Source of the DNA: Candidatus Babelota bacterium
GTDB lineage: Bacteria > Babelota > Babeliae > Babelales > Vermiphilaceae
Direction of reading: 5' to 3'
Assembly (NCBI GenBank): GCA_003963225.1
Contig: RXKB01000004.1
Span: 124,001 to 188,000, forward strand
DNA: 64,000 nt
Positions 1-64,000 of this stretch are shown one piece after another. Below the pieces are notes generated by a model. It searched no databases, was not told the DNA's origin, and saw only the letters and a list, made by a program, of their open reading frames with translations. The translations under genes were made by a program, and so were the position numbers. Position 1 is the stretch's first letter, and the number at the start of each line of letters is the position of its first letter.

Positions 1-70
1 AAGGCCGAAAAAAATGGCTTTACTTTGTAATCTTTTGAACCAGAGTACGTTACTAATAGAAAGGATACCC

Positions 71-868
71 ATGAAAATAAAAGTATTAAGCTTACTTTTA
101 TTAGTATGTATTACATGCAATATACAAAGCTTCGATAAAAGCTTATCAAATCAGCAACAGCAATTTTCATATTTTTGGCAAAAATCTTTAGATAAGAAAG
201 CAAAATTTATACCAAAACGAATGACAGATATCGAAAAAGAACTACTGGCAAGTTACATTAAAAAAAAAATAAATGGCGCTCAAGGGCAAAATAACATAGA
301 CCTTGTAGAAAAATACAAGCGTCTTGATGCAGTTTTATCAAAATTAATTTCAGATGATTTAAGCACCGATTCTTTAAAAGACGAAAAGATATACACTGAT
401 TACTTTAATCTCGTTATTGCGGAACTTGAATCTTTGGGCGAAAATACTCAACTTATACTGCAAACAACAGGATTACGTCAAAGACTACTTGAAGGCAAGC
501 TAGAAAAAGCACCTTGGTTTGTAAAAGAAATTGCAGGATTAGCTTGGTTATTTGAACAAGACGCAAAACAAGCAGCACTTAATAAAAAACGAATAGACAA
601 AGGGCTACAAGCACTACGTCCATCACAATCACAATGGCCTAAGCCTAAAGATAAAGCATTATATATTATCAGCCTGGTAGATCAAATAGAAAGAAATTAT
701 CAACGTATAGATACTGAAGACTTGGCAACTATTATTGAAACATGTGAGCAATATTTAATTTCTTTTCTACCAGACATACCAGCGGTTTTAAAACGCATAA
801 CTCAGGAAGCTATTAATAAATTACAAAAAATAAAAAATATCAGATCGATTTCACAATTAAAAGAATAA
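71..868 (+). CDS. Secreted protein of unknown function
   Basis: I do not recognise this 265-residue protein. It opens with a short basic stretch and a hydrophobic run (MKIKVLSLLLLVCITCNIQS), a typical signal peptide, so it should be exported. The rest is charged, lysine-rich and predicted helical. An upstream in-frame ATG at 14 would bury the signal peptide; the ATG at 71 is preferred because AAAGGATA lies just before it. The next gene downstream is a decayed copy of the same family: its residues around YSLVIA-stop-LKSLG line up with YFNLVIAELESLG here. Possibly a lineage-specific exported family; function unknown. Confidence 0.75.
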   Translation: MKIKVLSLLLLVCITCNIQSFDKSLSNQQQQFSYFWQKSLDKKAKFIPKRMTDIEKELLASYIKKKINGAQGQNNIDLVEKYKRLDAVLSKLISDDLSTDSLKDEKIYTDYFNLVIAELESLGENTQLILQTTGLRQRLLEGKLEKAPWFVKEIAGLAWLFEQDAKQAALNKKRIDKGLQALRPSQSQWPKPKDKALYIISLVDQIERNYQRIDTEDLATIIETCEQYLISFLPDIPAVLKRITQEAINKLQKIKNIRSISQLKE

Positions 869-942
869 AATGTTACTACCTCATTATTATTCAATAGAAT
901 CCAACATGCATTATATAAAAAGTACTTCCAACAATAGGATAT

Positions 943-1724
943 GTGCTCTTAATTGGGTTCAATACCGTACATAGTAATAAACACATAATTTTAAGTAAAA
1001 GCGAAGTTGCAAAATTAAAAGATTATTTAATAAAAACACGCGATAAAGCTAAAACCAAAATTGAGAAAGCAGATGCTCGTATTGGACAAATGCGTGAAGA
1101 AAAAATGGACTTACAAAGCGATGCAGTAAAAGCTGTTAGAGATGAAAAATACCGAACTCACGATATCGTCGATAGCAACAACAAGCTTTTAGACCAGCTG
1201 CGCACTGGCAAATATTTATATTCTCTTGTTATAGCTTAACTCAAATCACTCGGAACAAGCGCTCAAAATTTGCAAGCAACAGGCATACGAGCAAAACTAT
1301 TTGCAGGTGAACAAGTGCATCCATTATTAGTAGAAATTAACGCTATTCAACCTAATAAATCACCAGAAGAGCTTGATAACGCTTTTAAAAATATAAAATA
1401 TGCAAAGAAAATGATCAACGTATGAACTATATCTTAACCGATCTTTTAAATAAAGTGTTAAACAAACATAGAGAAATTATGAATAAAGTCTGCCTAAAAG
1501 TTAGCTCGACTAAAAGTTGGCATTGAAAGTATCGAAGCTTGGGTAGAGATATTTTAGAACGATCCTAAGTTAGCAAAAGTATTAAAAACACGTGTTATTG
1601 GTGACCCTGTAAAACGAACAAGAGCTTATACTACTATAGATAAAATTCGACAAGAACATGATTAATAATCAAATGATACTCAAATCATTAATTGAGCAAT
1701 GGCTTACTTTATTTAAAAAGTAGT
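943..1724 (+). pseudogene. Decayed paralogue of the upstream secreted protein gene
   Basis: From a GTG at 943 the frame encodes a hydrophobic start and a lysine-rich helical stretch, then hits TAA at 1237-1239. The same frame resumes with LKSLGTSAQNLQATGIRAKLFAGE, which aligns with LESLGENTQLILQTTGLRQRLLEGK of the upstream gene, so the stop replaced a GAA codon. A second stop follows near 1423, and weaker coding-like stretches with more stops and frame changes reach about 1724. The alignment to the intact neighbour is direct; the reading as tandem duplication followed by decay is inference. The original ATG at 941 is out of frame, so the start is also damaged. Confidence 0.75.
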
Positions 1725-1743
1725 TAAAAACAATATTTGTATA

Positions 1744-1790
1744 TCAAAGAAGGGAAAAAGTTAATACACTTCTTCCCTTCTTTGAATTTT
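1744..1790 (+). terminator. Rho-independent terminator-like hairpin
   Basis: A perfect 13-bp stem (left arm 1744-1756, right arm 1773-1785) with a 16-base loop is followed by a run of T. It closes the decayed gene cluster and separates it from tsf. Confidence 0.7.
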
Positions 1791-1947
1791 TAAAAACTGT
1801 GCTAAATCAATATATGTTTTTATAACACTAACATTTACAATATTGTCATCTAATAGGCTAGCTTAAAAATTGATTGTAAAAAATACTCATTATGGCAAAC
1901 TAATGCTAAACAACCATATATATTTCATCCTTTTAGGAGCCTATATA

Positions 1948-2544
1948 ATGATAAAAATAGACAAGGAACTGATACAAGAACTACGTGATCGCACTGGCCT
2001 TGGCATGATGGATTGCAGAAAAGCATTAGAAGAAACACATGGTAATGTTGAAGCTGCAATAGAAGTATTGCGTAAAAAAGGAACCCTTGTAGCAGCAAAA
2101 CGTGCAGCTCGAACTACCAGCGAAGGGATTGTACATACCTATATTCATCCAGGTGATAGACTTGGAGTTATGGTAGAAATAAATTGCGAAACAGACTTTG
2201 TTGCTCGCACAGACGCTTTACGCACTTTAGCAAAAGATCTTTGCATGCATATCGCTGCAATAAAACCATTGTATTTAAATCCTGAAGAAGTGGATCCTAC
2301 GTTTTTAGAAAAAGAAAAAGCAATTTTAAAAGAACAGCTTGCAAGCTCTGGCAAACCAGAACAAATGATTAATCAAATTGTAGAAGGAAAGCTTAACAAA
2401 TTGTACTCTGAAATTTGCTTGCTCAAACAGCAGTTTATAAAAAATGATCAACAAACTGTACAAGATGCTATTAATGAAGTCATTGCAAAAACTGGTGAAA
2501 ATGTTGTAGTAAAAAGATTTGCACGCTTTGAACTTGGTGTATAA
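1948..2544 (+). CDS. tsf: Elongation factor Ts
   Basis: EF-Ts exchanges GDP for GTP on EF-Tu. The 198-residue protein begins with the UBA-like domain (ELIQELRDRTGLGMMDCRKALEE) and has the EF-Tu-contacting core with ETDFVAR near residue 90. It is of the short type, with one core domain shorter than the E. coli form. The ATG at 1948 is preferred over upstream ATGs because AGGAG sits 8 bases before it and the family starts here. frr follows after about 30 bases. The usual upstream partner rpsB is absent, and pyrH is missing between tsf and frr. Confidence 0.95.
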   Translation: MIKIDKELIQELRDRTGLGMMDCRKALEETHGNVEAAIEVLRKKGTLVAAKRAARTTSEGIVHTYIHPGDRLGVMVEINCETDFVARTDALRTLAKDLCMHIAAIKPLYLNPEEVDPTFLEKEKAILKEQLASSGKPEQMINQIVEGKLNKLYSEICLLKQQFIKNDQQTVQDAINEVIAKTGENVVVKRFARFELGV

Positions 2545-2576
2545 ATAAACTAATCGTCAGATAATAAAGGACTTGT

Positions 2577-3164
2577 ATGAAAGACATTATTTTAGAAGAA
2601 AATAATATAAAAAGCTTTCAAGCTCCCATGGAAGAAGAAGCTCAGCAATCAATAAAACATTTTGAACGAGAATTAGCTAAAATTAGAACAGGACGGGCAC
2701 ATACTTCTCTTGTAGAAGATCTTATAGTTATGTGCTATGGCAGCCAACTAATGCCTCTTAAAAGCATAGCTTCTATTGCTGCTCCAGAGTCAAGGCTATT
2801 AACTATTCAGCCGTGGGACAGCTCTGTAATTCCGGCTATTGAAAGCGCTATAAACAGTTCCGACCTTGGCATTACACCTTTGAATGATGGCAATTTAATC
2901 AGACTGCAGCTTCCTCAAATGACTTCTGCTCGTCGAGAAGAACTTTTAAAAATACTTAATAAAAAACTTGAAGAATGCAAAATAGGCATAAGAAATACAC
3001 GCAAAGAATTTAACAATATACTTAAAGAAGCAAAACAACAAAAAAAAATATCTGAAAATTTCTTTAATCGACTAGAAGACGTGCTTCAACAAATTACAGA
3101 GAAATTTTATAAGATTGCTGAAGAACATTCGTCTAAAAAAGAAAAAGATATTATCTCTGTTTAA
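2577..3164 (+). CDS. frr: Ribosome recycling factor
   Basis: RRF splits post-termination ribosomes together with EF-G. The 195-residue product has the family signature: KIRTGRAHTSLVED near residue 36, the beta-rich middle with LTIQPWD, IRLQLPQMTSARREEL, and the long three-helix bundle ending in a charged tail. The N-terminus is about ten residues longer than usual. AAAGGA precedes the ATG. It follows tsf closely and is probably co-transcribed with it. Confidence 0.95.
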   Translation: MKDIILEENNIKSFQAPMEEEAQQSIKHFERELAKIRTGRAHTSLVEDLIVMCYGSQLMPLKSIASIAAPESRLLTIQPWDSSVIPAIESAINSSDLGITPLNDGNLIRLQLPQMTSARREELLKILNKKLEECKIGIRNTRKEFNNILKEAKQQKKISENFFNRLEDVLQQITEKFYKIAEEHSSKKEKDIISV

Positions 3165-3222
3165 TTTGCAAAAATCGCTTTTCTTTTAAAAAAACTCTGC
3201 TAAAATGAGTTGAGTAAAAAAA

Positions 3223-3298
3223 GGGTTGCTAGCTCAATTGGTAGAGCAACAGACTCTTAATCTGTAGGTTCTTGGTTCGATTCCAAGGCAACCCACCA
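3223..3298 (+). tRNA. tRNA-Lys (anticodon CTT)
   Basis: Cloverleaf seen directly: acceptor GGGTTGC pairs with GCAACCC, the anticodon stem ACAGA/TCTGT encloses loop CTCTTAA with anticodon CTT, and the T-loop is TTCGATT. The CCA end is encoded. It reads AAG codons. It lies 10 bases before tRNA-Leu, so the two are probably one transcript. Confidence 0.95.
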
Positions 3299-3308
3299 CA
3301 TATTATGT

Positions 3309-3395
3309 GCAAGAGTGGCGGAACTGGCAGACGCACTGGACTTAGGATCCAGCTTCCGAAAGGAAGTAGGGGTTCGACTCCCCTCTCTTGCACCA
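3309..3395 (+). tRNA. tRNA-Leu (anticodon TAG)
   Basis: A class II tRNA with a long variable arm (CTTCCGAAAGGAAG). Acceptor GCAAGAG pairs with CTCTTGC; anticodon stem CTGGA/TCCAG holds loop CTTAGGA with anticodon TAG; T-loop TTCGACT. CCA is encoded. It reads CTN leucine codons. Confidence 0.95.
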
Positions 3396-3419
3396 TTTTC
3401 GTTGATAAAGGAGAGTAAT

Positions 3420-4802
3420 ATGGATGCTTTGACAAGCTCCTTAGATTATGAACTTCTTGACACTAATCAACAAGCTGGTGATTCTGATCAGCTATTTTTA
3501 GAACTATATTCTAAAGAATTTTTATATTTCGAATTTATCCCAATCGCAAAAGATAAAGGACAAGCTATTATTAATGTACATCAAGACGTAACAGCTTTGT
3601 TTATTGAACTTGCGTTGCAAGATCAACAAAAAATATTACGTCCATCCGGGATTGATCAACAGAACGTTACCCATGCATTTATAAAAGAACATTACACAAA
3701 TAGCATTATAAATCATCTTAAAGAATTTTTGCTTAAATTTTGCGTAATAGATTTTTTGTATCAACAATTAGAAAAAAATAAAATTTCTTTTGGCGGCAAC
3801 CCTATTTTACACAGCTGTTCACTCATACATAATTCAAAGGCGCAATATGTTTTTGATCTTTATTTAACAGAAGAAATTTCTATTGGTGAATGGAAACTAT
3901 TTCCATTTAAAGCGCCAAAAAGAAAAAACTATAAAGATCTTGATAAACAAGTTGAATACTTTATAGCAGAAGAATTGGCAAACGCAGAAAAAAGTACTGC
4001 CGATACTGTATGTTTACATGACTGGATCTTGTTTAGCTTAACACCTCTTGTACAAGATGAACAACCATTAGCCAAATCATTAACAACTTTATATTGGTTT
4101 AAAATGGCTGATGAGGAAATTGAAAGCCCATTAAAAGAGCTTTTTTTAGGGAAAAAAGTACACTCAACCATGATAACACATAATCAAGGATTACAAAATT
4201 TTTTAAGTAATTCATTAGTGTCAGATTATGGATTTAAGGTAACAATAATAGCGATAGTTCAACATCAATATGTTTGCTTTAATCAATTGAAATCATTTTT
4301 TAAAATCAAAACACAAAAAGATTTACATAAAAAACTTATAGAAATTTTTTCATATAGAAATGATATATCACAGCGCAGAGCAACTGTTGAAGAAGCTCTC
4401 AAGATACTTATGAACAAACATATTTTTTCTATTTCCGATCAGCTGGTATCAATCGAAAAAAATGAAATTTTAAGTAGCATAAAACAAATTTCTGATTATA
4501 ATGTATATAAAAGGCAAGCAGATTTTAATACACGCGTACATGAACTTGCCTTCAAACATGCTCATGAAAAAGTTCTTATTGACCAGATCATTTATAACGA
4601 AAAAATTACAGTGAACCTGCAAGATATGAAAGACTACTTAAACCTAACCAAGCGTCCAAGATTAAAAGACTTTTTATATTTTGATTTACCTAAAACTGAG
4701 TTAGATGGGCAGCAAATCCCTATTTCTCTACAACAGTTAAAAAAATATTGCGCTAGAGAGAAAGCAATAAATTATATTATTTATCATTTAACAAAAAAAT
4801 AA
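3420..4802 (+). CDS. Trigger-factor-like protein (tentative)
   Basis: A 460-residue soluble protein with no signal peptide. The ATG at 3420 has AAAGGAG 6 bases upstream; longer starts would run into tRNA-Leu. The architecture suggests a diverged trigger factor, the ribosome-bound chaperone: a long N-terminal region, a middle of FKBP-like size, and a helical C-terminus whose last 150 residues (repeated amphipathic helices ending in REKAINYIIYHLTKK) resemble the trigger factor C-terminal arm. Pairwise identity by eye is low, so this is a fold-level guess. Position between tRNAs and trxB does not decide the function. No peptidyl-prolyl isomerase motif is clear. Confidence 0.45.
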   Translation: MDALTSSLDYELLDTNQQAGDSDQLFLELYSKEFLYFEFIPIAKDKGQAIINVHQDVTALFIELALQDQQKILRPSGIDQQNVTHAFIKEHYTNSIINHLKEFLLKFCVIDFLYQQLEKNKISFGGNPILHSCSLIHNSKAQYVFDLYLTEEISIGEWKLFPFKAPKRKNYKDLDKQVEYFIAEELANAEKSTADTVCLHDWILFSLTPLVQDEQPLAKSLTTLYWFKMADEEIESPLKELFLGKKVHSTMITHNQGLQNFLSNSLVSDYGFKVTIIAIVQHQYVCFNQLKSFFKIKTQKDLHKKLIEIFSYRNDISQRRATVEEALKILMNKHIFSISDQLVSIEKNEILSSIKQISDYNVYKRQADFNTRVHELAFKHAHEKVLIDQIIYNEKITVNLQDMKDYLNLTKRPRLKDFLYFDLPKTELDGQQIPISLQQLKKYCAREKAINYIIYHLTKK

Positions 4803-4815
4803 GTGTGAATTTTTT

Positions 4816-5754
4816 ATGAAACATCCTGTTGCTGATCTTATTATTATTGGATCAGGCCCTGCTGGCCTTACAGCTGCCATTTATGCCGCTCGTGCAAATT
4901 TAAAACCAATTATTATTGAAGGATACAATCCTGGCGGGCAATTAATGTCAACTTCATTTGTAGAAAATTGGCCTGGAGAAAAAAGTATTCTAGGGCCAAA
5001 GCTTATGATGCAAATGCGCGACCATGCAATACATTTTGGTGCAGAAATAAAAACTGAAGCTGTTAATTCTGTTGATTTTTCAAGCCGTCCTTTTGCAATT
5101 AACACAGACTTAGGAAATACTTTTATGTCCAAAGCAGTAATTATTGCAACAGGCGCTAACCCTAAAAAATTAAACTGCCCGGGAGAATCTACGTATTGGT
5201 CCAAAGGTGTCACGACATGCGCAGTATGCGATGGGGCGTTTTATCCTAACAAAAAAGTAGTGGTGATTGGCGGTGGTGACACTGCAATGGAAGATGCTTC
5301 GTTTTTAAAAAAATTTACCAAAGAGATTACCATAGTACATATTCTTGATAAATTCACCGCTTCTTATGCAATGCAACAACGGGTAATAAACGATCCTGCT
5401 ATTACCAAAATCTATGAAAGTACCGTTAAAGAATTTCATGGTAACACAAACCACTTAACCGGTTTAACTATTTACAATACAAAAACAAAAGCTGAAACCA
5501 AAATTGATGCAGATGGGGTTTTTATAGCTATTGGTCTTTCTCCAAACACAGCACCATTTAAAAATCATCTAGAAATGGACCATATGGGATATATTAAAGT
5601 GCATGACCACGTACGCACTTCAGTTGAAGGTGTTTTTGCAGCAGGCGATGTACACGATTATAAATATCGCCAAGCAATTACGTCAGCAGGAGCCGGTTGC
5701 ATGGCAGCACTGGAAGCTGAGCGATTTTTAGCAACGTGCGAAGCAAGGATTTAA
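4816..5754 (+). CDS. trxB: Thioredoxin reductase
   Basis: Reduces thioredoxin with NADPH. The 312-residue flavoprotein has the FAD-binding GSGPAGLTAAIYAARA at the N-terminus, the redox-active CAVCDG near residue 136, the NADPH-binding VVIGGGDTAMEDA, and the C-terminal FAD motif GVFAAGDVHDYKYRQAITSAGAG. Length is normal for the low-molecular-weight bacterial type. The start lies 13 bases after the trigger-factor-like gene with a poor ribosome binding site, so translational coupling is possible. NADPH could come from the zwf and 6-phosphogluconate dehydrogenase genes later in the window. Confidence 0.96.
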   Translation: MKHPVADLIIIGSGPAGLTAAIYAARANLKPIIIEGYNPGGQLMSTSFVENWPGEKSILGPKLMMQMRDHAIHFGAEIKTEAVNSVDFSSRPFAINTDLGNTFMSKAVIIATGANPKKLNCPGESTYWSKGVTTCAVCDGAFYPNKKVVVIGGGDTAMEDASFLKKFTKEITIVHILDKFTASYAMQQRVINDPAITKIYESTVKEFHGNTNHLTGLTIYNTKTKAETKIDADGVFIAIGLSPNTAPFKNHLEMDHMGYIKVHDHVRTSVEGVFAAGDVHDYKYRQAITSAGAGCMAALEAERFLATCEARI

Positions 5755-5758
5755 AAGC

Positions 5759-6933
5759 ATGAAATTAACGTATATCTTTGTATTATTGAGATTATTTAGC
5801 ACCATTTTTGGAAGACCTTTTTCGTCACGTGAAGATATTCTAAAAATAAGCGAATTCTGGAATTGCCTTGCTCCATAAGTAAAAGAACCAATAAAAAAAT
5901 TCGCAAATAACTATGCCAAAGAGATTGAAGATAGTAAATTCCGCTTATTGCCAGCAAACGATCAAGCCTTGGTAGCTTTATTATTGAATCAAGAAAAACA
6001 AAAGTGTTTGAACGCAGAATAACAAGAATGTATTAATAAAGTAAAATCTGCATTCTTTGTAAAAGTATTAACTGAACAAGATTTGCACAATTTTTCTATT
6101 GTTGAAAAATCAATCATCCTGGAAAAACTTCTACAATAAATTTGATCACTGACCGCCAACATACCTATATTTTAAAGCAAGTAGATGACCCTGATATGTA
6201 TAGTCAACTTTTACTTGTGACTGATGCCGTGCGTTCACAGGTTGGCAGGGTATGCCAAATACCTGTCAACGATGTGTGTTTTATACCACACAATATTGGG
6301 GCTCATTTAAAAATATATCCAGAACGAGCAGTAACTTTACACCAATTTATTCCAGGAAAAGATCTTGATAGTCAGATGCCAACTTGTATCACTAATTATA
6401 TATCAGTAAAATAATTTTTTCTTTTTATACGCATAAAAAGAAAAAATTATACTTGGCAAAAAAAACCTTTTCCTGCAGACAAGCAACGCCTTACCATACA
6501 TATTATTGAATGGATGCGTTTGCATGAAGATTTAACGTCTATTGTAGCCCTTGATACTTTTATTGCAAACATAGATCGAAGTAACGAAAACTTATTATAC
6601 CTCAAAGAGCAAGATCGATTTTATGGTATCGATCAAACACGGTCGCTACATTATCCTATTGCGCATCATTGTTATGAAAGAATTAAACAGGCAAAAAATA
6701 ATGGTTATCTGACAAAATGCCCACAAAACATTTTAGAATGCTTGACTGAGTATAAAAAAAAATTACAAACATTATATGATACATTCAGTAATGAAACGAT
6801 GCATCAAATGATTGACCATCTCATCCCATATGTTGCTGATAATACATTAGAAAATGTAGGCTTGCAGGAAGCAATTCAATGTCTAAAAAATAATTTTGAA
6901 GACAATAGAAAGTATGTTTTAAATATAATTTAA
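5759..6933 (+). pseudogene. Decayed secreted kinase-like gene (PI-kinase/HipA-like fold)
   Basis: The ATG at 5759 encodes a signal-peptide-like start (MKLTYIFVLLRLFSTIFG), then the frame is stopped by TAA at 5876 and 6020. Around 6118-6139 coding moves by one frame and continues with NHPGKTSTINL and YILKQVDD, is stopped by TAA at 6412, and resumes in the same frame as WQKKPFPADKQ up to 6933. The second part carries LDTFIANIDRSNENLLYL and YGIDQTRSL. This is the D-x4-N catalytic loop and metal-binding Asp seen in PI3/4-kinase-like and HipA-like kinases. Family assignment rests on these motifs only. It was probably an exported effector and is now inactive. Confidence 0.7.
6411..6450. repeat. Perfect 18-bp inverted repeat inside the kinase-like pseudogene
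   Basis: Left arm 6411-6428 and right arm 6433-6450 are perfectly complementary around the 4-base loop ACGC. The repeat covers the TAA at 6412 that interrupts the kinase-like frame, and the frame is the same on both sides of it. It could be a terminator, a small inserted palindrome, or chance in AT-rich DNA. Confidence 0.75.
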
Positions 6934-7075
6934 CTGTTATAACTAAAATAGTATTGCTTAAACTTGAGGAATACTATTTTTTACTGTTTTGTTTACATAC
7001 AAGCAATGTTTTTGTTAGCTTTACAGAAATATTATTTTTAAGGATACAACTATTGTAAATAAATATAATAATATA

Positions 7076-7516
7076 TTGTATGTTATTTTTTTATATACTT
7101 TTGGTTGTCTTGGTAGCGAGCATACTAAGACATACATAACATTAGAAGATATAGAACATATTATAGCACATAACATATCTAATGAAATGGTACGCAAAAA
7201 TATAAACCCTTCAATTCATACAAAAGAAGGCTTACAAAAAATAGCAGACTGCTTGAATAACTATATCGTTTGCAATCACCCTGGCATTGTTCCATTAAAT
7301 AGTGAGCTTGTTAGCTGGGCAGAGCATGGTGTTGTTATTAAATACGATTCTTATACAGAAAAAATTATTGATATATCTTTAAATGTATATCATTTACAAT
7401 ATGATCCTCAAAGCAATAACTATGATGCTGCAATAAAAGAGATAAAACAATGTAACAAACATGCCAAATATTTATACTACTATTTGAATATTTTTTTAAA
7501 AAAGCTACAAAAATAG
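7076..7516 (+). CDS. Small secreted protein of unknown function, start uncertain
   Basis: I do not recognise this protein of about 146 residues. It begins with a hydrophobic stretch (YVIFLYTFGCLG) that looks like a signal peptide, followed by a mixed helical region containing many Asn, Tyr and His residues. The TTG at 7076 is the only standard start in frame, but the best ribosome binding site (AAGGATA around 7040) points to an in-frame ATT at 7052, which would add N-K-Y to the signal peptide. The ATG may have been lost. It could be a functional exported protein or an early pseudogene. Confidence 0.5.
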   Translation: MYVIFLYTFGCLGSEHTKTYITLEDIEHIIAHNISNEMVRKNINPSIHTKEGLQKIADCLNNYIVCNHPGIVPLNSELVSWAEHGVVIKYDSYTEKIIDISLNVYHLQYDPQSNNYDAAIKEIKQCNKHAKYLYYYLNIFLKKLQK

Positions 7517-7655
7517 CTTTAAAAATACAAAAAAGTCATTTACAAAAAAGCATGCGATTAGTTATAAAACGCCGTACTTGTATAACTAAATAGTTGTCGT
7601 CAGCCTTTAGTTGAGATAAAGCCTACATTAGAACCTGCATTGCAATATAAGAAAG

Positions 7656-7683
7656 TTGAAAAAAAACAGTGATTAGGTATACT
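7656..7683 (+). promoter_or_regulatory. Promoter upstream of rpmH
   Basis: TTGAAA at 7656-7661 and TATACT at 7678-7683 are separated by 16 bases, a good sigma70-type match. It lies 40 bases before the rpmH ATG and would drive rpmH-rnpA-yidD. The rest of 7517-7655 shows no gene. Confidence 0.55.
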
Positions 7684-7723
7684 CAATGTATAATTATCTA
7701 TTAATACATACAAAGGAACTTTG

Positions 7724-7870
7724 ATGTCAGTAACATTATTTAGAAAAAGCTTAAAAAAACGTCTTAGAAAACATGGTTTTTTAGTACGCATGCGCACTAA
7801 AGATGGCCGTAAAATTATTGCACGTCGCCGTGCAGCTGGACGCAAACAACTTGCTGTACAATCCTATTAA
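7724..7870 (+). CDS. rpmH: Ribosomal protein bL34
   Basis: A 48-residue basic protein of the large ribosomal subunit. The conserved block [18 protein letters not shown] followed by [15 protein letters not shown] is the bL34 signature. The N-terminus departs from the usual MKRTYQPS form and is slightly longer. AAAGGA lies 8 bases before the ATG. It heads the classical rpmH-rnpA-yidD order often found near the replication origin, but no dnaA or DnaA-box cluster is visible here. Confidence 0.95.
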
Positions 7871-7903
7871 TAGATACATAGGACCATTGGGTTAGTGGAA
7901 AAT

Positions 7904-8227
7904 ATGGCACGTGGCCTAACAAAGTTTAGCAAGCAAGAAATTAAATTTCTTTTTGAAAAAGCAAAAAAACATGCGTCGTGTGGTTCTTTTGTTATACTGC
8001 GTGCCGATAGCTTAGCAGATGTTGGTCGGCTGTTAATTGTTTCTTCTAAAAAAGTTGGTAATGCTCCAAAACGCAATCTCTTAAAAAGACGGCTTAAACA
8101 TATATTTTTTCAAAAAAAAATATACGACAAAGGGTTTGATTGGATTTTAATTGCTCGCAAAAAAGCTACAAAACTAACTTTTGCAACTTTAGAAAAAAAA
8201 CTGCTGCACTTTTTTGCTTTGGATTAA
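7904..8227 (+). CDS. rnpA: Ribonuclease P protein component
   Basis: Protein subunit of RNase P, which trims the 5' ends of tRNAs. The 107-residue basic protein has the family features: an aromatic-rich start (FSKQEIKFLFEKAKK) and the RNR-like motif region VGNAPKRNLLKRRLKHIF. The ATG at 7904 matches the family start; a GTG at 7895 would add three residues and is possible. It sits directly after rpmH. Its end overlaps the longest possible frame of the yidD gene. Confidence 0.92.
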   Translation: MARGLTKFSKQEIKFLFEKAKKHASCGSFVILRADSLADVGRLLIVSSKKVGNAPKRNLLKRRLKHIFFQKKIYDKGFDWILIARKKATKLTFATLEKKLLHFFALD

Positions 8228-8235
8228 AGAAACTT

Positions 8236-8823
8236 TTGATCCTTCTTCTTGTTGGCTTACGACCGTTACTTGGTCCGGCAAAATGTTATTATAAAGTGGG
8301 ATGCACCCAATTTGCAATAATACAATTGAATGATAAGGACTTTTTTCAAGCTTGCAAAGCAATATTTCTCCGATTAATTTCATGCAATCCTGTAGCTTTT
8401 TTTATAGAAAATTTTATTTTCAATAGGTCTTTTATGTTGTTTAAAAATGCAAAATTAAGTCTTTTATTTGGACTGCTTTTCTACACTGTTTTTACAAAAT
8501 CTAGTATAGAAAGACAAAGTATTACCTTTGTTAATTGTGATGCCGAAGTCATTTTAGATGCAAATACTTTGCAAAAAATTGTCATTTTTTTAATCAAAAA
8601 TCTTGATCAACAAACAACTGGCGACCTTTGTCTGCACTGCTCTGATAAAGGCTACACGCTTTTGCAAGCACTGCAAAAAGGCGGATATATTACTTTGTAT
8701 GTTGAAAACGCTACAAAAAAAACGTATATTGATTGGGTTATACATAATCGAACTGACAAAAAATATGTTGCAACTTGCTTAAAAAAGATCAAGCATGCAC
8801 TAAAAGCATCAACATATAATTAA
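8236..8823 (+). CDS. yidD: YidD-like domain fused to a membrane-anchored domain of unknown function
   Basis: The first 60 residues match YidD, a helper of membrane protein insertion: LRPLLGPAKCYYKVGCTQFA, then LRLISCNP. The frame has no stop after this and continues into a hydrophobic helix (LLFGLLFYTVFTK) and about 100 residues I do not recognise, rich in Cys and Thr. Either YidD carries an extra C-terminal domain or two genes share one frame, the second from the ATG at 8434. The TTG at 8236 is the likely start because it follows rnpA and fits YidD; an ATG at 8140 lies inside rnpA. No yidC follows, which is unusual for this locus. Confidence 0.7.
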   Translation: MILLLVGLRPLLGPAKCYYKVGCTQFAIIQLNDKDFFQACKAIFLRLISCNPVAFFIENFIFNRSFMLFKNAKLSLLFGLLFYTVFTKSSIERQSITFVNCDAEVILDANTLQKIVIFLIKNLDQQTTGDLCLHCSDKGYTLLQALQKGGYITLYVENATKKTYIDWVIHNRTDKKYVATCLKKIKHALKASTYN

Positions 8824-8858
8824 TGATACAAAAGTAGTAAATATTGCTATAAACATTT

Positions 8859-9149
8859 TTAACCCGTTTTTTTTATTTCATATAAACTATGTTTAATTCT
8901 ATTTTTAAATTCCTCCGAACAACGTTCCCAACGAACAATATCAACGGTGAATGGTAAATTAGATTCTTCAAAGTCTTCTTGCATTTGTCCTAAAATTAAA
9001 GTAGGAATAGGTTCCATAACACATAAATCTAAATCAGAAAATTTTTTTGGATTTCCATGTACTCGGGAGCCAAATGCTGCAATTTTATAAGCATATTTGT
9101 CAATAATTGATTGCACAATGATCAAATGTCGTTGTTCCATTTTTAACAT
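8859..9149 (-). CDS. mntA: Minimal nucleotidyltransferase, MNT-type antitoxin
   Basis: A 96-residue nucleotidyltransferase-fold protein. GSRVHGNPKKFSDLDL contains the GS signature and the paired metal-binding Asp residues; a third Asp lies in TVDIVRW. Proteins of this size paired with a HEPN protein act as antitoxins that add AMP to the toxin. Its ATG overlaps the stop of the upstream HEPN gene, as usual for such pairs. A second ATG at 9140 is possible. With the HEPN partner frameshifted, it may be a leftover antitoxin. Confidence 0.8.
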   Translation of the reverse strand: MLKMEQRHLIIVQSIIDKYAYKIAAFGSRVHGNPKKFSDLDLCVMEPIPTLILGQMQEDFEESNLPFTVDIVRWERCSEEFKNRIKHSLYEIKKTG

Positions 9150-9522
9150 GCTACTTTTTCCAAAACTGCAATTAGTTTTTCTACTTCTGTAATAAATTGA
9201 GGCAATATGGCAATTACTTCATTAGCATCTTCTTCTTGATACGTATGAGCCGTTACTTTTCTACTATCCAGAATAACTCTGGATCTTGAATAAACCCTTC
9301 AAGGGCTGCAAATCTAAACACTACACGTGGTGAATTTGCTTCTCTGCCACGCTCATGTAAAAAACGTTTCATAGTTTTCCAAGATAATTCATAAGTATAT
9401 TCAAATGCTTGTATTGCGCCTGCTTTTTCTTGCTCAGTGTTGAGATGTTGTGCAAATTGCTTTAATTTTGCAAAAGCTTTTTTCAGTGGATCAATATTAA
9501 TAGTGTATGTTTTTGCTTGCAT
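9143..9522 (-). pseudogene. HEPN-domain toxin of a HEPN/MNT pair, frameshifted
   Basis: From the ATG at 9522 (AAAGGGAA upstream) the frame encodes LKQFAQHLNTEQEKAG, AFEYTYELSWKTMKRFL and PRVVFRFA, the HI0074/HEPN substrate-binding family. It stops at 9253 after FWIVEK. Shifting frame by one just upstream restores the family: VILDSRKVTAHTYQEEDA, then a helix to VAC-stop at 9143. That segment holds the R-x4-H RNase motif typical of HEPN toxins, so the frameshift removes the active site. The break lies at about 9265-9275. Genuine decay, a sequencing error, or recoding are all possible; decay is most likely. Confidence 0.75.
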
Positions 9523-9531
9523 ATATTCCCT

Positions 9532-10968
9532 TTACAAAAGTTTACTTGCAAGCTCACTGAGCTGGCTACGTTCGCTTGTTTTTAAAAATACTGAACCAAA
9601 TATTTCTTGTCCTTTAAAACGCTCACTTGTATTAACAAGACCGTTACTTGGAAAATCAAGATATGGTGAATCTATTTGATAGGGATCACCAGCCAATACA
9701 ATTTTACTACCCTGACCTACCCTTGTTATTAATGTTTTAACTTCATGCGGTGTTAAATTTTGTACTTCATCCACAAAAATATATTGATAGGGTATTGACC
9801 TGCCACGCATATAAGTGATTGGTTCTAAACTAATTTTATTTTTTTTAATAAGCTCATCTAATGTTACTTCTGGACGATAATCTTGTGACGAGGTTATTTC
9901 TTTATGCCGTTTTTTATTTCGTTGTTTATCTTTTCGATGATCATGTTCCACATGTTGTACATGTTGTTCTATTTTTGTTGCATGCGCAATAAACTGTACA
10001 TTGTCATAAATAGGCAACATCCAACTGTACAGTTTTTCTTCTAATGTACCAGGTAAATACCCAATATCTCGACCCAACGGAATAACAGGCCGTGCAACAA
10101 GCATTTTTTCATATTCCTGATCCACTAATACTTTATATAAACCAGCAAGCAAGGCTAAAAACGTTTTTCCTGTACCTGCAGGACCAAATAAACAAACAAG
10201 TTCAATTGAAGGATCAGTTAGCAAATCTAATGCCATTGCCTGCTCTGGGTTACGTGCTTTGAGTGGCCAACGCATTTGCGTATCAGTAACTGGTTTAAAT
10301 TTTTTGTTTCCCAAGTAACGGAACACACGATAATTATGCGGATTATTATTACTCTCAAGAAGCACAAATTGATTAGGGACTAACTCTTTAGTCATGGCCA
10401 ATAAGGCCGATGGGACTGAAGCCCGAAGATCATTTGCTGCAATAGCCATACGAGTCCATCCATGATAAAAATCTTCTGAAGAAATAGATTCTTTTTGATA
10501 ATCTTGTGTAGCAACTCCCAGTGAGTCTGCTTTCACTCGTGCATTTAAATCTTTAGAAATAAACACAACTGCAAACCCATTTTTTTCATAGGCATACGCT
10601 ATCAACAAAATATCATTATCATTTGTTGCTCTACCATCAAGCACAGGCATAATCCCTTTTTCAACGGTGGGCGGAAATAAAATGCGCACCGTTGCCTTGT
10701 TTTTAAGAACCACTCCATCACGCAATGAACCAATTTGACGCAACCCATCCAAAAAACGTATTGCTTCACGTGAATTTCGACCACGATCAGTGCCTTCATG
10801 CTTAAATCTATCTAACTCCTCAAGAACTGGCAATGGAATACCAACCAATACTCCTTCAAATGATTCTAATGCATGAGGATCGTGCACTAATACATTGGTA
10901 TCAAGTATAAATAGTTTTTGCGCATGCATTTTTTGTATTTTGGAGGATACTTTTTTTTTGATTGCCAT
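9532..10968 (-). CDS. PhoH-family protein with N-terminal PIN domain
   Basis: A 478-residue cytoplasmic protein of the PIN-PhoH type, thought to act on RNA. The N-terminal PIN nuclease domain has FILDTNVLVHDP near residue 22, with acidic residues further on (LEELDRFK, DNDILLIAYAY). The PhoH ATPase has Walker A GPAGTGKT near residue 260, Walker B YIFVDEVQN near 396, and LAGDPYQID. Between them lies an unusual basic, His-rich insertion (residues about 330-350, HVQHVEHDHRKDKQRNKKR). The ATG at 10968 has AAAGGA upstream; the longer start at 11001 does not. It may be co-transcribed with the HEPN/MNT pair 10 bases downstream. Confidence 0.9.
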   Translation of the reverse strand: MAIKKKVSSKIQKMHAQKLFILDTNVLVHDPHALESFEGVLVGIPLPVLEELDRFKHEGTDRGRNSREAIRFLDGLRQIGSLRDGVVLKNKATVRILFPPTVEKGIMPVLDGRATNDNDILLIAYAYEKNGFAVVFISKDLNARVKADSLGVATQDYQKESISSEDFYHGWTRMAIAANDLRASVPSALLAMTKELVPNQFVLLESNNNPHNYRVFRYLGNKKFKPVTDTQMRWPLKARNPEQAMALDLLTDPSIELVCLFGPAGTGKTFLALLAGLYKVLVDQEYEKMLVARPVIPLGRDIGYLPGTLEEKLYSWMLPIYDNVQFIAHATKIEQHVQHVEHDHRKDKQRNKKRHKEITSSQDYRPEVTLDELIKKNKISLEPITYMRGRSIPYQYIFVDEVQNLTPHEVKTLITRVGQGSKIVLAGDPYQIDSPYLDFPSNGLVNTSERFKGQEIFGSVFLKTSERSQLSELASKLL

Positions 10969-11145
10969 GAAATCCTTTGTTTCAAAAAATATTTTCTGCA
11001 TTCTATCATATGAGAATGTAGTTGCCTATTGGCTTTAAAATTTGTTTATATTTTTTGTTTATGCGAATACGTATTTTTTTTCTCAGTACTCTACAATACA
11101 ATATACAATATCTACTTTTATCTTAAAGTTTTTAGGAATTTTTTT

Positions 11146-12222
11146 ATGTTAAATCTTTTGATAGCTTGCTTTTTATCTGTTATTGTTACACCCAATTTAT
11201 TGGCAATGGTTACTAAGGCTAGTCCAAAGGTTGGTCCATTTAAGTTAAAATCATCAGAAATGAAAAAGTTTGATAATGGTGAGTATCAAGTCAAAAGATA
11301 TGAAAATCTTAATGGATATTTTATTGAGCAAAGACAAAGCTTTCCTGTGGTATTAATTACTGATTTTTTTAGAGAATCAATAGTGGTGAATCAACAAGTA
11401 TTATCTGTATTTATAAAAACTTTTTTAGGAGATATTGGAATACAAGAAGATGAATTACAATTATATTACAATGTAATGACTGCTGAAAAGACTTCATTAA
11501 AAAATATAGTTTGCTATGGAAACACAAAAATTTTTATGGGCATGCCAAGCTGTGACCAGTATAAAGTTTTTTCTCCTGAAACCAGACTTTTGGCAAAGTA
11601 TAATACTTATTATAACATGGACACTCAACTGGATCATCTAAATAAAGTTATTTTACATCATCTGGACAATAATGCAAAAAAACGTACCGTAAAAATAAGT
11701 CAACAGTTTAAAATAAACTCTGTTTTTGTAGAAGATTATTATCTTATTATAGGGTCTTATATTGTCACAAGCGATCATAAATATGCTACAAATAAATATA
11801 GAATTGATGTTTACAATGCAGAACAGTTTTCTAAAAATAACGATGTTTCTGAAAGTAACGGCAACAGCAACGATCTTGCGTATGCCGTGGGCATGAATAT
11901 TTGTATTCCGTCAAAAGATCTTACACATGATGAGGCACAAAGTAATAAGCCAATATATAAAATTGAAACCATTTTTAATGATGCAAATAACATATATTGC
12001 GTTATGCTCAATCAGGTCACAAAGAAAAGGACATCCATTCAATTGGATCTGGATCGTAAAGCTTTTAAAATATCAGGCGTAACTGACGGACTGTATTTTA
12101 TTTTTGATTATGATAAACCCAAGTTAACAAACGAAGTTATAACATATTTTAACTCGGTTGATGGTAAAAAAGATAAAAAAGTACTAATGATAATTGTTAT
12201 TCTTCAAAAAATGAAAAAATAA
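11146..12222 (+). CDS. Secreted protein of unknown function
   Basis: I do not recognise this 358-residue protein. It starts with a clear signal peptide (MLNLLIACFLSVIVTPNLLA). The mature part alternates short beta-like segments and turns rich in Asn, Lys and Tyr, which could form a beta-propeller-like or beta-sandwich fold, but no motif is clear. The ATG at 11146 is chosen because TAGGAA precedes it and the signal peptide begins there; an earlier in-frame start would add a hydrophobic 39-residue extension. It stands alone between phoH and thrS. Confidence 0.7.
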   Translation: MLNLLIACFLSVIVTPNLLAMVTKASPKVGPFKLKSSEMKKFDNGEYQVKRYENLNGYFIEQRQSFPVVLITDFFRESIVVNQQVLSVFIKTFLGDIGIQEDELQLYYNVMTAEKTSLKNIVCYGNTKIFMGMPSCDQYKVFSPETRLLAKYNTYYNMDTQLDHLNKVILHHLDNNAKKRTVKISQQFKINSVFVEDYYLIIGSYIVTSDHKYATNKYRIDVYNAEQFSKNNDVSESNGNSNDLAYAVGMNICIPSKDLTHDEAQSNKPIYKIETIFNDANNIYCVMLNQVTKKRTSIQLDLDRKAFKISGVTDGLYFIFDYDKPKLTNEVITYFNSVDGKKDKKVLMIIVILQKMKK

Positions 12223-12411
12223 ACAGATTGTATAAAAATAACTATGTAAAAATAAGTTGCATTGCAGAGGTTTTTGCTACTTTTTTTCTTATTTATAATC
12301 ACAAAAAAGTTTGTACTATACTTTTTCAAAAGTAATGCCTATCACTTTTTGAAATTTGTATTTCATGATACAATTACCTACTACATTCTCTTTTTTTAGA
12401 AGGACTTTATT

Positions 12412-14124
12412 TTGAACAGCAATAAAAAGCTTGAAACACTCAGGCATTCGGCTGCTCATTTACTTGCGCATGCCATACAAGAACTGTATCCAGACACTTT
12501 ATTTACTATTGGGCCAGCAACTGAAGAAGGTTTTTTTTATGATGTACTCCCTTCAAAAAACTTTAAAGAAGACTGCTTGCCTTTACTTGAAAAAAAAATG
12601 CATGAAATCGCTTTGCGCAATCTGCCTTTAACCCATCAAAACATGGCTAAAGAAGATGCAAAACGTTTATTTAACCATAATAAATTTAAACTAGAACTTA
12701 TTGATGGTATTGAAGGCGATTTTGTGGGTATTGCAAGGCAAGGTGATTTTGTAGATTTGTGCAAAGGCGGCCACGTTGAAAACACTAATCAAATACAACA
12801 TGTAAAATTATTGCATATATCAGGGTCTTACTGGCGCGCAGACAAAAATGGTCAGCCTTTACAACGCATTTCTGGCACGGCATTTTGGACAGAAAAAGAG
12901 TTGCTGGAATATGTACAAAAAAAAGAAGATGCGTTAAAATATGATCACCGTCGAATTGGCAAAGCGTTAGATCTTTTTTCTTTTCAAGAAGAAGGACCAG
13001 GTTTTCCTTTTTATCATCCGAATGGAAAACTCATTTTAAATATCTTAACCGATCATTTAAAAAAACTTTTATTAAAGTATGGACATGTAGAAATTAGCAC
13101 CCCTGCCATGTTAAGCGACGAGCTGTGGCGTAGATCGGGCCATTACCAATTTTACAAAGACAACATGTATTTTTGCAGCATTGATGAAAAAGAGTACGCC
13201 GTCAAGCCTATGAACTGCCCTGGGGCAATTTTAGTATATAATGATCGCCCTCATTCTTATAAAGAACTGCCGTTAAGATATGCAGAGTTTGGACATGTAC
13301 ATCGGTATGAACTTTCTGGGGTCATGCATGGTCTTTTCCGAGCCCGAGCATTTACACAAGACGACGCTCATATTTTTTGTATGCCTGAACAGTTAAACAA
13401 AGAAATTGTAAGCCTTATTCAACTGCACCGTGAGCTAATCGATCCCTTCGGCTTTAAAACATCAGTCCGTGTTGCTACCAAACCAGCAAAATCTTTAGGA
13501 TCAGATCATTTATGGGAAATTGCAACTAACGCACTAATTGATGGGCTCAAGCAGGAACAGTACCCGTATGACATTGCACAAGGCGAAGGCGCTTTTTATG
13601 GCCCTAAAATTGAGTTTCATCTGTTAGATTCAATGGGTAGATCATGGCAATGTGGCACGATACAAGTCGATTTTTTTCAATCAGAAAACTTTGATCTTTC
13701 ATATATTTCAACAGAGGGCAAAAAAGAACGTCCTGTTATTATTCACAGGGCTTTATATGGCTCTATGGAACGTTTTTTTGGTATTTTATTGGAGCATTAT
13801 AAAGGGAAGCTGCCTTTCTGGTTGGCACCAGTACAAATTAAAATACTTTCCATTACTGACGAGCAAAAATCGTACGCTTACTCAATTGCACAGTATTTAA
13901 AATCATATAATATACGCGTAGCTGTTGATGAATCGTCTGATCAAATTTCAGGACAGATCAAAGCAGCATGCGCTCAAGGAATTCCGTGGGCACTTGTTCT
14001 TGGCAAAAAAGAAATGGCTCAAAATACCGTCACTCTTCGCTATGCTGATGGAAAACAAGAATTTAATCTTTCTCTTGAAAAATTAATACAAAAAGCTCAG
14101 CAAACTATTACCGACTTTTTGTAA
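12412..14124 (+). CDS. thrS: Threonyl-tRNA synthetase lacking the TGS domain
   Basis: Charges tRNA-Thr. The 570-residue enzyme starts directly at the editing domain: HSAAHLLAHA near residue 12 and DLCKGGHV near 116 hold the zinc/editing residues. The class II core follows with MNCPGAILVY, motif 2 EFGHVHRYELSGVMHGLFRAR, and motif 3 HRALYGSMERFFGILLEH; the anticodon-binding domain closes the chain. The usual N-terminal TGS domain (about 60 residues) is absent, and no frame upstream encodes it. The TTG start has AGAAGGA upstream. The 3' end overlaps the convergent nth gene by 17 bases. Confidence 0.95.
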   Translation: MNSNKKLETLRHSAAHLLAHAIQELYPDTLFTIGPATEEGFFYDVLPSKNFKEDCLPLLEKKMHEIALRNLPLTHQNMAKEDAKRLFNHNKFKLELIDGIEGDFVGIARQGDFVDLCKGGHVENTNQIQHVKLLHISGSYWRADKNGQPLQRISGTAFWTEKELLEYVQKKEDALKYDHRRIGKALDLFSFQEEGPGFPFYHPNGKLILNILTDHLKKLLLKYGHVEISTPAMLSDELWRRSGHYQFYKDNMYFCSIDEKEYAVKPMNCPGAILVYNDRPHSYKELPLRYAEFGHVHRYELSGVMHGLFRARAFTQDDAHIFCMPEQLNKEIVSLIQLHRELIDPFGFKTSVRVATKPAKSLGSDHLWEIATNALIDGLKQEQYPYDIAQGEGAFYGPKIEFHLLDSMGRSWQCGTIQVDFFQSENFDLSYISTEGKKERPVIIHRALYGSMERFFGILLEHYKGKLPFWLAPVQIKILSITDEQKSYAYSIAQYLKSYNIRVAVDESSDQISGQIKAACAQGIPWALVLGKKEMAQNTVTLRYADGKQEFNLSLEKLIQKAQQTITDFL

Positions 14125-14803
14125 CGCCAATTTTAGGGCAAAAAGTAGCAAGCGGACATTCTGAACATTTTGGACTTTGGGGGCGGCATATGTTTTGCCC
14201 CCACATAACAAGTAAACTATTGAGCTCAATCCAATGTTTTTTGGGTATAATTTTTTTTAGGGCTTCTTCAGTTTCTGCTGGATTTTTTGTTTGTACTAAC
14301 CCTAATCTATTGCTAATACGTTGGACGTGGGTATCAACACAAATTGCTGGGATATTGTAGGCATAACCAAGCACTAGGTTAGCTGTTTTACGGCCAACTC
14401 CTGGTAATGCCAAAAGCTGGCCGCTTTTTAGTACAACCGTTTGTTCGCACTGCTTTAGAAGAACAAAACTTATGTGTCTAATAGTGTACGCTTTTTTTCT
14501 ATAAAAGCCAACAGGGAAAATACATGCAGCAATTTTTTCTTCTGAAATTGCAACCATTTGTTGGGGATTTCGTGCAAGTTCAAATAATCTAATCGATGCA
14601 GCATAACTAATGGCATCTGTAGTTCTTAGGCTTAAAATACAGCTAATTAAAATAAGAAAAGGATCTTTGCCATATTTTTGTATAATAAGTTCGGCTGCAG
14701 GCCTTGGCATCGAAAAAGTTGCTTTTTGCAGAGTTGCAATAAGATGAGAAATAGTCATAATAGGTATATGGTGAAGTTTGTAAAAACTCCCCTTTTTTTG
14801 CAT
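14108..14803 (-). CDS. nth: Endonuclease III
   Basis: Removes oxidised pyrimidines from DNA and nicks the strand. The HhH-GPD core carries LPGVGRKTANLV with the catalytic Lys and VDTHVQR with the catalytic Asp. The C-terminus has the [4Fe-4S] ligands C-x6-C-x2-C-x5-C (CRPQSPKCSECPLATFC). Length is 231 residues from 14803; a second ATG at 14758 (MTISHLIATLQ) gives the normal family start and is equally possible, since neither has a strong ribosome binding site. A 40-codon gene lies just upstream and may be translated from the same message. Confidence 0.95.
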   Translation of the reverse strand: MQKKGSFYKLHHIPIMTISHLIATLQKATFSMPRPAAELIIQKYGKDPFLILISCILSLRTTDAISYAASIRLFELARNPQQMVAISEEKIAACIFPVGFYRKKAYTIRHISFVLLKQCEQTVVLKSGQLLALPGVGRKTANLVLGYAYNIPAICVDTHVQRISNRLGLVQTKNPAETEEALKKIIPKKHWIELNSLLVMWGQNICRPQSPKCSECPLATFCPKIGVTKSR

Positions 14804-14816
14804 TTACTTTGAATAA

Positions 14817-14939
14817 TTAATCTGGCTCCGAAGGAGGCCCCTCTGTACCAAGCAATACTACACGTGCAATAAACAGTAACGTTAATAACTCTTTTCTATT
14901 TTCAAGGAGAAAAAGAAAAAATCTATTTACATATTCCAT
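14817..14939 (-). CDS. Predicted 40-residue single-span membrane protein
   Basis: A short frame with AAGGA 7 bases before its ATG encodes MEYVNRFFLFLLENRKELLT, then a hydrophobic span ending in LGTEGPPSEPD. It ends 13 bases before nth on the same strand, as in an operon. I know no homologue. The spacing, start signal and membrane-like composition support a real gene, but chance cannot be excluded at this size. Confidence 0.45.
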   Translation of the reverse strand: MEYVNRFFLFLLENRKELLTLLFIARVVLLGTEGPPSEPD

Positions 14940-15041
14940 AAATAAATCCTTATACAATGTGTTAAAAAATACTTATAATTACAGTAATTTTACTTATTTT
15001 TTTTTAAATTACAATACATATTACTATGTGTGTGAGTTATT

Positions 15042-17768
15042 ATGCAAGAACTCATTAATTTTTTATCTTATCTTTTTAATAATAACTACTTTGTTCTTGT
15101 AATGGACATTGTATCTTTTGCATTAAAAATGTGTATATTTATAAGCTTAAGTATACATACGTACATAAAAGCAAAAAAAAAATTGCCTTCTTTTTTTTTG
15201 TTAATTGCTATTTTTAGTGGCGCTTTAATAGATTTTGGTTGGATATGCACACTAAGCGCGCGGATTGGTTTTCCTCTGCTAGAATATCATTTTTATGTAT
15301 TTATTAACCGTCTAGGTTGGGCTTTTTTAGTATTACAATATCATGGCATGGTTCTTCTTTTAGAAACATTACTGACTAAAAATTATAAACTATTACTCCG
15401 CAGAAATATTTTTTTAATTATTTGTAGTAGTTTTTTTATACTTTTTTTTACCATTTTTCCAGTTGCTGCCTGGCATTTGGCTGCAAAACCAGACAGACCC
15501 CCAATTGAAGCACTAATGAAACACATATGCTCAATTTATTTATTGTTATTTTTAATTCCTATTAGCTTGTGGAATATTTTTTACCATTTAAAGTCAAGAA
15601 AAATACCCATTATTATTCAAAAGCAATGTTATACCTTATTATATACACTTATTGTACCCTATTTTTTAAGTGATTTTATTAACATGAATCCATTTAAAAA
15701 TAATTATTTTAATTTTGCAATTCAAAATCAAGCATTTACCGGCTTTTCTACGCTAATTTTAACGTATCTTTTGTATTTTTGCATGCAACGTATTTTAAAT
15801 ATACGATTTTTAAACTTAAAAAAATCAGTAAATTCGTTATTTATTGATATACAGTTTAACGAATATTTTAAAGAAGTTCTTGGGAACCTGAGCGAAGTAA
15901 AATATACGTACGAAATACCACAAATTGTACAAAATTTTTTACACAAAGCATTACATATCAATCAAAAAAAAGTAGACATTATTATAAAACCAAGCCCTGA
16001 CAATGAAGAAACAGATGAAACTGTATATGCAGACCCACAAAGTATTTACAATATTATTAAAAAATTAGAAAACAGTTTTTCTGATCAAAAAAATAATCCA
16101 AAGAATGATTTCTTTGGATTTCTCAAAAAAGAGCCTGTTTTAGTGTTTGATGATATTGATTTTGCAAATTTTTATGATGACGATCCTTTTTTAAATAATA
16201 TACTACACATGATGGGATCAATTAACTGTGCCATTTTAGTGCCAATTTTTCATAAAGAAGAACTACTAGCGTACATGGTCATTTATTTTCATGCCCGAAA
16301 AGAGCGGTTATATTCTCATAGCGACAAAGATGCGCTGGTCGTTTTTGCAAACTACGTTGGCAGTATCATGGCTAGTATTCAAAATAATCAGTTTGAACGC
16401 ATTATTGAACAAAATAGAATTCTTACTGAAAATCTTTATTTTAAAACGCATCAAATTAATTATTTAAAAGAAAGTATAAAGTCTTGTTTTGATCGATCAC
16501 GCGTTAAAACAATCTGTTTATTTTTATATAAAAATAAAGAGTTTATAGCAATAAATCAGGAAGCTCTGCAACTTTTTAATATCGATCTAAATCAACACGA
16601 AGGGCACCCATTAACAAATCAATGCAAACGACTGGTTACGCAAGCGCTTGCGTATAACACAACGCAAACTACGCTTATAAAATCAGATGATGGTGAGCCT
16701 GTGCTGATTGTGGCATTGCCTCATTTAGAACATAAAAGCGTTACCATTATGATCACGCACCCAGACATTGCCGATCTTATTGGCAAGCATCTATTAAATT
16801 TACCTTCGATGGATGACTGGGATTATATTTTATATTTACAAAACACCAAAACTGGGCAGCTCATTAACAACCTTCTTCCCGGCTGGTCAAAGCAAATGAT
16901 TGAATATAAAATAGATATTCTTAAAAATATTTTAAGCAAAAAAGCATTGTTTATACAATGCACATCTACAGACATTCCATTAGTGTTAGATTTATTACAT
17001 AAATCTACTGAACGTAAAGATCTTAGAATTCTTGATCCTGTAAAAGATATTGATTGCGAAACAGCACTTTTTGGTATTAACCCTTTATATGGGAAAATAG
17101 AAGAACCGCTACTAAAAAAACTTCACCAAGGTATTATTTTTATCAATAACGTGCATAAGCTAAGTACTGTCGCGCAAGAAAAACTAGGACTTTACATAGA
17201 TTATGGGCACTTTACTAAGTTTAAAAGTGATATGTTTATTAAATCAGACGTCCTTATTTTAATGTCAAGCACACTGCCATGCTCACAAAAAAATGATGCC
17301 TATGCTTACAATTTAAGTGAGTCTATGAAAACAAAACATTTGTATGTTCCTTCACCAGCTTTATTAAATAATCAAGATTATGAGGAATTAATCGATGGCT
17401 ACTGCACACAAGCATTGAACAACCAAACTATACAAAAAATATTTGCTATTTCTGATTATGAAAAAAGAAAACTCGTCATGGAAAGGCCTCTTTCATTGAC
17501 CCATCTAAAAGAAAAAATTGTCAACTTACTTACCAATAAAAATAAACATAGTAGTATTGAGCATAATATTTATTTAGACAATACTTTCTCATTAGCCGAT
17601 CACACACTCGCTGAAGCTGGCAAGCTTGGAAAAAATGCTTTAAAAAATCACCATATTGTATCATTTCTATGGCATCATTTTGAAAAAAACCAAAACAAAA
17701 TTGCTCTTTTTTTAGGAGTAAATCGTTCATCTGTAAATAGGCGAGTGAAAGAATTCAATTTAACATAG
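15042..17768 (+). CDS. Membrane sensor with GAF/PAS-like domains, degenerate sigma54-activator-like AAA+ region and Fis-type HTH
   Basis: A 908-residue protein. The first 250 residues hold about seven membrane spans. A GAF-like sensor region (about 270-430, with AILVPIFHKEELLAYMVIYF) and a PAS-like region (about 480-570) follow. Residues about 600-780 resemble the AAA+ domain of NtrC-type activators: ALFGINP where ELFG leads to GAFTGA, and QGIIFINNVHKLSTVAQEKL where GGTLFLDEI...QAKLL is usual. Walker A is absent, GAFTGA is lost and the Walker B acids are replaced. The C-terminus is a Fis-type helix-turn-helix (NKIALFLGVNRSSVNRRVKEF). Probably a membrane-bound transcription regulator that cannot use ATP; the ligand is unknown. 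xerC/D follows 13 bases later. Confidence 0.7.
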   Translation: MQELINFLSYLFNNNYFVLVMDIVSFALKMCIFISLSIHTYIKAKKKLPSFFLLIAIFSGALIDFGWICTLSARIGFPLLEYHFYVFINRLGWAFLVLQYHGMVLLLETLLTKNYKLLLRRNIFLIICSSFFILFFTIFPVAAWHLAAKPDRPPIEALMKHICSIYLLLFLIPISLWNIFYHLKSRKIPIIIQKQCYTLLYTLIVPYFLSDFINMNPFKNNYFNFAIQNQAFTGFSTLILTYLLYFCMQRILNIRFLNLKKSVNSLFIDIQFNEYFKEVLGNLSEVKYTYEIPQIVQNFLHKALHINQKKVDIIIKPSPDNEETDETVYADPQSIYNIIKKLENSFSDQKNNPKNDFFGFLKKEPVLVFDDIDFANFYDDDPFLNNILHMMGSINCAILVPIFHKEELLAYMVIYFHARKERLYSHSDKDALVVFANYVGSIMASIQNNQFERIIEQNRILTENLYFKTHQINYLKESIKSCFDRSRVKTICLFLYKNKEFIAINQEALQLFNIDLNQHEGHPLTNQCKRLVTQALAYNTTQTTLIKSDDGEPVLIVALPHLEHKSVTIMITHPDIADLIGKHLLNLPSMDDWDYILYLQNTKTGQLINNLLPGWSKQMIEYKIDILKNILSKKALFIQCTSTDIPLVLDLLHKSTERKDLRILDPVKDIDCETALFGINPLYGKIEEPLLKKLHQGIIFINNVHKLSTVAQEKLGLYIDYGHFTKFKSDMFIKSDVLILMSSTLPCSQKNDAYAYNLSESMKTKHLYVPSPALLNNQDYEELIDGYCTQALNNQTIQKIFAISDYEKRKLVMERPLSLTHLKEKIVNLLTNKNKHSSIEHNIYLDNTFSLADHTLAEAGKLGKNALKNHHIVSFLWHHFEKNQNKIALFLGVNRSSVNRRVKEFNLT

Positions 17769-17781
17769 AAAAGGCATTACA

Positions 17782-18708
17782 TTGCTTACTATTGAAAAAA
17801 TGCTTGAGTACGCGGAAGAATTTTTAGATTATCTTCGTATTAAACAAAATGTATCATCACACACATACCGCGCATACAAATGTGACATTAAACAGTTTTT
17901 TACTTTTTGGAAAAAAACGCATCATAAAGATAATGTCACCATGAAGAAAATAATTGAAAGATACTTAGTCGCATTATTTTATAAAAAGATAGATAACAAA
18001 ACAATTGCACGGAAATTCTCTTGTTTTTCATCATTTGAAAAATTTCTTAAGCAAAAATCTATTATATTGCGTCTTGATTTAAAAAGGCCCAAAATAACCC
18101 GTAAACTTCCTGTATATCTAACAATTGACGAAATCTTTTTACTGCTCGATAATATAAGTACCGATCAACTACAAACAGATTTTCCTTATCGAGATAAAGC
18201 AATTTTTGAACTACTTTACGCTACAGGAATACGCTGCTCTGAACTTACGCAAATTAGAATAGCTGATCTTACAGCACCTACAAGAAGCATTCGTATCTTT
18301 GGCAAAGGAAAAAAAGAAAGAATAGTACTTTATGGCTCAAAAGCAGAAAAGAGCATGCAAGAGTACCTTACCCATGAACGGAAAGCAGTTATTTCTGACA
18401 AAGAACACTTTTTTTTAACCAAAACAGGAAGCCCTCTTGACACAACACATGTTAGAAAAATTATAGGGATGTTTAGGAAACTGCTTCCATTGCAAAGATC
18501 ATTAACTCCTCATAAAATACGTCACTCATTTGCAACCCACCTTTTACAAAAAGGAATGGATTTAAGAATGATACAAGAGCTTTTAGGCCACAAAACATTA
18601 GCAAGTACAGAAATATATACTCATGTTTCTGTTGAGCAACTAAAAAAAATATGCGCAACAATTCACCCGCTTAATAAAACAGATACGAATAAAAAAGAAG
18701 ATTTATAA
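17782..18708 (+). CDS. Tyrosine recombinase XerC/XerD
   Basis: Resolves chromosome dimers at dif. The 308-residue enzyme has the N-terminal SAM-like core-binding domain and the catalytic set: Arg in TGIRCSEL near residue 150, H-x-x-R in TPHKIRHSFATHLL near 244, His in LLGHKTLASTEIYTH and the nucleophile Tyr in the same segment. This size and sequence fit a housekeeping Xer protein rather than a phage integrase; C or D cannot be decided by eye. The TTG at 17782 has AAAAGG upstream; an ATG six codons later is an alternative. It is one base from the next gene, so it is in an operon with the PBP. Confidence 0.92.
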   Translation: MLTIEKMLEYAEEFLDYLRIKQNVSSHTYRAYKCDIKQFFTFWKKTHHKDNVTMKKIIERYLVALFYKKIDNKTIARKFSCFSSFEKFLKQKSIILRLDLKRPKITRKLPVYLTIDEIFLLLDNISTDQLQTDFPYRDKAIFELLYATGIRCSELTQIRIADLTAPTRSIRIFGKGKKERIVLYGSKAEKSMQEYLTHERKAVISDKEHFFLTKTGSPLDTTHVRKIIGMFRKLLPLQRSLTPHKIRHSFATHLLQKGMDLRMIQELLGHKTLASTEIYTHVSVEQLKKICATIHPLNKTDTNKKEDL

Positions 18709-18709
18709 T

Positions 18710-20434
18710 ATGAATAATCCAACAAACAGTATAAATAAAAAAATAATATTACTTTTTCATTTTGTTATATGCTGTTTTTTGATTATTATTGGTCGACTTA
18801 TTCATTTACAAATTATTAATGAATATACGATGAGTAAACGTGCGAAACAAAATTTTTTGCGTTTACAAAAAATCAAAAGCTATCGAGGAGAAATAGTAGA
18901 TTGCAAAAAACGTTTAATAGCCACAAATAAAGTTATATACCATCTTTATTGGCAAGGTAGTGGAAACAAAACATTACATACTCAACAAATTGAAGATATT
19001 AAAAAAGTCAGCACCTTACTTGGTAAAGAATATTTCGATGAAAAAAAAATGCATCGATTGCACCGAGCGGAAGCATTACAAAAAAAAGACATTTTGTATC
19101 CAAATTTAACGCACAAAGAACTTTGTATTATTGCAGAGTCTTTTCCTATTCACAAAAATATGAGTATCCAAACATCACTTGAACGCCATTATCCTTACCA
19201 AACATACGCCAGTCACCTTATAGGCTATATTAGCAACAATCAACAAGCCTGCGTAGGCAAAATGGGCATTGAAAAACTGTGCGAAAATAGTTTACGGGGA
19301 ACAGATGGCACTTATTTGTATGCAATTAACTCTTTTGGGAAACATATTGATCAACTACTTATTAAACAACCTTCTATTGGTTCTTGTATATTTACAACTC
19401 TTGATATGGAATTACAAGAAATTGCAGAAACTGTATTTCCTTTAGATATAATTGGCTCATTAATTGTAATGAACCCAGAAAATGGAGCAATTCGAGCTCT
19501 TGTTTCTCGACCCACATTTGATCCAGGTTTGTTTTTATCAAGAATAAGCTACAGCACATGGGACGATCTACAAGAAAATAATACCTTTCTTAACAGAGCT
19601 TTTATGCCATTTCCTCCAGGCTCTATTTTTAAATTAATTACCACAAGTGCTGCATTAGAACAAGGCATTATTAATGAAAATGACACTTGGTACTGCAAAG
19701 GATATACTACATTTGGAAAACGAAAGTACTATTGCGCACGTAAACGTGGCCATGGTCGATTATCCCTCAAACAAGCAGTTGCACAATCATGCAACACTTT
19801 ATTTTTTGAAATTGGAAAAAAATTAGATATTGACATATTGGCAGATTATGCCCGCCGTTTTGGCCTCGGCCAATCCACTGGCATAAGCTTGCAAGAACAG
19901 TACGGATTGGTTCCTACACGCGAATGGAAAAAAACAGTTAAAGGACAACAGTGGTGGCCAGGTGAAACCCTTTCGGCTGCCATTGGACAAACATTTTTAC
20001 TCGCATCCCCTTTGCAAATAGCTTGTTTAATTGGCAGCATTTTTACTCGTAAATTAATAACACCACGCATACTAGAAAACGAATCTATTATGAGTACCGA
20101 CTTGCCAATTAAAGAAGAAACATTGCATTTTTTAAAAAAATCTATGAAATCTGTAGTGCGCCGTGGTACAGGCAAAGGTATTCCCACCATTCAAGATCTT
20201 GAAATTTTTGCAAAAACAAGCACGGCTCAAATATCTTCTCTTGAAAAAACTGCTCAAAATAAAGCATTATTAGAGCATGGCTGGTTTGCAGCCTATTTTA
20301 CTTTTAAAGGAAACAATCCTTTAGTGTTAGTACTTTTGGTTGAAAAAGCAGGCAGCTCACGCGTACCCACCACCATTGCAAAACAGTTTTTTTTGAAATA
20401 CAAAAAATGGATGACTGAACAAACTATTGTTTAA
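18710..20434 (+). CDS. mrdA: Peptidoglycan transpeptidase, PBP2 (MrdA) family
   Basis: Cross-links peptidoglycan during elongation. One N-terminal membrane anchor (residues 10-32) is followed by the dimerisation domain (RGEIVDCKKRLIATN; YPYQTYASHLIGYI) and the transpeptidase domain with S-x-x-K in FPPGSIFK, S-x-N in SCNTLF, and AKTSTAQ where the usual third motif is K-T/S-G. The Gly-to-Ser change in that motif is unusual. The length of 574 residues is normal. It starts one base after the xer gene. The MreC gene of the same machinery is elsewhere in the window. Confidence 0.9.
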   Translation: MNNPTNSINKKIILLFHFVICCFLIIIGRLIHLQIINEYTMSKRAKQNFLRLQKIKSYRGEIVDCKKRLIATNKVIYHLYWQGSGNKTLHTQQIEDIKKVSTLLGKEYFDEKKMHRLHRAEALQKKDILYPNLTHKELCIIAESFPIHKNMSIQTSLERHYPYQTYASHLIGYISNNQQACVGKMGIEKLCENSLRGTDGTYLYAINSFGKHIDQLLIKQPSIGSCIFTTLDMELQEIAETVFPLDIIGSLIVMNPENGAIRALVSRPTFDPGLFLSRISYSTWDDLQENNTFLNRAFMPFPPGSIFKLITTSAALEQGIINENDTWYCKGYTTFGKRKYYCARKRGHGRLSLKQAVAQSCNTLFFEIGKKLDIDILADYARRFGLGQSTGISLQEQYGLVPTREWKKTVKGQQWWPGETLSAAIGQTFLLASPLQIACLIGSIFTRKLITPRILENESIMSTDLPIKEETLHFLKKSMKSVVRRGTGKGIPTIQDLEIFAKTSTAQISSLEKTAQNKALLEHGWFAAYFTFKGNNPLVLVLLVEKAGSSRVPTTIAKQFFLKYKKWMTEQTIV

Positions 20435-20881
20435 ACAGCATTTTGTTATCATTACAGTATAAAAATAATTTTTAAAAGTATTACTTGGAACTAATACGCT
20501 ATAAAAATTATACATCTCATATAAATGATCATTTATAATCTTATTAAAAAAATAATCTAATATTTCGAATGGTTTTTCAAAAGTAAGAGCTTTCATTGCA
20601 CTTGTTATAACAAAAGAATTAGAATAAAGCTTAGGATCCAAAGGTATGGATTCTTCTTTTTCCATGTCTAACTCTTTTCGAAGCTCAATATTTGCAAGTA
20701 CGCCCTCTTGTAAATTTATGTTTTGACTAAGCAGAATATAACTTGTATTTTTATATTTTACTTCATAAGATATAGTATTTTCTTTATTTTGTATTTTTAT
20801 CAATATGTCATTATTAATTTCCATACAAAATGTATTTAGTGTAAAAACAAGCAACCAAAAAAATTTCATACAACGTCTCAT
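20357..20881 (-). CDS. Secreted protein of unknown function
   Basis: I do not recognise this protein of about 174 residues. After a basic start (MRRCMKFFWLLVFTLNTFCM) with signal-peptide character comes a beta-rich stretch and an aromatic-rich helical end. Starts at 20881 or 20869 both keep the signal peptide; neither has a strong ribosome binding site. The last 26 codons overlap the end of the PBP gene on the other strand, an unusually long convergent overlap that suggests the original stop was lost. Confidence 0.5.
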   Translation of the reverse strand: MRRCMKFFWLLVFTLNTFCMEINNDILIKIQNKENTISYEVKYKNTSYILLSQNINLQEGVLANIELRKELDMEKEESIPLDPKLYSNSFVITSAMKALTFEKPFEILDYFFNKIINDHLYEMYNFYSVLVPSNTFKNYFYTVMITKCCLNNSLFSHPFFVFQKKLFCNGGGYA

Positions 20882-20947
20882 ATAAAAATAGGCTAAAGCA
20901 CCATTCAATTGCCTCGATTACTACCTTTTATACGATGTTTTTACTAA

Positions 20948-23518
20948 CTATTCATACTCAATATTTTCTTCAACACCATGCAAAAAAACCGCTTCGGCAA
21001 GACTTTGTTCAGTGCTGACCTTCACTTGATTATTTGAAGATGTTGCAGATGATTGTTGATAATCATCTGCTGTTGGTTCGGCAAAAGCAACAATTGCTGC
21101 CAACAGTTGATCTTCATCAAGACGAATTAACCGTACACCTTTTGCTTGTCTTCCCATAGTGCGCACTTCATCTGCAGACAGACGAATTATTTTGCCCGCA
21201 TGATCAATTAACAAAATATTAGAATGCTCTTCAACTACAGCAAGACCTATTACAGAGCCGTTCCGTTTATCTGTAGGAATAGTACGCACACCAATACCAC
21301 CACGATGCGCAAGCCTAAAGTCTTCAACATTAATTTTTTTACCGTACCCATGTTCGGTAGCAACCAAAATATCTTTACCTGCAGGAACTATTTCCATGCC
21401 AACCACCGCGTCATTTTTACGCAAACGAATACCAATAACACCTGCAGCCTGTCTTCCCATTGCACGCACTTCATCTTCTTTAAATCGAATTCCTTGACCC
21501 AAAGCCGTTGCAATAACAATATTATCGTTACCTGTGCTTAATCCACAAAATACCAGTTGATCATTTTCTTTTAAAGTAAGAGCACGTATGCCGGTTGCAC
21601 GTATTTTTGAAAACTCAGTTGCGTCACACCGTTTTATAATACCATCTTTGGTAACAAGTACTAAAAACTTACCTTCCATGCCACGAGTACAAAGCAGTTT
21701 AACTACCGTTTCTTGTTCTTGCAACTGAATTAAGTTAACCACAGCTCTGCCACGTGCCGTGCGTGACGCTTCTGGTACTTCAAACACTTGCATGCTATAC
21801 ACTCTGCCTAAATTGGTAAAAAATAATAGCGTGTCATGATTACGGGCTACAAAAAGATCTTGGACCACATCATCAGAACCATCAAGGGTTGCCATGCCCA
21901 TTTTGCCTTTGCCGCCCCGGTGTTGCAGGCCATAAATATCTAACGCAACGCGTTTTACATATCCTTTCATGGTAATGGTTACCACCATCTCTTCATCTGG
22001 CACTAAATCTGATTCAGTCAAAATATCAATCGCATCTTCGATACGTGTTTTACGCTCATCACCATAGGTTGCTCTACTATATTCAAGTTCTTTAACAATC
22101 TCTTGAATTAATACTGGTTCATTTTCAAGTATTGATTTATAAAATAATATTCGTTCTTTGATGTCAGCCATTTCTGCATGAATTTTTTCAGTTTCCATAG
22201 CAGTCAACCGTTGTAAACGCATTTCAAGAATAGCTTTTGCCTGAAGTGCAGAAAGTAAAAATCGTTTATTAAGCTGTACACACGCTTCATCTGCGTTATT
22301 TGCTTTTTTAATTAAGGCAACCACTTCATCAATATTTTGCAATCCAATAATAAACCCTTCCAGTATATGCTCACGCTCTTTTGCTTTTTGTAAATCAAAC
22401 AAAGTTCTGGCAGAAATAATCTCTTTGCGAAACTGTAAAAACTCCTGCAATAGCTCACGTAAACTAAATACAAGCGGCTTGTTGTCAAGTAACCCAAGCA
22501 TTAAAATAGAAACGGATGTTTGCAAAGCAGTATGTTTGTACAGTTGATTTAAAATTACTTCAGGATTTTCACCACGACGAATATCAATAACAAGGCGCAT
22601 GCCCTTTTTATTAGACTCATCTTTAATATTAGTAATACCGTCAATAATTTTTTCTTTTACCAAATCAGCAATTTTAATAGTTAAATCTGCTTTGTTTACT
22701 TGGTACGGAAGCTCTGTGATAATTAAACGATTACTGCCCTTTTTGTTATCTTCAATTTCAACAGCACCTCGCAAAATAAGATTGCCACGACCTGTTTTAT
22801 ACGCACGCACAATGCCACCACGACCACAAATGATACCACCGGTTGGAAAATCTGGCGCAGGCACCAAAGCAAAAAGTTCTTCATCAGCAAGCTCTGGATT
22901 ATGCAACAATGCTAAACAAGCATTTACAAGTTCAGTAAGATTATGCGGGGGAATAGAAGTTGCCATACCAACTGCAATACCAGAAACACCATTTAACAAC
23001 AAATGAGGCAATTTGCTTGGCAAAACTGTTGGTTCAACAGTTGATTCATCAAAATTAGGAATAAACCTTACTGTTTCTTTTTCTATATCAGCAAGTAACT
23101 CTTCAGTAATACGTTGCATACGAACTTCTGTATAACGCATTGCAGCAGCACCGTCACCATCAACAGACCCCCAGTTGCCCTGACCATCAATAAGTGGATA
23201 TCTTTTAGAAAAATCTTGCACCATGCCAACCATCGTATTGTAAACCGCTTGATCACCATGCGGATGGAACTTTCCAAGCACCTCACCCACCACAGAAACT
23301 GATTTGTGGTATTTTTTGTTGTACACAAACCCTAATAAATACATAGTGTATAACACACGCCGATGGACTGGTTTTAAGCCGTCGCGAATATCAGGCAATG
23401 CGCGAGAAACCACAACTGACATGGCATAATCAAGAAACGAATCTTTTAACTCTTTTTCAATAAGCACTGGTACGATGCCATTTTTACTTGCTTGCGATTG
23501 GTTGTTACTGTTGGTCAT
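20948..23518 (-). CDS. gyrA: DNA gyrase subunit A
   Basis: Cuts and rejoins DNA to introduce negative supercoils with GyrB. The 856-residue protein has the breakage-reunion domain with RALPDIRDGLKPVHRRVLY, HPHGDQAVYN and the active-site Tyr in AMRYTEVRM near residue 130. The C-terminal six-blade wrapping domain includes the GyrA box as QHRGGKG, which separates it from ParC. At the positions equal to E. coli Ser83 and Asp87 it carries Gln and Asn. AAAAAGG precedes the ATG. gyrB is not in the window. Confidence 0.97.
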   Translation of the reverse strand: MTNSNNQSQASKNGIVPVLIEKELKDSFLDYAMSVVVSRALPDIRDGLKPVHRRVLYTMYLLGFVYNKKYHKSVSVVGEVLGKFHPHGDQAVYNTMVGMVQDFSKRYPLIDGQGNWGSVDGDGAAAMRYTEVRMQRITEELLADIEKETVRFIPNFDESTVEPTVLPSKLPHLLLNGVSGIAVGMATSIPPHNLTELVNACLALLHNPELADEELFALVPAPDFPTGGIICGRGGIVRAYKTGRGNLILRGAVEIEDNKKGSNRLIITELPYQVNKADLTIKIADLVKEKIIDGITNIKDESNKKGMRLVIDIRRGENPEVILNQLYKHTALQTSVSILMLGLLDNKPLVFSLRELLQEFLQFRKEIISARTLFDLQKAKEREHILEGFIIGLQNIDEVVALIKKANNADEACVQLNKRFLLSALQAKAILEMRLQRLTAMETEKIHAEMADIKERILFYKSILENEPVLIQEIVKELEYSRATYGDERKTRIEDAIDILTESDLVPDEEMVVTITMKGYVKRVALDIYGLQHRGGKGKMGMATLDGSDDVVQDLFVARNHDTLLFFTNLGRVYSMQVFEVPEASRTARGRAVVNLIQLQEQETVVKLLCTRGMEGKFLVLVTKDGIIKRCDATEFSKIRATGIRALTLKENDQLVFCGLSTGNDNIVIATALGQGIRFKEDEVRAMGRQAAGVIGIRLRKNDAVVGMEIVPAGKDILVATEHGYGKKINVEDFRLAHRGGIGVRTIPTDKRNGSVIGLAVVEEHSNILLIDHAGKIIRLSADEVRTMGRQAKGVRLIRLDEDQLLAAIVAFAEPTADDYQQSSATSSNNQVKVSTEQSLAEAVFLHGVEENIEYE

Positions 23519-24116
23519 ATTAAAAAACCTTTTTCCAAAATTAATAAAGAACAGTAAAAGTATACCATCATCAATAAAAAACTAAATAACTATTGGAAAA
23601 AAGCTATAATCAATTATATGGTTATTTAAAACTCTTTCTAAAACAATAGTATATATATGTGTATGAGTTTTATGATGTAAAATGTATAACGCTTAGATAA
23701 AATCAAACCACAAATAAAATGAAGATAGCGGCACAAAAAATAAGCATTACCAAAAAACAAGCTCAAATCTATAAATAAAACGATAAAATGGCAATTCAAC
23801 CAGCCTAAACGCCTAAATAACAGCATCTCAATCTTGTTGATTTAACGCAATTAAACGTACAAAAGCCTGAAGACTGTACTGGTCATAGTAAAACAGAGCA
23901 AATTGTTTAAAAACGGCTCCTGGATACCTTTTCTTTAAAAAATACTTTTTATCTATTAAAAAGTCGACTAGAAGGGCATTTTGATACATTTTTAATTAAT
24001 GCATATTCAAAATATATAATTACAAATAGTAATTATATTGACAAATTTTTTATTTAAAATATAATTATAAATATAAGTCAATAAGTCTATTATTATATTC
24101 ATAAATGGAGATTTTT
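23519..24116. other. Gene-free stretch of about 600 bases between gyrA and the AAA+ gene
   Basis: Very AT-rich. The gyrA-proximal part must hold its promoter, but I see no convincing boxes. The middle contains a coding-like remnant listed separately. Short frames on the minus strand (for example 23638-23826) lack a start signal and are not credible genes. Confidence 0.6.
23818..24056 (+). pseudogene. Possible gene remnant
   Basis: The frame from about 23818 reads LNLVDLTQLNVQKPEDCTGH, a stop at about 23908, then RLLDTFSLKNTFYLLKSRLEGHFDTFLINAYS. The composition is like a helical protein of this genome, yet no start is found and stops occur upstream. It may be the tail of a decayed exported protein gene. 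Weak evidence. Confidence 0.3.
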
Positions 24117-25661
24117 ATGAAAAACATACTTTTAGCTACTGTATTGCTCTTTTCTACAATTGACATTAAATCAAGCGATCGCTCTTTATGGGCATCATTC
24201 ATGTCATATGGTGTTTTCACAGCTGCTGCATTAAAATTAGGTTACGCTTATCTGCCATCAATGTCCAAAGTGAACCAAATCGTCTCAACAGGTTTTCATG
24301 CAACATCAATTTTAAATCAAGTAAAGCCAAATTGGTTTCCAGGCAGACAACAAGGTCTTAAAAACCCTGAAGAAACAAGGGTAAATCCTGGCAATCATAT
24401 AGAATTTGATCCCATTTTTTTTACACAATGGAACGAAATTAATGACATAATTCAATCAATAACAATAATACAGCCAAATACACGTGAACAAAACATCCTG
24501 AGTGCTGATTGCGCAAGAAACGTCTTACAAATGAATAAAGATGCAACGACTAATTTAATAGAAAAAAATGGGGCTGGCACAGTAGAGATGTTAAATCACT
24601 CTTTTATGCAAAAATTAATCCAATATTTCGTAGGTACACCTAAAAAAGCTGTATCATCAGACACTAAACAATATAAGCCTAAGTTAGAACATGGAAAATA
24701 CGCATATCTGCTACAAGGACCTCCCGGATGTGGCAAAACTAGCTTGCCTTTATACCTAGCTCAAAAGCTTAACTGCCCTTTGTACCATATCAACGCGGCT
24801 TCATTATCAACAGGATATTCTGGCTCAACAGTTGCAAATTTTAAAAATATTATCGAAGCAGCATATAAAGCAGCTCGTCAAGTGAACAATAAAACTGCTA
24901 TTGTATTTATAGACGACATTGATACTATGTTCCAAGCATCGTCTGAAGAAATATCTTTATTGCAAGGATATATACTAGATATGGTAGAAAAAATGCAAGA
25001 TAAATCGCAATATATACAAAACAAAGAAAAAGCAGAAGTTTTATTATTTTGTACAGCAAACTATAATCAAAGCAAGTGGCTAGAGCAAGGCGCTTTACAC
25101 AGAACAGGTAGAGCACAATTAATAGACTACAAAACAATGTATATTTCCAGTAATCAAAGAAAAGAGCTGCTCATACAAAAAATTAATGCCGCCAAAAAAT
25201 CAGATTTGTTAACTCATATTACTGAAACTCAGATTTCTGGTGTCTCTCAAAAACTTCAAGACATATTATCTATAAATATCATATGTATAGGAAAAAAGTC
25301 ACTATGCAACTTATTAAATATAAAAGCCAGCGATATTAACCAACATTATATACAAACCTATGGCTCTTTTGAGGAGGCTTTGAAAAAAATCTTCAATAAC
25401 AAATACTCGCATCTTAAAGTTTTGTCAATAAAGAAAAATGATTCACAAGATCAATCAGAAGAAATACAAAACGTAACAGTTTATAAATTAACATTTGATA
25501 AAAAACAATTTTTGAAAGCAAGTGATTTTTTATCGCTAAATGAGTTAGTAATATTACTTTACTCCTTATCAAACAAGAATAATGATACGTTCAAAACATA
25601 CGGATTGTTATTTGAAAATCTTAACAAAAAACAAATAGAACCAACAGTTCCAGAAATATAA
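24117..25661 (+). CDS. AAA+ ATPase with an N-terminal signal peptide
   Basis: A 514-residue protein starting at the ATG after GGAG. The first 20 residues (MKNILLATVLLFSTIDIKSS) are a signal peptide or anchor, and a second mildly hydrophobic segment follows. The AAA+ module has Walker A GPPGCGKT near residue 201, Walker B IVFIDDID near 261, a sensor-1-like FCTANYN and an Arg-containing segment HRTGRAQ. The C-terminal 170 residues include helical lid-like sequence and an unknown part. AAA+ proteins need ATP, which the periplasm lacks, so it may be anchored facing the cytoplasm or exported into a host. Function unknown. Confidence 0.75.
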   Translation: MKNILLATVLLFSTIDIKSSDRSLWASFMSYGVFTAAALKLGYAYLPSMSKVNQIVSTGFHATSILNQVKPNWFPGRQQGLKNPEETRVNPGNHIEFDPIFFTQWNEINDIIQSITIIQPNTREQNILSADCARNVLQMNKDATTNLIEKNGAGTVEMLNHSFMQKLIQYFVGTPKKAVSSDTKQYKPKLEHGKYAYLLQGPPGCGKTSLPLYLAQKLNCPLYHINAASLSTGYSGSTVANFKNIIEAAYKAARQVNNKTAIVFIDDIDTMFQASSEEISLLQGYILDMVEKMQDKSQYIQNKEKAEVLLFCTANYNQSKWLEQGALHRTGRAQLIDYKTMYISSNQRKELLIQKINAAKKSDLLTHITETQISGVSQKLQDILSINIICIGKKSLCNLLNIKASDINQHYIQTYGSFEEALKKIFNNKYSHLKVLSIKKNDSQDQSEEIQNVTVYKLTFDKKQFLKASDFLSLNELVILLYSLSNKNNDTFKTYGLLFENLNKKQIEPTVPEI

Positions 25662-25690
25662 ACTTACAATTTTAACCATTAATAATTGAT

Positions 25691-25732
25691 CAAAAAAGTA
25701 CCCACGGCTTAAAAGCCGTGGGTACTTTTTTG
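25691..25732. terminator. Strong hairpin terminator
   Basis: A perfect 20-bp stem with a two-base loop: arms 25691-25710 and 25713-25732. The GC-rich tip (CCCACGGCTT) and A/T runs at both ends make it a bidirectional terminator. It follows the AAA+ gene. Confidence 0.85.
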
Positions 25733-25870
25733 GGTAATATAGCCCATTTTTTGACTTTAATTTGCATTTAAACTATACCTTATTAAAAGCAGGCTATAAT
25801 TTTTTTGTAAATACGTTTATGCTAATATCAAACGTATCAAACAGTAATATGCACTATTAAAGGAGCTGTC

Positions 25871-26224
25871 ATGCACAAAAGAATTGTATTCCGTCACATG
25901 GAGCATTCACCGATTATTGAAGAGTTTGCCAATAAACACTTAGCAAAAATTGAACATTTTTTAGAACATGAGCCAACACCAATCTACATAGACCTTGTTA
26001 TGGAGCCATCAAAAACTCGTGAACATAGCCGCATAGAATTACGCATAAAAACGCCTCATTATGATAAAATTACCCATCATGAGGTTCAAGGTGACAAATT
26101 TTACGACGCTCTTGCTGACGTGATTGAAACAATGCACAAATCACTTTTAGAAGAAAAAAAGAAATTAAAAAAAAATGAGTGGCGAACACGCGGAAGAAAT
26201 GATGATCCTAAAAAACAAGATTAA
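25871..26224 (+). CDS. hpf: Ribosome hibernation promoting factor / RaiA family
   Basis: Binds the 30S decoding site and keeps idle ribosomes inactive. The 117-residue protein has the beta-alpha-beta HPF fold, with FRHMEHSPIIEEFANKHLAKIE at the start, a conserved acidic-basic middle, and QGDKFYDALADVIETMHKSL, then a basic tail. It is of the short type, without the C-terminal dimerisation domain. AAAGGAG is 7 bases before the ATG. Confidence 0.9.
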   Translation: MHKRIVFRHMEHSPIIEEFANKHLAKIEHFLEHEPTPIYIDLVMEPSKTREHSRIELRIKTPHYDKITHHEVQGDKFYDALADVIETMHKSLLEEKKKLKKNEWRTRGRNDDPKKQD

Positions 26225-26275
26225 TCTTTCATTAAAATATAGGTCTTTTTATTGCAACTAATACATGAAACATGT

Positions 26276-26351
26276 GGGGCTATAGCTCAATTGGCAGAGC
26301 GCATGCATGGCATGCATGAGGCAACCGGTTCGAATCCGGTTAGCTCCACCA
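26276..26351 (+). tRNA. tRNA-Ala (anticodon GGC)
   Basis: Acceptor GGGGCTA pairs with TAGCTCC (one G-T), the anticodon stem CATGC/GCATG holds loop ATGGCAT with anticodon GGC, and the T-arm is ACCGG-TTCGAAT-CCGGT. CCA is encoded. It reads GCC and GCT codons. Confidence 0.95.
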
Positions 26352-26379
26352 AATAATATTAATAACGATTTTAACGCTC

Positions 26380-27804
26380 ATGCATATCGCATCTTTTAAT
26401 ACCCAAGCAATTATCAAACAAGCGATCAAACAGTTTTATCAAACTGATTCTGTATTGCCATTAATTATAGAAGCAATAACAAAGGCTGGCGGAAAAGCTT
26501 TGCTTGTTGGAGGCGCGGTGCGCGATGCTTTTTTGAACGTCGTATCAAAAGATTTTGATATTGAAATATATCATATGTCAATTTGCAAGCTCGAAGAAGT
26601 ACTCGGGTCTTTTGGCCAAGTAAATACTGTTGGCAAAAGCTTTGGCGTATTAAAATTAAGATCAATTAATGTAGACTGGTCTCTACCCCGGGCAGACAGC
26701 GTTGGCAGAACGCCAGATGTGTTTATTGACCCATCTATGGATTACTATACAGCTTTTTCAAGACGAGACCTTACCATCAATGCCATCGGTATTGATCTTG
26801 TGACACACAAACTGATTGATCCATTCAACGGTCAACTTGATTTGCAAAACAAAATACTCCGGGCGCCCAACATTAACCGCTTTATTGAAGACCCACTCAG
26901 GTTATTTCGGGTTATGCAGTTTATAGGAAGATGCAATATGGAACCTGATGCTGTGTTGCACAATGCATGCAAAACCATGTCAATAAAACAAGTTTCATTG
27001 GAACGAATTGAACAAGAGTACACAAAATTATTACTTTTTGCTGCAAATCCTTCAAAAGGCTTTAGATGGTTGCATAAAATTAACCGGCTAAAAGAACTAT
27101 TACCAGAGCTGCACGCAACAGTGGGCGTGCCCCAAGACCCACGTTGGCACCCGGAAGGCGATGTATTTACCCACAGCATGCAAGCATTGGATGCTGCAGT
27201 AGTAATTGCAAACAAAAAATCATTTGATAATGAAAAAAAAATAATACTTTGCTGCGCTGCATTGTGTCATGATTTAGGAAAAGTTAGCACAACATTTGCA
27301 GATGAAGAAGGAATTCATAGTTACGGACACGCAGAAGCTGGAGCACCACTTGCAACAACAATGCTTTCGCGCATGTTTACTAACCAAAAAAAGCTAAAAA
27401 AAGCAGTTGCAACTTTGGTTTATTATCATATGATGCCTGGTGCATTAGTACGTGGTAATGCACGGCTGTCTCGCTACCAAGTATTAGCAGCAAAACTTGC
27501 GCCAACAGTGAGTATGTTTGATTTAGGCCTTTTGGCGTTTGCAGACAGGCAAGGACGAAACGCTGACGCGCAAACTCCTTTGCAACATCATGATCCTGCA
27601 ATAGAAGCTTTTTTAGAAAATGCAAAACAAGCACAAGTGCTACACAAACCAATTGCTTGCTTATTAAATGGTACAGATTTGTTAGAAATGGGCTACACAG
27701 AAAAAAACGTTGGCGATGAACTTAAAAAAATGTATAAAATACAGATCGATGACGCCATTACTAATAAAGAGTTGTTAAAAAAAAAATTTTACAAAAAAAA
27801 ATAG
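26380..27804 (+). CDS. cca: CCA tRNA nucleotidyltransferase with HD domain
   Basis: Adds or repairs the CCA end of tRNAs. The 474-residue class II enzyme has GGAVRDAFL near residue 45, the catalytic acids in SKDFDIEIY near 58, RRDLTINAIGID, and the RNA-binding helices. The C-terminal HD phosphohydrolase domain shows HPEGDVFTHSM and CHDLGKVSTT near 297. Since all three tRNAs here encode CCA, repair is its likely role. The ATG lies 28 bases after tRNA-Ala. A poly(A) polymerase role cannot be fully excluded, but the HD domain favours CCA. Confidence 0.9.
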   Translation: MHIASFNTQAIIKQAIKQFYQTDSVLPLIIEAITKAGGKALLVGGAVRDAFLNVVSKDFDIEIYHMSICKLEEVLGSFGQVNTVGKSFGVLKLRSINVDWSLPRADSVGRTPDVFIDPSMDYYTAFSRRDLTINAIGIDLVTHKLIDPFNGQLDLQNKILRAPNINRFIEDPLRLFRVMQFIGRCNMEPDAVLHNACKTMSIKQVSLERIEQEYTKLLLFAANPSKGFRWLHKINRLKELLPELHATVGVPQDPRWHPEGDVFTHSMQALDAAVVIANKKSFDNEKKIILCCAALCHDLGKVSTTFADEEGIHSYGHAEAGAPLATTMLSRMFTNQKKLKKAVATLVYYHMMPGALVRGNARLSRYQVLAAKLAPTVSMFDLGLLAFADRQGRNADAQTPLQHHDPAIEAFLENAKQAQVLHKPIACLLNGTDLLEMGYTEKNVGDELKKMYKIQIDDAITNKELLKKKFYKKK

Positions 27805-27886
27805 TTAATTTACATAGCATATGATAAAATAATGATAAAATTTTGTGTTTATTATATCAATATCAAATTGTATTTTTATTATTAAT

Positions 27887-29122
27887 ATGAATGAAAAAAT
27901 AAAAAAATTATTTTTATTTTTTAGTTTATTGACAATGTTTTTAACAACATTAGTTATTAATACTATGGACCTGCAAAATTATATAAGACATACTCCAGGT
28001 GAACCAGCACCATATACTTTTACAATTGACTATAATCGTAAGATTGATGATAAAACTATATTATATTGTACTTTCCCACAAACATGCATCTCCTCAACAA
28101 AATTTTTGATTTATGAAAGAGGTTATAAAAATCAATTTCATGAAACGCAATTCGAAACCAGGAGAAAAAATGGCGTAAGTAATGAATTGACACAGATTAC
28201 AATAATTAAAAAAGTTAAACGTATACTAAACTATGAAACAGATAAAAAGCTTGTAGATGGCTTATTAGAATCGATTCATTTGCCCTATGATAATAAGCTT
28301 ATTTTTCAACATTCAATTAAAGTCAATAAATATAAACTGATTGAAACTGGTTGTATTGATATCCCATTCGTTGACGAAGTTGTAAGTCAATCAGTATTCT
28401 ATACTATATTTACATATTTACTGTATGGGCAAAATAATAATCTAATATTATGTGCAAAATTTAAAGATTATGCCTCAGCACATAAAAAGAACCTAGACCT
28501 AAACCCAAACACTATCTATCTTTATAATCAAAATAATCAACAACACTCTCTTACTATAGATACATTTTATTCAATCAAAAAATCTTTTCTGGATACTATT
28601 GATAACCTAGTATTACTGCTACTCTTAGTGACTTTTAATAATACACCTTACTTATTAATTTATGATTGTACGGAATGTACATATAATGAAACTATTAGAG
28701 CAAACATTAAATTAATAAAACAGCTAAATCTTAAACATGTAAAGTTAGACGATTCAAAAAATCTTTATTTACTTTCTGTGTATAATGGCAAATGTCTTTT
28801 CTATGACGCAGACAACAAGCAAAACATTACCTTTGATTACTACTCAGCATTTGTAACACATGCTTTAAATAAAATCACAGAAGGTCAAATTAAAAAGCCT
28901 GTTAAAGGAGATAAAAAGATAATTTTACTTCAAGATACTTCTAAAAGACTTGCAAATCATAACAATAGCACCGACATTGATAAAACTTGTATCAAAAAAC
29001 AGCCTGATTCAAATTATACCAAAAAGAAAAACCTTATTTATTATATGTTTTTTGGCGGAACCGGTGTTGCGCTGCTGTGTCTTTTATATTACATGGCACA
29101 CATATACCACTCATGTAAATAA
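27887..29122 (+). CDS. Exported protein with terminal membrane anchors, function unknown
   Basis: I do not recognise this 411-residue protein. It begins with a basic segment and hydrophobic span (LFLFFSLLTMFLTTLVI) and ends with a second span (YYMFFGGTGVALLCLLYYM) after a basic KKKN. The region between is rich in beta-like segments, Asn and Tyr. The ATG at 27887 is chosen over a GTG at 27845 because the basic signal region starts there. It stands between cca and the Tol operon. It may be an envelope protein exposed to the periplasm. Confidence 0.65.
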   Translation: MNEKIKKLFLFFSLLTMFLTTLVINTMDLQNYIRHTPGEPAPYTFTIDYNRKIDDKTILYCTFPQTCISSTKFLIYERGYKNQFHETQFETRRKNGVSNELTQITIIKKVKRILNYETDKKLVDGLLESIHLPYDNKLIFQHSIKVNKYKLIETGCIDIPFVDEVVSQSVFYTIFTYLLYGQNNNLILCAKFKDYASAHKKNLDLNPNTIYLYNQNNQQHSLTIDTFYSIKKSFLDTIDNLVLLLLLVTFNNTPYLLIYDCTECTYNETIRANIKLIKQLNLKHVKLDDSKNLYLLSVYNGKCLFYDADNKQNITFDYYSAFVTHALNKITEGQIKKPVKGDKKIILLQDTSKRLANHNNSTDIDKTCIKKQPDSNYTKKKNLIYYMFFGGTGVALLCLLYYMAHIYHSCK

Positions 29123-29346
29123 ACTAATTTTTCACTTCTTAAATATATTAAAAAACAATTTTTTTAAAATCAATTTTGTTTTTAAGCTATTTTTATTTAC
29201 ACTATTGCAACATTCGGTTATTTTTACCTTGTAAAGAGTTATATCGTATTACGTCAATTAAGATGCCAATAACTTAAACATGCTTTTGGAGATTAATTTT
29301 TTTTGGTAAGCTATCTTTATTAATACTATTTTAAAAGGAATAATCA

Positions 29347-30105
29347 ATGGTATCATTTACCGGTAATGCATTATGGCATCTTGTGCAACAATCAGACAGC
29401 ATTAGCAAAGGCGTTTTATTACTATTGCTTATACTATCTATTGCATGCTGGTCATTGTTTTTAGGCAAAATAATGATAATGAGAACGCACATTAAACAGT
29501 TACAAAAAACTATTAGTAATTTGCCAGTAGAAAGCTCATTAACACAGTTGTTTGAAAAAATTACATTACCAAATGAATCAATAGCCTTCTATTTTTTGTC
29601 AGACATATGCAATTTCGTACACCTCTTTTTTAAAAAAAGAGACGCGCAAAAAAGTTTTGAACAACATGAAATAGATTTAATTATGAATTATGCACAGCAA
29701 ACGGTTGATGCCTTTGTAGAAAAAGAACGCAAAGGACTTGCGTTTCTTTCAACAGCTGCAGGTGTTTCGCCATTGCTTGGTTTATTTGGTACAGTGTGGG
29801 GCCTGGTACATGCATTTATAAGAATTAGCCAGCAGCAGTCTGCAGATATTGCAACTGTTGCACCAGGAATTGCAGAGGCATTAATTACTACTCTTGCAGG
29901 ATTAATGGTTGCTATTCCAGCACTAGTTATGTTTAATTATATTCAAGTACAAGCACGCACAATTGAATGTTTGTTGGAACAACTTGCAGACCGTATAGAA
30001 ATAATTGTTACGTGTTGTATGTTTACAAGGAAATTAGATGCGCAAATACAAACGACGCCAACCGTTACCCATGATAACGGATCTATCACTCACGCCACTC
30101 GTTGA
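29347..30105 (+). CDS. tolQ: TolQ/ExbB-type proton channel subunit
   Basis: Inner-membrane motor subunit that uses the proton gradient to energise TolA or TonB. The 252-residue protein has three membrane spans: near residues 20-38, and the conserved pair containing FLSTAAGVSPLLGLFGTVWG and EALITTLAGLMVAIPALVMF. AAAAGGA precedes the ATG. It overlaps tolR by 68 bases and heads an operon of four genes, which favours TolQ over ExbB. Confidence 0.92.
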   Translation: MVSFTGNALWHLVQQSDSISKGVLLLLLILSIACWSLFLGKIMIMRTHIKQLQKTISNLPVESSLTQLFEKITLPNESIAFYFLSDICNFVHLFFKKRDAQKSFEQHEIDLIMNYAQQTVDAFVEKERKGLAFLSTAAGVSPLLGLFGTVWGLVHAFIRISQQQSADIATVAPGIAEALITTLAGLMVAIPALVMFNYIQVQARTIECLLEQLADRIEIIVTCCMFTRKLDAQIQTTPTVTHDNGSITHATR

Positions 30106-30451
30106 TACTGCTTTAACGTTGCTTATAATTTTTATGGTAACCACGCCAATTATGCGCCATGCAGTGAAAGTACAGCTACCCAAAAGCGCTGCTCAAGACG
30201 CAAAGGGAGCACAAGAAGAGCTGGTGGTATATATTGACAAAGACAACGAACTTTTTTTTAACAACAAAACACTTAAAATTCAAGAATTGATAAAAGAAAT
30301 TGAAAAAATTATTGCTAAAAAAACAAAGACTTCATTATTTGTTCGAGCAGACAAACGGGCTTGCTGGGGCACTGTGTTAGAACTTTTTGATTCACTACGC
30401 ACGGTAAAAGGCATTGAACATGTGGTACTTCCAACGCAAAAACACAGTTGA
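30038..30451 (+). CDS. tolR: TolR/ExbD-type proton channel subunit
   Basis: Partner of TolQ in the proton-driven motor. The 137-residue protein has a short basic cytoplasmic start, LSLTPLVDTALTLLIIFMVTTP with the proton-carrying Asp near residue 23, and a periplasmic domain ending in GTVLELFDSLRTVKGIEHV. The ATG has AAGGAAA upstream inside tolQ. The 68-base overlap with tolQ is long; both C- and N-termini look genuine, so it is probably real compaction. Confidence 0.92.
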   Translation: MRKYKRRQPLPMITDLSLTPLVDTALTLLIIFMVTTPIMRHAVKVQLPKSAAQDAKGAQEELVVYIDKDNELFFNNKTLKIQELIKEIEKIIAKKTKTSLFVRADKRACWGTVLELFDSLRTVKGIEHVVLPTQKHS

Positions 30452-31253
30452 TTTATCGATATTTTATTATATATTGCTTTTGACAACATGCTCGCACTTG
30501 TGTCTATTAGTAATACTTTTTTTTATACATCACACAGAAAATCAGCAATTTACTATTGTTATTCAACATGCAGTACCTCATCATACAGATTTTACTTTAT
30601 ATACCATTCAACCACGCCCAATCAAGCAAACAACTATTAATCCAACAAAAACAAGCAATAATGCAAAATCTATTTCAATAGATAAAAAAGCAGTATCACC
30701 AGTTATAAAACCAACGGCACAGAAACAACCCGAAAAAATATTGACGGCGGTAAACAGTATCAAAAAAACTGCTGCCATCGAAGCTAAAAAAGAACCAACA
30801 ACCTTAAAAAAAACAACCGTGCACGAAGAAAAAAAAGATAATTCGTCTACAAAAAAAATGCCTGATACAAAACCCTTACAAAAAACAAAAAGCAAAGAAG
30901 AATCGTTTGAAAAAAAAGAAACTTTTTTGCAAAAAACAGAACACCAACAAGATGCTACTGTAGATAATACAACGCTAAAAGAAGTTTCTTTGGATGAACT
31001 AGAACTATTGCGTAAAATTGACTACTTACAGCAAGAGTTACTAAGCGCCTGGCATCCTCCTATCGTACAAAAAAGCAACCCGTCATGCACGCTTGAACTT
31101 TCTGTAAACTGGCAAGGTGGTATTGAAAGCATTATTATTAAACAAACGTCTGGGATACTTATTTTTGACACTGCTGCGCGTAATGCAGTACGGAATATGC
31201 ATATTCCGCTATGGGCAAAAGGCAAATCGATAACCATTACTTTAAAGGCATAA
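30420..31253 (+). CDS. TonB/TolA-like energy transducer
   Basis: A 277-residue protein with one N-terminal span (FYYILLLTTCSHLCLLVILFF), a long Lys/Thr/Glu-rich periplasmic linker (about residues 60-180) and a C-terminal TonB-fold domain (LQQELLSAWHPP; LELSVNWQGGIESIIIKQTSG; FDTAARNAVRNM). It should carry energy from TolQR to an outer-membrane partner. Its place between tolR and tolB argues for the TolA role, while the C-terminal domain is closer to TonB by eye. The ATG at 30420 has AAAAGG upstream and overlaps tolR by 32 bases; a TTG at 30414 is possible. Confidence 0.85.
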   Translation: MWYFQRKNTVDLSIFYYILLLTTCSHLCLLVILFFIHHTENQQFTIVIQHAVPHHTDFTLYTIQPRPIKQTTINPTKTSNNAKSISIDKKAVSPVIKPTAQKQPEKILTAVNSIKKTAAIEAKKEPTTLKKTTVHEEKKDNSSTKKMPDTKPLQKTKSKEESFEKKETFLQKTEHQQDATVDNTTLKEVSLDELELLRKIDYLQQELLSAWHPPIVQKSNPSCTLELSVNWQGGIESIIIKQTSGILIFDTAARNAVRNMHIPLWAKGKSITITLKA

Positions 31254-31256
31254 TCG

Positions 31257-32540
31257 ATGTATATATTTTTTTTATTATTCGTACTAGTTAACACCAATGT
31301 GCTACATATGATAATTGCAGAACAAATTGAAATTAGCGCAAAAAAAGATAGTACAAAAACACCTTTGCTGATACATTACATTAAGTCAAAAAAAATTCCT
31401 GAAAACAATAGAATACTTGATATTATTAAAAATGATTTAATTTTTATAGAACAATTTGACTTAACGGTAATACAAAAATTAAAATTGCCAAGAAAACAAG
31501 AAAGAATAGAGCTTTCAAAACAATATCCTTTTGGCATTTTTATGTTAGATAAACCTACCAAAATAGATGTGTATATTATTGATTTAAGTACTAATAAAAC
31601 GCTTGTTGGCAAACGTATATTTAAACATGAAAATGAAAGACGCCTTGGACATACTATTGCTGATCTTATTATTGAAAGCCTAACTGGAAGCCCTGGTTTT
31701 TTTTCAACTTATATTGCATACACCAAGGAAGTTTTAACGCCAAAAAATCCTTACATTGCAACTAAGCAGCTTTGTATCGCTGAATATGACGGCTCACATG
31801 AAACAGTGCTCGTGGAAAAACCTGGTCTTATTTTTGGTTTACGCTGGGACCCTGCCATACCTCGGATATTTTATTCTCAACATACAAAAACAAATATTCA
31901 ATTACGCATGGTTAATCTTTCTAAAAAAATACATACTGTTGCTGACAATGATGGCATTACCATGTTGCCTACTTTTATGCCAAACCAAGGTATTATTGTT
32001 GCAGCAACAAACAATAACAAATTTTCTCAGCTGTACGAATATACCCTACAAGGAATTACACAACTTACTTTTTTTGAAGGTAACAGTACCGCACCTTCTT
32101 TTTCTGCTGGTGATACTATGCTGTATTTTTGCTCTGATTTTAAAAATAATAGCCCTCATATTTTTGGGTGGAACATGAAAAATGGAATCGAAAACGTTAT
32201 TGAACTTACTCCGGAAGGATACTGTACCTGTCCCGTCATTAACAGTACAGGCAATGTGTTGGTGTACACTAAATTAGTAAAAGGATACATGCAAATTTTT
32301 TTATATGATATACAAACAAAAATGCATCGCCAAATGACATTTGATCAAACAAATAAAGAGAGCTGTTCGTGGTCACCATGCAATACTTATTTACTTTATT
32401 GCGCAACCAAACATGATAGCCAAATAATACAACTTAATATTATTACTGGGACAAAAAAGACTATTACTCCAACAAAATATCGGTGCTCATACCCAGCATG
32501 GTCGCCTGTTTACAAGGATTTTCTTTTAGTTTTAAGTTAA
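31257..32540 (+). CDS. tolB: TolB periplasmic beta-propeller protein
   Basis: Periplasmic component of the Tol system. The 427-residue protein has a signal peptide (MYIFFLLFVLVNTNVLHM), an N-terminal alpha/beta domain (about 30-150, with FGIFMLDKPTKIDVYIID) and a propeller made of repeats such as GLRWDPAIPRIFYSQ, PSFSAGDTMLYFCSD, NSTGNVLVYTK and CSWSPCNTYLLYC. These W-S/D-P and Y-S-like blades are typical. Length is normal. Three bases separate it from the TonB-like gene. pal, the usual next gene, is missing. Confidence 0.92.
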   Translation: MYIFFLLFVLVNTNVLHMIIAEQIEISAKKDSTKTPLLIHYIKSKKIPENNRILDIIKNDLIFIEQFDLTVIQKLKLPRKQERIELSKQYPFGIFMLDKPTKIDVYIIDLSTNKTLVGKRIFKHENERRLGHTIADLIIESLTGSPGFFSTYIAYTKEVLTPKNPYIATKQLCIAEYDGSHETVLVEKPGLIFGLRWDPAIPRIFYSQHTKTNIQLRMVNLSKKIHTVADNDGITMLPTFMPNQGIIVAATNNNKFSQLYEYTLQGITQLTFFEGNSTAPSFSAGDTMLYFCSDFKNNSPHIFGWNMKNGIENVIELTPEGYCTCPVINSTGNVLVYTKLVKGYMQIFLYDIQTKMHRQMTFDQTNKESCSWSPCNTYLLYCATKHDSQIIQLNIITGTKKTITPTKYRCSYPAWSPVYKDFLLVLS

Positions 32541-32544
32541 ACTA

Positions 32545-32573
32545 TCGACAAATTTTGTTTTTTTCTTTATAAT
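32545..32573 (+). promoter_or_regulatory. Promoter upstream of ftsH
   Basis: TCGACA at 32545-32550 (one mismatch to TTGACA) and TATAAT at 32568-32573 with a 17-base spacer. It begins just after the tolB stop and leaves a leader of roughly 100 bases before ftsH. Confidence 0.6.
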
Positions 32574-32678
32574 TTATCGGGTATTTAGTTATTTATATAA
32601 TATAACCTTATCTAAATAATAAAAATGTATTTTCTATGTTAAACCAGTTACAAAATTTAATACAAGAGTAGAGGTGCT

Positions 32679-34502
32679 ATGAAATGGCTCAAACGCTTTA
32701 TGCGATTTAACGGTGGATTTAAAAATATTATAATCTTAATGGTAATTACTTTTGCTTCGTTACTGCTTTTGCAAAGACTCATGGAAATGAGCAGGCACGT
32801 ACATGTAATTGGCTATTCAGTTTTTTTAGATAAAGTAGAAAATGCAGAAGTCAAACAAGTTTATGTTGACGGACAAGAAGTACGAGGCTTACTAAAAGAT
32901 AATACCCTTTTTCAGACAATTGTTCCTGAAAACGGTGTTGATTGGCAGTTTTTACGAACTAAAGGAATTGACTTTGCCCTTTCTAATCAATCCGATTACA
33001 GCTATTATTGGTACATGATGTTGCTGATATTGTTAATAGTCATCTTTGGTACCATATGGTTTATGGTAAAACGATCACAAGGTATGGGTAGCGGTGGTAA
33101 TATTTTTAGCATGGGAAAAAGCAAAGCTCGTATGTTTATGCCATCAACTATTAAAGAAACCTTTGCTTCAGTAGCAGGCGCTGAAGAAGCAAAAGAAGAG
33201 CTGCATGACATTATAGACTACTTAAGAAACCCAAAAAAATATCGCCGTCTTGGGGCAAAAATGACCAGAGGCGTGTTATTAATAGGTGAACCTGGCAACG
33301 GAAAAACCTTATTGGCACGTGCTGTAGCGGGTGAGGCAAATTGCCCTTTCTTTAGTGTAAGTGGCTCAGATTTTATTGAAGTATTTGTAGGCGTTGGTGC
33401 AGCGCGTGTGCGTGATCTTTTTTTGCAAGCACGTCGTCATGCCCCCAGCATTATTTTTATTGATGAAATTGATGCTGTAGGCAGACATCGTGGTAGTGGA
33501 TTGGGCGGTGGTCATGATGAAAGGGAGCAAACCTTAAATCAACTCCTTACTGAAATGGATGGTTTCTTACAAATGAATGAAAGCCCAGTTATAGTAATAG
33601 CTGCAACCAATCGCCCTGATGTTCTGGACAAAGCTCTGTTGCGCCCAGGAAGATTCGATAGACAAGTACATGTGCCTTTCCCTGATCTAAAAAGCAGAGA
33701 GGCCATTTTAAAAGTACATGCCGACATGGTTAAAATGGACCCGTCGGTTGATTTACATAAAATCGCTCGTGGCACACCCGGCTTTTCTGGAGCAGACCTT
33801 GCCAATTTAATTAATGAATCTGCCATTGAGGCCTCCAAACAAGAGAGTGAATTAATTAACGTTCATCATCTTGAAAATGCAAGAGACAAAATTTTGCTGG
33901 GGAAAGAAGTAAAAAGCATTATGCTAACTGAAGAAGATAAAAAAATCATTGCTTATCATGAATCAGGACATGCGTTAGCCCGATTACTTATGCCTGAAAC
34001 AACTTCTCCTTTGCACAAAGTAACTATTATTCCTCGCGGCAAAGCCCTTGGCGTTACTCATTCTATGCCGGAAAGGGAAAAATATATAACTTCAAAAGAA
34101 GAAATGGAAGCTGAAGTTATTTCTGCCCTGGGAGGAAGAGCTGCTGAAGAAATTATTTTTCAACGGCTCACTACCGGTGCGTATAGCGATTTTAAGGCAG
34201 CTACAGACATTGTTCGTAAAATGGTTTGCAATTATGGCATGGTTCCTGAAGAGCTAGGCACTATTTTATATGTACAAGATCAGAGTCAGTATCAATATTC
34301 AGAAAAAACATCCGAAAAAATTGATGCTGCTGTTAGAGCTATAATGGAAAACTGCTATAAAAGATGTATTCAAATGTTTAAAGATAATCGAGACAAGTTA
34401 GATCTTTTGGCAACTACCTTATTAGAAAAAGAAACTATGTATGCCAGTGAAATCTATGAACTTCTTAATATAGAACCACGCACAGAACATACTTTTTCCT
34501 AA
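32679..34502 (+). CDS. ftsH: ATP-dependent zinc metalloprotease FtsH
   Basis: Membrane-anchored protease that degrades damaged or regulatory proteins. The 607-residue protein has two N-terminal spans (about 16-32 and 110-128) around a short periplasmic domain, an AAA+ module with GEPGNGKT near residue 202 (usual form GPPGTGKT), Walker [28 protein letters not shown], and the zinc motif HESGH near 427 with a later Asp ligand in the [10 protein letters not shown] segment. The C-terminus is shorter than in E. coli. The promoter above and GAGGTG before the ATG support independent expression. Confidence 0.97.
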
Positions 34503-34555
34503 ATTATACTGTATCTACTGCCAACATGGTTAAAAATATGTATTTAAAGAGCTTA

Positions 34556-34584
34556 TTGAAAACTATTGTGATTTATAGTACAAT
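34556..34584 (+). promoter_or_regulatory. Promoter upstream of rpmB
   Basis: TTGAAA at 34556-34561 and TACAAT at 34579-34584 with a 17-base spacer, ending 38 bases before the rpmB ATG. A good sigma70-type match, likely driving rpmB-rpsT. Confidence 0.65.
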
Positions 34585-34622
34585 CAAAAATGTACAACAT
34601 TGCAAAAATTATAAGGATATTA

Positions 34623-34826
34623 ATGGCAAGAATTTGCGCTATCTGTGATAAAAGACCTCAAGTTGCCAACACAGTTAGTAACGCTAACAACAGAACAAAA
34701 CGCTGGGTTTACCCTAATGTACATACGATGAGATTTATTCTTCCTTCATCTGGAAACCAATCTATTCATCGAGCAAAAGTATGTACTAAATGTGTTAAAG
34801 CTGGAAAAGTTCAAAAAATAATTTAA
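34623..34826 (+). CDS. rpmB: Ribosomal protein bL28
   Basis: Large-subunit ribosomal protein of 67 residues. The N-terminal block (MARICAICDKRPQVANTVS then NANNRTKRWVYPN) is the bL28 signature. Two CxxC pairs (CAIC and CTKC) suggest the zinc-binding form of this protein. AAGGA lies 6 bases before the ATG; an upstream ATG at 34590 precedes the ribosome binding site and is rejected. rpsT follows 23 bases later. Confidence 0.95.
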   Translation: MARICAICDKRPQVANTVSNANNRTKRWVYPNVHTMRFILPSSGNQSIHRAKVCTKCVKAGKVQKII

Positions 34827-34849
34827 TTTTACAAGAAAAGAGTATATTT

Positions 34850-35122
34850 ATGCCACGCATTAAATCTGCAAAAAAAAGAATGTTAGTTTCTGAAAAACGA
34901 CGAAAAATTAATACAGCTCGTAAATCTGCTGTTAAAACAGCTGTTCGTAAGGTTATGGATGCGATCGCTGAAAAAAATCTTGTAGATGCTCAGGCACTGC
35001 TTAAGGCTGCTGAATCAAAAATTGCTAAAGCAAAAGGCAAAAACATAATGCATCGCAATACAGCTGCTCGTAAAATTAGTCGCTTAGCAAAAAAAGTTTC
35101 TTTACTTGCTAGTGCAGCTTAA
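34850..35122 (+). CDS. rpsT: Ribosomal protein bS20
   Basis: Small-subunit protein that binds 16S rRNA. The 90-residue, Lys- and Ala-rich helical protein has the family pattern MPRIKSAKKRMLVSEKRR, and KGKNIMHRNTAARKISRLAKKV near the end. AAGAAAAGAG lies upstream of the ATG. It ends the rpmB-rpsT unit. Confidence 0.95.
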   Translation: MPRIKSAKKRMLVSEKRRKINTARKSAVKTAVRKVMDAIAEKNLVDAQALLKAAESKIAKAKGKNIMHRNTAARKISRLAKKVSLLASAA

Positions 35123-35142
35123 ATAACAAGACATCTAAAAAA

Positions 35143-35195
35143 ATAACTAAAAAGAAATTTTTAGCCTGTGTGTTGAAAAGTTTCTTTTTAGTTAT
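35143..35195. terminator. Hairpin terminator after rpsT
   Basis: A perfect 15-bp stem, arms 35143-35157 and 35181-35195. The right arm contains TTTCTTTTT, so transcript release is likely. It lies 20 bases after the rpsT stop. The remainder up to 35463 is AT-rich with no gene that I can see. Confidence 0.65.
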
Positions 35196-35463
35196 CAAAA
35201 AAACGATACATCAAAACAAATTTCTTTTTTAGCTTTTATAATAACTCTTTAAAATAAAAATTTACCATAAAAATCAATACTTTTTTCTTTTTTAAAAACA
35301 AATAGTATTAAATACCATACAGCAATATATCTATTTTATTACTGTATAGCAAAGATAGCGACTTCAATTACAAAGTATTAAATAAACACATTGAATCCAA
35401 AACATTGTCGTGAAAAAATAAACAAAAGCAAGCCTGAAACTTATATATGTTCAAACGGTAATT

Positions 35464-36086
35464 ATGTATTATAAATACCAAATGGTGTTAATCCTTCTTT
35501 TTTGCAACTTATTGTCTACTATGTCTTTCGCTTCTGTTGAATCTATTAAAAAGAGTTTAACGGTTCAACAATTTAATAAAACAAGTAGAAAAAGCGTCAA
35601 GGCACTTTTGACTTTGTTCAACGAGATTTCCCAGCAGAAGAACTTAAAAATTTAAAATTTCTTATAAGATTTGGATGGAATACCATATTTGAATTAATTA
35701 CCTTAAGCATATGGTTTCCTAATTTATTTCCTTTTAAGATATTGTTACAGAAGAGATTAACAATGGTTGCAATACCACCGTAGGATTGTTCACCTTATTA
35801 TCATTTATTTATGAATATGAACCTGTATATAAAATAGGCTTTTTTGGGTTTAACCAAGAAATAAATAATAACAATGACCGCGCTATAAAAGAAAAAAGTC
35901 CTTTGCATGATTAATAGTTTAGTCACTCTGGCAAAAAAGGCAGGCATCAAAAAAATAAAAATAGATTTTCAAAAAAATAATATTGCACTATGTTGGGTTC
36001 CTTATTTTGAAGAATTTGGTTCTCTATTTACACCTCACCTATCTTTAGAAGACGGCATAACCAGTCAATACGCTATAGAAGAGTAA
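35464..36086 (+). pseudogene. Decayed secreted protein gene
   Basis: The ATG at 35464 encodes a good signal peptide (YQMVLILLFCNLLSTMSFA) and 40 further residues before a stop at 35653. A frame change at about 35620 gives continuing sequence, DFPAEELKNLKFLIRFGWN and LITLSIWFPNLFPF, stopped at about 35783. More coding-like pieces follow (LFTLLSFIYEYEPVYKIGFFG; LVTLAKKAGIKKIKIDFQKN) up to a stop at 36084. At least three disruptions separate them, so this was a protein of about 200 residues that is no longer made. No family recognised. Confidence 0.65.
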
Positions 36087-36252
36087 GTATGATAGAAGTT
36101 TGTCTATCACAAAGCTTATCTGTGGCTGACATTAAACTATTTTTTTAGGTTTGCGCATAATTTTAAATTTTCTATCTTGCATTTTTTTGCTTTATGATAT
36201 AATTTATTTATTCATATAATTCAAGCTATCTATAAATATAGAAAATATATAA

Positions 36253-36807
36253 ATGAAAAAATATATGGCAATTTTTGTGCTATCTTTTTTGTCGCATGTC
36301 CACCAAGCAATAGGTATATATGGAAGCTTGTGCTCTATGCTAAAGCGATTGCAAAACACTAGTTATACAGCACAATTGTATAGCTTACAAAAAGCATATC
36401 AAGCCTTTGAAAATAACCATAAGAAACAAGTGGCTCAAGTACTTAAAAATACTGATTACCATAAAATAACCCAGTCGTGTGGGTATCTGTTAAAAAATAA
36501 TTATTACGTGCGCCAAAAATACATGCCTCAAGATAATTGTTATAGTATAAAAGACCTTGCAAATCTTGTATTATTTGGGAAAGATCATTTTGAAAAAGAA
36601 AAAAAGATCGTTGATCTGTTTGATGAGTTGATAGAAATGAAATATGATCTACTTTGTAAAGCTCATCAACAAGTTTACAATCAAGCGTACTTCCAACAAA
36701 AAGAAGATTTACAAAATAAAATAGATGCCCTTAAAAAACATTCCCCAAAAGTATTTTCTTTCAATGATAATAATGTGCAAACAGGAAAAACAAGTCCCGA
36801 ACTATAA
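36253..36807 (+). CDS. Secreted protein of unknown function
   Basis: I do not recognise this 184-residue protein. It starts with a signal peptide (MKKYMAIFVLSFLSHVHQAIG) and continues as a helical, Lys/Gln/Tyr-rich chain, with likely coiled-coil stretches around residues 110-165. It ends 34 bases before a secreted metalloprotease gene in the same direction, so they are probably co-transcribed and may work together outside the cytoplasm. Confidence 0.65.
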   Translation: MKKYMAIFVLSFLSHVHQAIGIYGSLCSMLKRLQNTSYTAQLYSLQKAYQAFENNHKKQVAQVLKNTDYHKITQSCGYLLKNNYYVRQKYMPQDNCYSIKDLANLVLFGKDHFEKEKKIVDLFDELIEMKYDLLCKAHQQVYNQAYFQQKEDLQNKIDALKKHSPKVFSFNDNNVQTGKTSPEL

Positions 36808-36841
36808 ATATAACGCTTACCTTTTAAAAAGGCTAAAATTC

Positions 36842-38089
36842 ATGCAACACAAATTTCTTTTTTTAATGCATTTATTTCTCTACTCACAAATACTACCTAT
36901 TACTTTACATGCAAGTTATGCTGCAAAATGTTTTTTTTTATTAACTACGGTATTTAAAAAAGCACTTAAAACGTCTGCATTATGCATTCCTACATTTGTA
37001 GGATTGCGTAAAATAAATGAAACTATTCAAAAAGAAAAAATAGATTATAGCGAGAATTTACTATTCGATTGCCACTTTAACAAAGAAGCTCAAGAAAAAA
37101 ATTTGCTTCTTAAAAATGAAATTCAGCATCTTGCTTTAACCACCATGCCAAATGAATACAAATCATGTAACACCACAAAAGAATTAGTCGACCATGTTGA
37201 ACATAATAAAACAAAAAACCTTGAAAAGCTTTTTGGAAAAGACTTTGTTTTTGATAAAAATACATTACAACAGAAAATACAGAAATCAAAAGAAGCTATT
37301 GAAATATCGTATACTATAGATCCTTATAACACAAATAATCCAGAACAAGCAAAAGCAATTTGTGATATGCTTAAAAAAGCTGGTTACGATACTGATTCGT
37401 TTGTTATTACAGTGATTAATGATAAATTGATGACTATTCCAACGCTTATACCTGGTATATACGTAACCATGTTAACACCTGCTATAGCACATAAAAAGAA
37501 CGATATTTATTATATAAAAATAAATAACAAATACACTGAAAAAGATAGTTTTGCATTTGGCATACTATTACACGAACTAAATCACATACTATCAGGCGAT
37601 GTGGAATCTATTGAGAAGTACCATACAGAAAAAGTCCCTAGCATAGTAGAGAACTTTGAATCAGAATGGAAAAACAAATCCCCAATTGCACATAAAATAA
37701 AAGCAGCCAAAGATTTTAGGAAAAATATATTTGAAACTCAACAATGTTTCTTAAATTTTTTACACTCTGCAGAATATGTAGCAGACATAAAACAAATTGT
37801 AACAAATCCTCATGTAACAAAAAAACATAAAATAGAAGTGCTTACTCATTATGCAGAGTGCATGGAGCATATGTTAACTTATCAAGCCAAATCACAAATA
37901 GAAGGAAAAAAACAATCAGACCGTATATTTAATAATACACTTGCTCAAGATACTGTGCATATTTCTGAAGAAAGAACAGGTCCTTTGTATGATTTAACTT
38001 TATTAGATGACCCTGCTCATCCTTCTTGGTTATCACGCTATCAGTTAATTATGCGCGCCAAAGAGCTTATTGAACAGGAACAAGATTAA
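36842..38089 (+). CDS. Secreted M48-like metalloprotease
   Basis: A 415-residue protein with a signal peptide (MQHKFLFLMHLFLYSQILPI). The zinc site is GILLHELNHILSGD (HExxH) near residue 245, and a likely third ligand lies in HSAEYVADIK about 65 residues later. The C-terminal DPAHPSWLSRYQ matches the HPS...R segment seen near the end of many M48 peptidases. The ATG at 36842 has AAAAGG upstream; a longer frame from 36725 overlaps the upstream gene and hides the signal peptide. Possible roles are envelope quality control or attack on host proteins. Confidence 0.75.
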   Translation: MQHKFLFLMHLFLYSQILPITLHASYAAKCFFLLTTVFKKALKTSALCIPTFVGLRKINETIQKEKIDYSENLLFDCHFNKEAQEKNLLLKNEIQHLALTTMPNEYKSCNTTKELVDHVEHNKTKNLEKLFGKDFVFDKNTLQQKIQKSKEAIEISYTIDPYNTNNPEQAKAICDMLKKAGYDTDSFVITVINDKLMTIPTLIPGIYVTMLTPAIAHKKNDIYYIKINNKYTEKDSFAFGILLHELNHILSGDVESIEKYHTEKVPSIVENFESEWKNKSPIAHKIKAAKDFRKNIFETQQCFLNFLHSAEYVADIKQIVTNPHVTKKHKIEVLTHYAECMEHMLTYQAKSQIEGKKQSDRIFNNTLAQDTVHISEERTGPLYDLTLLDDPAHPSWLSRYQLIMRAKELIEQEQD

Positions 38090-38096
38090 ACTATAT

Positions 38097-38813
38097 TTAA
38101 GTATTTAATAATTCACTGTTTTTGGTCACCACACAGCAATAACGGATATGTTTCATGTCAGAAAAAAAAGATGTTTTTACTCTGCCGTCTTTTTTCTTTT
38201 TTGCTGTACCAATAGCAAAACCATAGGGATAAATCATTCCCTGCCCGCTAGATAGTACAAGCTCTTGATCAACCAGTTCATCGGGGTTGCTTACAAAGAC
38301 AAGCTCACCCTCGTGTTGACTATTTTCTCCTTGGTAAATGGCTGAAACAGATTCTTGTCCAATAAATGCAGCTATTTTACTCTGTTTGTCGCTTACAAGA
38401 AGCACCTTGCTATACCAAGGATACACTGCAACAATTCTACCAATTAACATGCGATTGCATACCACCACCATATCAGGCTTAACTCCTTGAGCGCTGCCGG
38501 CATTAATTAAAAAAAAATGTTCATGCTCAGTGCAATGGCGAACCATTACTTGCGCAATGGTAACAAGCTGCACATTTTTATATAAATGCATTGAAAGCTC
38601 AATTATTTCTATTTCTTTTGCATATGATATAGCAGTACGCAGTTCAACAAGTTTTTTTAGCAGATCATCTCTTTGTTTGGTAACAGTATGCAATTGCTGT
38701 ATTAAATCATTATTAGGCATTCTTGCGAGCCAAACTATTTCATATAAACCATATAATAAATAATATATTAAAAGAACAGGATACATAAAAAACGAAAAAA
38801 TATTTTTTATCAA
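38097..38813 (-). CDS. mreC: Rod-shape protein MreC
   Basis: Periplasmic scaffold for cell-wall elongation. The 238-residue protein has one N-terminal span, a coiled coil (about residues 35-75), and the beta-barrel core with NAGSAQGVKPDMVVV, GRIVAVYPWYSKVLLVSD and LSSGQGMIYPYGFAIG, all MreC hallmarks. The start is TTG, with AAAGGTAGC upstream. mreB and mreD are not beside it, although the PBP2-like partner is present in the window. It is convergent with the metalloprotease gene. Confidence 0.88.
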   Translation of the reverse strand: MIKNIFSFFMYPVLLIYYLLYGLYEIVWLARMPNNDLIQQLHTVTKQRDDLLKKLVELRTAISYAKEIEIIELSMHLYKNVQLVTIAQVMVRHCTEHEHFFLINAGSAQGVKPDMVVVCNRMLIGRIVAVYPWYSKVLLVSDKQSKIAAFIGQESVSAIYQGENSQHEGELVFVSNPDELVDQELVLSSGQGMIYPYGFAIGTAKKKKDGRVKTSFFSDMKHIRYCCVVTKNSELLNT

Positions 38814-39124
38814 AATATGCTACCTTTATCTAAACATTTACCAAACAAATAGTATAATCATCTTACCCTAATAAAAATATTTTTGTAGAAATCTAGAATG
38901 AGTTTTTCTTTTTTTACTACAATTACGCTGCATACTAATTAGCATCGTTTACATTATGTATTATTAAAATCACTGACTATATAAAGCATGGTATATACAG
39001 CATAGCGTTTTGCTACTTCTTAACAGTAGATAATTTTTTAAAATATACTTGAATTTATATGCATTTTTATTTTAACCAGGTACAATAGAAATGATTTATC
39101 ACTATATATAATAAAAGGGATTAC
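38814..39124. other. AT-rich intergenic stretch between mreC and the permease gene
   Basis: The two genes diverge from this stretch of about 310 bases, so it must hold both promoters. TATAAT-like hexamers occur (for example at about 39110) but none has a convincing -35 partner. I see no gene here. Confidence 0.5.
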
Positions 39125-40327
39125 ATGTCTAACGATCACAAGCATAAAATAGGACTTTCTACTGCTATTACTGTGTGTTTAAACGCAATGATTGGTTCTG
39201 GTATTTTCACTGCTCCAGCGGCAATTGCTTCATATGCGGGCCCTGCAGGCATACTTGCCTTTATTTTTGTTGGGGTAGCTGTGTGGTGCCTTGCCTTATC
39301 TTTTGCACGCTTAGCATTTTTATATCCAGAATCTGGTTCATTTTATACCTATACAAAAGTATGGGCAGGTCATGCTTGGGGTATTATTGCAAGCCTTTCT
39401 TACATTACAGGATTAATAGGATGCATGAGCATGTTGACTCACGTATGCTCTTTTTATTTGAGCGAAGTAATCCCATCACTCGATTTACGTATACTTGGTG
39501 GAAGTGTTATTATATTGTTAACTGTGTTCAATTTATTGGGGATGGTACTTTCTGAACTGGGTCAAAAAATTCTTCTTGCTTGCACTATCTTCCCGCTTTT
39601 AGCTGTTATTGGTGTATGTATTGGCAACATGCAACCTATGGAAAATATTGTATTTGCACCCCATGGTTTTAACCATATTTTAGAAGTGACAAGAATTGTT
39701 ATTTTTGGCTTTTTTGGTTTTGAATGTGCAGCTTCATTGTTTGGTATTGTAGATAATCCTAAAAAAAATGTTCCCCTTGCACTAAGCAATTCTGTCCTTT
39801 TAGTTACCTGTTTATATACACTGTTTGTTGGAACTCTGCTTTTAGCTGTCCCTTTGCAAATGCTTTCTAATCCAACAGTGCCTCTTTCAACTATTTTGCA
39901 CTTTTTATTACCACAATATAGTTGGCTTACTTGGGGAATTCATTTTTCTATTTTATCTGCTATTATTGGCACTTTGCATTCAATGATTTGGAGTGTGAGT
40001 GTTTTTATGCATTCATTAGTACATCGTATTGGATGGATACATAACATTCTAGAGCTATATCAATCTAGCTTTCAATATAAAATTATAGTAATAACTGTAG
40101 GATCTCTTATTGGAACAACCTTTTTACTGTTTAATAATTTAGATTTATTTTTTTCACTTGCAGCAGTATGTATAGTAGCCAGCTATTGCGCTTCTATTGC
40201 TGCACTATTTTTTATTAAAGAGGAATGGACAAGCGGTAGAAACATTATCACCTTGTTGGCACTTGCAACAGCCAGTGTTATACTATTTTTTGGTGCTCGT
40301 GGTGTATTAAGTGTACTTACAAATTAA
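39125..40327 (+). CDS. APC-family amino acid permease
   Basis: A 400-residue inner-membrane transporter with about eleven to twelve spans. The first span has the family motif GLSTAITVCLNAMIGSGIFTAPA, with the G-S/A-G substrate loop, and a later helix carries GFFGFECAASLFGIVDNPKKNVP. It should move amino acids by proton symport or exchange; the substrate cannot be told by eye. AAAAGGGA lies before the ATG. Import of amino acids fits a host-dependent life style. Confidence 0.9.
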   Translation: MSNDHKHKIGLSTAITVCLNAMIGSGIFTAPAAIASYAGPAGILAFIFVGVAVWCLALSFARLAFLYPESGSFYTYTKVWAGHAWGIIASLSYITGLIGCMSMLTHVCSFYLSEVIPSLDLRILGGSVIILLTVFNLLGMVLSELGQKILLACTIFPLLAVIGVCIGNMQPMENIVFAPHGFNHILEVTRIVIFGFFGFECAASLFGIVDNPKKNVPLALSNSVLLVTCLYTLFVGTLLLAVPLQMLSNPTVPLSTILHFLLPQYSWLTWGIHFSILSAIIGTLHSMIWSVSVFMHSLVHRIGWIHNILELYQSSFQYKIIVITVGSLIGTTFLLFNNLDLFFSLAAVCIVASYCASIAALFFIKEEWTSGRNIITLLALATASVILFFGARGVLSVLTN

Positions 40328-40403
40328 TTTGAGGTATTCGTAATAAAAGTGATATATCTAAACAAAACATTGTCCAATAGTAAAGGCCTTTGTAGGGACT
40401 CAT

Positions 40404-41864
40404 ATGATTTTTAAAAATAATATCAATATATATTTGCTATTTATATGTTTGCTTATGCATATAAGTATAGCAGTAGGACGAATAACAAGCGCATTTAATC
40501 AAGATGTATATCCTTTATGCACCATAATAGAACCAAAATTTTTGTTACATAAAAGAATAGCTTTTTATAAAGAAGAAAATGATCAATCTTATGAAGCACT
40601 GCGAGATACGGTGCAACTTGATATCAGCCCATTTGGTATAAGTGCTGATCGCGGAAGAACAAGCAATGGTCTTTTACCTGCCAACGTTACACAAAATGGG
40701 TTTGCTGACAGCTCGTCAGAACCAAAAGCTTATGTACCGTTGGGAGATTTAGAAGGTAGAATGAACTTTATACCTTTAGTATTTGGCAGTGAACCGATTA
40801 ACCAAAACCTGCCACCTACTTTGCAAACGGCAAAAGAAGTAATCTTTGGCCCTGTACTTGATGGAAATGGAAATATAGACGATGGTCAATATATAGACCC
40901 GCAAGAAAATTTAGGTTGCAAATCAATTTATTTGAAATACTCAAAAAAAGGTATTCGCTTTGCTTTAAGCGGCCGATTTAGTAAGGATTTTGGTGGATCT
41001 TTGAGTGCTGGCGTAGCTTCTATAAAAAATAGCCTACAAAAAATTGTTGATACGACTACAAATCCAGACGAAGTTGCTGATCCTTTTGATCCAACAGTTA
41101 ATGGCACAAGTATTAAATCAGATGTTGAAACCTATTTGGTTAAAGAGTTTTCAAATGTATTATCAGAATTAAACCAGGCGCTTACTGACAATTCAAGCCG
41201 CACATCTATTGAAACTGTTGAATGCTCATTATTTTGGCGGCATGTATTTGAATTAATGCCAGAATATGATGATTGGTTAAATATTTTGCTGATTCCTTAT
41301 ATTGAAGGCACAGCAAGTGTTTCTCCTGGAGCTAAAAAAAGAGCTGCCTTTGTTTATGATCCCGTCTTTGGTAACAATCAACATCACGCTGTTGGCATTA
41401 CTACTGGCATGTATATAGATTTTATAGAAACTGTTTATATAGAAACATCTTTTGGGTACACACACTTTTTTAAACATGATTTTGATAACGTGCCTGTGCC
41501 TAACAGCCCTTATCAGGTAAACTTGTTCCCTTTTAGCACTGACATTACTGTTAAGCCTGGTGCAAACTGGCATTTTTCTTTTAAAATGGGATGCTATCAA
41601 TTTATAGATAAACTTTCTTGTTTTATTGAATACGTTATGTTAGAGCATAAAAAAAATACCGTTACCTTAAGAACAGAAGACCCGGCTTTTTTGCCTGATG
41701 CATTAGAAGCAGCTTCTCCTTTTAAAGTAAAATTATGCAATATTGCAATATCTTATGCGTTTTCACCTAATGCATCAGTAGGATTTTTATGGCAAGCACC
41801 AATTTCTCAACGAAACGCCTACAAATCAACAACCGTCATGCTTAGTTTAAACGCATTTATTTAA
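40404..41864 (+). CDS. Predicted outer-membrane beta-barrel protein
   Basis: A 486-residue protein with a signal peptide (NNINIYLLFICLLMHISIAVG). Alternating hydrophobic and polar residues in many short strands are seen, especially in the last 200 residues (VGITTGMYIDFIETVYIETSFGYTHFF; WHFSFKMGCYQFIDKLSCFIEYVML; VKLCNIAISYAFSPNASVGFLW), as in porin-like barrels. The chain ends in SLNAFI, close to the aromatic-ended last strand of barrels. No family recognised. The middle is rich in Asp and Asn. It could be a general porin of this lineage. Confidence 0.65.
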   Translation: MIFKNNINIYLLFICLLMHISIAVGRITSAFNQDVYPLCTIIEPKFLLHKRIAFYKEENDQSYEALRDTVQLDISPFGISADRGRTSNGLLPANVTQNGFADSSSEPKAYVPLGDLEGRMNFIPLVFGSEPINQNLPPTLQTAKEVIFGPVLDGNGNIDDGQYIDPQENLGCKSIYLKYSKKGIRFALSGRFSKDFGGSLSAGVASIKNSLQKIVDTTTNPDEVADPFDPTVNGTSIKSDVETYLVKEFSNVLSELNQALTDNSSRTSIETVECSLFWRHVFELMPEYDDWLNILLIPYIEGTASVSPGAKKRAAFVYDPVFGNNQHHAVGITTGMYIDFIETVYIETSFGYTHFFKHDFDNVPVPNSPYQVNLFPFSTDITVKPGANWHFSFKMGCYQFIDKLSCFIEYVMLEHKKNTVTLRTEDPAFLPDALEAASPFKVKLCNIAISYAFSPNASVGFLWQAPISQRNAYKSTTVMLSLNAFI

Positions 41865-41987
41865 TTGTTTCCTATTTGCATTTTTGAGAAGATATAAAAA
41901 CTGGACATTATTGGAAAAAAGTTTTACACTTTTGAATGTTATTATAGAGTTTAATAATTTATTTTGTAGAATTGGTGGGTTTAATTT

Positions 41988-42209
41988 ATGGCACGCAAAA
42001 AAGCAAACGTAATGGTTGTTGTTGGTAGTAATATTGATAAAGCATTACGTCAATTAAAAAAGAAAGCAGAACGTGAAGGAATTGTACGAGATATGAAACG
42101 CTCAGTATATTTTGAATCTGCAACGCAAAAAAGACGCAAACGCTTGATGAGAGCGATCAAACAAAATATGGTACAATTAGTCGCTCAAGGTGGTCAAAAA
42201 AGAAGGTAA
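41988..42209 (+). CDS. rpsU: Ribosomal protein bS21
   Basis: Small-subunit protein of 73 residues. IDKALRQLKKKAEREGIV near residue 17 and the basic tail KRRKRLMRAIKQ are the bS21 pattern. The N-terminus has an extra MARKKANVMVVVG. It is followed 6 bases later by rbfA, so expression is coupled. Confidence 0.93.
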   Translation: MARKKANVMVVVGSNIDKALRQLKKKAEREGIVRDMKRSVYFESATQKRRKRLMRAIKQNMVQLVAQGGQKRR

Positions 42210-42215
42210 CCAAGA

Positions 42216-42584
42216 GTGTCATATCGTCAAAAAGAAGTAAAAAAATCACAAAAAGAATCATTTTTTTTACAAGAAATAGCTACTCTTTTTTTAAAGCTCT
42301 CTATAGAAGAAAAACATTTGCAAGATCTGTATATTTCTCGTGTAGAGCTTTCTCCCGATGGTGGTTTGTGTAATGTATTTTTTCATACACCACTTGGGTA
42401 TAATTCATTTCAAGAAAGAAAAAAAGATCTTATTTTGTATAAACCTTCAATGCGAGCTGCAATGGCAAAAGCATCGCATGCACGTTACGTACCTGATTTA
42501 AGATTCTTATATGATGACGGCCTTGATAAACAGCAAAAAATGGAAGACCTTTTCAATAAATTAAAAAATGAAGGCAAACTATAG
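42216..42584 (+). CDS. rbfA: Ribosome-binding factor A
   Basis: Needed for late maturation of the 30S subunit. The 122-residue KH-like protein has a helical start, YISRVELSPDGGLCNVFF, and the family segment MRAAMAKASHARYVPDLRFLYDDG. Length is normal. The start is GTG, 6 bases after rpsU, and its stop codon shares a base with the GTG start of the prepilin peptidase gene. Confidence 0.88.
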   Translation: MSYRQKEVKKSQKESFFLQEIATLFLKLSIEEKHLQDLYISRVELSPDGGLCNVFFHTPLGYNSFQERKKDLILYKPSMRAAMAKASHARYVPDLRFLYDDGLDKQQKMEDLFNKLKNEGKL

Positions 42585-43363
42585 TGATAGTATCCTATGC
42601 AATACTATCACTTGTATTGTTAACTGGGATATGTTGGGGCTCGTTTCTAAATGTTATTGGGTACCGACTTATGCATCAAGACTCAATATTTTTTCCCAAG
42701 CGTTCTTATTGTCCATCGTGTAAACAAACTCTTCATTTTGTAGATTTAATACCTGTTTTTTCATGGATCATTCTTAATGGGCACTGCCGTTATTGTAAAG
42801 CGCCTATTTCTTATTTATATCCATTTATTGAAATACTGACAGGTATAGCGACAGTAATTCTTTATACTCATATGCATACTATATTTCATTTTATTTTTGG
42901 ATTTATATTTTGCTCATCATTATTTGTTATCACAAGAACTGATCTTGAAACCATGCTAATTTCTCAATGGACCACAGTATTTTTAGTACCGATTGCACTT
43001 GTAGCTACATTAGTTTTTCCGTTGCCCGTAGTATTTTTTGAATCTGCAATAGGCGCATTCTCAGCCTATGTTTTTTTATATGCCATCTCTTGGTGTTACA
43101 AAAAATATAAAAAGTGTGCTGGCATAGGAGAAGGAGATATAGAAATGCTTTGTATGATTGGAGCATTTTTAGGGCCAGTTGGATGGTGGCTCACTTTAGT
43201 TTTATCTTCTTTTTTAGGCAGCATTGCTGCGTTATACATGTTTTTACATGCACCAACTAATATACAAAACATTAAAATACCGTTTGGCCCATTTTTAGCA
43301 TTAGGCGCTTTTATAACATTGATTTGGCAACAATGGGTATTATCACTGTTTATACCGTTTTAA
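42584..43363 (+). CDS. pilD: Type IV prepilin peptidase
   Basis: Membrane aspartic protease that cuts and N-methylates type IV prepilins. The 259-residue protein has the N-terminal methylase region with two CxxC pairs (CPSCKQT and CRYCKAP) and about seven spans. The catalytic Asp residues lie in TRTDLETML and GEGDIEML. The GTG start overlaps the rbfA stop. A pilin gene ends 6 bases beyond it on the other strand, a likely substrate. Confidence 0.93.
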   Translation: MIVSYAILSLVLLTGICWGSFLNVIGYRLMHQDSIFFPKRSYCPSCKQTLHFVDLIPVFSWIILNGHCRYCKAPISYLYPFIEILTGIATVILYTHMHTIFHFIFGFIFCSSLFVITRTDLETMLISQWTTVFLVPIALVATLVFPLPVVFFESAIGAFSAYVFLYAISWCYKKYKKCAGIGEGDIEMLCMIGAFLGPVGWWLTLVLSSFLGSIAALYMFLHAPTNIQNIKIPFGPFLALGAFITLIWQQWVLSLFIPF

Positions 43364-43369
43364 TACTTA

Positions 43370-43852
43370 TTAGTCTTGCAAATCATCTTGTACAATTTTT
43401 ATTATTTTATTTTGGTCTATAGACAAAATATCTGGTTGCCCATCCCCATCAATATCACCAACAGCATACGCGACAAAACCATTTTGATCAGCATGCGTAC
43501 CATTCAAATACGAAGCAGATGTTTGTAATTTACCTGTAAAATACGATTGCCCTTCAGCACCATTTGCAAAACCATACGTATAATAAAACTGTTCGTCTGA
43601 ACCACCACCATGATACCCCTCAGGTTGCCATCCGGCGCCCCCTGAACCGTTAAGTTGCGTTGTGTACTTGCCATGCTCAGCCCAGTAAGCTTTCTGTACT
43701 GCATATAATGCTTGCAGATTAATATATGCTTCAGTACGTTTTGTTTTGGCAATAATTTTTGAAAAAGTAGGAATAGAAAGAGCTGCTAAAAAAGCAATAA
43801 TGGCAATCACAATCATAAGTTCAAGTAAGGTAAAGCCTTGATTTTTAAGCAT
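43370..43852 (-). CDS. Type IV pilin / type II secretion pseudopilin
   Basis: A prepilin of 160 residues. The leader MLKNQG is followed by FTLLELMIVIAIIAFLAALSIP, with the cleavage site between Gly and Phe and the essential Glu at position 5 of the mature chain. The globular part is Gly-rich and ends with GDIDGDGQPDILSID, an EF-hand-like calcium loop seen in some pseudopilins. The ATG at 43852 gives the usual short leader; an ATG at 43879 would add nine residues. It may serve in DNA uptake, adhesion or secretion; the rest of a pilus assembly system is not in the window. Confidence 0.92.
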   Translation of the reverse strand: MLKNQGFTLLELMIVIAIIAFLAALSIPTFSKIIAKTKRTEAYINLQALYAVQKAYWAEHGKYTTQLNGSGGAGWQPEGYHGGGSDEQFYYTYGFANGAEGQSYFTGKLQTSASYLNGTHADQNGFVAYAVGDIDGDGQPDILSIDQNKIIKIVQDDLQD

Positions 43853-44057
43853 ATAAAATACTCGCTTCAGTAAATGCATTTCTACTAATGTATCTTAAAA
43901 CTATTTATATTTGTCAATGGTCTTTGCAGTAATATACTAAATAAGCTTTTTGCAATGTCTCTAATCCATGGTATACTATTGCTAATTAATTCTTTTTTAC
44001 TTAATAAAAATTTCATAGTTTTATAATTATTATTAAAATCTAATCAAAAGGCCTATT

Positions 44058-44819
44058 ATGTTACAAAAACAGTTTGTGTCTTTGTTTTTGATTATGTTTA
44101 TGTATAAACCTATTCTTATTGAAGCTCGCATTTTTAATTTTTTTGAACGTACTATTTTTGGCAAAAATATAGCTAATAATGAAGGATATCAAGAACTTTG
44201 TAATGAAATAAAAGAGTATTTTGATATATCCCAAGATCATAAACTATACTATGCACGTTGGCCGTGGACATACTTTTCTTCTTTTACCTTGCACACAGGT
44301 ACTTGGATAAATAAATCAGTTTGGGACGAGCTTGATATAAACGAACAAATTTATACTATGTATCATGAAATTGCACACAAAGCTTTAGCTCATCCGTTAA
44401 AACAGTACACACGAATATTGAGCACTTTATTACTATTTGGTTTTATATTTTATACAATGAATGCGTGGAATAAAAAACCTTTAGATAATCTTATTCGAAA
44501 AATTATTGTCAACAAATGGGGCCCACAAGCAATAAAAACACCTGTTATTTTACAGATAATAAATTGTATTTTTGTACCAATCACAATCCTTGCTATTACA
44601 TTCATAGCAGCAAGCTCCTTTGCAAAATATTGTGAGCAAGAAGCTGATGAAAAAGCGGCTATTGCACTGTGCGAACAAGATCGCAATGATATTGTAGAAA
44701 ATCAAATAAATTATTTAGAAACTATAGAGCAAGAACAAGGTAATATTAGCAGCATATTCTTCCCCTCAATTCACTCACAAATACAATATCTCAAAAAAAT
44801 AGTAAAACGTTACTCTTAA
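44058..44819 (+). CDS. M48-family membrane metalloprotease
   Basis: A 253-residue protein with a signal-like N-terminus (FVSLFLIMFMYKPILIEA) and two central membrane spans. The zinc motif is YHEIAHKALAHP (HExxH) near residue 108, the third ligand lies in CEQEADEKAA near 200, and SIHSQIQYLKKIV matches the C-terminal family segment. AAAAGG precedes the ATG. It lies 10 bases before an ABC ATPase gene and so appears to belong to that operon, an unusual companion for an exporter. Confidence 0.82.
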   Translation: MLQKQFVSLFLIMFMYKPILIEARIFNFFERTIFGKNIANNEGYQELCNEIKEYFDISQDHKLYYARWPWTYFSSFTLHTGTWINKSVWDELDINEQIYTMYHEIAHKALAHPLKQYTRILSTLLLFGFIFYTMNAWNKKPLDNLIRKIIVNKWGPQAIKTPVILQIINCIFVPITILAITFIAASSFAKYCEQEADEKAAIALCEQDRNDIVENQINYLETIEQEQGNISSIFFPSIHSQIQYLKKIVKRYS

Positions 44820-44828
44820 AAGGTTTTT

Positions 44829-45575
44829 ATGCAGCCACTCATTTCCATAATCAATGTTGTTAAAACATATAAAAAAGGTAGTAAACCTGTTAATGCACTC
44901 AACAATGTGTCATTTGATATTCATGAAGGAGAAATTTTTGGATTACTTGGTGTTAACGGCGCTGGTAAAACAACGCTTTCGTCAATACTTGCAACTTTAC
45001 ACCCAGTTAGCTCAGGCGATATTTTATTTAAAGGCAAATCAATATACAACGATGTATATGCATACAGAAAAAAGCTTGGGTTTTGCCCTCAATACCAAAA
45101 CCTTGATTCGCTGCTAACCGTAAGGCAAAATCTTGAGTTTGCAGGTAGATACTATTTAATTCCTGAAACTGAAATACAAAAAAGAGTCAGAGAACTTTTA
45201 CAAAATTTTGAGTTAGAGCGCTATCAAGATTTTAAAATTGATGCTCTTTCTGGTGGCAACAAACAACGTGTATTGATTGCCAGAGCAATGCTTCACCGGC
45301 CGGCACTCATTCTATTAGACGAGCCAACTGTTGGTCTTGACCCTGACATACGCAAAAAATTGTGGGATATGATTAAGGATTTAAAAAAAGAAGGTGTGAC
45401 TGTGGTGTTAACCACCCACTATCTTGACGAAGCAGAATATTTATCCGATCGCATATGTATTTTACACAAGGGTAAGGTAATTAAAATAGAAACAGTAGAA
45501 ACACTTATAAAAACAGGTGAAGGCAAAAAGCTGGAAGATATTTTTATTACTTTTGTTGAACAACAACAAGACTGA
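44829..45575 (+). CDS. ABC transporter ATP-binding protein (ABC-2 exporter type)
   Basis: A 248-residue ATPase with Walker A GVNGAGKTT near residue 40, the Q-loop region FCPQYQNLDSLLTV, signature LSGGNKQRVLIARAML, Walker B LILLDEPTVGLDP and H-loop TTHYLDEAE. It most resembles the ATPases of drug or polysaccharide exporters. It is followed by four permease genes but no second ATPase, so one ATPase must serve two permease pairs. Confidence 0.93.
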   Translation: MQPLISIINVVKTYKKGSKPVNALNNVSFDIHEGEIFGLLGVNGAGKTTLSSILATLHPVSSGDILFKGKSIYNDVYAYRKKLGFCPQYQNLDSLLTVRQNLEFAGRYYLIPETEIQKRVRELLQNFELERYQDFKIDALSGGNKQRVLIARAMLHRPALILLDEPTVGLDPDIRKKLWDMIKDLKKEGVTVVLTTHYLDEAEYLSDRICILHKGKVIKIETVETLIKTGEGKKLEDIFITFVEQQQD

Positions 45576-45618
45576 TGTTTATTTTTACTTTGTAAATCCC
45601 ATTAAAAAAGTTATAAGT

Positions 45619-46440
45619 ATGTCTTTTTTCAAAAATATGCTATCTGATAAACACAAATCATATATGAATATACTGTGTGCATTGATCAAAAAAGATTTGT
45701 TTTTGCTTAAGAAAAAAAGTAAAACTATGTTTTTTAATAGTTTGATATTATTAAGCATGGAACTGTTGACTATGGGTTATTTATATCCATTGTTTGGCAT
45801 GCCTACTTATTTAATAATACCTACCTTTATAGGATGGCCTTTAATAAATATTATGGTAAACCTTGCATACGTATTTTGCATGAAATATACTTTAGGAGCA
45901 ATATATACCGGATATGGCTTTATGTCATATGATTTAACATTACCACTGCCAATAGGATATCTTATCACCTATTACCTACTTTCTTTTATCATTGAAGCAT
46001 CAGCTGCAACATTACCTTTATTAATAATAGGATTGACGCTATTGTCACACTTGGGTATATCATTTCAAGGATCAATTATACTTTTTTGTGTGTTGTATAT
46101 TCTAGGATTAGGTTTATTTGCAAGCACTTTTTTAGGTATGAGTTTTTGGTACCAAAACACTTGGTTTAAAAACAATGCTTGGACAAGACGTATTGGTCCG
46201 CTCATGGCTTTTGGTGCTATTGCTACCCCATGGTTTGAAATATACAAATACTCAAAAATTATCAGCTACTTGATGCTTTTAAACCCATTAACCTACCTTG
46301 TAGAAGCTTTACGAGCAAGCTTATTGTACAATGGTACCTTTATTTCTTTACCAATATGCACTATGATAATCGGACTATGTTATTTTATAACCATACAATG
46401 GTTATTACAAAGTATGCGTAGAAAGTTAGATCTTATTTAA
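45619..46440 (+). CDS. ABC-2 type permease, copy A1
   Basis: A 273-residue inner-membrane protein with about six spans, typical of ABC-2 exporters. The ATG at 45619 matches its paralogue; longer starts would overlap the ATPase gene. It shares long identical patches with the gene at 47258 (for example IKKDLFLLK, MKYTLGA-YTGYGFM, DLTLPLP), so the two arose by duplication. Near the end FKNNAWTRRIGPLMAFGAIATP carries the conserved cytoplasmic segment. It is part of the operon starting at 44058. Confidence 0.87.
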   Translation: MSFFKNMLSDKHKSYMNILCALIKKDLFLLKKKSKTMFFNSLILLSMELLTMGYLYPLFGMPTYLIIPTFIGWPLINIMVNLAYVFCMKYTLGAIYTGYGFMSYDLTLPLPIGYLITYYLLSFIIEASAATLPLLIIGLTLLSHLGISFQGSIILFCVLYILGLGLFASTFLGMSFWYQNTWFKNNAWTRRIGPLMAFGAIATPWFEIYKYSKIISYLMLLNPLTYLVEALRASLLYNGTFISLPICTMIIGLCYFITIQWLLQSMRRKLDLI

Positions 46441-46453
46441 TAACGGAATTTTT

Positions 46454-47248
46454 ATGAATCATTACTGTAATACAGCAAAAACAATATATGCCTTTTTACA
46501 ACGTGATTGGCTTATTTATAAAGCATCTTTTATTGATAAATGTATTAATTATGGCTTGCTTTGGCCTATTATTTTTGGTTTTTCTTTTGGCGTATTACGC
46601 AAAAACATTTTATTTTCTGCAAACCCAGACCCTTACTTTGGCTCAATAGTATTAGTAGGATCTGTTGTTGCACCTATGATGATAATTGCCTATAGTACGA
46701 CTTTTGATTTAATGTTTGACCTTGAAAGTAAAAAGCACGTTCTTTTTCAAAGCTTAATTTTAAACCCTGCATATGTACTTTTAGAAAAATGGCTTTTTGC
46801 AAGCATATATACTTTTTTGATAACTATTCTTTTTTTCCCGTCCATGCAACTAATACTAAAGAATCATTTTATAATTCAAAACCATGACTGGATTTCTTTA
46901 ATTATATTTATGTTTCTTGCTTGTTGTGCCATGTGTTCATTACAACAAATGTGTGCATTGTTTTTGAAAATACCAAATTTGTATTCATTTTCTATTAGAT
47001 TTAATAGTGTCTTAATGAACATGGGCGGCACGTTATTTATAACGTCTCCTTTGCTATCAATACCATATATTGGACTTATCTTTTTTTTCAATCCTATTTT
47101 ACATATAACTGAAGGAATAAGAGGAATATTGTATACAAATGCAAATGTAATACCGTTTAAAATCTGTTGCATATATTTAATTAGTGTTATTTTTGTAACA
47201 ACCTATGTCAGCTTTATACAGTTTAAAAAAAGAACAGATCATTTATAA
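46454..47248 (+). CDS. ABC-2 type permease, copy B1
   Basis: A 264-residue membrane protein with about six spans. It shares INYG-LWP, GFSF-VLRKNI and TFDLMFDLESK-H-LFQ with the gene at 48109, and NPILHITEGIRGILYT near the C-terminus. It probably forms a half-transporter with copy A1. It starts 14 bases after copy A1 and ends 10 bases before copy A2. Confidence 0.87.
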   Translation: MNHYCNTAKTIYAFLQRDWLIYKASFIDKCINYGLLWPIIFGFSFGVLRKNILFSANPDPYFGSIVLVGSVVAPMMIIAYSTTFDLMFDLESKKHVLFQSLILNPAYVLLEKWLFASIYTFLITILFFPSMQLILKNHFIIQNHDWISLIIFMFLACCAMCSLQQMCALFLKIPNLYSFSIRFNSVLMNMGGTLFITSPLLSIPYIGLIFFFNPILHITEGIRGILYTNANVIPFKICCIYLISVIFVTTYVSFIQFKKRTDHL

Positions 47249-47257
47249 ATTTTTAGA

Positions 47258-48097
47258 ATGGATTACATGGACTACTTTGAAAAATTATTACCCAAAGATC
47301 TGAGATCATATATCAGTATACTATGCGCAATGATCAAAAAAGATCTATTTTTGCTCAAACAAAAAACCGCAGATATTATTATTAATAGCGCTATCATTTT
47401 AACTATGGAACTTATTGTATGGTGTTATTTGTATCCACTGCTTGGTATGCCTCAAGAACTAGTACTTCCTATGTTTGTTGGCTGGCCACTTATTTCTATC
47501 ATGATTAATCTTGGATTTTGTTTTTCGATGAAATACACGTTAGGTGCATTGTATACCGGGTATGGATTTATGGAATTCGATCTGACGTTGCCGCTACCAA
47601 CATCATATGTACTTGCAAAGTACATTATCTCTTTTGTAATAGAAGCTTGTATTGCTACTTTGCCCTTGATTCTTATTGGTATTACTATAATACAGTATCT
47701 TTACCCAACAGTCATTATAGCTGGACTACTACCTTTTTGTTTATTATATATTATGAACCTGAGTCTTATTGCAATAGTTTTTTTAGCCCTAAGTTTTTGG
47801 TATCCAAATCAATGGTTTGAAAATAATGTATGGCCACGTCGCATAGGACCAATTATTACTTTTGGTGCCGTTTTTGCTCCGTGGCACCAAGTATATGTAT
47901 TTTCAAAGCCAATTGGCATACTAATGCTTTTAAATCCTCTAACCTATGTTACTGAGGCAATGCGCAGTGTATTGTTAAAAGGAAATGGCATATATATTTC
48001 TTTGTGGTTTTGCATACCCATACTTATACTATTATTTTTAGTTTCGACGTTATGGATGAGCAAAAGTGTACGTTCAAAACTTGATCTTTTATCTTAA
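47258..48097 (+). CDS. ABC-2 type permease, copy A2
   Basis: A 279-residue membrane protein, paralogue of the gene at 45619. Identity is strongest at ILCAMIKKDLFLLK, YLYPLLGMP, SMKYTLGALYTGYGFM and WPRRIGPIITFGAVFAPW. A second ATG three codons in is also possible. The sequence has drifted enough to suggest an old duplication and perhaps a different substrate. Confidence 0.87.
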   Translation: MDYMDYFEKLLPKDLRSYISILCAMIKKDLFLLKQKTADIIINSAIILTMELIVWCYLYPLLGMPQELVLPMFVGWPLISIMINLGFCFSMKYTLGALYTGYGFMEFDLTLPLPTSYVLAKYIISFVIEACIATLPLILIGITIIQYLYPTVIIAGLLPFCLLYIMNLSLIAIVFLALSFWYPNQWFENNVWPRRIGPIITFGAVFAPWHQVYVFSKPIGILMLLNPLTYVTEAMRSVLLKGNGIYISLWFCIPILILLFLVSTLWMSKSVRSKLDLLS

Positions 48098-48108
48098 AGG
48101 GCACTGCA

Positions 48109-48903
48109 ATGTTTTTTAACACTCCATCATGGTCTATATTGAAATCATTTTTTTATAAAGACTGGTTAATTCATAAACAATCTTTAAAAGATAATAGCAT
48201 AAATTATGGCATTTTATGGCCTATGACTTTTGGCTTTTCTTTTACTGTATTACGCAAAAATATTTTTTTTGCATCATCACAAGATGCTTATTTTGGTTCC
48301 ATGATTCTTGTTGGCTCAATAATAGTACCCATGATGGTTGTAGCTTATTTTGTTACATTTGATTTAATGTTTGATCTTGAAAGCAGAAAACATATTTTGT
48401 TTCAAACATCCATCATACACCCCCGATGGGTATTATTACAAAAACTAGTATTTGCAACATGTTACACTTTTTGCATTTGCATGTTATTTTTTCCTGCAGC
48501 AAAACTTTTTTTAGGTAATCACTTTATAATACAACATCAATCATGGTTACAGCTTAGTTTATTTATGTTACTTGCAACATTTGCTATGTGCGCAATCCAA
48601 CAAACATGTGCAGCTATGCTTACCATAAATAAACTTGACAACTATTGGATCAGATTTAATGCAGTGCTTATGAATATGGGAGGAACGTTTATTACTACAT
48701 CTCCATTATTGACAGCGCCATTTGTGGGGCGCTTGTTATTTTTAAATCCTGTACTGCATATGACTGAAGGCATACGAGGCATTTTATATTCTGGCCATAC
48801 TAGTATTACTGTTTTTACCTGCTGCATCTATCTTTTGGTTATTGCGATAGTTTCAATACTTATTGGATGGCATGTATTTAAAAAACGGGTAGATCATCTC
48901 TAA
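48109..48903 (+). CDS. ABC-2 type permease, copy B2
   Basis: A 264-residue membrane protein of the same length as its paralogue at 46454. Shared patches include FKDWLIHKQS against QRDWLIYKAS, TFDLMFDLES, NHFIIQ and MNMGGTFITTSPLL. It ends the six-gene unit and is convergent with the following minus-strand gene 8 bases away. Confidence 0.87.
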   Translation: MFFNTPSWSILKSFFYKDWLIHKQSLKDNSINYGILWPMTFGFSFTVLRKNIFFASSQDAYFGSMILVGSIIVPMMVVAYFVTFDLMFDLESRKHILFQTSIIHPRWVLLQKLVFATCYTFCICMLFFPAAKLFLGNHFIIQHQSWLQLSLFMLLATFAMCAIQQTCAAMLTINKLDNYWIRFNAVLMNMGGTFITTSPLLTAPFVGRLLFLNPVLHMTEGIRGILYSGHTSITVFTCCIYLLVIAIVSILIGWHVFKKRVDHL

Positions 48904-48910
48904 CAGTTTA

Positions 48911-49867
48911 TTAATAAAGCAATTGTTTTGTTAAAGCAAGGTCTTCGTTTAGTTGATATGAAATATGAAAAGTTAAATCTACATCTTTTAATGTTTTGAC
49001 ATTATTATAAGTAGTTTGCACTATACATGGCGGATTTTGATGATAAGTATACGTCGACCCAATAACTAAACTATCTATACAATTTTCTATGTACACGGCA
49101 TCTTTGGGATTGAAAAATTTTTGATAAAAATTTTTTGATAAAGATTGCTTATCATTATCAAAAAACTCAGTAGGTGTTGGAAAAGTGATACGAATTTTTT
49201 TAGTCGGAAACATCTTTTTATTACACATAAAAACAAGCTGGTCTTTTATATTATTAAAAGTAAAATATCTTTTTATTACTGCATCAATAAGTAGCTGTCT
49301 AGTATCCATATTAATACTAACATTTAAATGTAAATCTTTTCTTTTTAAAGTCATAACAGAAATAAGGTATAACATACGGCTACGGTCATCGTGCTGTAAT
49401 TTATTATGATAAGGCCGATATTTTAACGAAGATAGAACATTAGATAAATAAACAACATATATACTGCTTTTTATAAATAAAAATGGTCGATGATTAACAA
49501 TGCCACAAAAATAATTATTTGTTTTTAAATGCATCTGCCGTGAGACTAATCTTAATGCATAATACACTGAATACACATTTTTAATATAACAAATTTTTGC
49601 ATACTCTTGTAAAAAAATCTGTTTTTCTTTATGCCACTGTTCTTTATTTGCAGGAGTAATTCTTTTATAAAACATATACTCCAATATCGTATGGAACAAA
49701 TGTTTTTTTAATGCTTTTTTTGGTTTCAAACACCAATCTACTATATAATTAAAAACATCGGCAGGCAAATCAAAAATAGTTATTTTAGAAGATGCTTTTT
49801 CCATACTTAATAAAGAACATGTACCAATAACTTGCATCAGTAAAAAAAGTTTTTTTATACCAATCAT
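48911..49867 (-). CDS. Secreted protein with F-box-like N-terminus
   Basis: A 318-residue protein. After a signal peptide (MIGIKKLFLLMQVIGTCSLLS) comes ITIFDLPADVFNYIVDW, which resembles the first half of an F-box (LPxDVxxxI), and about 70 residues later YYALRLVSRQMHLK resembles its second half. In eukaryotes F-boxes recruit proteins to SCF ubiquitin ligases, and some intracellular bacteria export F-box effectors. The insertion between the halves makes the assignment uncertain. The remaining 200 residues are unknown. The decayed gene at 63405 begins in a similar way. Confidence 0.55.
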   Translation of the reverse strand: MIGIKKLFLLMQVIGTCSLLSMEKASSKITIFDLPADVFNYIVDWCLKPKKALKKHLFHTILEYMFYKRITPANKEQWHKEKQIFLQEYAKICYIKNVYSVYYALRLVSRQMHLKTNNYFCGIVNHRPFLFIKSSIYVVYLSNVLSSLKYRPYHNKLQHDDRSRMLYLISVMTLKRKDLHLNVSINMDTRQLLIDAVIKRYFTFNNIKDQLVFMCNKKMFPTKKIRITFPTPTEFFDNDKQSLSKNFYQKFFNPKDAVYIENCIDSLVIGSTYTYHQNPPCIVQTTYNNVKTLKDVDLTFHISYQLNEDLALTKQLLY

Positions 49868-49925
49868 AGACTTTACGCATTATTTTTTTACTATACAACA
49901 TACGATGCTAATATCATATTATACA

Positions 49926-50291
49926 TTATAAAGGTTTGCAAAAAACAGCTTCTATATTATGACCATTTAAATCAATAACAAATACAGCATAACAATGCTC
50001 TGCATACTCTTTTCTAAAACCTGGCTTACCATTACATTTTCCTCCATGCAAAAGCGCAGTTTTATAAAACAGACCCACTTGTGCTTTTGTATAAGCATTA
50101 AAAGCAATATGTACTGACGCGGACAGTAAGCTGGTTGTATTCGCCTGCTTGATTTCAAACATATCATTAACATCAATGCCATAGCCAATAACTACGTTTT
50201 CAATTTCTAAAACTTTTTTGTACCCAAGCACATGCATTATAGCATCGTAGAACAAAGCAGTTTTTTCTAAATTACTTAGTTTTATTTGCAC
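49926..50291 (-). CDS. VOC (glyoxalase-fold) protein
   Basis: A 121-residue single-domain protein of the vicinal oxygen chelate superfamily: QIKLSNLEKTALFYDAIMHVLGY at the start, HIAFNAYTKAQVGLFYKTAL in the middle, and YAVFVIDLNGHNIEAVF at the end. Metal ligand positions (His, Glu) can be seen. The start is GTG; the family usually begins one or two residues before it, so the annotated start may be a few residues short. Likely a small-molecule or detoxification enzyme; substrate unknown. Confidence 0.85.
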   Translation of the reverse strand: MQIKLSNLEKTALFYDAIMHVLGYKKVLEIENVVIGYGIDVNDMFEIKQANTTSLLSASVHIAFNAYTKAQVGLFYKTALLHGGKCNGKPGFRKEYAEHCYAVFVIDLNGHNIEAVFCKPL

Positions 50292-50308
50292 ATGATTAAA
50301 AAGTTGGA

Positions 50309-50500
50309 TTAAAATTCCACAATGTCAGTTGAAGCATGTTCTATTATTAATGATAAGCTATACAGTGATTCTTGTAAAAAAATGGCATCCTTCACATCTT
50401 CTGCATATAATACGCAATGTAATGTATGCTTAATTGAACGAAAAAGAGCTGCTTTAATCAAATTATAAAGTAACCCTTCTATACCTAATAGGATAATCAA
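50309..50500 (-). CDS. Doubtful small open frame between two genes
   Basis: A 63-codon frame from a TTG encodes IKHTLHCVLYAEDVKDAIFL and LIIEHASTDIVEF. It fills the gap between two minus-strand genes and overlaps the upstream one by 38 bases, but it has no ribosome binding site. It could be a remnant of a decayed gene. Confidence 0.2.
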   Translation of the reverse strand: MIILLGIEGLLYNLIKAALFRSIKHTLHCVLYAEDVKDAIFLQESLYSLSLIIEHASTDIVEF

Positions 50501-51329
50501 AAAATGTTATTCGCCTCATGTCACAATAAATCAATGCACATTCCAATATCGCAAAATAGGAAGCTGTTAACATTAAATCCTCAGAAGAAGGCATAGGCGC
50601 TCTTACGCATGCTGAAACGGCCAAATCTGCGATGGCCCCAGTTACTAATGCTAATCTACCAAAAACGTTAAAAAATTCTCCGTGTTCTTCCAATATCAAT
50701 TTACATGTTGATAATTCACTATTTTCTACTATTATCTCAGTGTCTGCTAAATGCCTTGTGTACTTTTTATTCAATTTTTTTAAATACGAAAACGCCTCTA
50801 TTGAAAAAAAGCCATTTTGTTGATATTGAAATTTATAATACTGCACTTTTAAATACTTACACAAATGAAAAAAATTACATTTTCCACTTTTTTCCTTAAA
50901 ATATTCATTTAAAGCTTCAATAGTACAATGACCTTTTCTTAAATGAAAAGCCAATATAGTAATGTACTGGATATATTTATTTGTGGAAAAGTTTTTCAAT
51001 GCGTAAAATAAAGCACCTCCAGCTTGAGGCAATTCTGCATTCAAAAGATATTCAGTTATTAGAGGCTCTATAGCAAAAATATTTGGTTTGTATTCAGATT
51101 TACTTCCGGTGTACAAACGGTTATTAATAACAAGACGACGATCTTCGTCTACTTTTCTTTTTTCCCCAAAATTGGAATTTACATTTCCCGGTACGTTTAA
51201 AAGTTCTTTTTGATAATATTTTTCAGTTGTAATTTTAATTGGAGTCAAGTCACCACCAATATTCATTGACCACGCTGGTTTATTTGCGCATATGCTTACT
51301 AATACTATTGCTTGCTTAATTGTTAGCAT
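50463..51329 (-). CDS. Secreted protein of unknown function
   Basis: I do not recognise this 288-residue protein. It starts with a signal peptide (MLTIKQAIVLVSICANKPAWS) and is otherwise mainly helical with several Cys and Tyr residues; a hydrophobic segment (VFGRLALVTGAIADLAVSACV) near residue 240 may be membrane-associated. The ATG at 51329 has AGGAAC upstream; a longer frame from 51377 hides the signal peptide. Confidence 0.6.
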   Translation of the reverse strand: MLTIKQAIVLVSICANKPAWSMNIGGDLTPIKITTEKYYQKELLNVPGNVNSNFGEKRKVDEDRRLVINNRLYTGSKSEYKPNIFAIEPLITEYLLNAELPQAGGALFYALKNFSTNKYIQYITILAFHLRKGHCTIEALNEYFKEKSGKCNFFHLCKYLKVQYYKFQYQQNGFFSIEAFSYLKKLNKKYTRHLADTEIIVENSELSTCKLILEEHGEFFNVFGRLALVTGAIADLAVSACVRAPMPSSEDLMLTASYFAILECALIYCDMRRITFFDYPIRYRRVTL

Positions 51330-51649
51330 TATTGTTCCTGATGTTTTATAAAATATAAATGTTTTCACATGGCACATAATTATAAAGAAATATTTAATTT
51401 AAAGCAAATTTTTTTTTAAAAAATATTTACAAAAACAATGTTATTGCTTTTAGATATCTTAAGAATTTTGCAAACACAAGACCAATCTGCGAATACAAAA
51501 CCTATATAAAAAAATCGAATATAATACTCTAAATAAGGCCTATTAAAAACGACTATCAAAAACAATACAACGCCAATAATAAAGTATGGTTTTAATTGAG
51601 AATATGTGCTATTATAATCTATAATTCAACATAATTTTAGGCTTAACTG
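51330..51649. other. AT-rich divergent intergenic region
   Basis: A stretch of 320 bases between two divergent genes. Apart from the promoter listed at 51596, I see no gene, repeat or structured RNA in it. Confidence 0.5.
51596..51625 (+). promoter_or_regulatory. Promoter upstream of trhO
   Basis: TTGAGA at 51596-51601 and TATAAT at 51620-51625 with an 18-base spacer, 24 bases before the trhO ATG. A second TATAAT at 51613 lacks a good -35 partner. Confidence 0.5.
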
Positions 51650-52576
51650 ATGGGAAAAATTATTCTTTTTTACAAATATGTTACTATTCAATACCCTAAA
51701 CAAATTTTTAAATGGCAAACCAAAATATGTGCAGAACTTGGACTAACTGGTCGCATTATTTTGGCAAATGAAGGCATCAATGGCACATTGGGTGGGCAAG
51801 ATGCATCTATTGAACGATACAAAAAGCTTATGTTAGAACATTCACTTTTTGGCAATATCGACTTTAAACAGAGCAAAGGCGATAGCAGCTGTTTTCCCCG
51901 TATGCAAATAAAAATAAAAGATGAAATTGTTAAACTTGGCATAGATCCAAAACAACTAAGTCCAGCGCAAGGCGGGAAACATTTGTCCCCTGAAAAAGTA
52001 CATGAGTTATTAGAAAATAAACCTGAAGATTTACTAATTTTTGATGCTCGCAATGCGTGGGAGTCTGCAATTGGCTCTTTTAAAGATGCTATCAAACCGG
52101 ATATTCAATATTTTAGACATCTGCCTTCTTATATTGATCAGCATCTTGAAACATTCAAAGCTAAAAAAGTACTCATGTATTGCACTGGCGGTGTACGTTG
52201 CGAACGAGCAACGGCTTACTTAAATACAAAAGGAGTTGCAAAAGAAATATACCAACTGGAAGGAGGAATTCATAAATATCTTGAACAGTACCCAGACGGT
52301 TTTTTTCGTGGTAAAAACTATGTCTTTGATGCACGCTTAAGCATGCATACCAATAATGACGTGTTAACTACCTGTTTATTATGCAACAACTCATGTGATA
52401 CGTATGACAACTGCGCAAACGCATCATGCAATAAGCATTTTGTATGCTGTAACAGTTGCAAGCAAAAATTCAAAAACACCTGTGGTTTGGGATGCCAGCA
52501 GCTGCTTGAGTCAGAAAAAGTTGCACCTCGCCCACCATTGCGCACAGTCAAAGTCGAACAACCACATGGTCAATAA
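51650..52576 (+). CDS. trhO: tRNA uridine hydroxylase, rhodanese family (UPF0176)
   Basis: TrhO makes 5-hydroxyuridine at position 34 of some tRNAs with oxygen. The 308-residue protein has the N-terminal acylphosphatase-like domain (GRIILANEGINGTLGG), the rhodanese domain with LLIFDARNAWES, and the catalytic Cys in MYCTGGVRCERA near residue 180. A Cys-rich C-terminal tail (CLLCNNSCDTYDNCANASC) probably binds zinc. murB follows after 15 bases. Confidence 0.93.
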   Translation: MGKIILFYKYVTIQYPKQIFKWQTKICAELGLTGRIILANEGINGTLGGQDASIERYKKLMLEHSLFGNIDFKQSKGDSSCFPRMQIKIKDEIVKLGIDPKQLSPAQGGKHLSPEKVHELLENKPEDLLIFDARNAWESAIGSFKDAIKPDIQYFRHLPSYIDQHLETFKAKKVLMYCTGGVRCERATAYLNTKGVAKEIYQLEGGIHKYLEQYPDGFFRGKNYVFDARLSMHTNNDVLTTCLLCNNSCDTYDNCANASCNKHFVCCNSCKQKFKNTCGLGCQQLLESEKVAPRPPLRTVKVEQPHGQ

Positions 52577-52591
52577 GAAATAATAGTTTGC

Positions 52592-53533
52592 ATGATAGAC
52601 ATTAAAGAATTGGTACCTCTGGCTGACAAAAATTGGTTCAAAACAGGCGGTAATGCTCGTTTTTTTGCGACGCCAGCATGTGCAATCACGTTTCAAGAAG
52701 CTGTTCAGTTTGCAAAAAAACGTAATCTTGAGCTTTTTTTGCTAGGCAAAGGAGCAAACATTTTAATTGCAGACGAAGGTTTTGATGGACTTGTAATTCA
52801 ACCGCAGTTAAAAGATATTTGTATTGTTAATGAAGATAACGAAACCGCTTGGGTAAAAGCAGGAGCAGGCGTAAGCCTTGACCTATTAATTAACTGGTGT
52901 TTGGATAATCATATTATAGGCCTTGAAGAATTTAGCGGCATTCCAAGCACTGTTGGCGGCGCTGTGTATATCAATTTACATTATTTTGAATTTTTACTGG
53001 AGCATTTTTTATCTTCAGCAGAAATAATAGAAGCACAAACAGGCAACCTGTTTACGGTGCAAAACGAATGGTTTAATTTTGGATACGATTATTCCACATT
53101 ACACGAACACAAACATTACCTTGCAACAGCAACTTTTAAATTAAAAAAAGTATCTTTTGAACAAGCAGCTTTTGCAAAAGGCCGAAGTGCCGAAATTATA
53201 CGCCACCGCACAAGACGGTATCCACAAAAAAACACCTGTGGATCATTTTTTAGAAATTTTCATGAGCACGAAGTTACACTGATGATAAACGATAAAAAAA
53301 TGTTGTATGTTGCCTATTACTTAGATCAACTTGGGATTAAAGGCAACTTGCACTCCGGAGGCGCTTCTGTCTCATCTCAACACGCCAACATGATTATTAA
53401 TAATGGCAATGCAACAAGTACAGACATTATTAATCTTGCACGTAGCATGCAAAAAATGGTTTTACAACAGTTTGGTATTATTCCACAACCAGAATGTCAA
53501 CTTATTGGTTTTAAAGAAAAAAGACTAATATGA
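52592..53533 (+). CDS. murB: UDP-N-acetylenolpyruvoylglucosamine reductase
   Basis: Second enzyme of UDP-MurNAc synthesis, using NADPH and FAD. The 313-residue protein has the FAD-binding motifs LGKGANILIADEGFDGLVI and VKAGAGVSLDLLINW, EEFSGIPSTVGGAVYIN, the catalytic Ser in CGSFFRN near residue 217, and the C-terminal Glu in IIPQPECQLIG. It overlaps the next gene by 4 bases (ATGA). It supplies peptidoglycan precursor for the PBP and MreC system. Confidence 0.95.
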   Translation: MIDIKELVPLADKNWFKTGGNARFFATPACAITFQEAVQFAKKRNLELFLLGKGANILIADEGFDGLVIQPQLKDICIVNEDNETAWVKAGAGVSLDLLINWCLDNHIIGLEEFSGIPSTVGGAVYINLHYFEFLLEHFLSSAEIIEAQTGNLFTVQNEWFNFGYDYSTLHEHKHYLATATFKLKKVSFEQAAFAKGRSAEIIRHRTRRYPQKNTCGSFFRNFHEHEVTLMINDKKMLYVAYYLDQLGIKGNLHSGGASVSSQHANMIINNGNATSTDIINLARSMQKMVLQQFGIIPQPECQLIGFKEKRLI

Positions 53534-54510
53534 ATAAATGTACAATATATGCATTTTACATGTTAATAAAAATGCATATATTTTCATATGGGAATTTGTT
53601 TTATAAAACAATGCCTGCACATTTGCAATTAGTGTATGGCGATCTTAAATATTGTGAAGAATTAATTATACAACTGTTTCAAAAAGAGTTTCCTGAGGTA
53701 CCAAAGCATGAATGGGAAAAAATTAAGCATATTGAACACGAAGTGAAACGCAAACTCATGTACGGTGCATCTGATCAAAAAGAACCTGCGCAAGAAGACA
53801 CAAAGCTTGCTATACCTTCTGTTGCAAGCTCTTTACAAGAATGGGAAATATATGCACAAAGTTATTTTATACATGAATGCAAAAGGTTAGGCATACATCA
53901 TGAACTTATTAAGTTTGAATGCACTGAGCTCGACATAAATTTAGGAGAAGCAGAAATCATGCATATCAAAATTGATGTAAAAAAACATTTGGCTTATCAA
54001 AATGCATCGCTACGCTTACATCAGACAATGAAACATGAACTATCACACATTACTGAAGCTCACCATAAAAAGAATATTATTATTCATGATTTAATAAGAA
54101 AATATGCTGGGATACAATTTCTACTCTATACCACATATTATGGTACAGATTCAAATTTTATAAACCTTTATAACTGTTATCGTCAAATACAAGAATTACA
54201 AGCTAATATATTGCCTGCCATACTTGATGATATTCATTTTAAAAACGTCAAACATTTTAATTTACTAGATCGTGATTATCTTCCAGAATACTCTAATACT
54301 CATCCAAATGCTGCAACTAAAATGAGATGGTTAAAAAGAATTGAAGAAGAGTCTAGCAATATAGCCAAGGAAGAAGAAAATCAAAACTCAAAACATTCAG
54401 TTAATATATTTAATTTTACTGAAGAATCAGGCAATGCAAAGCCTGCCTTAGGCTTTGCATTCATAAAAAAATATTGCTTAATTGTGAAGCGATATTTTTT
54501 TGCAAAATAG
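53530..54510 (+). CDS. M48-like metalloprotease
   Basis: A 326-residue protein with a weakly hydrophobic N-terminus that may be a signal anchor. The zinc site is TMKHELSHITEAHH (HExxH) near residue 175, a likely third ligand is in IQELQANILPAI near 220, and NTHPNAATKMRWLKRI is the HP...R segment shared with the protein at 36842. The start overlaps the murB stop (ATGA), so translation is coupled. The last 25 codons contain a strong hairpin, which suggests that the original stop may have been lost. Confidence 0.7.
   Translation: MNKCTIYAFYMLIKMHIFSYGNLFYKTMPAHLQLVYGDLKYCEELIIQLFQKEFPEVPKHEWEKIKHIEHEVKRKLMYGASDQKEPAQEDTKLAIPSVASSLQEWEIYAQSYFIHECKRLGIHHELIKFECTELDINLGEAEIMHIKIDVKKHLAYQNASLRLHQTMKHELSHITEAHHKKNIIIHDLIRKYAGIQFLLYTTYYGTDSNFINLYNCYRQIQELQANILPAILDDIHFKNVKHFNLLDRDYLPEYSNTHPNAATKMRWLKRIEEESSNIAKEEENQNSKHSVNIFNFTEESGNAKPALGFAFIKKYCLIVKRYFFAK
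54433..54461. terminator. Hairpin within the C-terminal coding region of the metalloprotease gene
   Basis: A perfect 12-bp stem (54433-54444 and 54450-54461) with loop GCCTT. It sits 50 bases before the stop codon of the gene, an odd place for a terminator. Confidence 0.5.
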
Positions 54511-54775
54511 TTTTAATTTTACACAATATTGCTTTTATATAGCTTTTACCAATGCTCAACTTTGGCTGCAAAAATTAACTCTAGCAGGTATACTCAAACT
54601 CTTCTATTGCAACAAATCAACAATGCATACTCACTTGCATTTTATGCATAAAAAAAATCAATTCACACAAAATTGATACACTTTGCAACAATTTTGCAAA
54701 AAAATTTGACCTTTGTTTAAAATAAAAATACAATGTGAATCGCAATTACATTTTTATTTCAAACAAAGGATACCT

Positions 54776-55369
54776 ATGCTAAAATATAATAAACTTTTAT
54801 TTTTTGTATTTTTAATGGGATGCATCGCAAATGCACATAGTATGCATAACAGTCATGTATTAATAACAGGAGCTATTGTTAACACATATGAATTGGCAGA
54901 TGCATACTATAATCAAATACAAGACGTAGATTTAAATAAAGACCTAGGCATGGTGCAACCTGACGACTATAGCACTGAAAAAGAAAGTATAACTGAAGAA
55001 GAAATAGATCAAATAGGTATGCAATCAAACAATAAAGAATGTATTACCCTAGAAGATAAATCAAATGTGAACATTAGTACCATACACGGAATATTAGAAA
55101 CGCAATACTTTGAATGGTTTCAAAAAAATGTACAGCCGCAAATATCAAATGATAGAATAAAAAGGGAACAATGGGTCGTAAGACAAGCAATAAGAAAGTT
55201 TAAAGAAAGCAATAATATTCAAAGAACGCATACTAAAAAACATGACGCAGAAAATATTAATTTGAATATTACAGGCAAAGAATGGAATTTCATAAAAAGA
55301 CTCTTGGATACCTATCCAGAAGTTGGAATAAGTTATATATATAAAAAATACTTAATAATAAAAATTTAA
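54776..55369 (+). CDS. Secreted protein of unknown function
   Basis: I do not recognise this 197-residue protein. A signal peptide (LLFFVFLMGCIANAHS) is followed by an acidic stretch rich in Glu and Asp (residues about 50-95) and a helical part with ETQYFEWFQKNVQPQI. The ATG at 54776 follows AAAGGATACCT, nearly the same signal as at the first gene of the window. The long gap before it (265 bases) is AT-rich and empty. A strong hairpin follows it. Confidence 0.65.
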   Translation: MLKYNKLLFFVFLMGCIANAHSMHNSHVLITGAIVNTYELADAYYNQIQDVDLNKDLGMVQPDDYSTEKESITEEEIDQIGMQSNNKECITLEDKSNVNISTIHGILETQYFEWFQKNVQPQISNDRIKREQWVVRQAIRKFKESNNIQRTHTKKHDAENINLNITGKEWNFIKRLLDTYPEVGISYIYKKYLIIKI

Positions 55370-55408
55370 ATTGAAAAGCATTTTAAGAAAACAGTATTTT
55401 TATATTTT

Positions 55409-55460
55409 ATTGAAAAGAGGTTACTGAATATTCTAAAATATTCAGTAACCTCTTTTCAAT
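55409..55460. terminator. Perfect 24-bp hairpin between two secreted protein genes
   Basis: Arms 55409-55432 and 55437-55460 are fully complementary around the loop CTAA. The right arm ends just before the AAGGAA ribosome binding site of the next gene, so the stem could both stop the upstream message and affect translation of the next gene. Confidence 0.75.
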
Positions 55461-55471
55461 AAGGAATTTGA

Positions 55472-55819
55472 ATGCTTAATCAAATCAAAACTATCACACT
55501 ATTGCTACTTATAACTTCACAAAGTCATTTATTAAGTATGGCAACATGCTATATTAATAATAAGACAAATCAAGATCTTGAAGTAATATTTAAGTATGAA
55601 GGACATGGCAAAGTAGAAGAACAAAAAATAACTCTTAAACCTAATGAATCAAAAGAGTATGCTGGCTTTATCCCTGGATGCTTACTGACTAGCATCACAT
55701 GTTCTACCGTTGCAAATAATACAACAAATAAACAAACTGCTATTATAAAAAATCAGTACGGCAATTTTGATATTACGTTTAGCAATGGATTTTTAACAGT
55801 TAATCAAGCCAATTATTAA
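55472..55819 (+). CDS. Small secreted protein of unknown function
   Basis: A 115-residue protein with a signal peptide (ITLLLLITSQSHLLSMA) and a compact beta-rich mature part of about 90 residues (LEVIFKYEGHGKVEEQKITL; AIIKNQYGNFDITFSNGFLTV) with three Cys. The pattern resembles a small beta-sandwich. AAGGAA precedes the ATG. Hairpins lie on both sides, so it is a single-gene unit. Confidence 0.65.
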   Translation: MLNQIKTITLLLLITSQSHLLSMATCYINNKTNQDLEVIFKYEGHGKVEEQKITLKPNESKEYAGFIPGCLLTSITCSTVANNTTNKQTAIIKNQYGNFDITFSNGFLTVNQANY

Positions 55820-55822
55820 GCA

Positions 55823-55868
55823 ACAAGAGAGCAAGCCTGGTACGCATTGACCAGGTTTGCTCTCTTGT
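55823..55868. terminator. Hairpin terminator
   Basis: A 19-bp stem with one G-T pair (55823-55841 and 55850-55868) starts 3 bases after the preceding stop. It can serve both this gene and the convergent gene ending at 55889. Confidence 0.75.
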
Positions 55869-55888
55869 ATAATATGTTTATTGCATCA

Positions 55889-57013
55889 TTAAAAAGACAC
55901 TACACATTTTATTTGTATAGCTTCATCGCCAGTAATAAGATTTTGGCCAATCTTGACATAGCATGTTGTATTTTCATCTAATGGCATAGTGACAGGCGCT
56001 TGTTTTAATAATTCATAATTAACACCCGCAGCTATTATTTTTTGTAAAATAATATAGTCGATCTCTTGTGTTCTTTTGTTGAAATAAGCCTGGAAAGTAT
56101 TTCCTAAATTTATTTTTAATGCACCTTTTAGTATTTTAAGCAATAACATATTTAATAATTTTTCAATCGCTTGTGTATATTTAGGCTCAGAAAACAAGAA
56201 ATCAATTTCGGGGACGATGTTTTTCATAGACGAAAATGCAAGTGGCCATACTGTTTGTTTAGCACCACCCATTTGCTTTATAATATCAATCATGAATAGT
56301 ACAAATTCAGGTGTCACTAAGCATGGCCCGTGCTCAAAACCTTTGAACATTTTTGGCCATTCTTCTTTAATAACCTGTTCCTTTTCTATAAATGATTGTT
56401 CGTTATACAATGCAACAGTGGGATATACGTCACGCGCTGTATACAAACCAATATTTGCTTCAAAACAAGCTATAAGCGCTTTTACAAAATCTTCATCTGA
56501 GTACTGTTCATACTTTCTAAGAAGCTCAATAAGCCGTTGCGCATTATCTGATACATATTGTTGCTTATCTTGAGAGACCTGCTGTTTAATAACCTCTACG
56601 GATGTTACAGAAACGTAATCGACCGCTTGCTGATATTCTTGATCAGAAGGTAGTTGCCATAGCTGATCAATCCCAAAAAACATATTATTATAGCTTGTTT
56701 CTGATAAAAGTAACGTTTCAAAAAAACTAACAGGCTGATCAAAAAAAGTGCTTTCAAAAGTTTTATCTTCTTCATTATATAAAAAAGAAATATTGACAGT
56801 TGGCAACAAATTGCTATTATACAATGCATATGTTCTGTCAACAAGTTGCTTAGCAATGTTGCCCTTTATTGATATTGTATCACGATCTGGCAAAACAAAA
56901 TCATGCTTCACAACTGCATCACCACCTTGGCCACTTTGTCCAAAAAGTTCTTTTTCCGTTACAAAAAACATAATTATTAACAAGATATTGTTTACACTAT
57001 TACTTCTGTACAT
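55889..57013 (-). CDS. Secreted protein of unknown function
   Basis: A 374-residue protein with a signal-like N-terminus (NNILLIIMFFVTEKELFG). The mature part is helical with aromatic residues; a Gly-rich linker (GQSGQGGDAVV) comes after the signal. I see no catalytic motif. It may be co-oriented with the large gene upstream at 57103, 90 bases away. Confidence 0.6.
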   Translation of the reverse strand: MYRSNSVNNILLIIMFFVTEKELFGQSGQGGDAVVKHDFVLPDRDTISIKGNIAKQLVDRTYALYNSNLLPTVNISFLYNEEDKTFESTFFDQPVSFFETLLLSETSYNNMFFGIDQLWQLPSDQEYQQAVDYVSVTSVEVIKQQVSQDKQQYVSDNAQRLIELLRKYEQYSDEDFVKALIACFEANIGLYTARDVYPTVALYNEQSFIEKEQVIKEEWPKMFKGFEHGPCLVTPEFVLFMIDIIKQMGGAKQTVWPLAFSSMKNIVPEIDFLFSEPKYTQAIEKLLNMLLLKILKGALKINLGNTFQAYFNKRTQEIDYIILQKIIAAGVNYELLKQAPVTMPLDENTTCYVKIGQNLITGDEAIQIKCVVSF

Positions 57014-57102
57014 ACAAAACCTTTAAAAAATGAAAAATATTATTTTTTATATTATAAAAGTGTATCATACACCCTTTAAAAAGCAATATCCATGTTTTAA
57101 TA

Positions 57103-59130
57103 TTATAATAGCAATTTATAAACAGAATTTGTTTTTGAGCAAATATTACACAATGCAATACAATTTACTTTGAAAGCCATCCATGGCATTAAATCTTTTG
57201 CATCGCCAAGCTCTACTTGTTTCATACTTTTATTTAATCTTTTCATACTTTTATTTACTCTGCAAAACTTTGGATATCTTTGATTATACATATTTAGTAT
57301 ATAACCATTTAGACTTTCTTTTGTGTCAAACAAATCAGAATGACTTTTATAATACGATTGTACATCTTGCATAAAAATTATTGGATAACTCTTTAATATA
57401 TCCTGATACAAGCTCGCTTTTATACAAAACTCTAAATTCGCCAAACTTTTATTAATATCATCAATAGTCGTACCATTTTTGAATAAACCTTGTATTAATG
57501 TATGTGCTTCATTCAAACCATTAACACTAAAATTTATTAATGATTTTGAAGAATATAAATAACAAAATAATTCTTCCATCATTTTTTTTGTAAAACTTTG
57601 AAGCGTCTCATCAAAATTGTATGCCTTCAACCTATTTTTAAGCAATGAAATATCATAGTGATGGTTGAAAAGGGCTGCTTTATTTTTTTCAATCCATGAA
57701 ACAAGAGTAGTATATTTTTCTACGTGTTCTTTATAGGTACAATATTTTTCATATGGATAAATACAGTTGTTGTCATCTAAAAACGGAACATACGGAACAT
57801 CTGAAATAGTTTGATCTTTTGCATGCCAAACTTTAACATTAATAAACTTCAATACATTTTTATACATAGTAGATGAAGTCATCCGTTTTGCAACATATGG
57901 GTCAAAAGTCTTTAAATGCAATGGATTCAATACTTTGTTATCAAAAAACTCCATCAAATGGATTAAAAGAAAATAAAAATTAGTTCGACATAAACTGACA
58001 ATGTCTTTAAAATCGGTATAGTTATCAAAAGTTTTTTCAATAACACACACACGTATATCCTCTTCTGTCAATAGATTATTATCTATATATGGCTTGCAAA
58101 AACGAATAGTTCTTTTTAAAATATCATCTTTAAAAAGATCGAGAAATTCTGGAAATACATCAACAACGTTTAAACCACTCAGCGTATTTTTACACGACTT
58201 CTTAATAGAATAATCTTTAAAAAAAGGCATTGTAAGAAAGTTTTTAAAACATAACCATACAGCATTTATTATACTTGGCCATAAACTGACAAGGTTCTCA
58301 TGCAATAGTACATATGAAGCCTCATTTGTACTATGCTCGTTTATCATTTTTTTTAAATCTTGTAAACAACACCTCAAACTATCCCTATCTTTTATACATG
58401 TAGAAGATTTTTTATACCCATCTTTTTCAAGTACAATATCCGAATTTACATATTGTAAAAGTTTATCAATGCTGCGCTCAAGTTCTTTATATAAAATTCT
58501 ATATCTATCAAAAAAATTGGTACAACCAGAGCATGCTAAAATTTTAATACTAAAAAGTGAATGCGGTTGCTGCATAGTATATAATTGTTTAAATAATAAT
58601 TCATGTTTATCAATATAAGAAAAATGTTTACAACAAGCATTTAAAAAATAACTAAACCAACTTTTTACAGTATCAGAAAAATGCACGCTTTCGTCTACAT
58701 ATTGATTTAAAAATAAACTTAAAAACTCTTTTGTAGGAAAAGCATGTTGTAATGATTCATCAAACTGATCTGTCATCCAAAATAATGCATTAACCAACTC
58801 CGAAAGAATTTTTTTTTCGTCTGGATAAAGAGAAATAAGAATTTTATTATGATTTTGGTTTATAGAAAACCATTCTTTCGCTTTATTAAAAGCTTGTTCA
58901 CACTTATAGTAATTATGATATTCATCATAATTAGGCCAATTATTTTTACTACACAAAAGACTATTGGGATGTTGCGTTTTAGCTATATTTTCTAACCGAT
59001 CAATTAATCTATCAAAAATTTCAATATTTTTTTCATTATTATCCAATTCTATTGTTTGTTCTACTCCATAAAAATATGAAAAAACACACATGCATAATAG
59101 ATACATATTTCTGGAATCTGCAATTTTCAT
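57103..59130 (-). CDS. Large secreted protein of unknown function
   Basis: A 675-residue protein with a short signal-like start (MYLLCMCVFSYFYGVEQ). The remainder is helical and rich in Lys, Asn, Tyr, Phe and Cys, without a motif I recognise. Near the C-terminus a short repeat (VNKSMKRLNKSMKQ) reflects a small tandem duplication in the DNA at about 57227-57262. It lies among other exported proteins. Possibly host-directed; no evidence beyond export and context. Confidence 0.6.
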   Translation of the reverse strand: MKIADSRNMYLLCMCVFSYFYGVEQTIELDNNEKNIEIFDRLIDRLENIAKTQHPNSLLCSKNNWPNYDEYHNYYKCEQAFNKAKEWFSINQNHNKILISLYPDEKKILSELVNALFWMTDQFDESLQHAFPTKEFLSLFLNQYVDESVHFSDTVKSWFSYFLNACCKHFSYIDKHELLFKQLYTMQQPHSLFSIKILACSGCTNFFDRYRILYKELERSIDKLLQYVNSDIVLEKDGYKKSSTCIKDRDSLRCCLQDLKKMINEHSTNEASYVLLHENLVSLWPSIINAVWLCFKNFLTMPFFKDYSIKKSCKNTLSGLNVVDVFPEFLDLFKDDILKRTIRFCKPYIDNNLLTEEDIRVCVIEKTFDNYTDFKDIVSLCRTNFYFLLIHLMEFFDNKVLNPLHLKTFDPYVAKRMTSSTMYKNVLKFINVKVWHAKDQTISDVPYVPFLDDNNCIYPYEKYCTYKEHVEKYTTLVSWIEKNKAALFNHHYDISLLKNRLKAYNFDETLQSFTKKMMEELFCYLYSSKSLINFSVNGLNEAHTLIQGLFKNGTTIDDINKSLANLEFCIKASLYQDILKSYPIIFMQDVQSYYKSHSDLFDTKESLNGYILNMYNQRYPKFCRVNKSMKRLNKSMKQVELGDAKDLMPWMAFKVNCIALCNICSKTNSVYKLLL

Positions 59131-59328
59131 TTTATAAATCCAATCACACCCAAAGTTTAAAATGTAACAATTTTTTATCCATTCATGATTTTCTCTGATA
59201 TAATTTTCTTATTAAAAATATTTTTTTAAAATAACTATAACTATATATTTAGAAGTATAGTATTTCAAGCTATTTAAAAATTCAACTGTTTTTAAAAATC
59301 AGATAAGTTATAAAATATTTTACATGCA

Positions 59329-59873
59329 ATGGGAAACTCAAGCAGTTTGTTGGATTATAATCTTTCCTATGCTATGGAAAATCTTAATCTTGTTGTGTAT
59401 TCCATTCCTGGTCAAAATGTCTTTGGAGGAAGCACTACTTATATTCAAAAAATACTAGATACCAATGCCATACCGATAATTCAGGTACTAACACCTACCT
59501 TTTTGCCAGATCTTGGTCAATTTTTTTGCCAAAGACATTTAAAAAAAGCAATAGAAAAAAAACAAGAAATATTATTATCCATGCAACATCGCAAGGCACA
59601 GCAACTATATTAAATTATTTAAGCAGCAACCCTAATACTAAAATTAAAGCAGTTATTTTAGAAACAGCATTAGCAAGTGGAAACGAATTATTTATTAAGA
59701 AGGAAAATGGCATTTATTTAAAACCGTATAAACCAGACATAAATAATTATACGCAATGTTACCAAGAACTGGTACACAAAGAAAATAAACTTTGGTATGG
59801 TAGCGTAATATTTATACTAATATCAATGTATGCATTACAAAAGTATATTTATTTTAAACATACTTTGCACTGA
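59329..59873 (+). pseudogene. Frameshifted alpha/beta-hydrolase-like gene
   Basis: The first frame (59329-59613) has NLVVYSIPGQNVFGGSTTYI and IPIIQVLTPTFLPDLGQ. The second frame continues with KKTRNIIIHATSQGTATILNYL and KIKAVILETALASGN and ends at 59873. HATSQGTA resembles the nucleophile elbow of alpha/beta hydrolases, so the two frames belong together. The break is at about 59519-59526, in a run of seven T. No signal peptide is visible. A hydrophobic helix lies near the end. A real frameshift or a sequencing error are both possible. Confidence 0.6.
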
Positions 59874-59954
59874 AGCAATTTGTATTATAGTTGCTTATTT
59901 AGTATTACTATTTTATGATTTTAAAAATAATAATACCAAAGGTAAAGGATATAT

Positions 59955-60356
59955 ATGAACAAGTTTTTTTACTATATTGTTTCACTATTCTGTTTTATGA
60001 TAATGGATGGTATATGGCTCGGTCTACTTATGAAAAATATGTATCAAACAATGCTTGGGTCAATGCTGCGGCCTTTTCAAGCATTTCAACCAGTACACGG
60101 GATTGCAACTTTGCTTGTTTGGATTTGTATTGTATCAGGCATATGGATTTTTGTTACACCATTAACGGCATACAAAACATATACCCAAACGTTTTTTTAC
60201 GGTGCTTTGTTTGGCCTACTACTGTATGGCGTGTATGAAGGAACCAATTTTGTCGTGCTAAATCAATGGCCATTATCTATTGTTATACTTGATATAGCAT
60301 GGGGCATGTTTGCCTGTGGCACGTTGAGCCTTATAATAAAAAAACTGCATAGTTAA
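59955..60356 (+). CDS. DUF2177-family membrane protein
   Basis: A 133-residue protein with four membrane spans. MDGIWLGLLMKNMYQTMLG near the start and YGVYEGTNFVVLNQWPLSIVILDIAWG are the family pattern. The function of DUF2177 is not known. AAAGGA precedes the ATG. It lies upstream of the pentose phosphate genes, probably as its own unit. Confidence 0.85.
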   Translation: MNKFFYYIVSLFCFMIMDGIWLGLLMKNMYQTMLGSMLRPFQAFQPVHGIATLLVWICIVSGIWIFVTPLTAYKTYTQTFFYGALFGLLLYGVYEGTNFVVLNQWPLSIVILDIAWGMFACGTLSLIIKKLHS

Positions 60357-60406
60357 TTTTACCAAAAATGGTACACTACAATTAATTTTTTATAGTAGTT
60401 AGCATT

Positions 60407-61804
60407 ATGTCACAACATACTTCATTTATAATTTTTGGTATCACTGGCGATCTTGCAAAAAGAAAAATAATGCCAGCGTTATACCATTTAATACAAACAG
60501 ATGTTTTAACAAACGTTTCTTTTATTGGCATTGGACATCAACAATCTTCAATAGACACTATTCTTGAAAATGCAAAACAGTATACCGAATATGTTGATGA
60601 AAATGCATGGCAACATTTTACTACCCTTTTTTCTTATATTGCATGTGATATTACTAACAAACAAGATATGAGTTTACTTTTTGAACATATTACAACCAAT
60701 GAATCTGCTTACAATCAACCAAGCAATAGATTATTTTATTTTGCTGTTGCTTCTACCCTTTTTGCGCAAGCAACAAAACTATTATATGAAGTTGGTTTAT
60801 GTAAACGAATAGCATCAAAAGAATGTTTTTGGCACCGATTGGTATATGAAAAACCTTTTGGCCATGACATTGCATCTGCTCACACCATTAACACGACCAT
60901 TCAACAATATTTAGACGAATCGCAAATATACAGAATTGATCATTACTTAACCAAAAATATTGTTCATAATATTACATTGCTGCGATTTTCAAATATCATG
61001 TTTGAACCGCTTTGGAATAGTACATATATTGAAGAAATGCATTTTGTATTACATGAATCTATTGGCATAGAAAAAAGAGGATGCTTTTATGATCAATATG
61101 GCGTGTTAAAAGATGTAGTACAAAACCATATTTTACAAATGATTGCTCTTATTGGTATGGAAAGACCGGATGATTTACAAGAAGAATCAATTCGCAGTGC
61201 ACGGTTAAACACGTTAAAACATATTACTTTTGAAGATGGTATTTTAGGCCAATATCAAGAATATAAGCAAGAATTTTGTGTTAATAAAAATTCAACAACG
61301 CCAACGTACGCTTTACTTAAGCTACATATTAACAACCAACGTTGGCAAAACACTCCTTTCTACGTTTCGGCAGGCAAAAAAATGGCTGAATCAAAAGTTG
61401 GCATTTATATAAAATTTAAAGAGCCTCACAATGCTTTAACACAAATAGTTTCAACCGCTTCTAATATGCTTACCATTCAATTAAACCCTGAAGCTGTTTT
61501 TTCATTACAACTGAATGTGCAAAGCAGCAGCACTGATCAAAAAATAACCCCTGTTGAAATGACTTTTTGCCACAGCTGCCTGTTTAAAACGCGCACATCA
61601 CAACCGTACGAAACATTGTTAACTGATGTATACAATGGCAAAATTACAAGCTCAGTTAGATATGATGAAATAGAAAGTTCTTGGCATATTATAGAACATA
61701 TTGAACAAAAAAAATTATCCCTGTTTAGGTATGATCAAACATCGCTACAGCAAGAAGAAACAATGATTGCATTCAAAAAAAAGCACAACATAGATTTTAT
61801 ATAA
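60407..61804 (+). CDS. zwf: Glucose-6-phosphate dehydrogenase
   Basis: Oxidises glucose 6-phosphate to 6-phosphogluconolactone and makes NADPH. The 465-residue protein has the nucleotide motif IFGITGDLAKRKIMPALYHL, LVYEKPFGHD, and the active-site segment YRIDHYLTKN near residue 177 with the catalytic His. The C-terminal domain is normal in size. The 6-phosphogluconate dehydrogenase gene starts 11 bases later. No lactonase gene (pgl) is nearby. Confidence 0.95.
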   Translation: MSQHTSFIIFGITGDLAKRKIMPALYHLIQTDVLTNVSFIGIGHQQSSIDTILENAKQYTEYVDENAWQHFTTLFSYIACDITNKQDMSLLFEHITTNESAYNQPSNRLFYFAVASTLFAQATKLLYEVGLCKRIASKECFWHRLVYEKPFGHDIASAHTINTTIQQYLDESQIYRIDHYLTKNIVHNITLLRFSNIMFEPLWNSTYIEEMHFVLHESIGIEKRGCFYDQYGVLKDVVQNHILQMIALIGMERPDDLQEESIRSARLNTLKHITFEDGILGQYQEYKQEFCVNKNSTTPTYALLKLHINNQRWQNTPFYVSAGKKMAESKVGIYIKFKEPHNALTQIVSTASNMLTIQLNPEAVFSLQLNVQSSSTDQKITPVEMTFCHSCLFKTRTSQPYETLLTDVYNGKITSSVRYDEIESSWHIIEHIEQKKLSLFRYDQTSLQQEETMIAFKKKHNIDFI

Positions 61805-61815
61805 GAAAGCAAACG

Positions 61816-62724
61816 ATGCAGATAGGAATTATTGGATTAGGCCGTATGGGATCAGGTGTTGCACGAAGATTGCTACCACAAAAATATACGGTCCATGGAT
61901 ACGACCCAAACAAACAACAAGCAAATGATGCGCAAACATACGGTGTTAAAACGCATGACACCTTACAGCAGTTTGCCAAAGCAGTAGATATTGCATGGCT
62001 GATGGTACCTGCAGGAAATATTGTTGATACTGTTATAGAACAACTTATTCCTCATCTTAAAAAAAATTCTATTATTGTAGATGCTGGCAACAGCCATTTT
62101 AAAGATACACAAAAAAGAGCTCTGCATGTTTTAAAGCATGATTTATCATTTGTTGATTGTGGAACTTCTGGTGGCGTTCACGGCTTAAAAAACGGATTCT
62201 GTTTAATGGTTGGCGGAACTCAGCAAGCATTTGCTTGTTTAAAACCATTTTTGGAAATTATTGCTTGCCCAAATGGCTATGCACATGTCGGCCCTGTTGG
62301 CAGTGGCCATTTAGTCAAAATGGTACACAATGGCATTGAATATGGGATTATGCAAGCATATGCAGAAGGGCTTGATCTATTAAAACACACTCCTGCCCCT
62401 TTTGATCAACTAGACTTAGAAAAAATAACTCAACTATGGCAATCAGGGTCCGTTATCCGCTCATGGCTGTTAGAATTAACACACAACATTTTTGAACAGC
62501 ACGGACAACAGTTAACTGAAGTATCTGGCAAAGTAGCAAGCAGCGGCATGGGTGAATGGACGGTAGAAACAGCCAAAGAGCTGAATATTGCCGTGCCTGT
62601 TATAAAAAAATCATTAGAAGTGCGGCAAGAATCGCTGCAGAATGGTGGAACGTACGCAACAAAATTAGTTGCATTAATGAGAAATCAATTTGGTGGTCAC
62701 AATTTTTATACAAAAGAGCATTAA
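61816..62724 (+). CDS. gnd: 6-phosphogluconate dehydrogenase, short (NAD-type) form
   Basis: Oxidatively decarboxylates 6-phosphogluconate to ribulose 5-phosphate. The 302-residue protein is of the short YqeC/GndA class: GIIGLGRMGSGVARRL at the start, DCGTSGGVHGLKNGFCLMVGG, and the active-site helix GSGHLVKMVHNGIEYGIMQA. The short form usually prefers NAD. It is co-transcribed with zwf and makes pentoses and reducing power. Confidence 0.93.
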   Translation: MQIGIIGLGRMGSGVARRLLPQKYTVHGYDPNKQQANDAQTYGVKTHDTLQQFAKAVDIAWLMVPAGNIVDTVIEQLIPHLKKNSIIVDAGNSHFKDTQKRALHVLKHDLSFVDCGTSGGVHGLKNGFCLMVGGTQQAFACLKPFLEIIACPNGYAHVGPVGSGHLVKMVHNGIEYGIMQAYAEGLDLLKHTPAPFDQLDLEKITQLWQSGSVIRSWLLELTHNIFEQHGQQLTEVSGKVASSGMGEWTVETAKELNIAVPVIKKSLEVRQESLQNGGTYATKLVALMRNQFGGHNFYTKEH

Positions 62725-62725
62725 A

Positions 62726-63349
62726 ATGAACATAATTGATATTAGCTGGCCAATTTCTAATAGCATGTCCACGTATAAGAATCGTGCCGATATGCAAATT
62801 TCTCAAATAAAATCAGTTGCTAAAGATTGCGTTTCAGAATCAACTATTGTTATGCACAGTCACACTGGTACCCATGTTGACGCTCCTGCTCATTTTATAG
62901 AACAGGGTAAAACCATTGACCAAATACCCTTAGAACAATTATGCGGACCGTGCATAATTATTGATTGCACGCAAGTAAATGAAAAAATTACTAAAAAAGA
63001 TTTGCAGCTACATCAAGAACTATTAAAAGATCAAAAAAAGGTATTGTTAAAAACAAAAAATAGTTTTTGTAAACCGACAGAACCATTCAACACTAATTTT
63101 ATTTTTTTAGAAGAAAGCGGAGCACAATTTTTAGTAGATTGTGGTATACAAACCGTCGGCTTTGATTATTTGGGTATTGAACGTGGACAACAAGGACACC
63201 CAACACATAAAATTTTATTACAACATGGTATTATTATTGAAGGACTACGTTTAGAACATGTTAATCAAGGACAATATATTTTATATTGCTTACCTCTGCC
63301 TATACAAAAAGGTGATGGATCACCTGGACGAGCAATTCTCGTGCAATAA
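62726..63349 (+). CDS. Cyclase-family hydrolase (KynB-like)
   Basis: A 207-residue enzyme of the metal-dependent cyclase/arylformamidase family. HSHTGTHVDAPAHF near residue 48 is the metal-binding signature, and FDYLGIERGQQGHPTHK lies further on. KynB hydrolyses N-formylkynurenine, but family members act on many substrates. It starts one base after the 6-phosphogluconate dehydrogenase stop. A lactone- or amide-opening reaction is plausible. It might stand in for the missing 6-phosphogluconolactonase, which is speculation. Confidence 0.88.
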   Translation: MNIIDISWPISNSMSTYKNRADMQISQIKSVAKDCVSESTIVMHSHTGTHVDAPAHFIEQGKTIDQIPLEQLCGPCIIIDCTQVNEKITKKDLQLHQELLKDQKKVLLKTKNSFCKPTEPFNTNFIFLEESGAQFLVDCGIQTVGFDYLGIERGQQGHPTHKILLQHGIIIEGLRLEHVNQGQYILYCLPLPIQKGDGSPGRAILVQ

Positions 63350-63404
63350 AAAGAATACTAATTTTATATTTTTTCAAGACTATTAAAAGCAGCATAAAAT
63401 TAAC

Positions 63405-64000
63405 ATGTATATTTATTTCTTAATACTTATAGTACAAATCTGGTCTCTATACTTTAACAAATACAATTGCAAGCACACTATCATATGAACAATTACCTTC
63501 AGATATACACACATTACTATTTAATTATCTACTCAATCATTTGTCAGATAAAACAGCAATCCAAGCTGCAAAAAAGTTGGGCGCAACATGCAAAAAACAG
63601 CACGCTTTACTTTTAAATTCAATAAAAGAAAGCTTTCAAAAATTTATTTTTTCCCCTATTGATTATAATCGATACAAAATCAATGACCTATTATGCAATC
63701 TTTTTTATTAATATATTACCATATGTTAATTTAAATTGGCTTAATGCCTGTTATACTTTGCATAAACAGACCCCCAAAAAACGCTTAAGCCGTATATTAA
63801 AAAAAGATCAAAGACAAGACAAAAAATTGTAATGATTTCAATTAACTTTAGATGCTTCATGCAACCTTGCATACAATATGCATAAACTGATGAATCATAT
63901 TAATAATACCAATGCTGCAGGCACTACAGTTACTATAAAAACAGTTGATAACATTGAGCATTTTAAACAGCACAATCAACGCTCTTTACATTGCATTCAA
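63405..64000 (+). pseudogene. Decayed secreted gene with F-box-like start, runs off the window
   Basis: The ATG at 63405 begins a signal-like stretch (YIYFLILIVQIWSLY), then a frame change at about 63450 leads into LSYEQLPSDIHTLLFNYLL and AAKKLGATCKKQHALLL, similar to an F-box (LPxDI...L...CK). A stop follows at about 63708, then a further frame encodes LPYVNLNWLNACYTLHKQTPKK, two stops at about 63830, and LTLDASCNLAYNMHKLMNHI and onward to the end of the window. Exported F-box-like proteins occur in some intracellular bacteria. It is inactive in this copy. It may pair with the intact gene at 48911. Confidence 0.55.

Follow-up and report, generated by a model that had tools for sequence, protein, structure and literature searches.

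In activators of sigma54, ATP hydrolysis drives GAFTGA loops against the sigma factor. Among the bEBP derivatives that act with sigma70 is TyrR, which lacks GAFTGA and is a soluble protein, as are VpsR and the NtrC proteins of R. capsulatus and Caulobacter. Membrane-bound one-component regulators of the ToxR/CadC type combine a sensor, an anchor in the membrane and a DNA-binding domain within a single chain. In the part of the source available to us, R. capsulatus NtrC, Caulobacter NtrC and VpsR are given as GAFTGA-less bEBPs acting at sigma70 promoters; the two NtrC proteins are described there as dependent on ATP binding or on ATP-site residues, and VpsR is reported to need no ATP (PMC10274813).

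The window analysed here, a single stretch of 64,000 nucleotides, contains a gene (15042..17768, + strand) which can be set beside each of these systems. Based upon its open reading frame, a structure model and alignment, it specifies a 908 amino acid protein (P0001) with the layout 7TM-GAF-coil-PAS-pseudoAAA+-Fis HTH. The AAA+ fold and a predicted C-terminal Fis-type helix-turn-helix (HTH) are common to P0001 and the NtrC-family activators NtrC1, NtrC4 and PspF, but Walker A, GAFTGA, Walker B, the arginine fingers and sensor II are gone, a predicted membrane sensor is present in the chain, and no sigma54 was found in the phylum. With the sigma70-acting bEBP derivatives P0001 and its relatives, hereafter the dead-AAA+ family, share the loss of GAFTGA, whereas the family is also without a P-loop and is joined to 7TM-GAF-PAS. 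Brucella NtrX, of the NtrY-NtrX system, is the top Foldseek match, and a GAFTGA-less NtrX-like regulator occurs in the same phylum; P0001, however, has neither receiver nor kinase, and scores 17.9 bits with the NCBIfam NtrX equivalog against a cut-off of 600. Unlike the ToxR/CadC type, it has seven predicted spans, GAF, PAS and AAA+ domains in between, and a Fis-type rather than a winged HTH.

Gene and domain organization

Residues 1-262 (15042..15827, + strand, as are all the parts that follow) are modelled as a seven-helix membrane sensor with the N-terminus outside and the C-terminus inside; this is the least conserved part, and hydropathy alone gives four of the seven predicted regions. 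It is followed by a GAF domain (residues 263-448; 15828..16385), a coiled-coil linker or long helix (residues 449-487; 16386..16502) and a PAS domain (residues 488-575; 16503..16766). In the model of residues 263-590 the long helix spans 164-222, corresponding to 426-484 of the protein. The NtrC-type AAA+ domain without ATP-site residues occupies residues 588-837 (16803..17552); the fold was predicted for 604-837 using the structure model and Foldseek, and the Sigma54_activat match of P0001 falls below the Pfam cut-off. The predicted Fis-type HTH (GVNRSSVNRR; residues 870-907; 17649..17762), the most conserved part, was located with the model, the alignment and a Fis profile. The Fis model match itself (875-907) is weak (E 0.036) and its helices are present in the structure model; among family members, HTH_8 and HTH_50 are each matched in one of 29 at a Pfam E-value of 0.01. 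Pfam revealed no HATPase domain among matches of P0001 up to E 10 and no receiver, the N-terminus consisting of 7TM-GAF-PAS instead. Transmembrane anchor and DNA-binding domain, both by prediction, are therefore found together in this chain.

An earlier note on this DNA, made from the letters alone, had described a sensor-AAA+-HTH architecture, and the predicted seven membrane helices, GAF, coil, PAS, NtrC-type AAA+ and Fis-type HTH agree with it. Residues 590-780, which it had taken for an AAA+ core, are modelled as NtrC-type AAA+.

Loss of the ATP site and GAFTGA

The survey of active-site residues covered 91 near-full-length copies, defined as open frames of at least 750 amino acids scoring above 400 bits, with one row for each set sharing the same middle part; contig-end fragments and split copies (e.g. 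those of G002, G012 and G054) were left out. When these were aligned to the canonical regulator L111, which possesses GESGTGKE and GAFTGA, the P-loop Lys was found in none of the 91, and an Asp is invariant (91/91) at the column of the Gly preceding it. Since the P-loop is shortened in the family, the residue register at this place is that of the alignment, which puts the Walker A place of P0001 at residues 639-646 (16956..16979, + strand), with the family-invariant Asp644 and with Ile645 at the Lys position. GAFTGA is likewise absent from all 91 copies. The Asp and Glu of Walker B never occur jointly (Asp alone in two copies, Glu alone in one), and Arg is present at the first arginine finger in none, at the second in one and at sensor II in four. 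In P0001 the Lys is replaced by Ile, the Asp-Glu pair by Asn702-Asn703 (17145..17150, + strand, from the alignment), the arginine fingers by Ala and Ser, and the sensor II Arg by Thr; its sensor I stretch is degenerate, the consensus being lost.

An intact Walker A elsewhere in the P0001 chain would have refuted the earlier note, and there is none. A protein search in which 7,993 candidates were scored gave 42 database relatives, none with a P-loop or GAFTGA pattern; one of them, P0005, is a partial sequence without that region. A loose P-loop pattern matches L008 and L101 at frame residues 534 and 556, outside the AAA+ part, and these matches are taken as due to chance. The alignments comprised P0001 with 28 of the 42 database homologues (A1), with 21 rows (A2), with 56 of the 87 listed rows (A4), and with 31 of 45 listed out of 90 (A5).

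Distribution of the family

Of the 101 genomes examined from the phylum Dependentiae/Babeliales, 67 contain a member of the dead-AAA+ family and 34 show no copy; in the window's own taxonomic family all 29 genomes contain one. One of the 67, G012, is counted on a 237 amino acid match at a contig end. The relatives surveyed share the architecture, so that what had been called a rare layout is common within the phylum. The window's own genome (G000) contains one copy only, and many genomes contain two or more. A pattern-based scan of one genome per species, covering 84,980 species, resulted in 53 loci, the titles of which name Dependentiae, Babeliales or Babeliaceae, TM6 or plain bacterium, with three exceptions. 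Two of these (L131, L162) appear to be identical to G050:C4 and G059:C12 of the phylum; the third (L166) is a 3.2 kb contig titled Flavobacteriales.

Members of the phylum are intracellular bacteria living mostly inside protists. At 2.43 Mb the window's own genome exceeds in size every other listed phylum genome (0.5-1.8 Mb). For Babela massiliensis, the part of the genome report available to us mentions only five predicted transcription regulators (PMC4378268); in such cells, the dead-AAA+ protein would therefore be one of few. Our literature search located nothing joining Dependentiae and sigma-54, and no title or abstract start describing the dead-AAA+ family. In the databases some members are annotated with names like 'sigma 54-interacting transcriptional regulator', which is misleading because no sigma54 was found in these organisms.

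Sigma factors and two-component proteins

The DNA-binding and core-binding domains of sigma54 (PF04552, PF04963) were matched in none of the 101 genomes, the window's own and the 68 of good quality included, and each control matches in 4 of 14. In the own genome there are four sigma70-family matches. The earlier note had supposed a membrane-tethered regulator unable to remodel the sigma54 holoenzyme by ATP; with tethering by prediction, this is supported by the AAA+ fold, the missing Walker A and the lack of a sigma54 domain (rpoN) in the same genome.

The own genome has two HATPase matches, which we interpret as GyrB and MutL, and it thus shows no histidine kinase. Receiver domains are missing from the own genome and from 64 of the 67 genomes with the dead-AAA+ family. 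They occur in 20 of the 101: the 16 genomes with the NtrX-like lineage described below, G079, and G014, G026 and G036. Among the 16, the receiver is below the cut-off in G089 and on other proteins in G090. At most two HATPase matches were counted in 62 of the 67 genomes with the dead-AAA+ family, in 3 of the 16 with the second lineage, and in all 18 with neither. G014, G026 and G036, which have both the dead-AAA+ family and receivers, show more than two HATPase matches each. L111 (G036:C6), a receiver-PAS-PAS-AAA+ regulator with both motifs intact, lies on a contig of 5.9 kb; G036 has no sigma54 match, and this contig is perhaps a contaminant.

A GAFTGA-less second lineage with the arrangement receiver-AAA+-Fis was discovered in 16 genomes of three other families, with frames of 421-485 amino acids in 14 genomes and fragments in G089 and G090. 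Across the 101 genomes it was never found together with the dead-AAA+ family (16 versus 67 genomes, no overlap). NCBIfam placed NtrX first for three of its proteins, with 209-230 bits against the cut-off of 600. Walker A is retained in ten of ten, GAFTGA is absent from ten of ten, and Lys or Arg stands at the Walker B Asp in ten of ten. Similarly, among 120 listed database relatives of this lineage, 113 contain a P-loop and none contains GAFTGA. Its profile also matches the AAA+ part of the dead-AAA+ family (best 3.3e-15). In nine second-lineage loci compared, by our reading an mlaF-like ABC gene adjoins in eight and a moxR-like gene in seven; loci of this lineage are numbered L112-L122 and L180-L194. 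Away from these loci, 13 of the 16 genomes contain an extra kinase region, read as NtrY-like, and NCBIfam scans of three such regions gave LIC_11548 and AtoS as best matches, far under the cut-offs.

We considered an origin of the membrane sensor by fusion of a kinase with its regulator, and rejected it for want of support. If such a fusion were real, kinases from the other families in the phylum would be expected to share the 7TM-GAF half; the 13 kinase regions have other spans, and none matched the sensor profile (best E 0.45). Among 7,991 scored candidates sharing exact words, in a search whose length limit drops most full-length members, nothing outside the family proved homologous to the membrane half, and under the same restrictions the sensor profile found only two proteins, both from the family. 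With no outside homologue as a guide, the sensing role of this half is one that we infer.

Conservation and selection

Mean pairwise identity among the 91 copies is highest in the HTH region (62%), followed by the AAA+ core (588-740; 50%), the coil (49%), PAS (41%), the AAA+ lid part (741-850; 38%), GAF (36%) and the membrane part (26%). In the recognition helix, 80 of the 91 have VNRSSV without any change. A quick tree places P0001 on one of its long branches (length 1.89), among the more divergent family members. Eight close pairs were compared: seven show differences in AAA+ and HTH, and in these domains their non-synonymous divergence is far lower than the synonymous, many synonymous values being near saturation, and the eighth (in G035) is identical in both domains. 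From the strong conservation and low non-synonymous divergence of the dead core, the domain appears to be retained for its shape.

Two of the 24 same-genome pairs compared exhibit a sharp step in identity. In G035 (L050/L060) there is no DNA difference from residue 263 onwards, but the membrane halves are only 71-76% identical; in G023 (L017/L051) the output half is 92-96% and the membrane half 73-75% identical, again at the DNA level. The other 22 pairs show no step, and in most of them the membrane half is less alike than the HTH. The simplest reading of the G023 and G035 pairs would be gene conversion of the output half, leaving the sensors free to diverge. Conversion in both looks to stop where the membrane part ends. 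The step in G035 is possibly an assembly artefact due to repeat collapse.

Proposed function

The best reading of the sequences is that the dead-AAA+ protein descends from sigma54 activators. Since ATP site, GAFTGA loop and sigma54 are all missing, the sequence evidence, as far as it goes, excludes an ATP-driven sigma54 mode. Sigma70 promoters are where GAFTGA-less relatives act, some of them needing ATP-site residues, and VpsR is reported to do so without ATP; we therefore take the protein to be a membrane-bound regulator of sigma70 promoters. On balance we consider it probable that it is a one-component regulator which controls genes directly through its HTH, at sigma70-type RNA polymerase and without ATP. 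The membrane part would sense a signal, which GAF, coil and PAS might relay onward. The dead AAA+ domain could serve as an oligomer-forming scaffold that determines how the HTHs are spaced or how active they are, and the predicted Fis-type end would bind DNA from the membrane at promoters that are presumably sigma70-type, resulting in either activation or repression.

A broader reading, on which our opinion is evenly divided, is that a phylum without sigma54 and, in most families, without two-component signalling uses a seven-span receptor fused to a DNA-binding output by way of a passive ATPase scaffold. Within that reading, doubled copies with like output halves and diverged membrane sensors would let several signals feed one regulon. 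The family offers a phylum-wide natural experiment on the role of a sigma54 activator after loss of its sigma factor and of its ATP chemistry, where fold and HTH stay under strong selection despite both losses.

Perhaps the protein is mainly a repressor, with membrane-bound HTHs sitting on promoters until a signal releases them. This overlaps with our preferred explanation, requires neither ATP nor polymerase contact and fits the sequence data; activation fits them equally, and as a separate account we regard it as doubtful. Less probable still is a role in tethering the chromosome to the membrane or organising it, in which the HTH binds many sites and the membrane half anchors the nucleoid. 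The predicted anchoring, the highly conserved HTH and the gene order, with a Xer recombinase and a cell-wall transpeptidase following both in the window and at other loci, would agree with such a role, but the GAF and PAS folds and the fast-diverging membrane half suit sensing better, and two same-genome pairs differ almost solely in the membrane half.

That the gene is a decaying relic of sigma54 loss seems to us very improbable. The long branch of P0001 and its lost sensor I consensus are in line with decay, as are short pieces with an internal stop in G001 and G053, split pieces in G002, and the 34 genomes without a copy. The 91 copies provide no evidence against it, because they were chosen as open frames. 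However, the phylum genome search gave no near-full-length match with an internal stop, the frames are also open in relatives 93, 88 and 80% identical to P0001, and the gene is retained in 67 of the 101 genomes, with invariant residues and low non-synonymous divergence in the dead core. Mixed AAA+ rings exist in general, and many genomes have at least two copies, but we give hardly any credence to a motor in which an active partner supplies the ATP-site residues, since all 91 copies are dead, the own genome has a single copy and no sigma54 was found, and the own genome's three Sigma54_activat matches are taken to be ComM-, ClpB/C- and MoxR-like proteins.

Neighbouring genes and upstream region

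Upstream and divergent lies a gene for an HhH-GPD DNA repair protein (nth-like; 14108..14803, - strand), whose cluster recurs at this position in 52 or more of the 91 loci, the flanks being short. A Xer-type tyrosine recombinase ORF (17782..18708, + strand) begins 13 bases past the stop codon, and 31 or more of the 91 loci, with the same short flanks, have its cluster downstream. It is followed by a gene for a penicillin-binding protein (transpeptidase; 18710..20434, + strand), found in 10 of the 91 short-flanked loci and likely to be in the same operon. The synteny with xer and PBP genes gives no pointer to a regulon. A separate AAA protein (PF00004) of 518 amino acids is encoded at window positions 24105-25658, and no link to the 15042-17768 gene was seen.

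In the 320 bases upstream of the 91 copies, examined for inverted repeats and for k-mers, no palindrome stands out as an operator, A/T-run repeats aside. At half-site lengths of 5, 6 and 7 bases, the only inverted repeats to equal or slightly exceed the shuffled maxima are A/T runs; with 5-base half-sites these occur in 8 and 7 sequences, compared with shuffled maxima of up to 7. A -10 box (AGTATAAT) was found upstream in 25 of the 91 copies versus 4.4 expected, counting either strand. In many copies it is located about 33 bases before the start, and the 64 alignable sequences have no -35 consensus. A GATC-containing stretch adjoins the start codon and is read as an extended ribosome-binding site.
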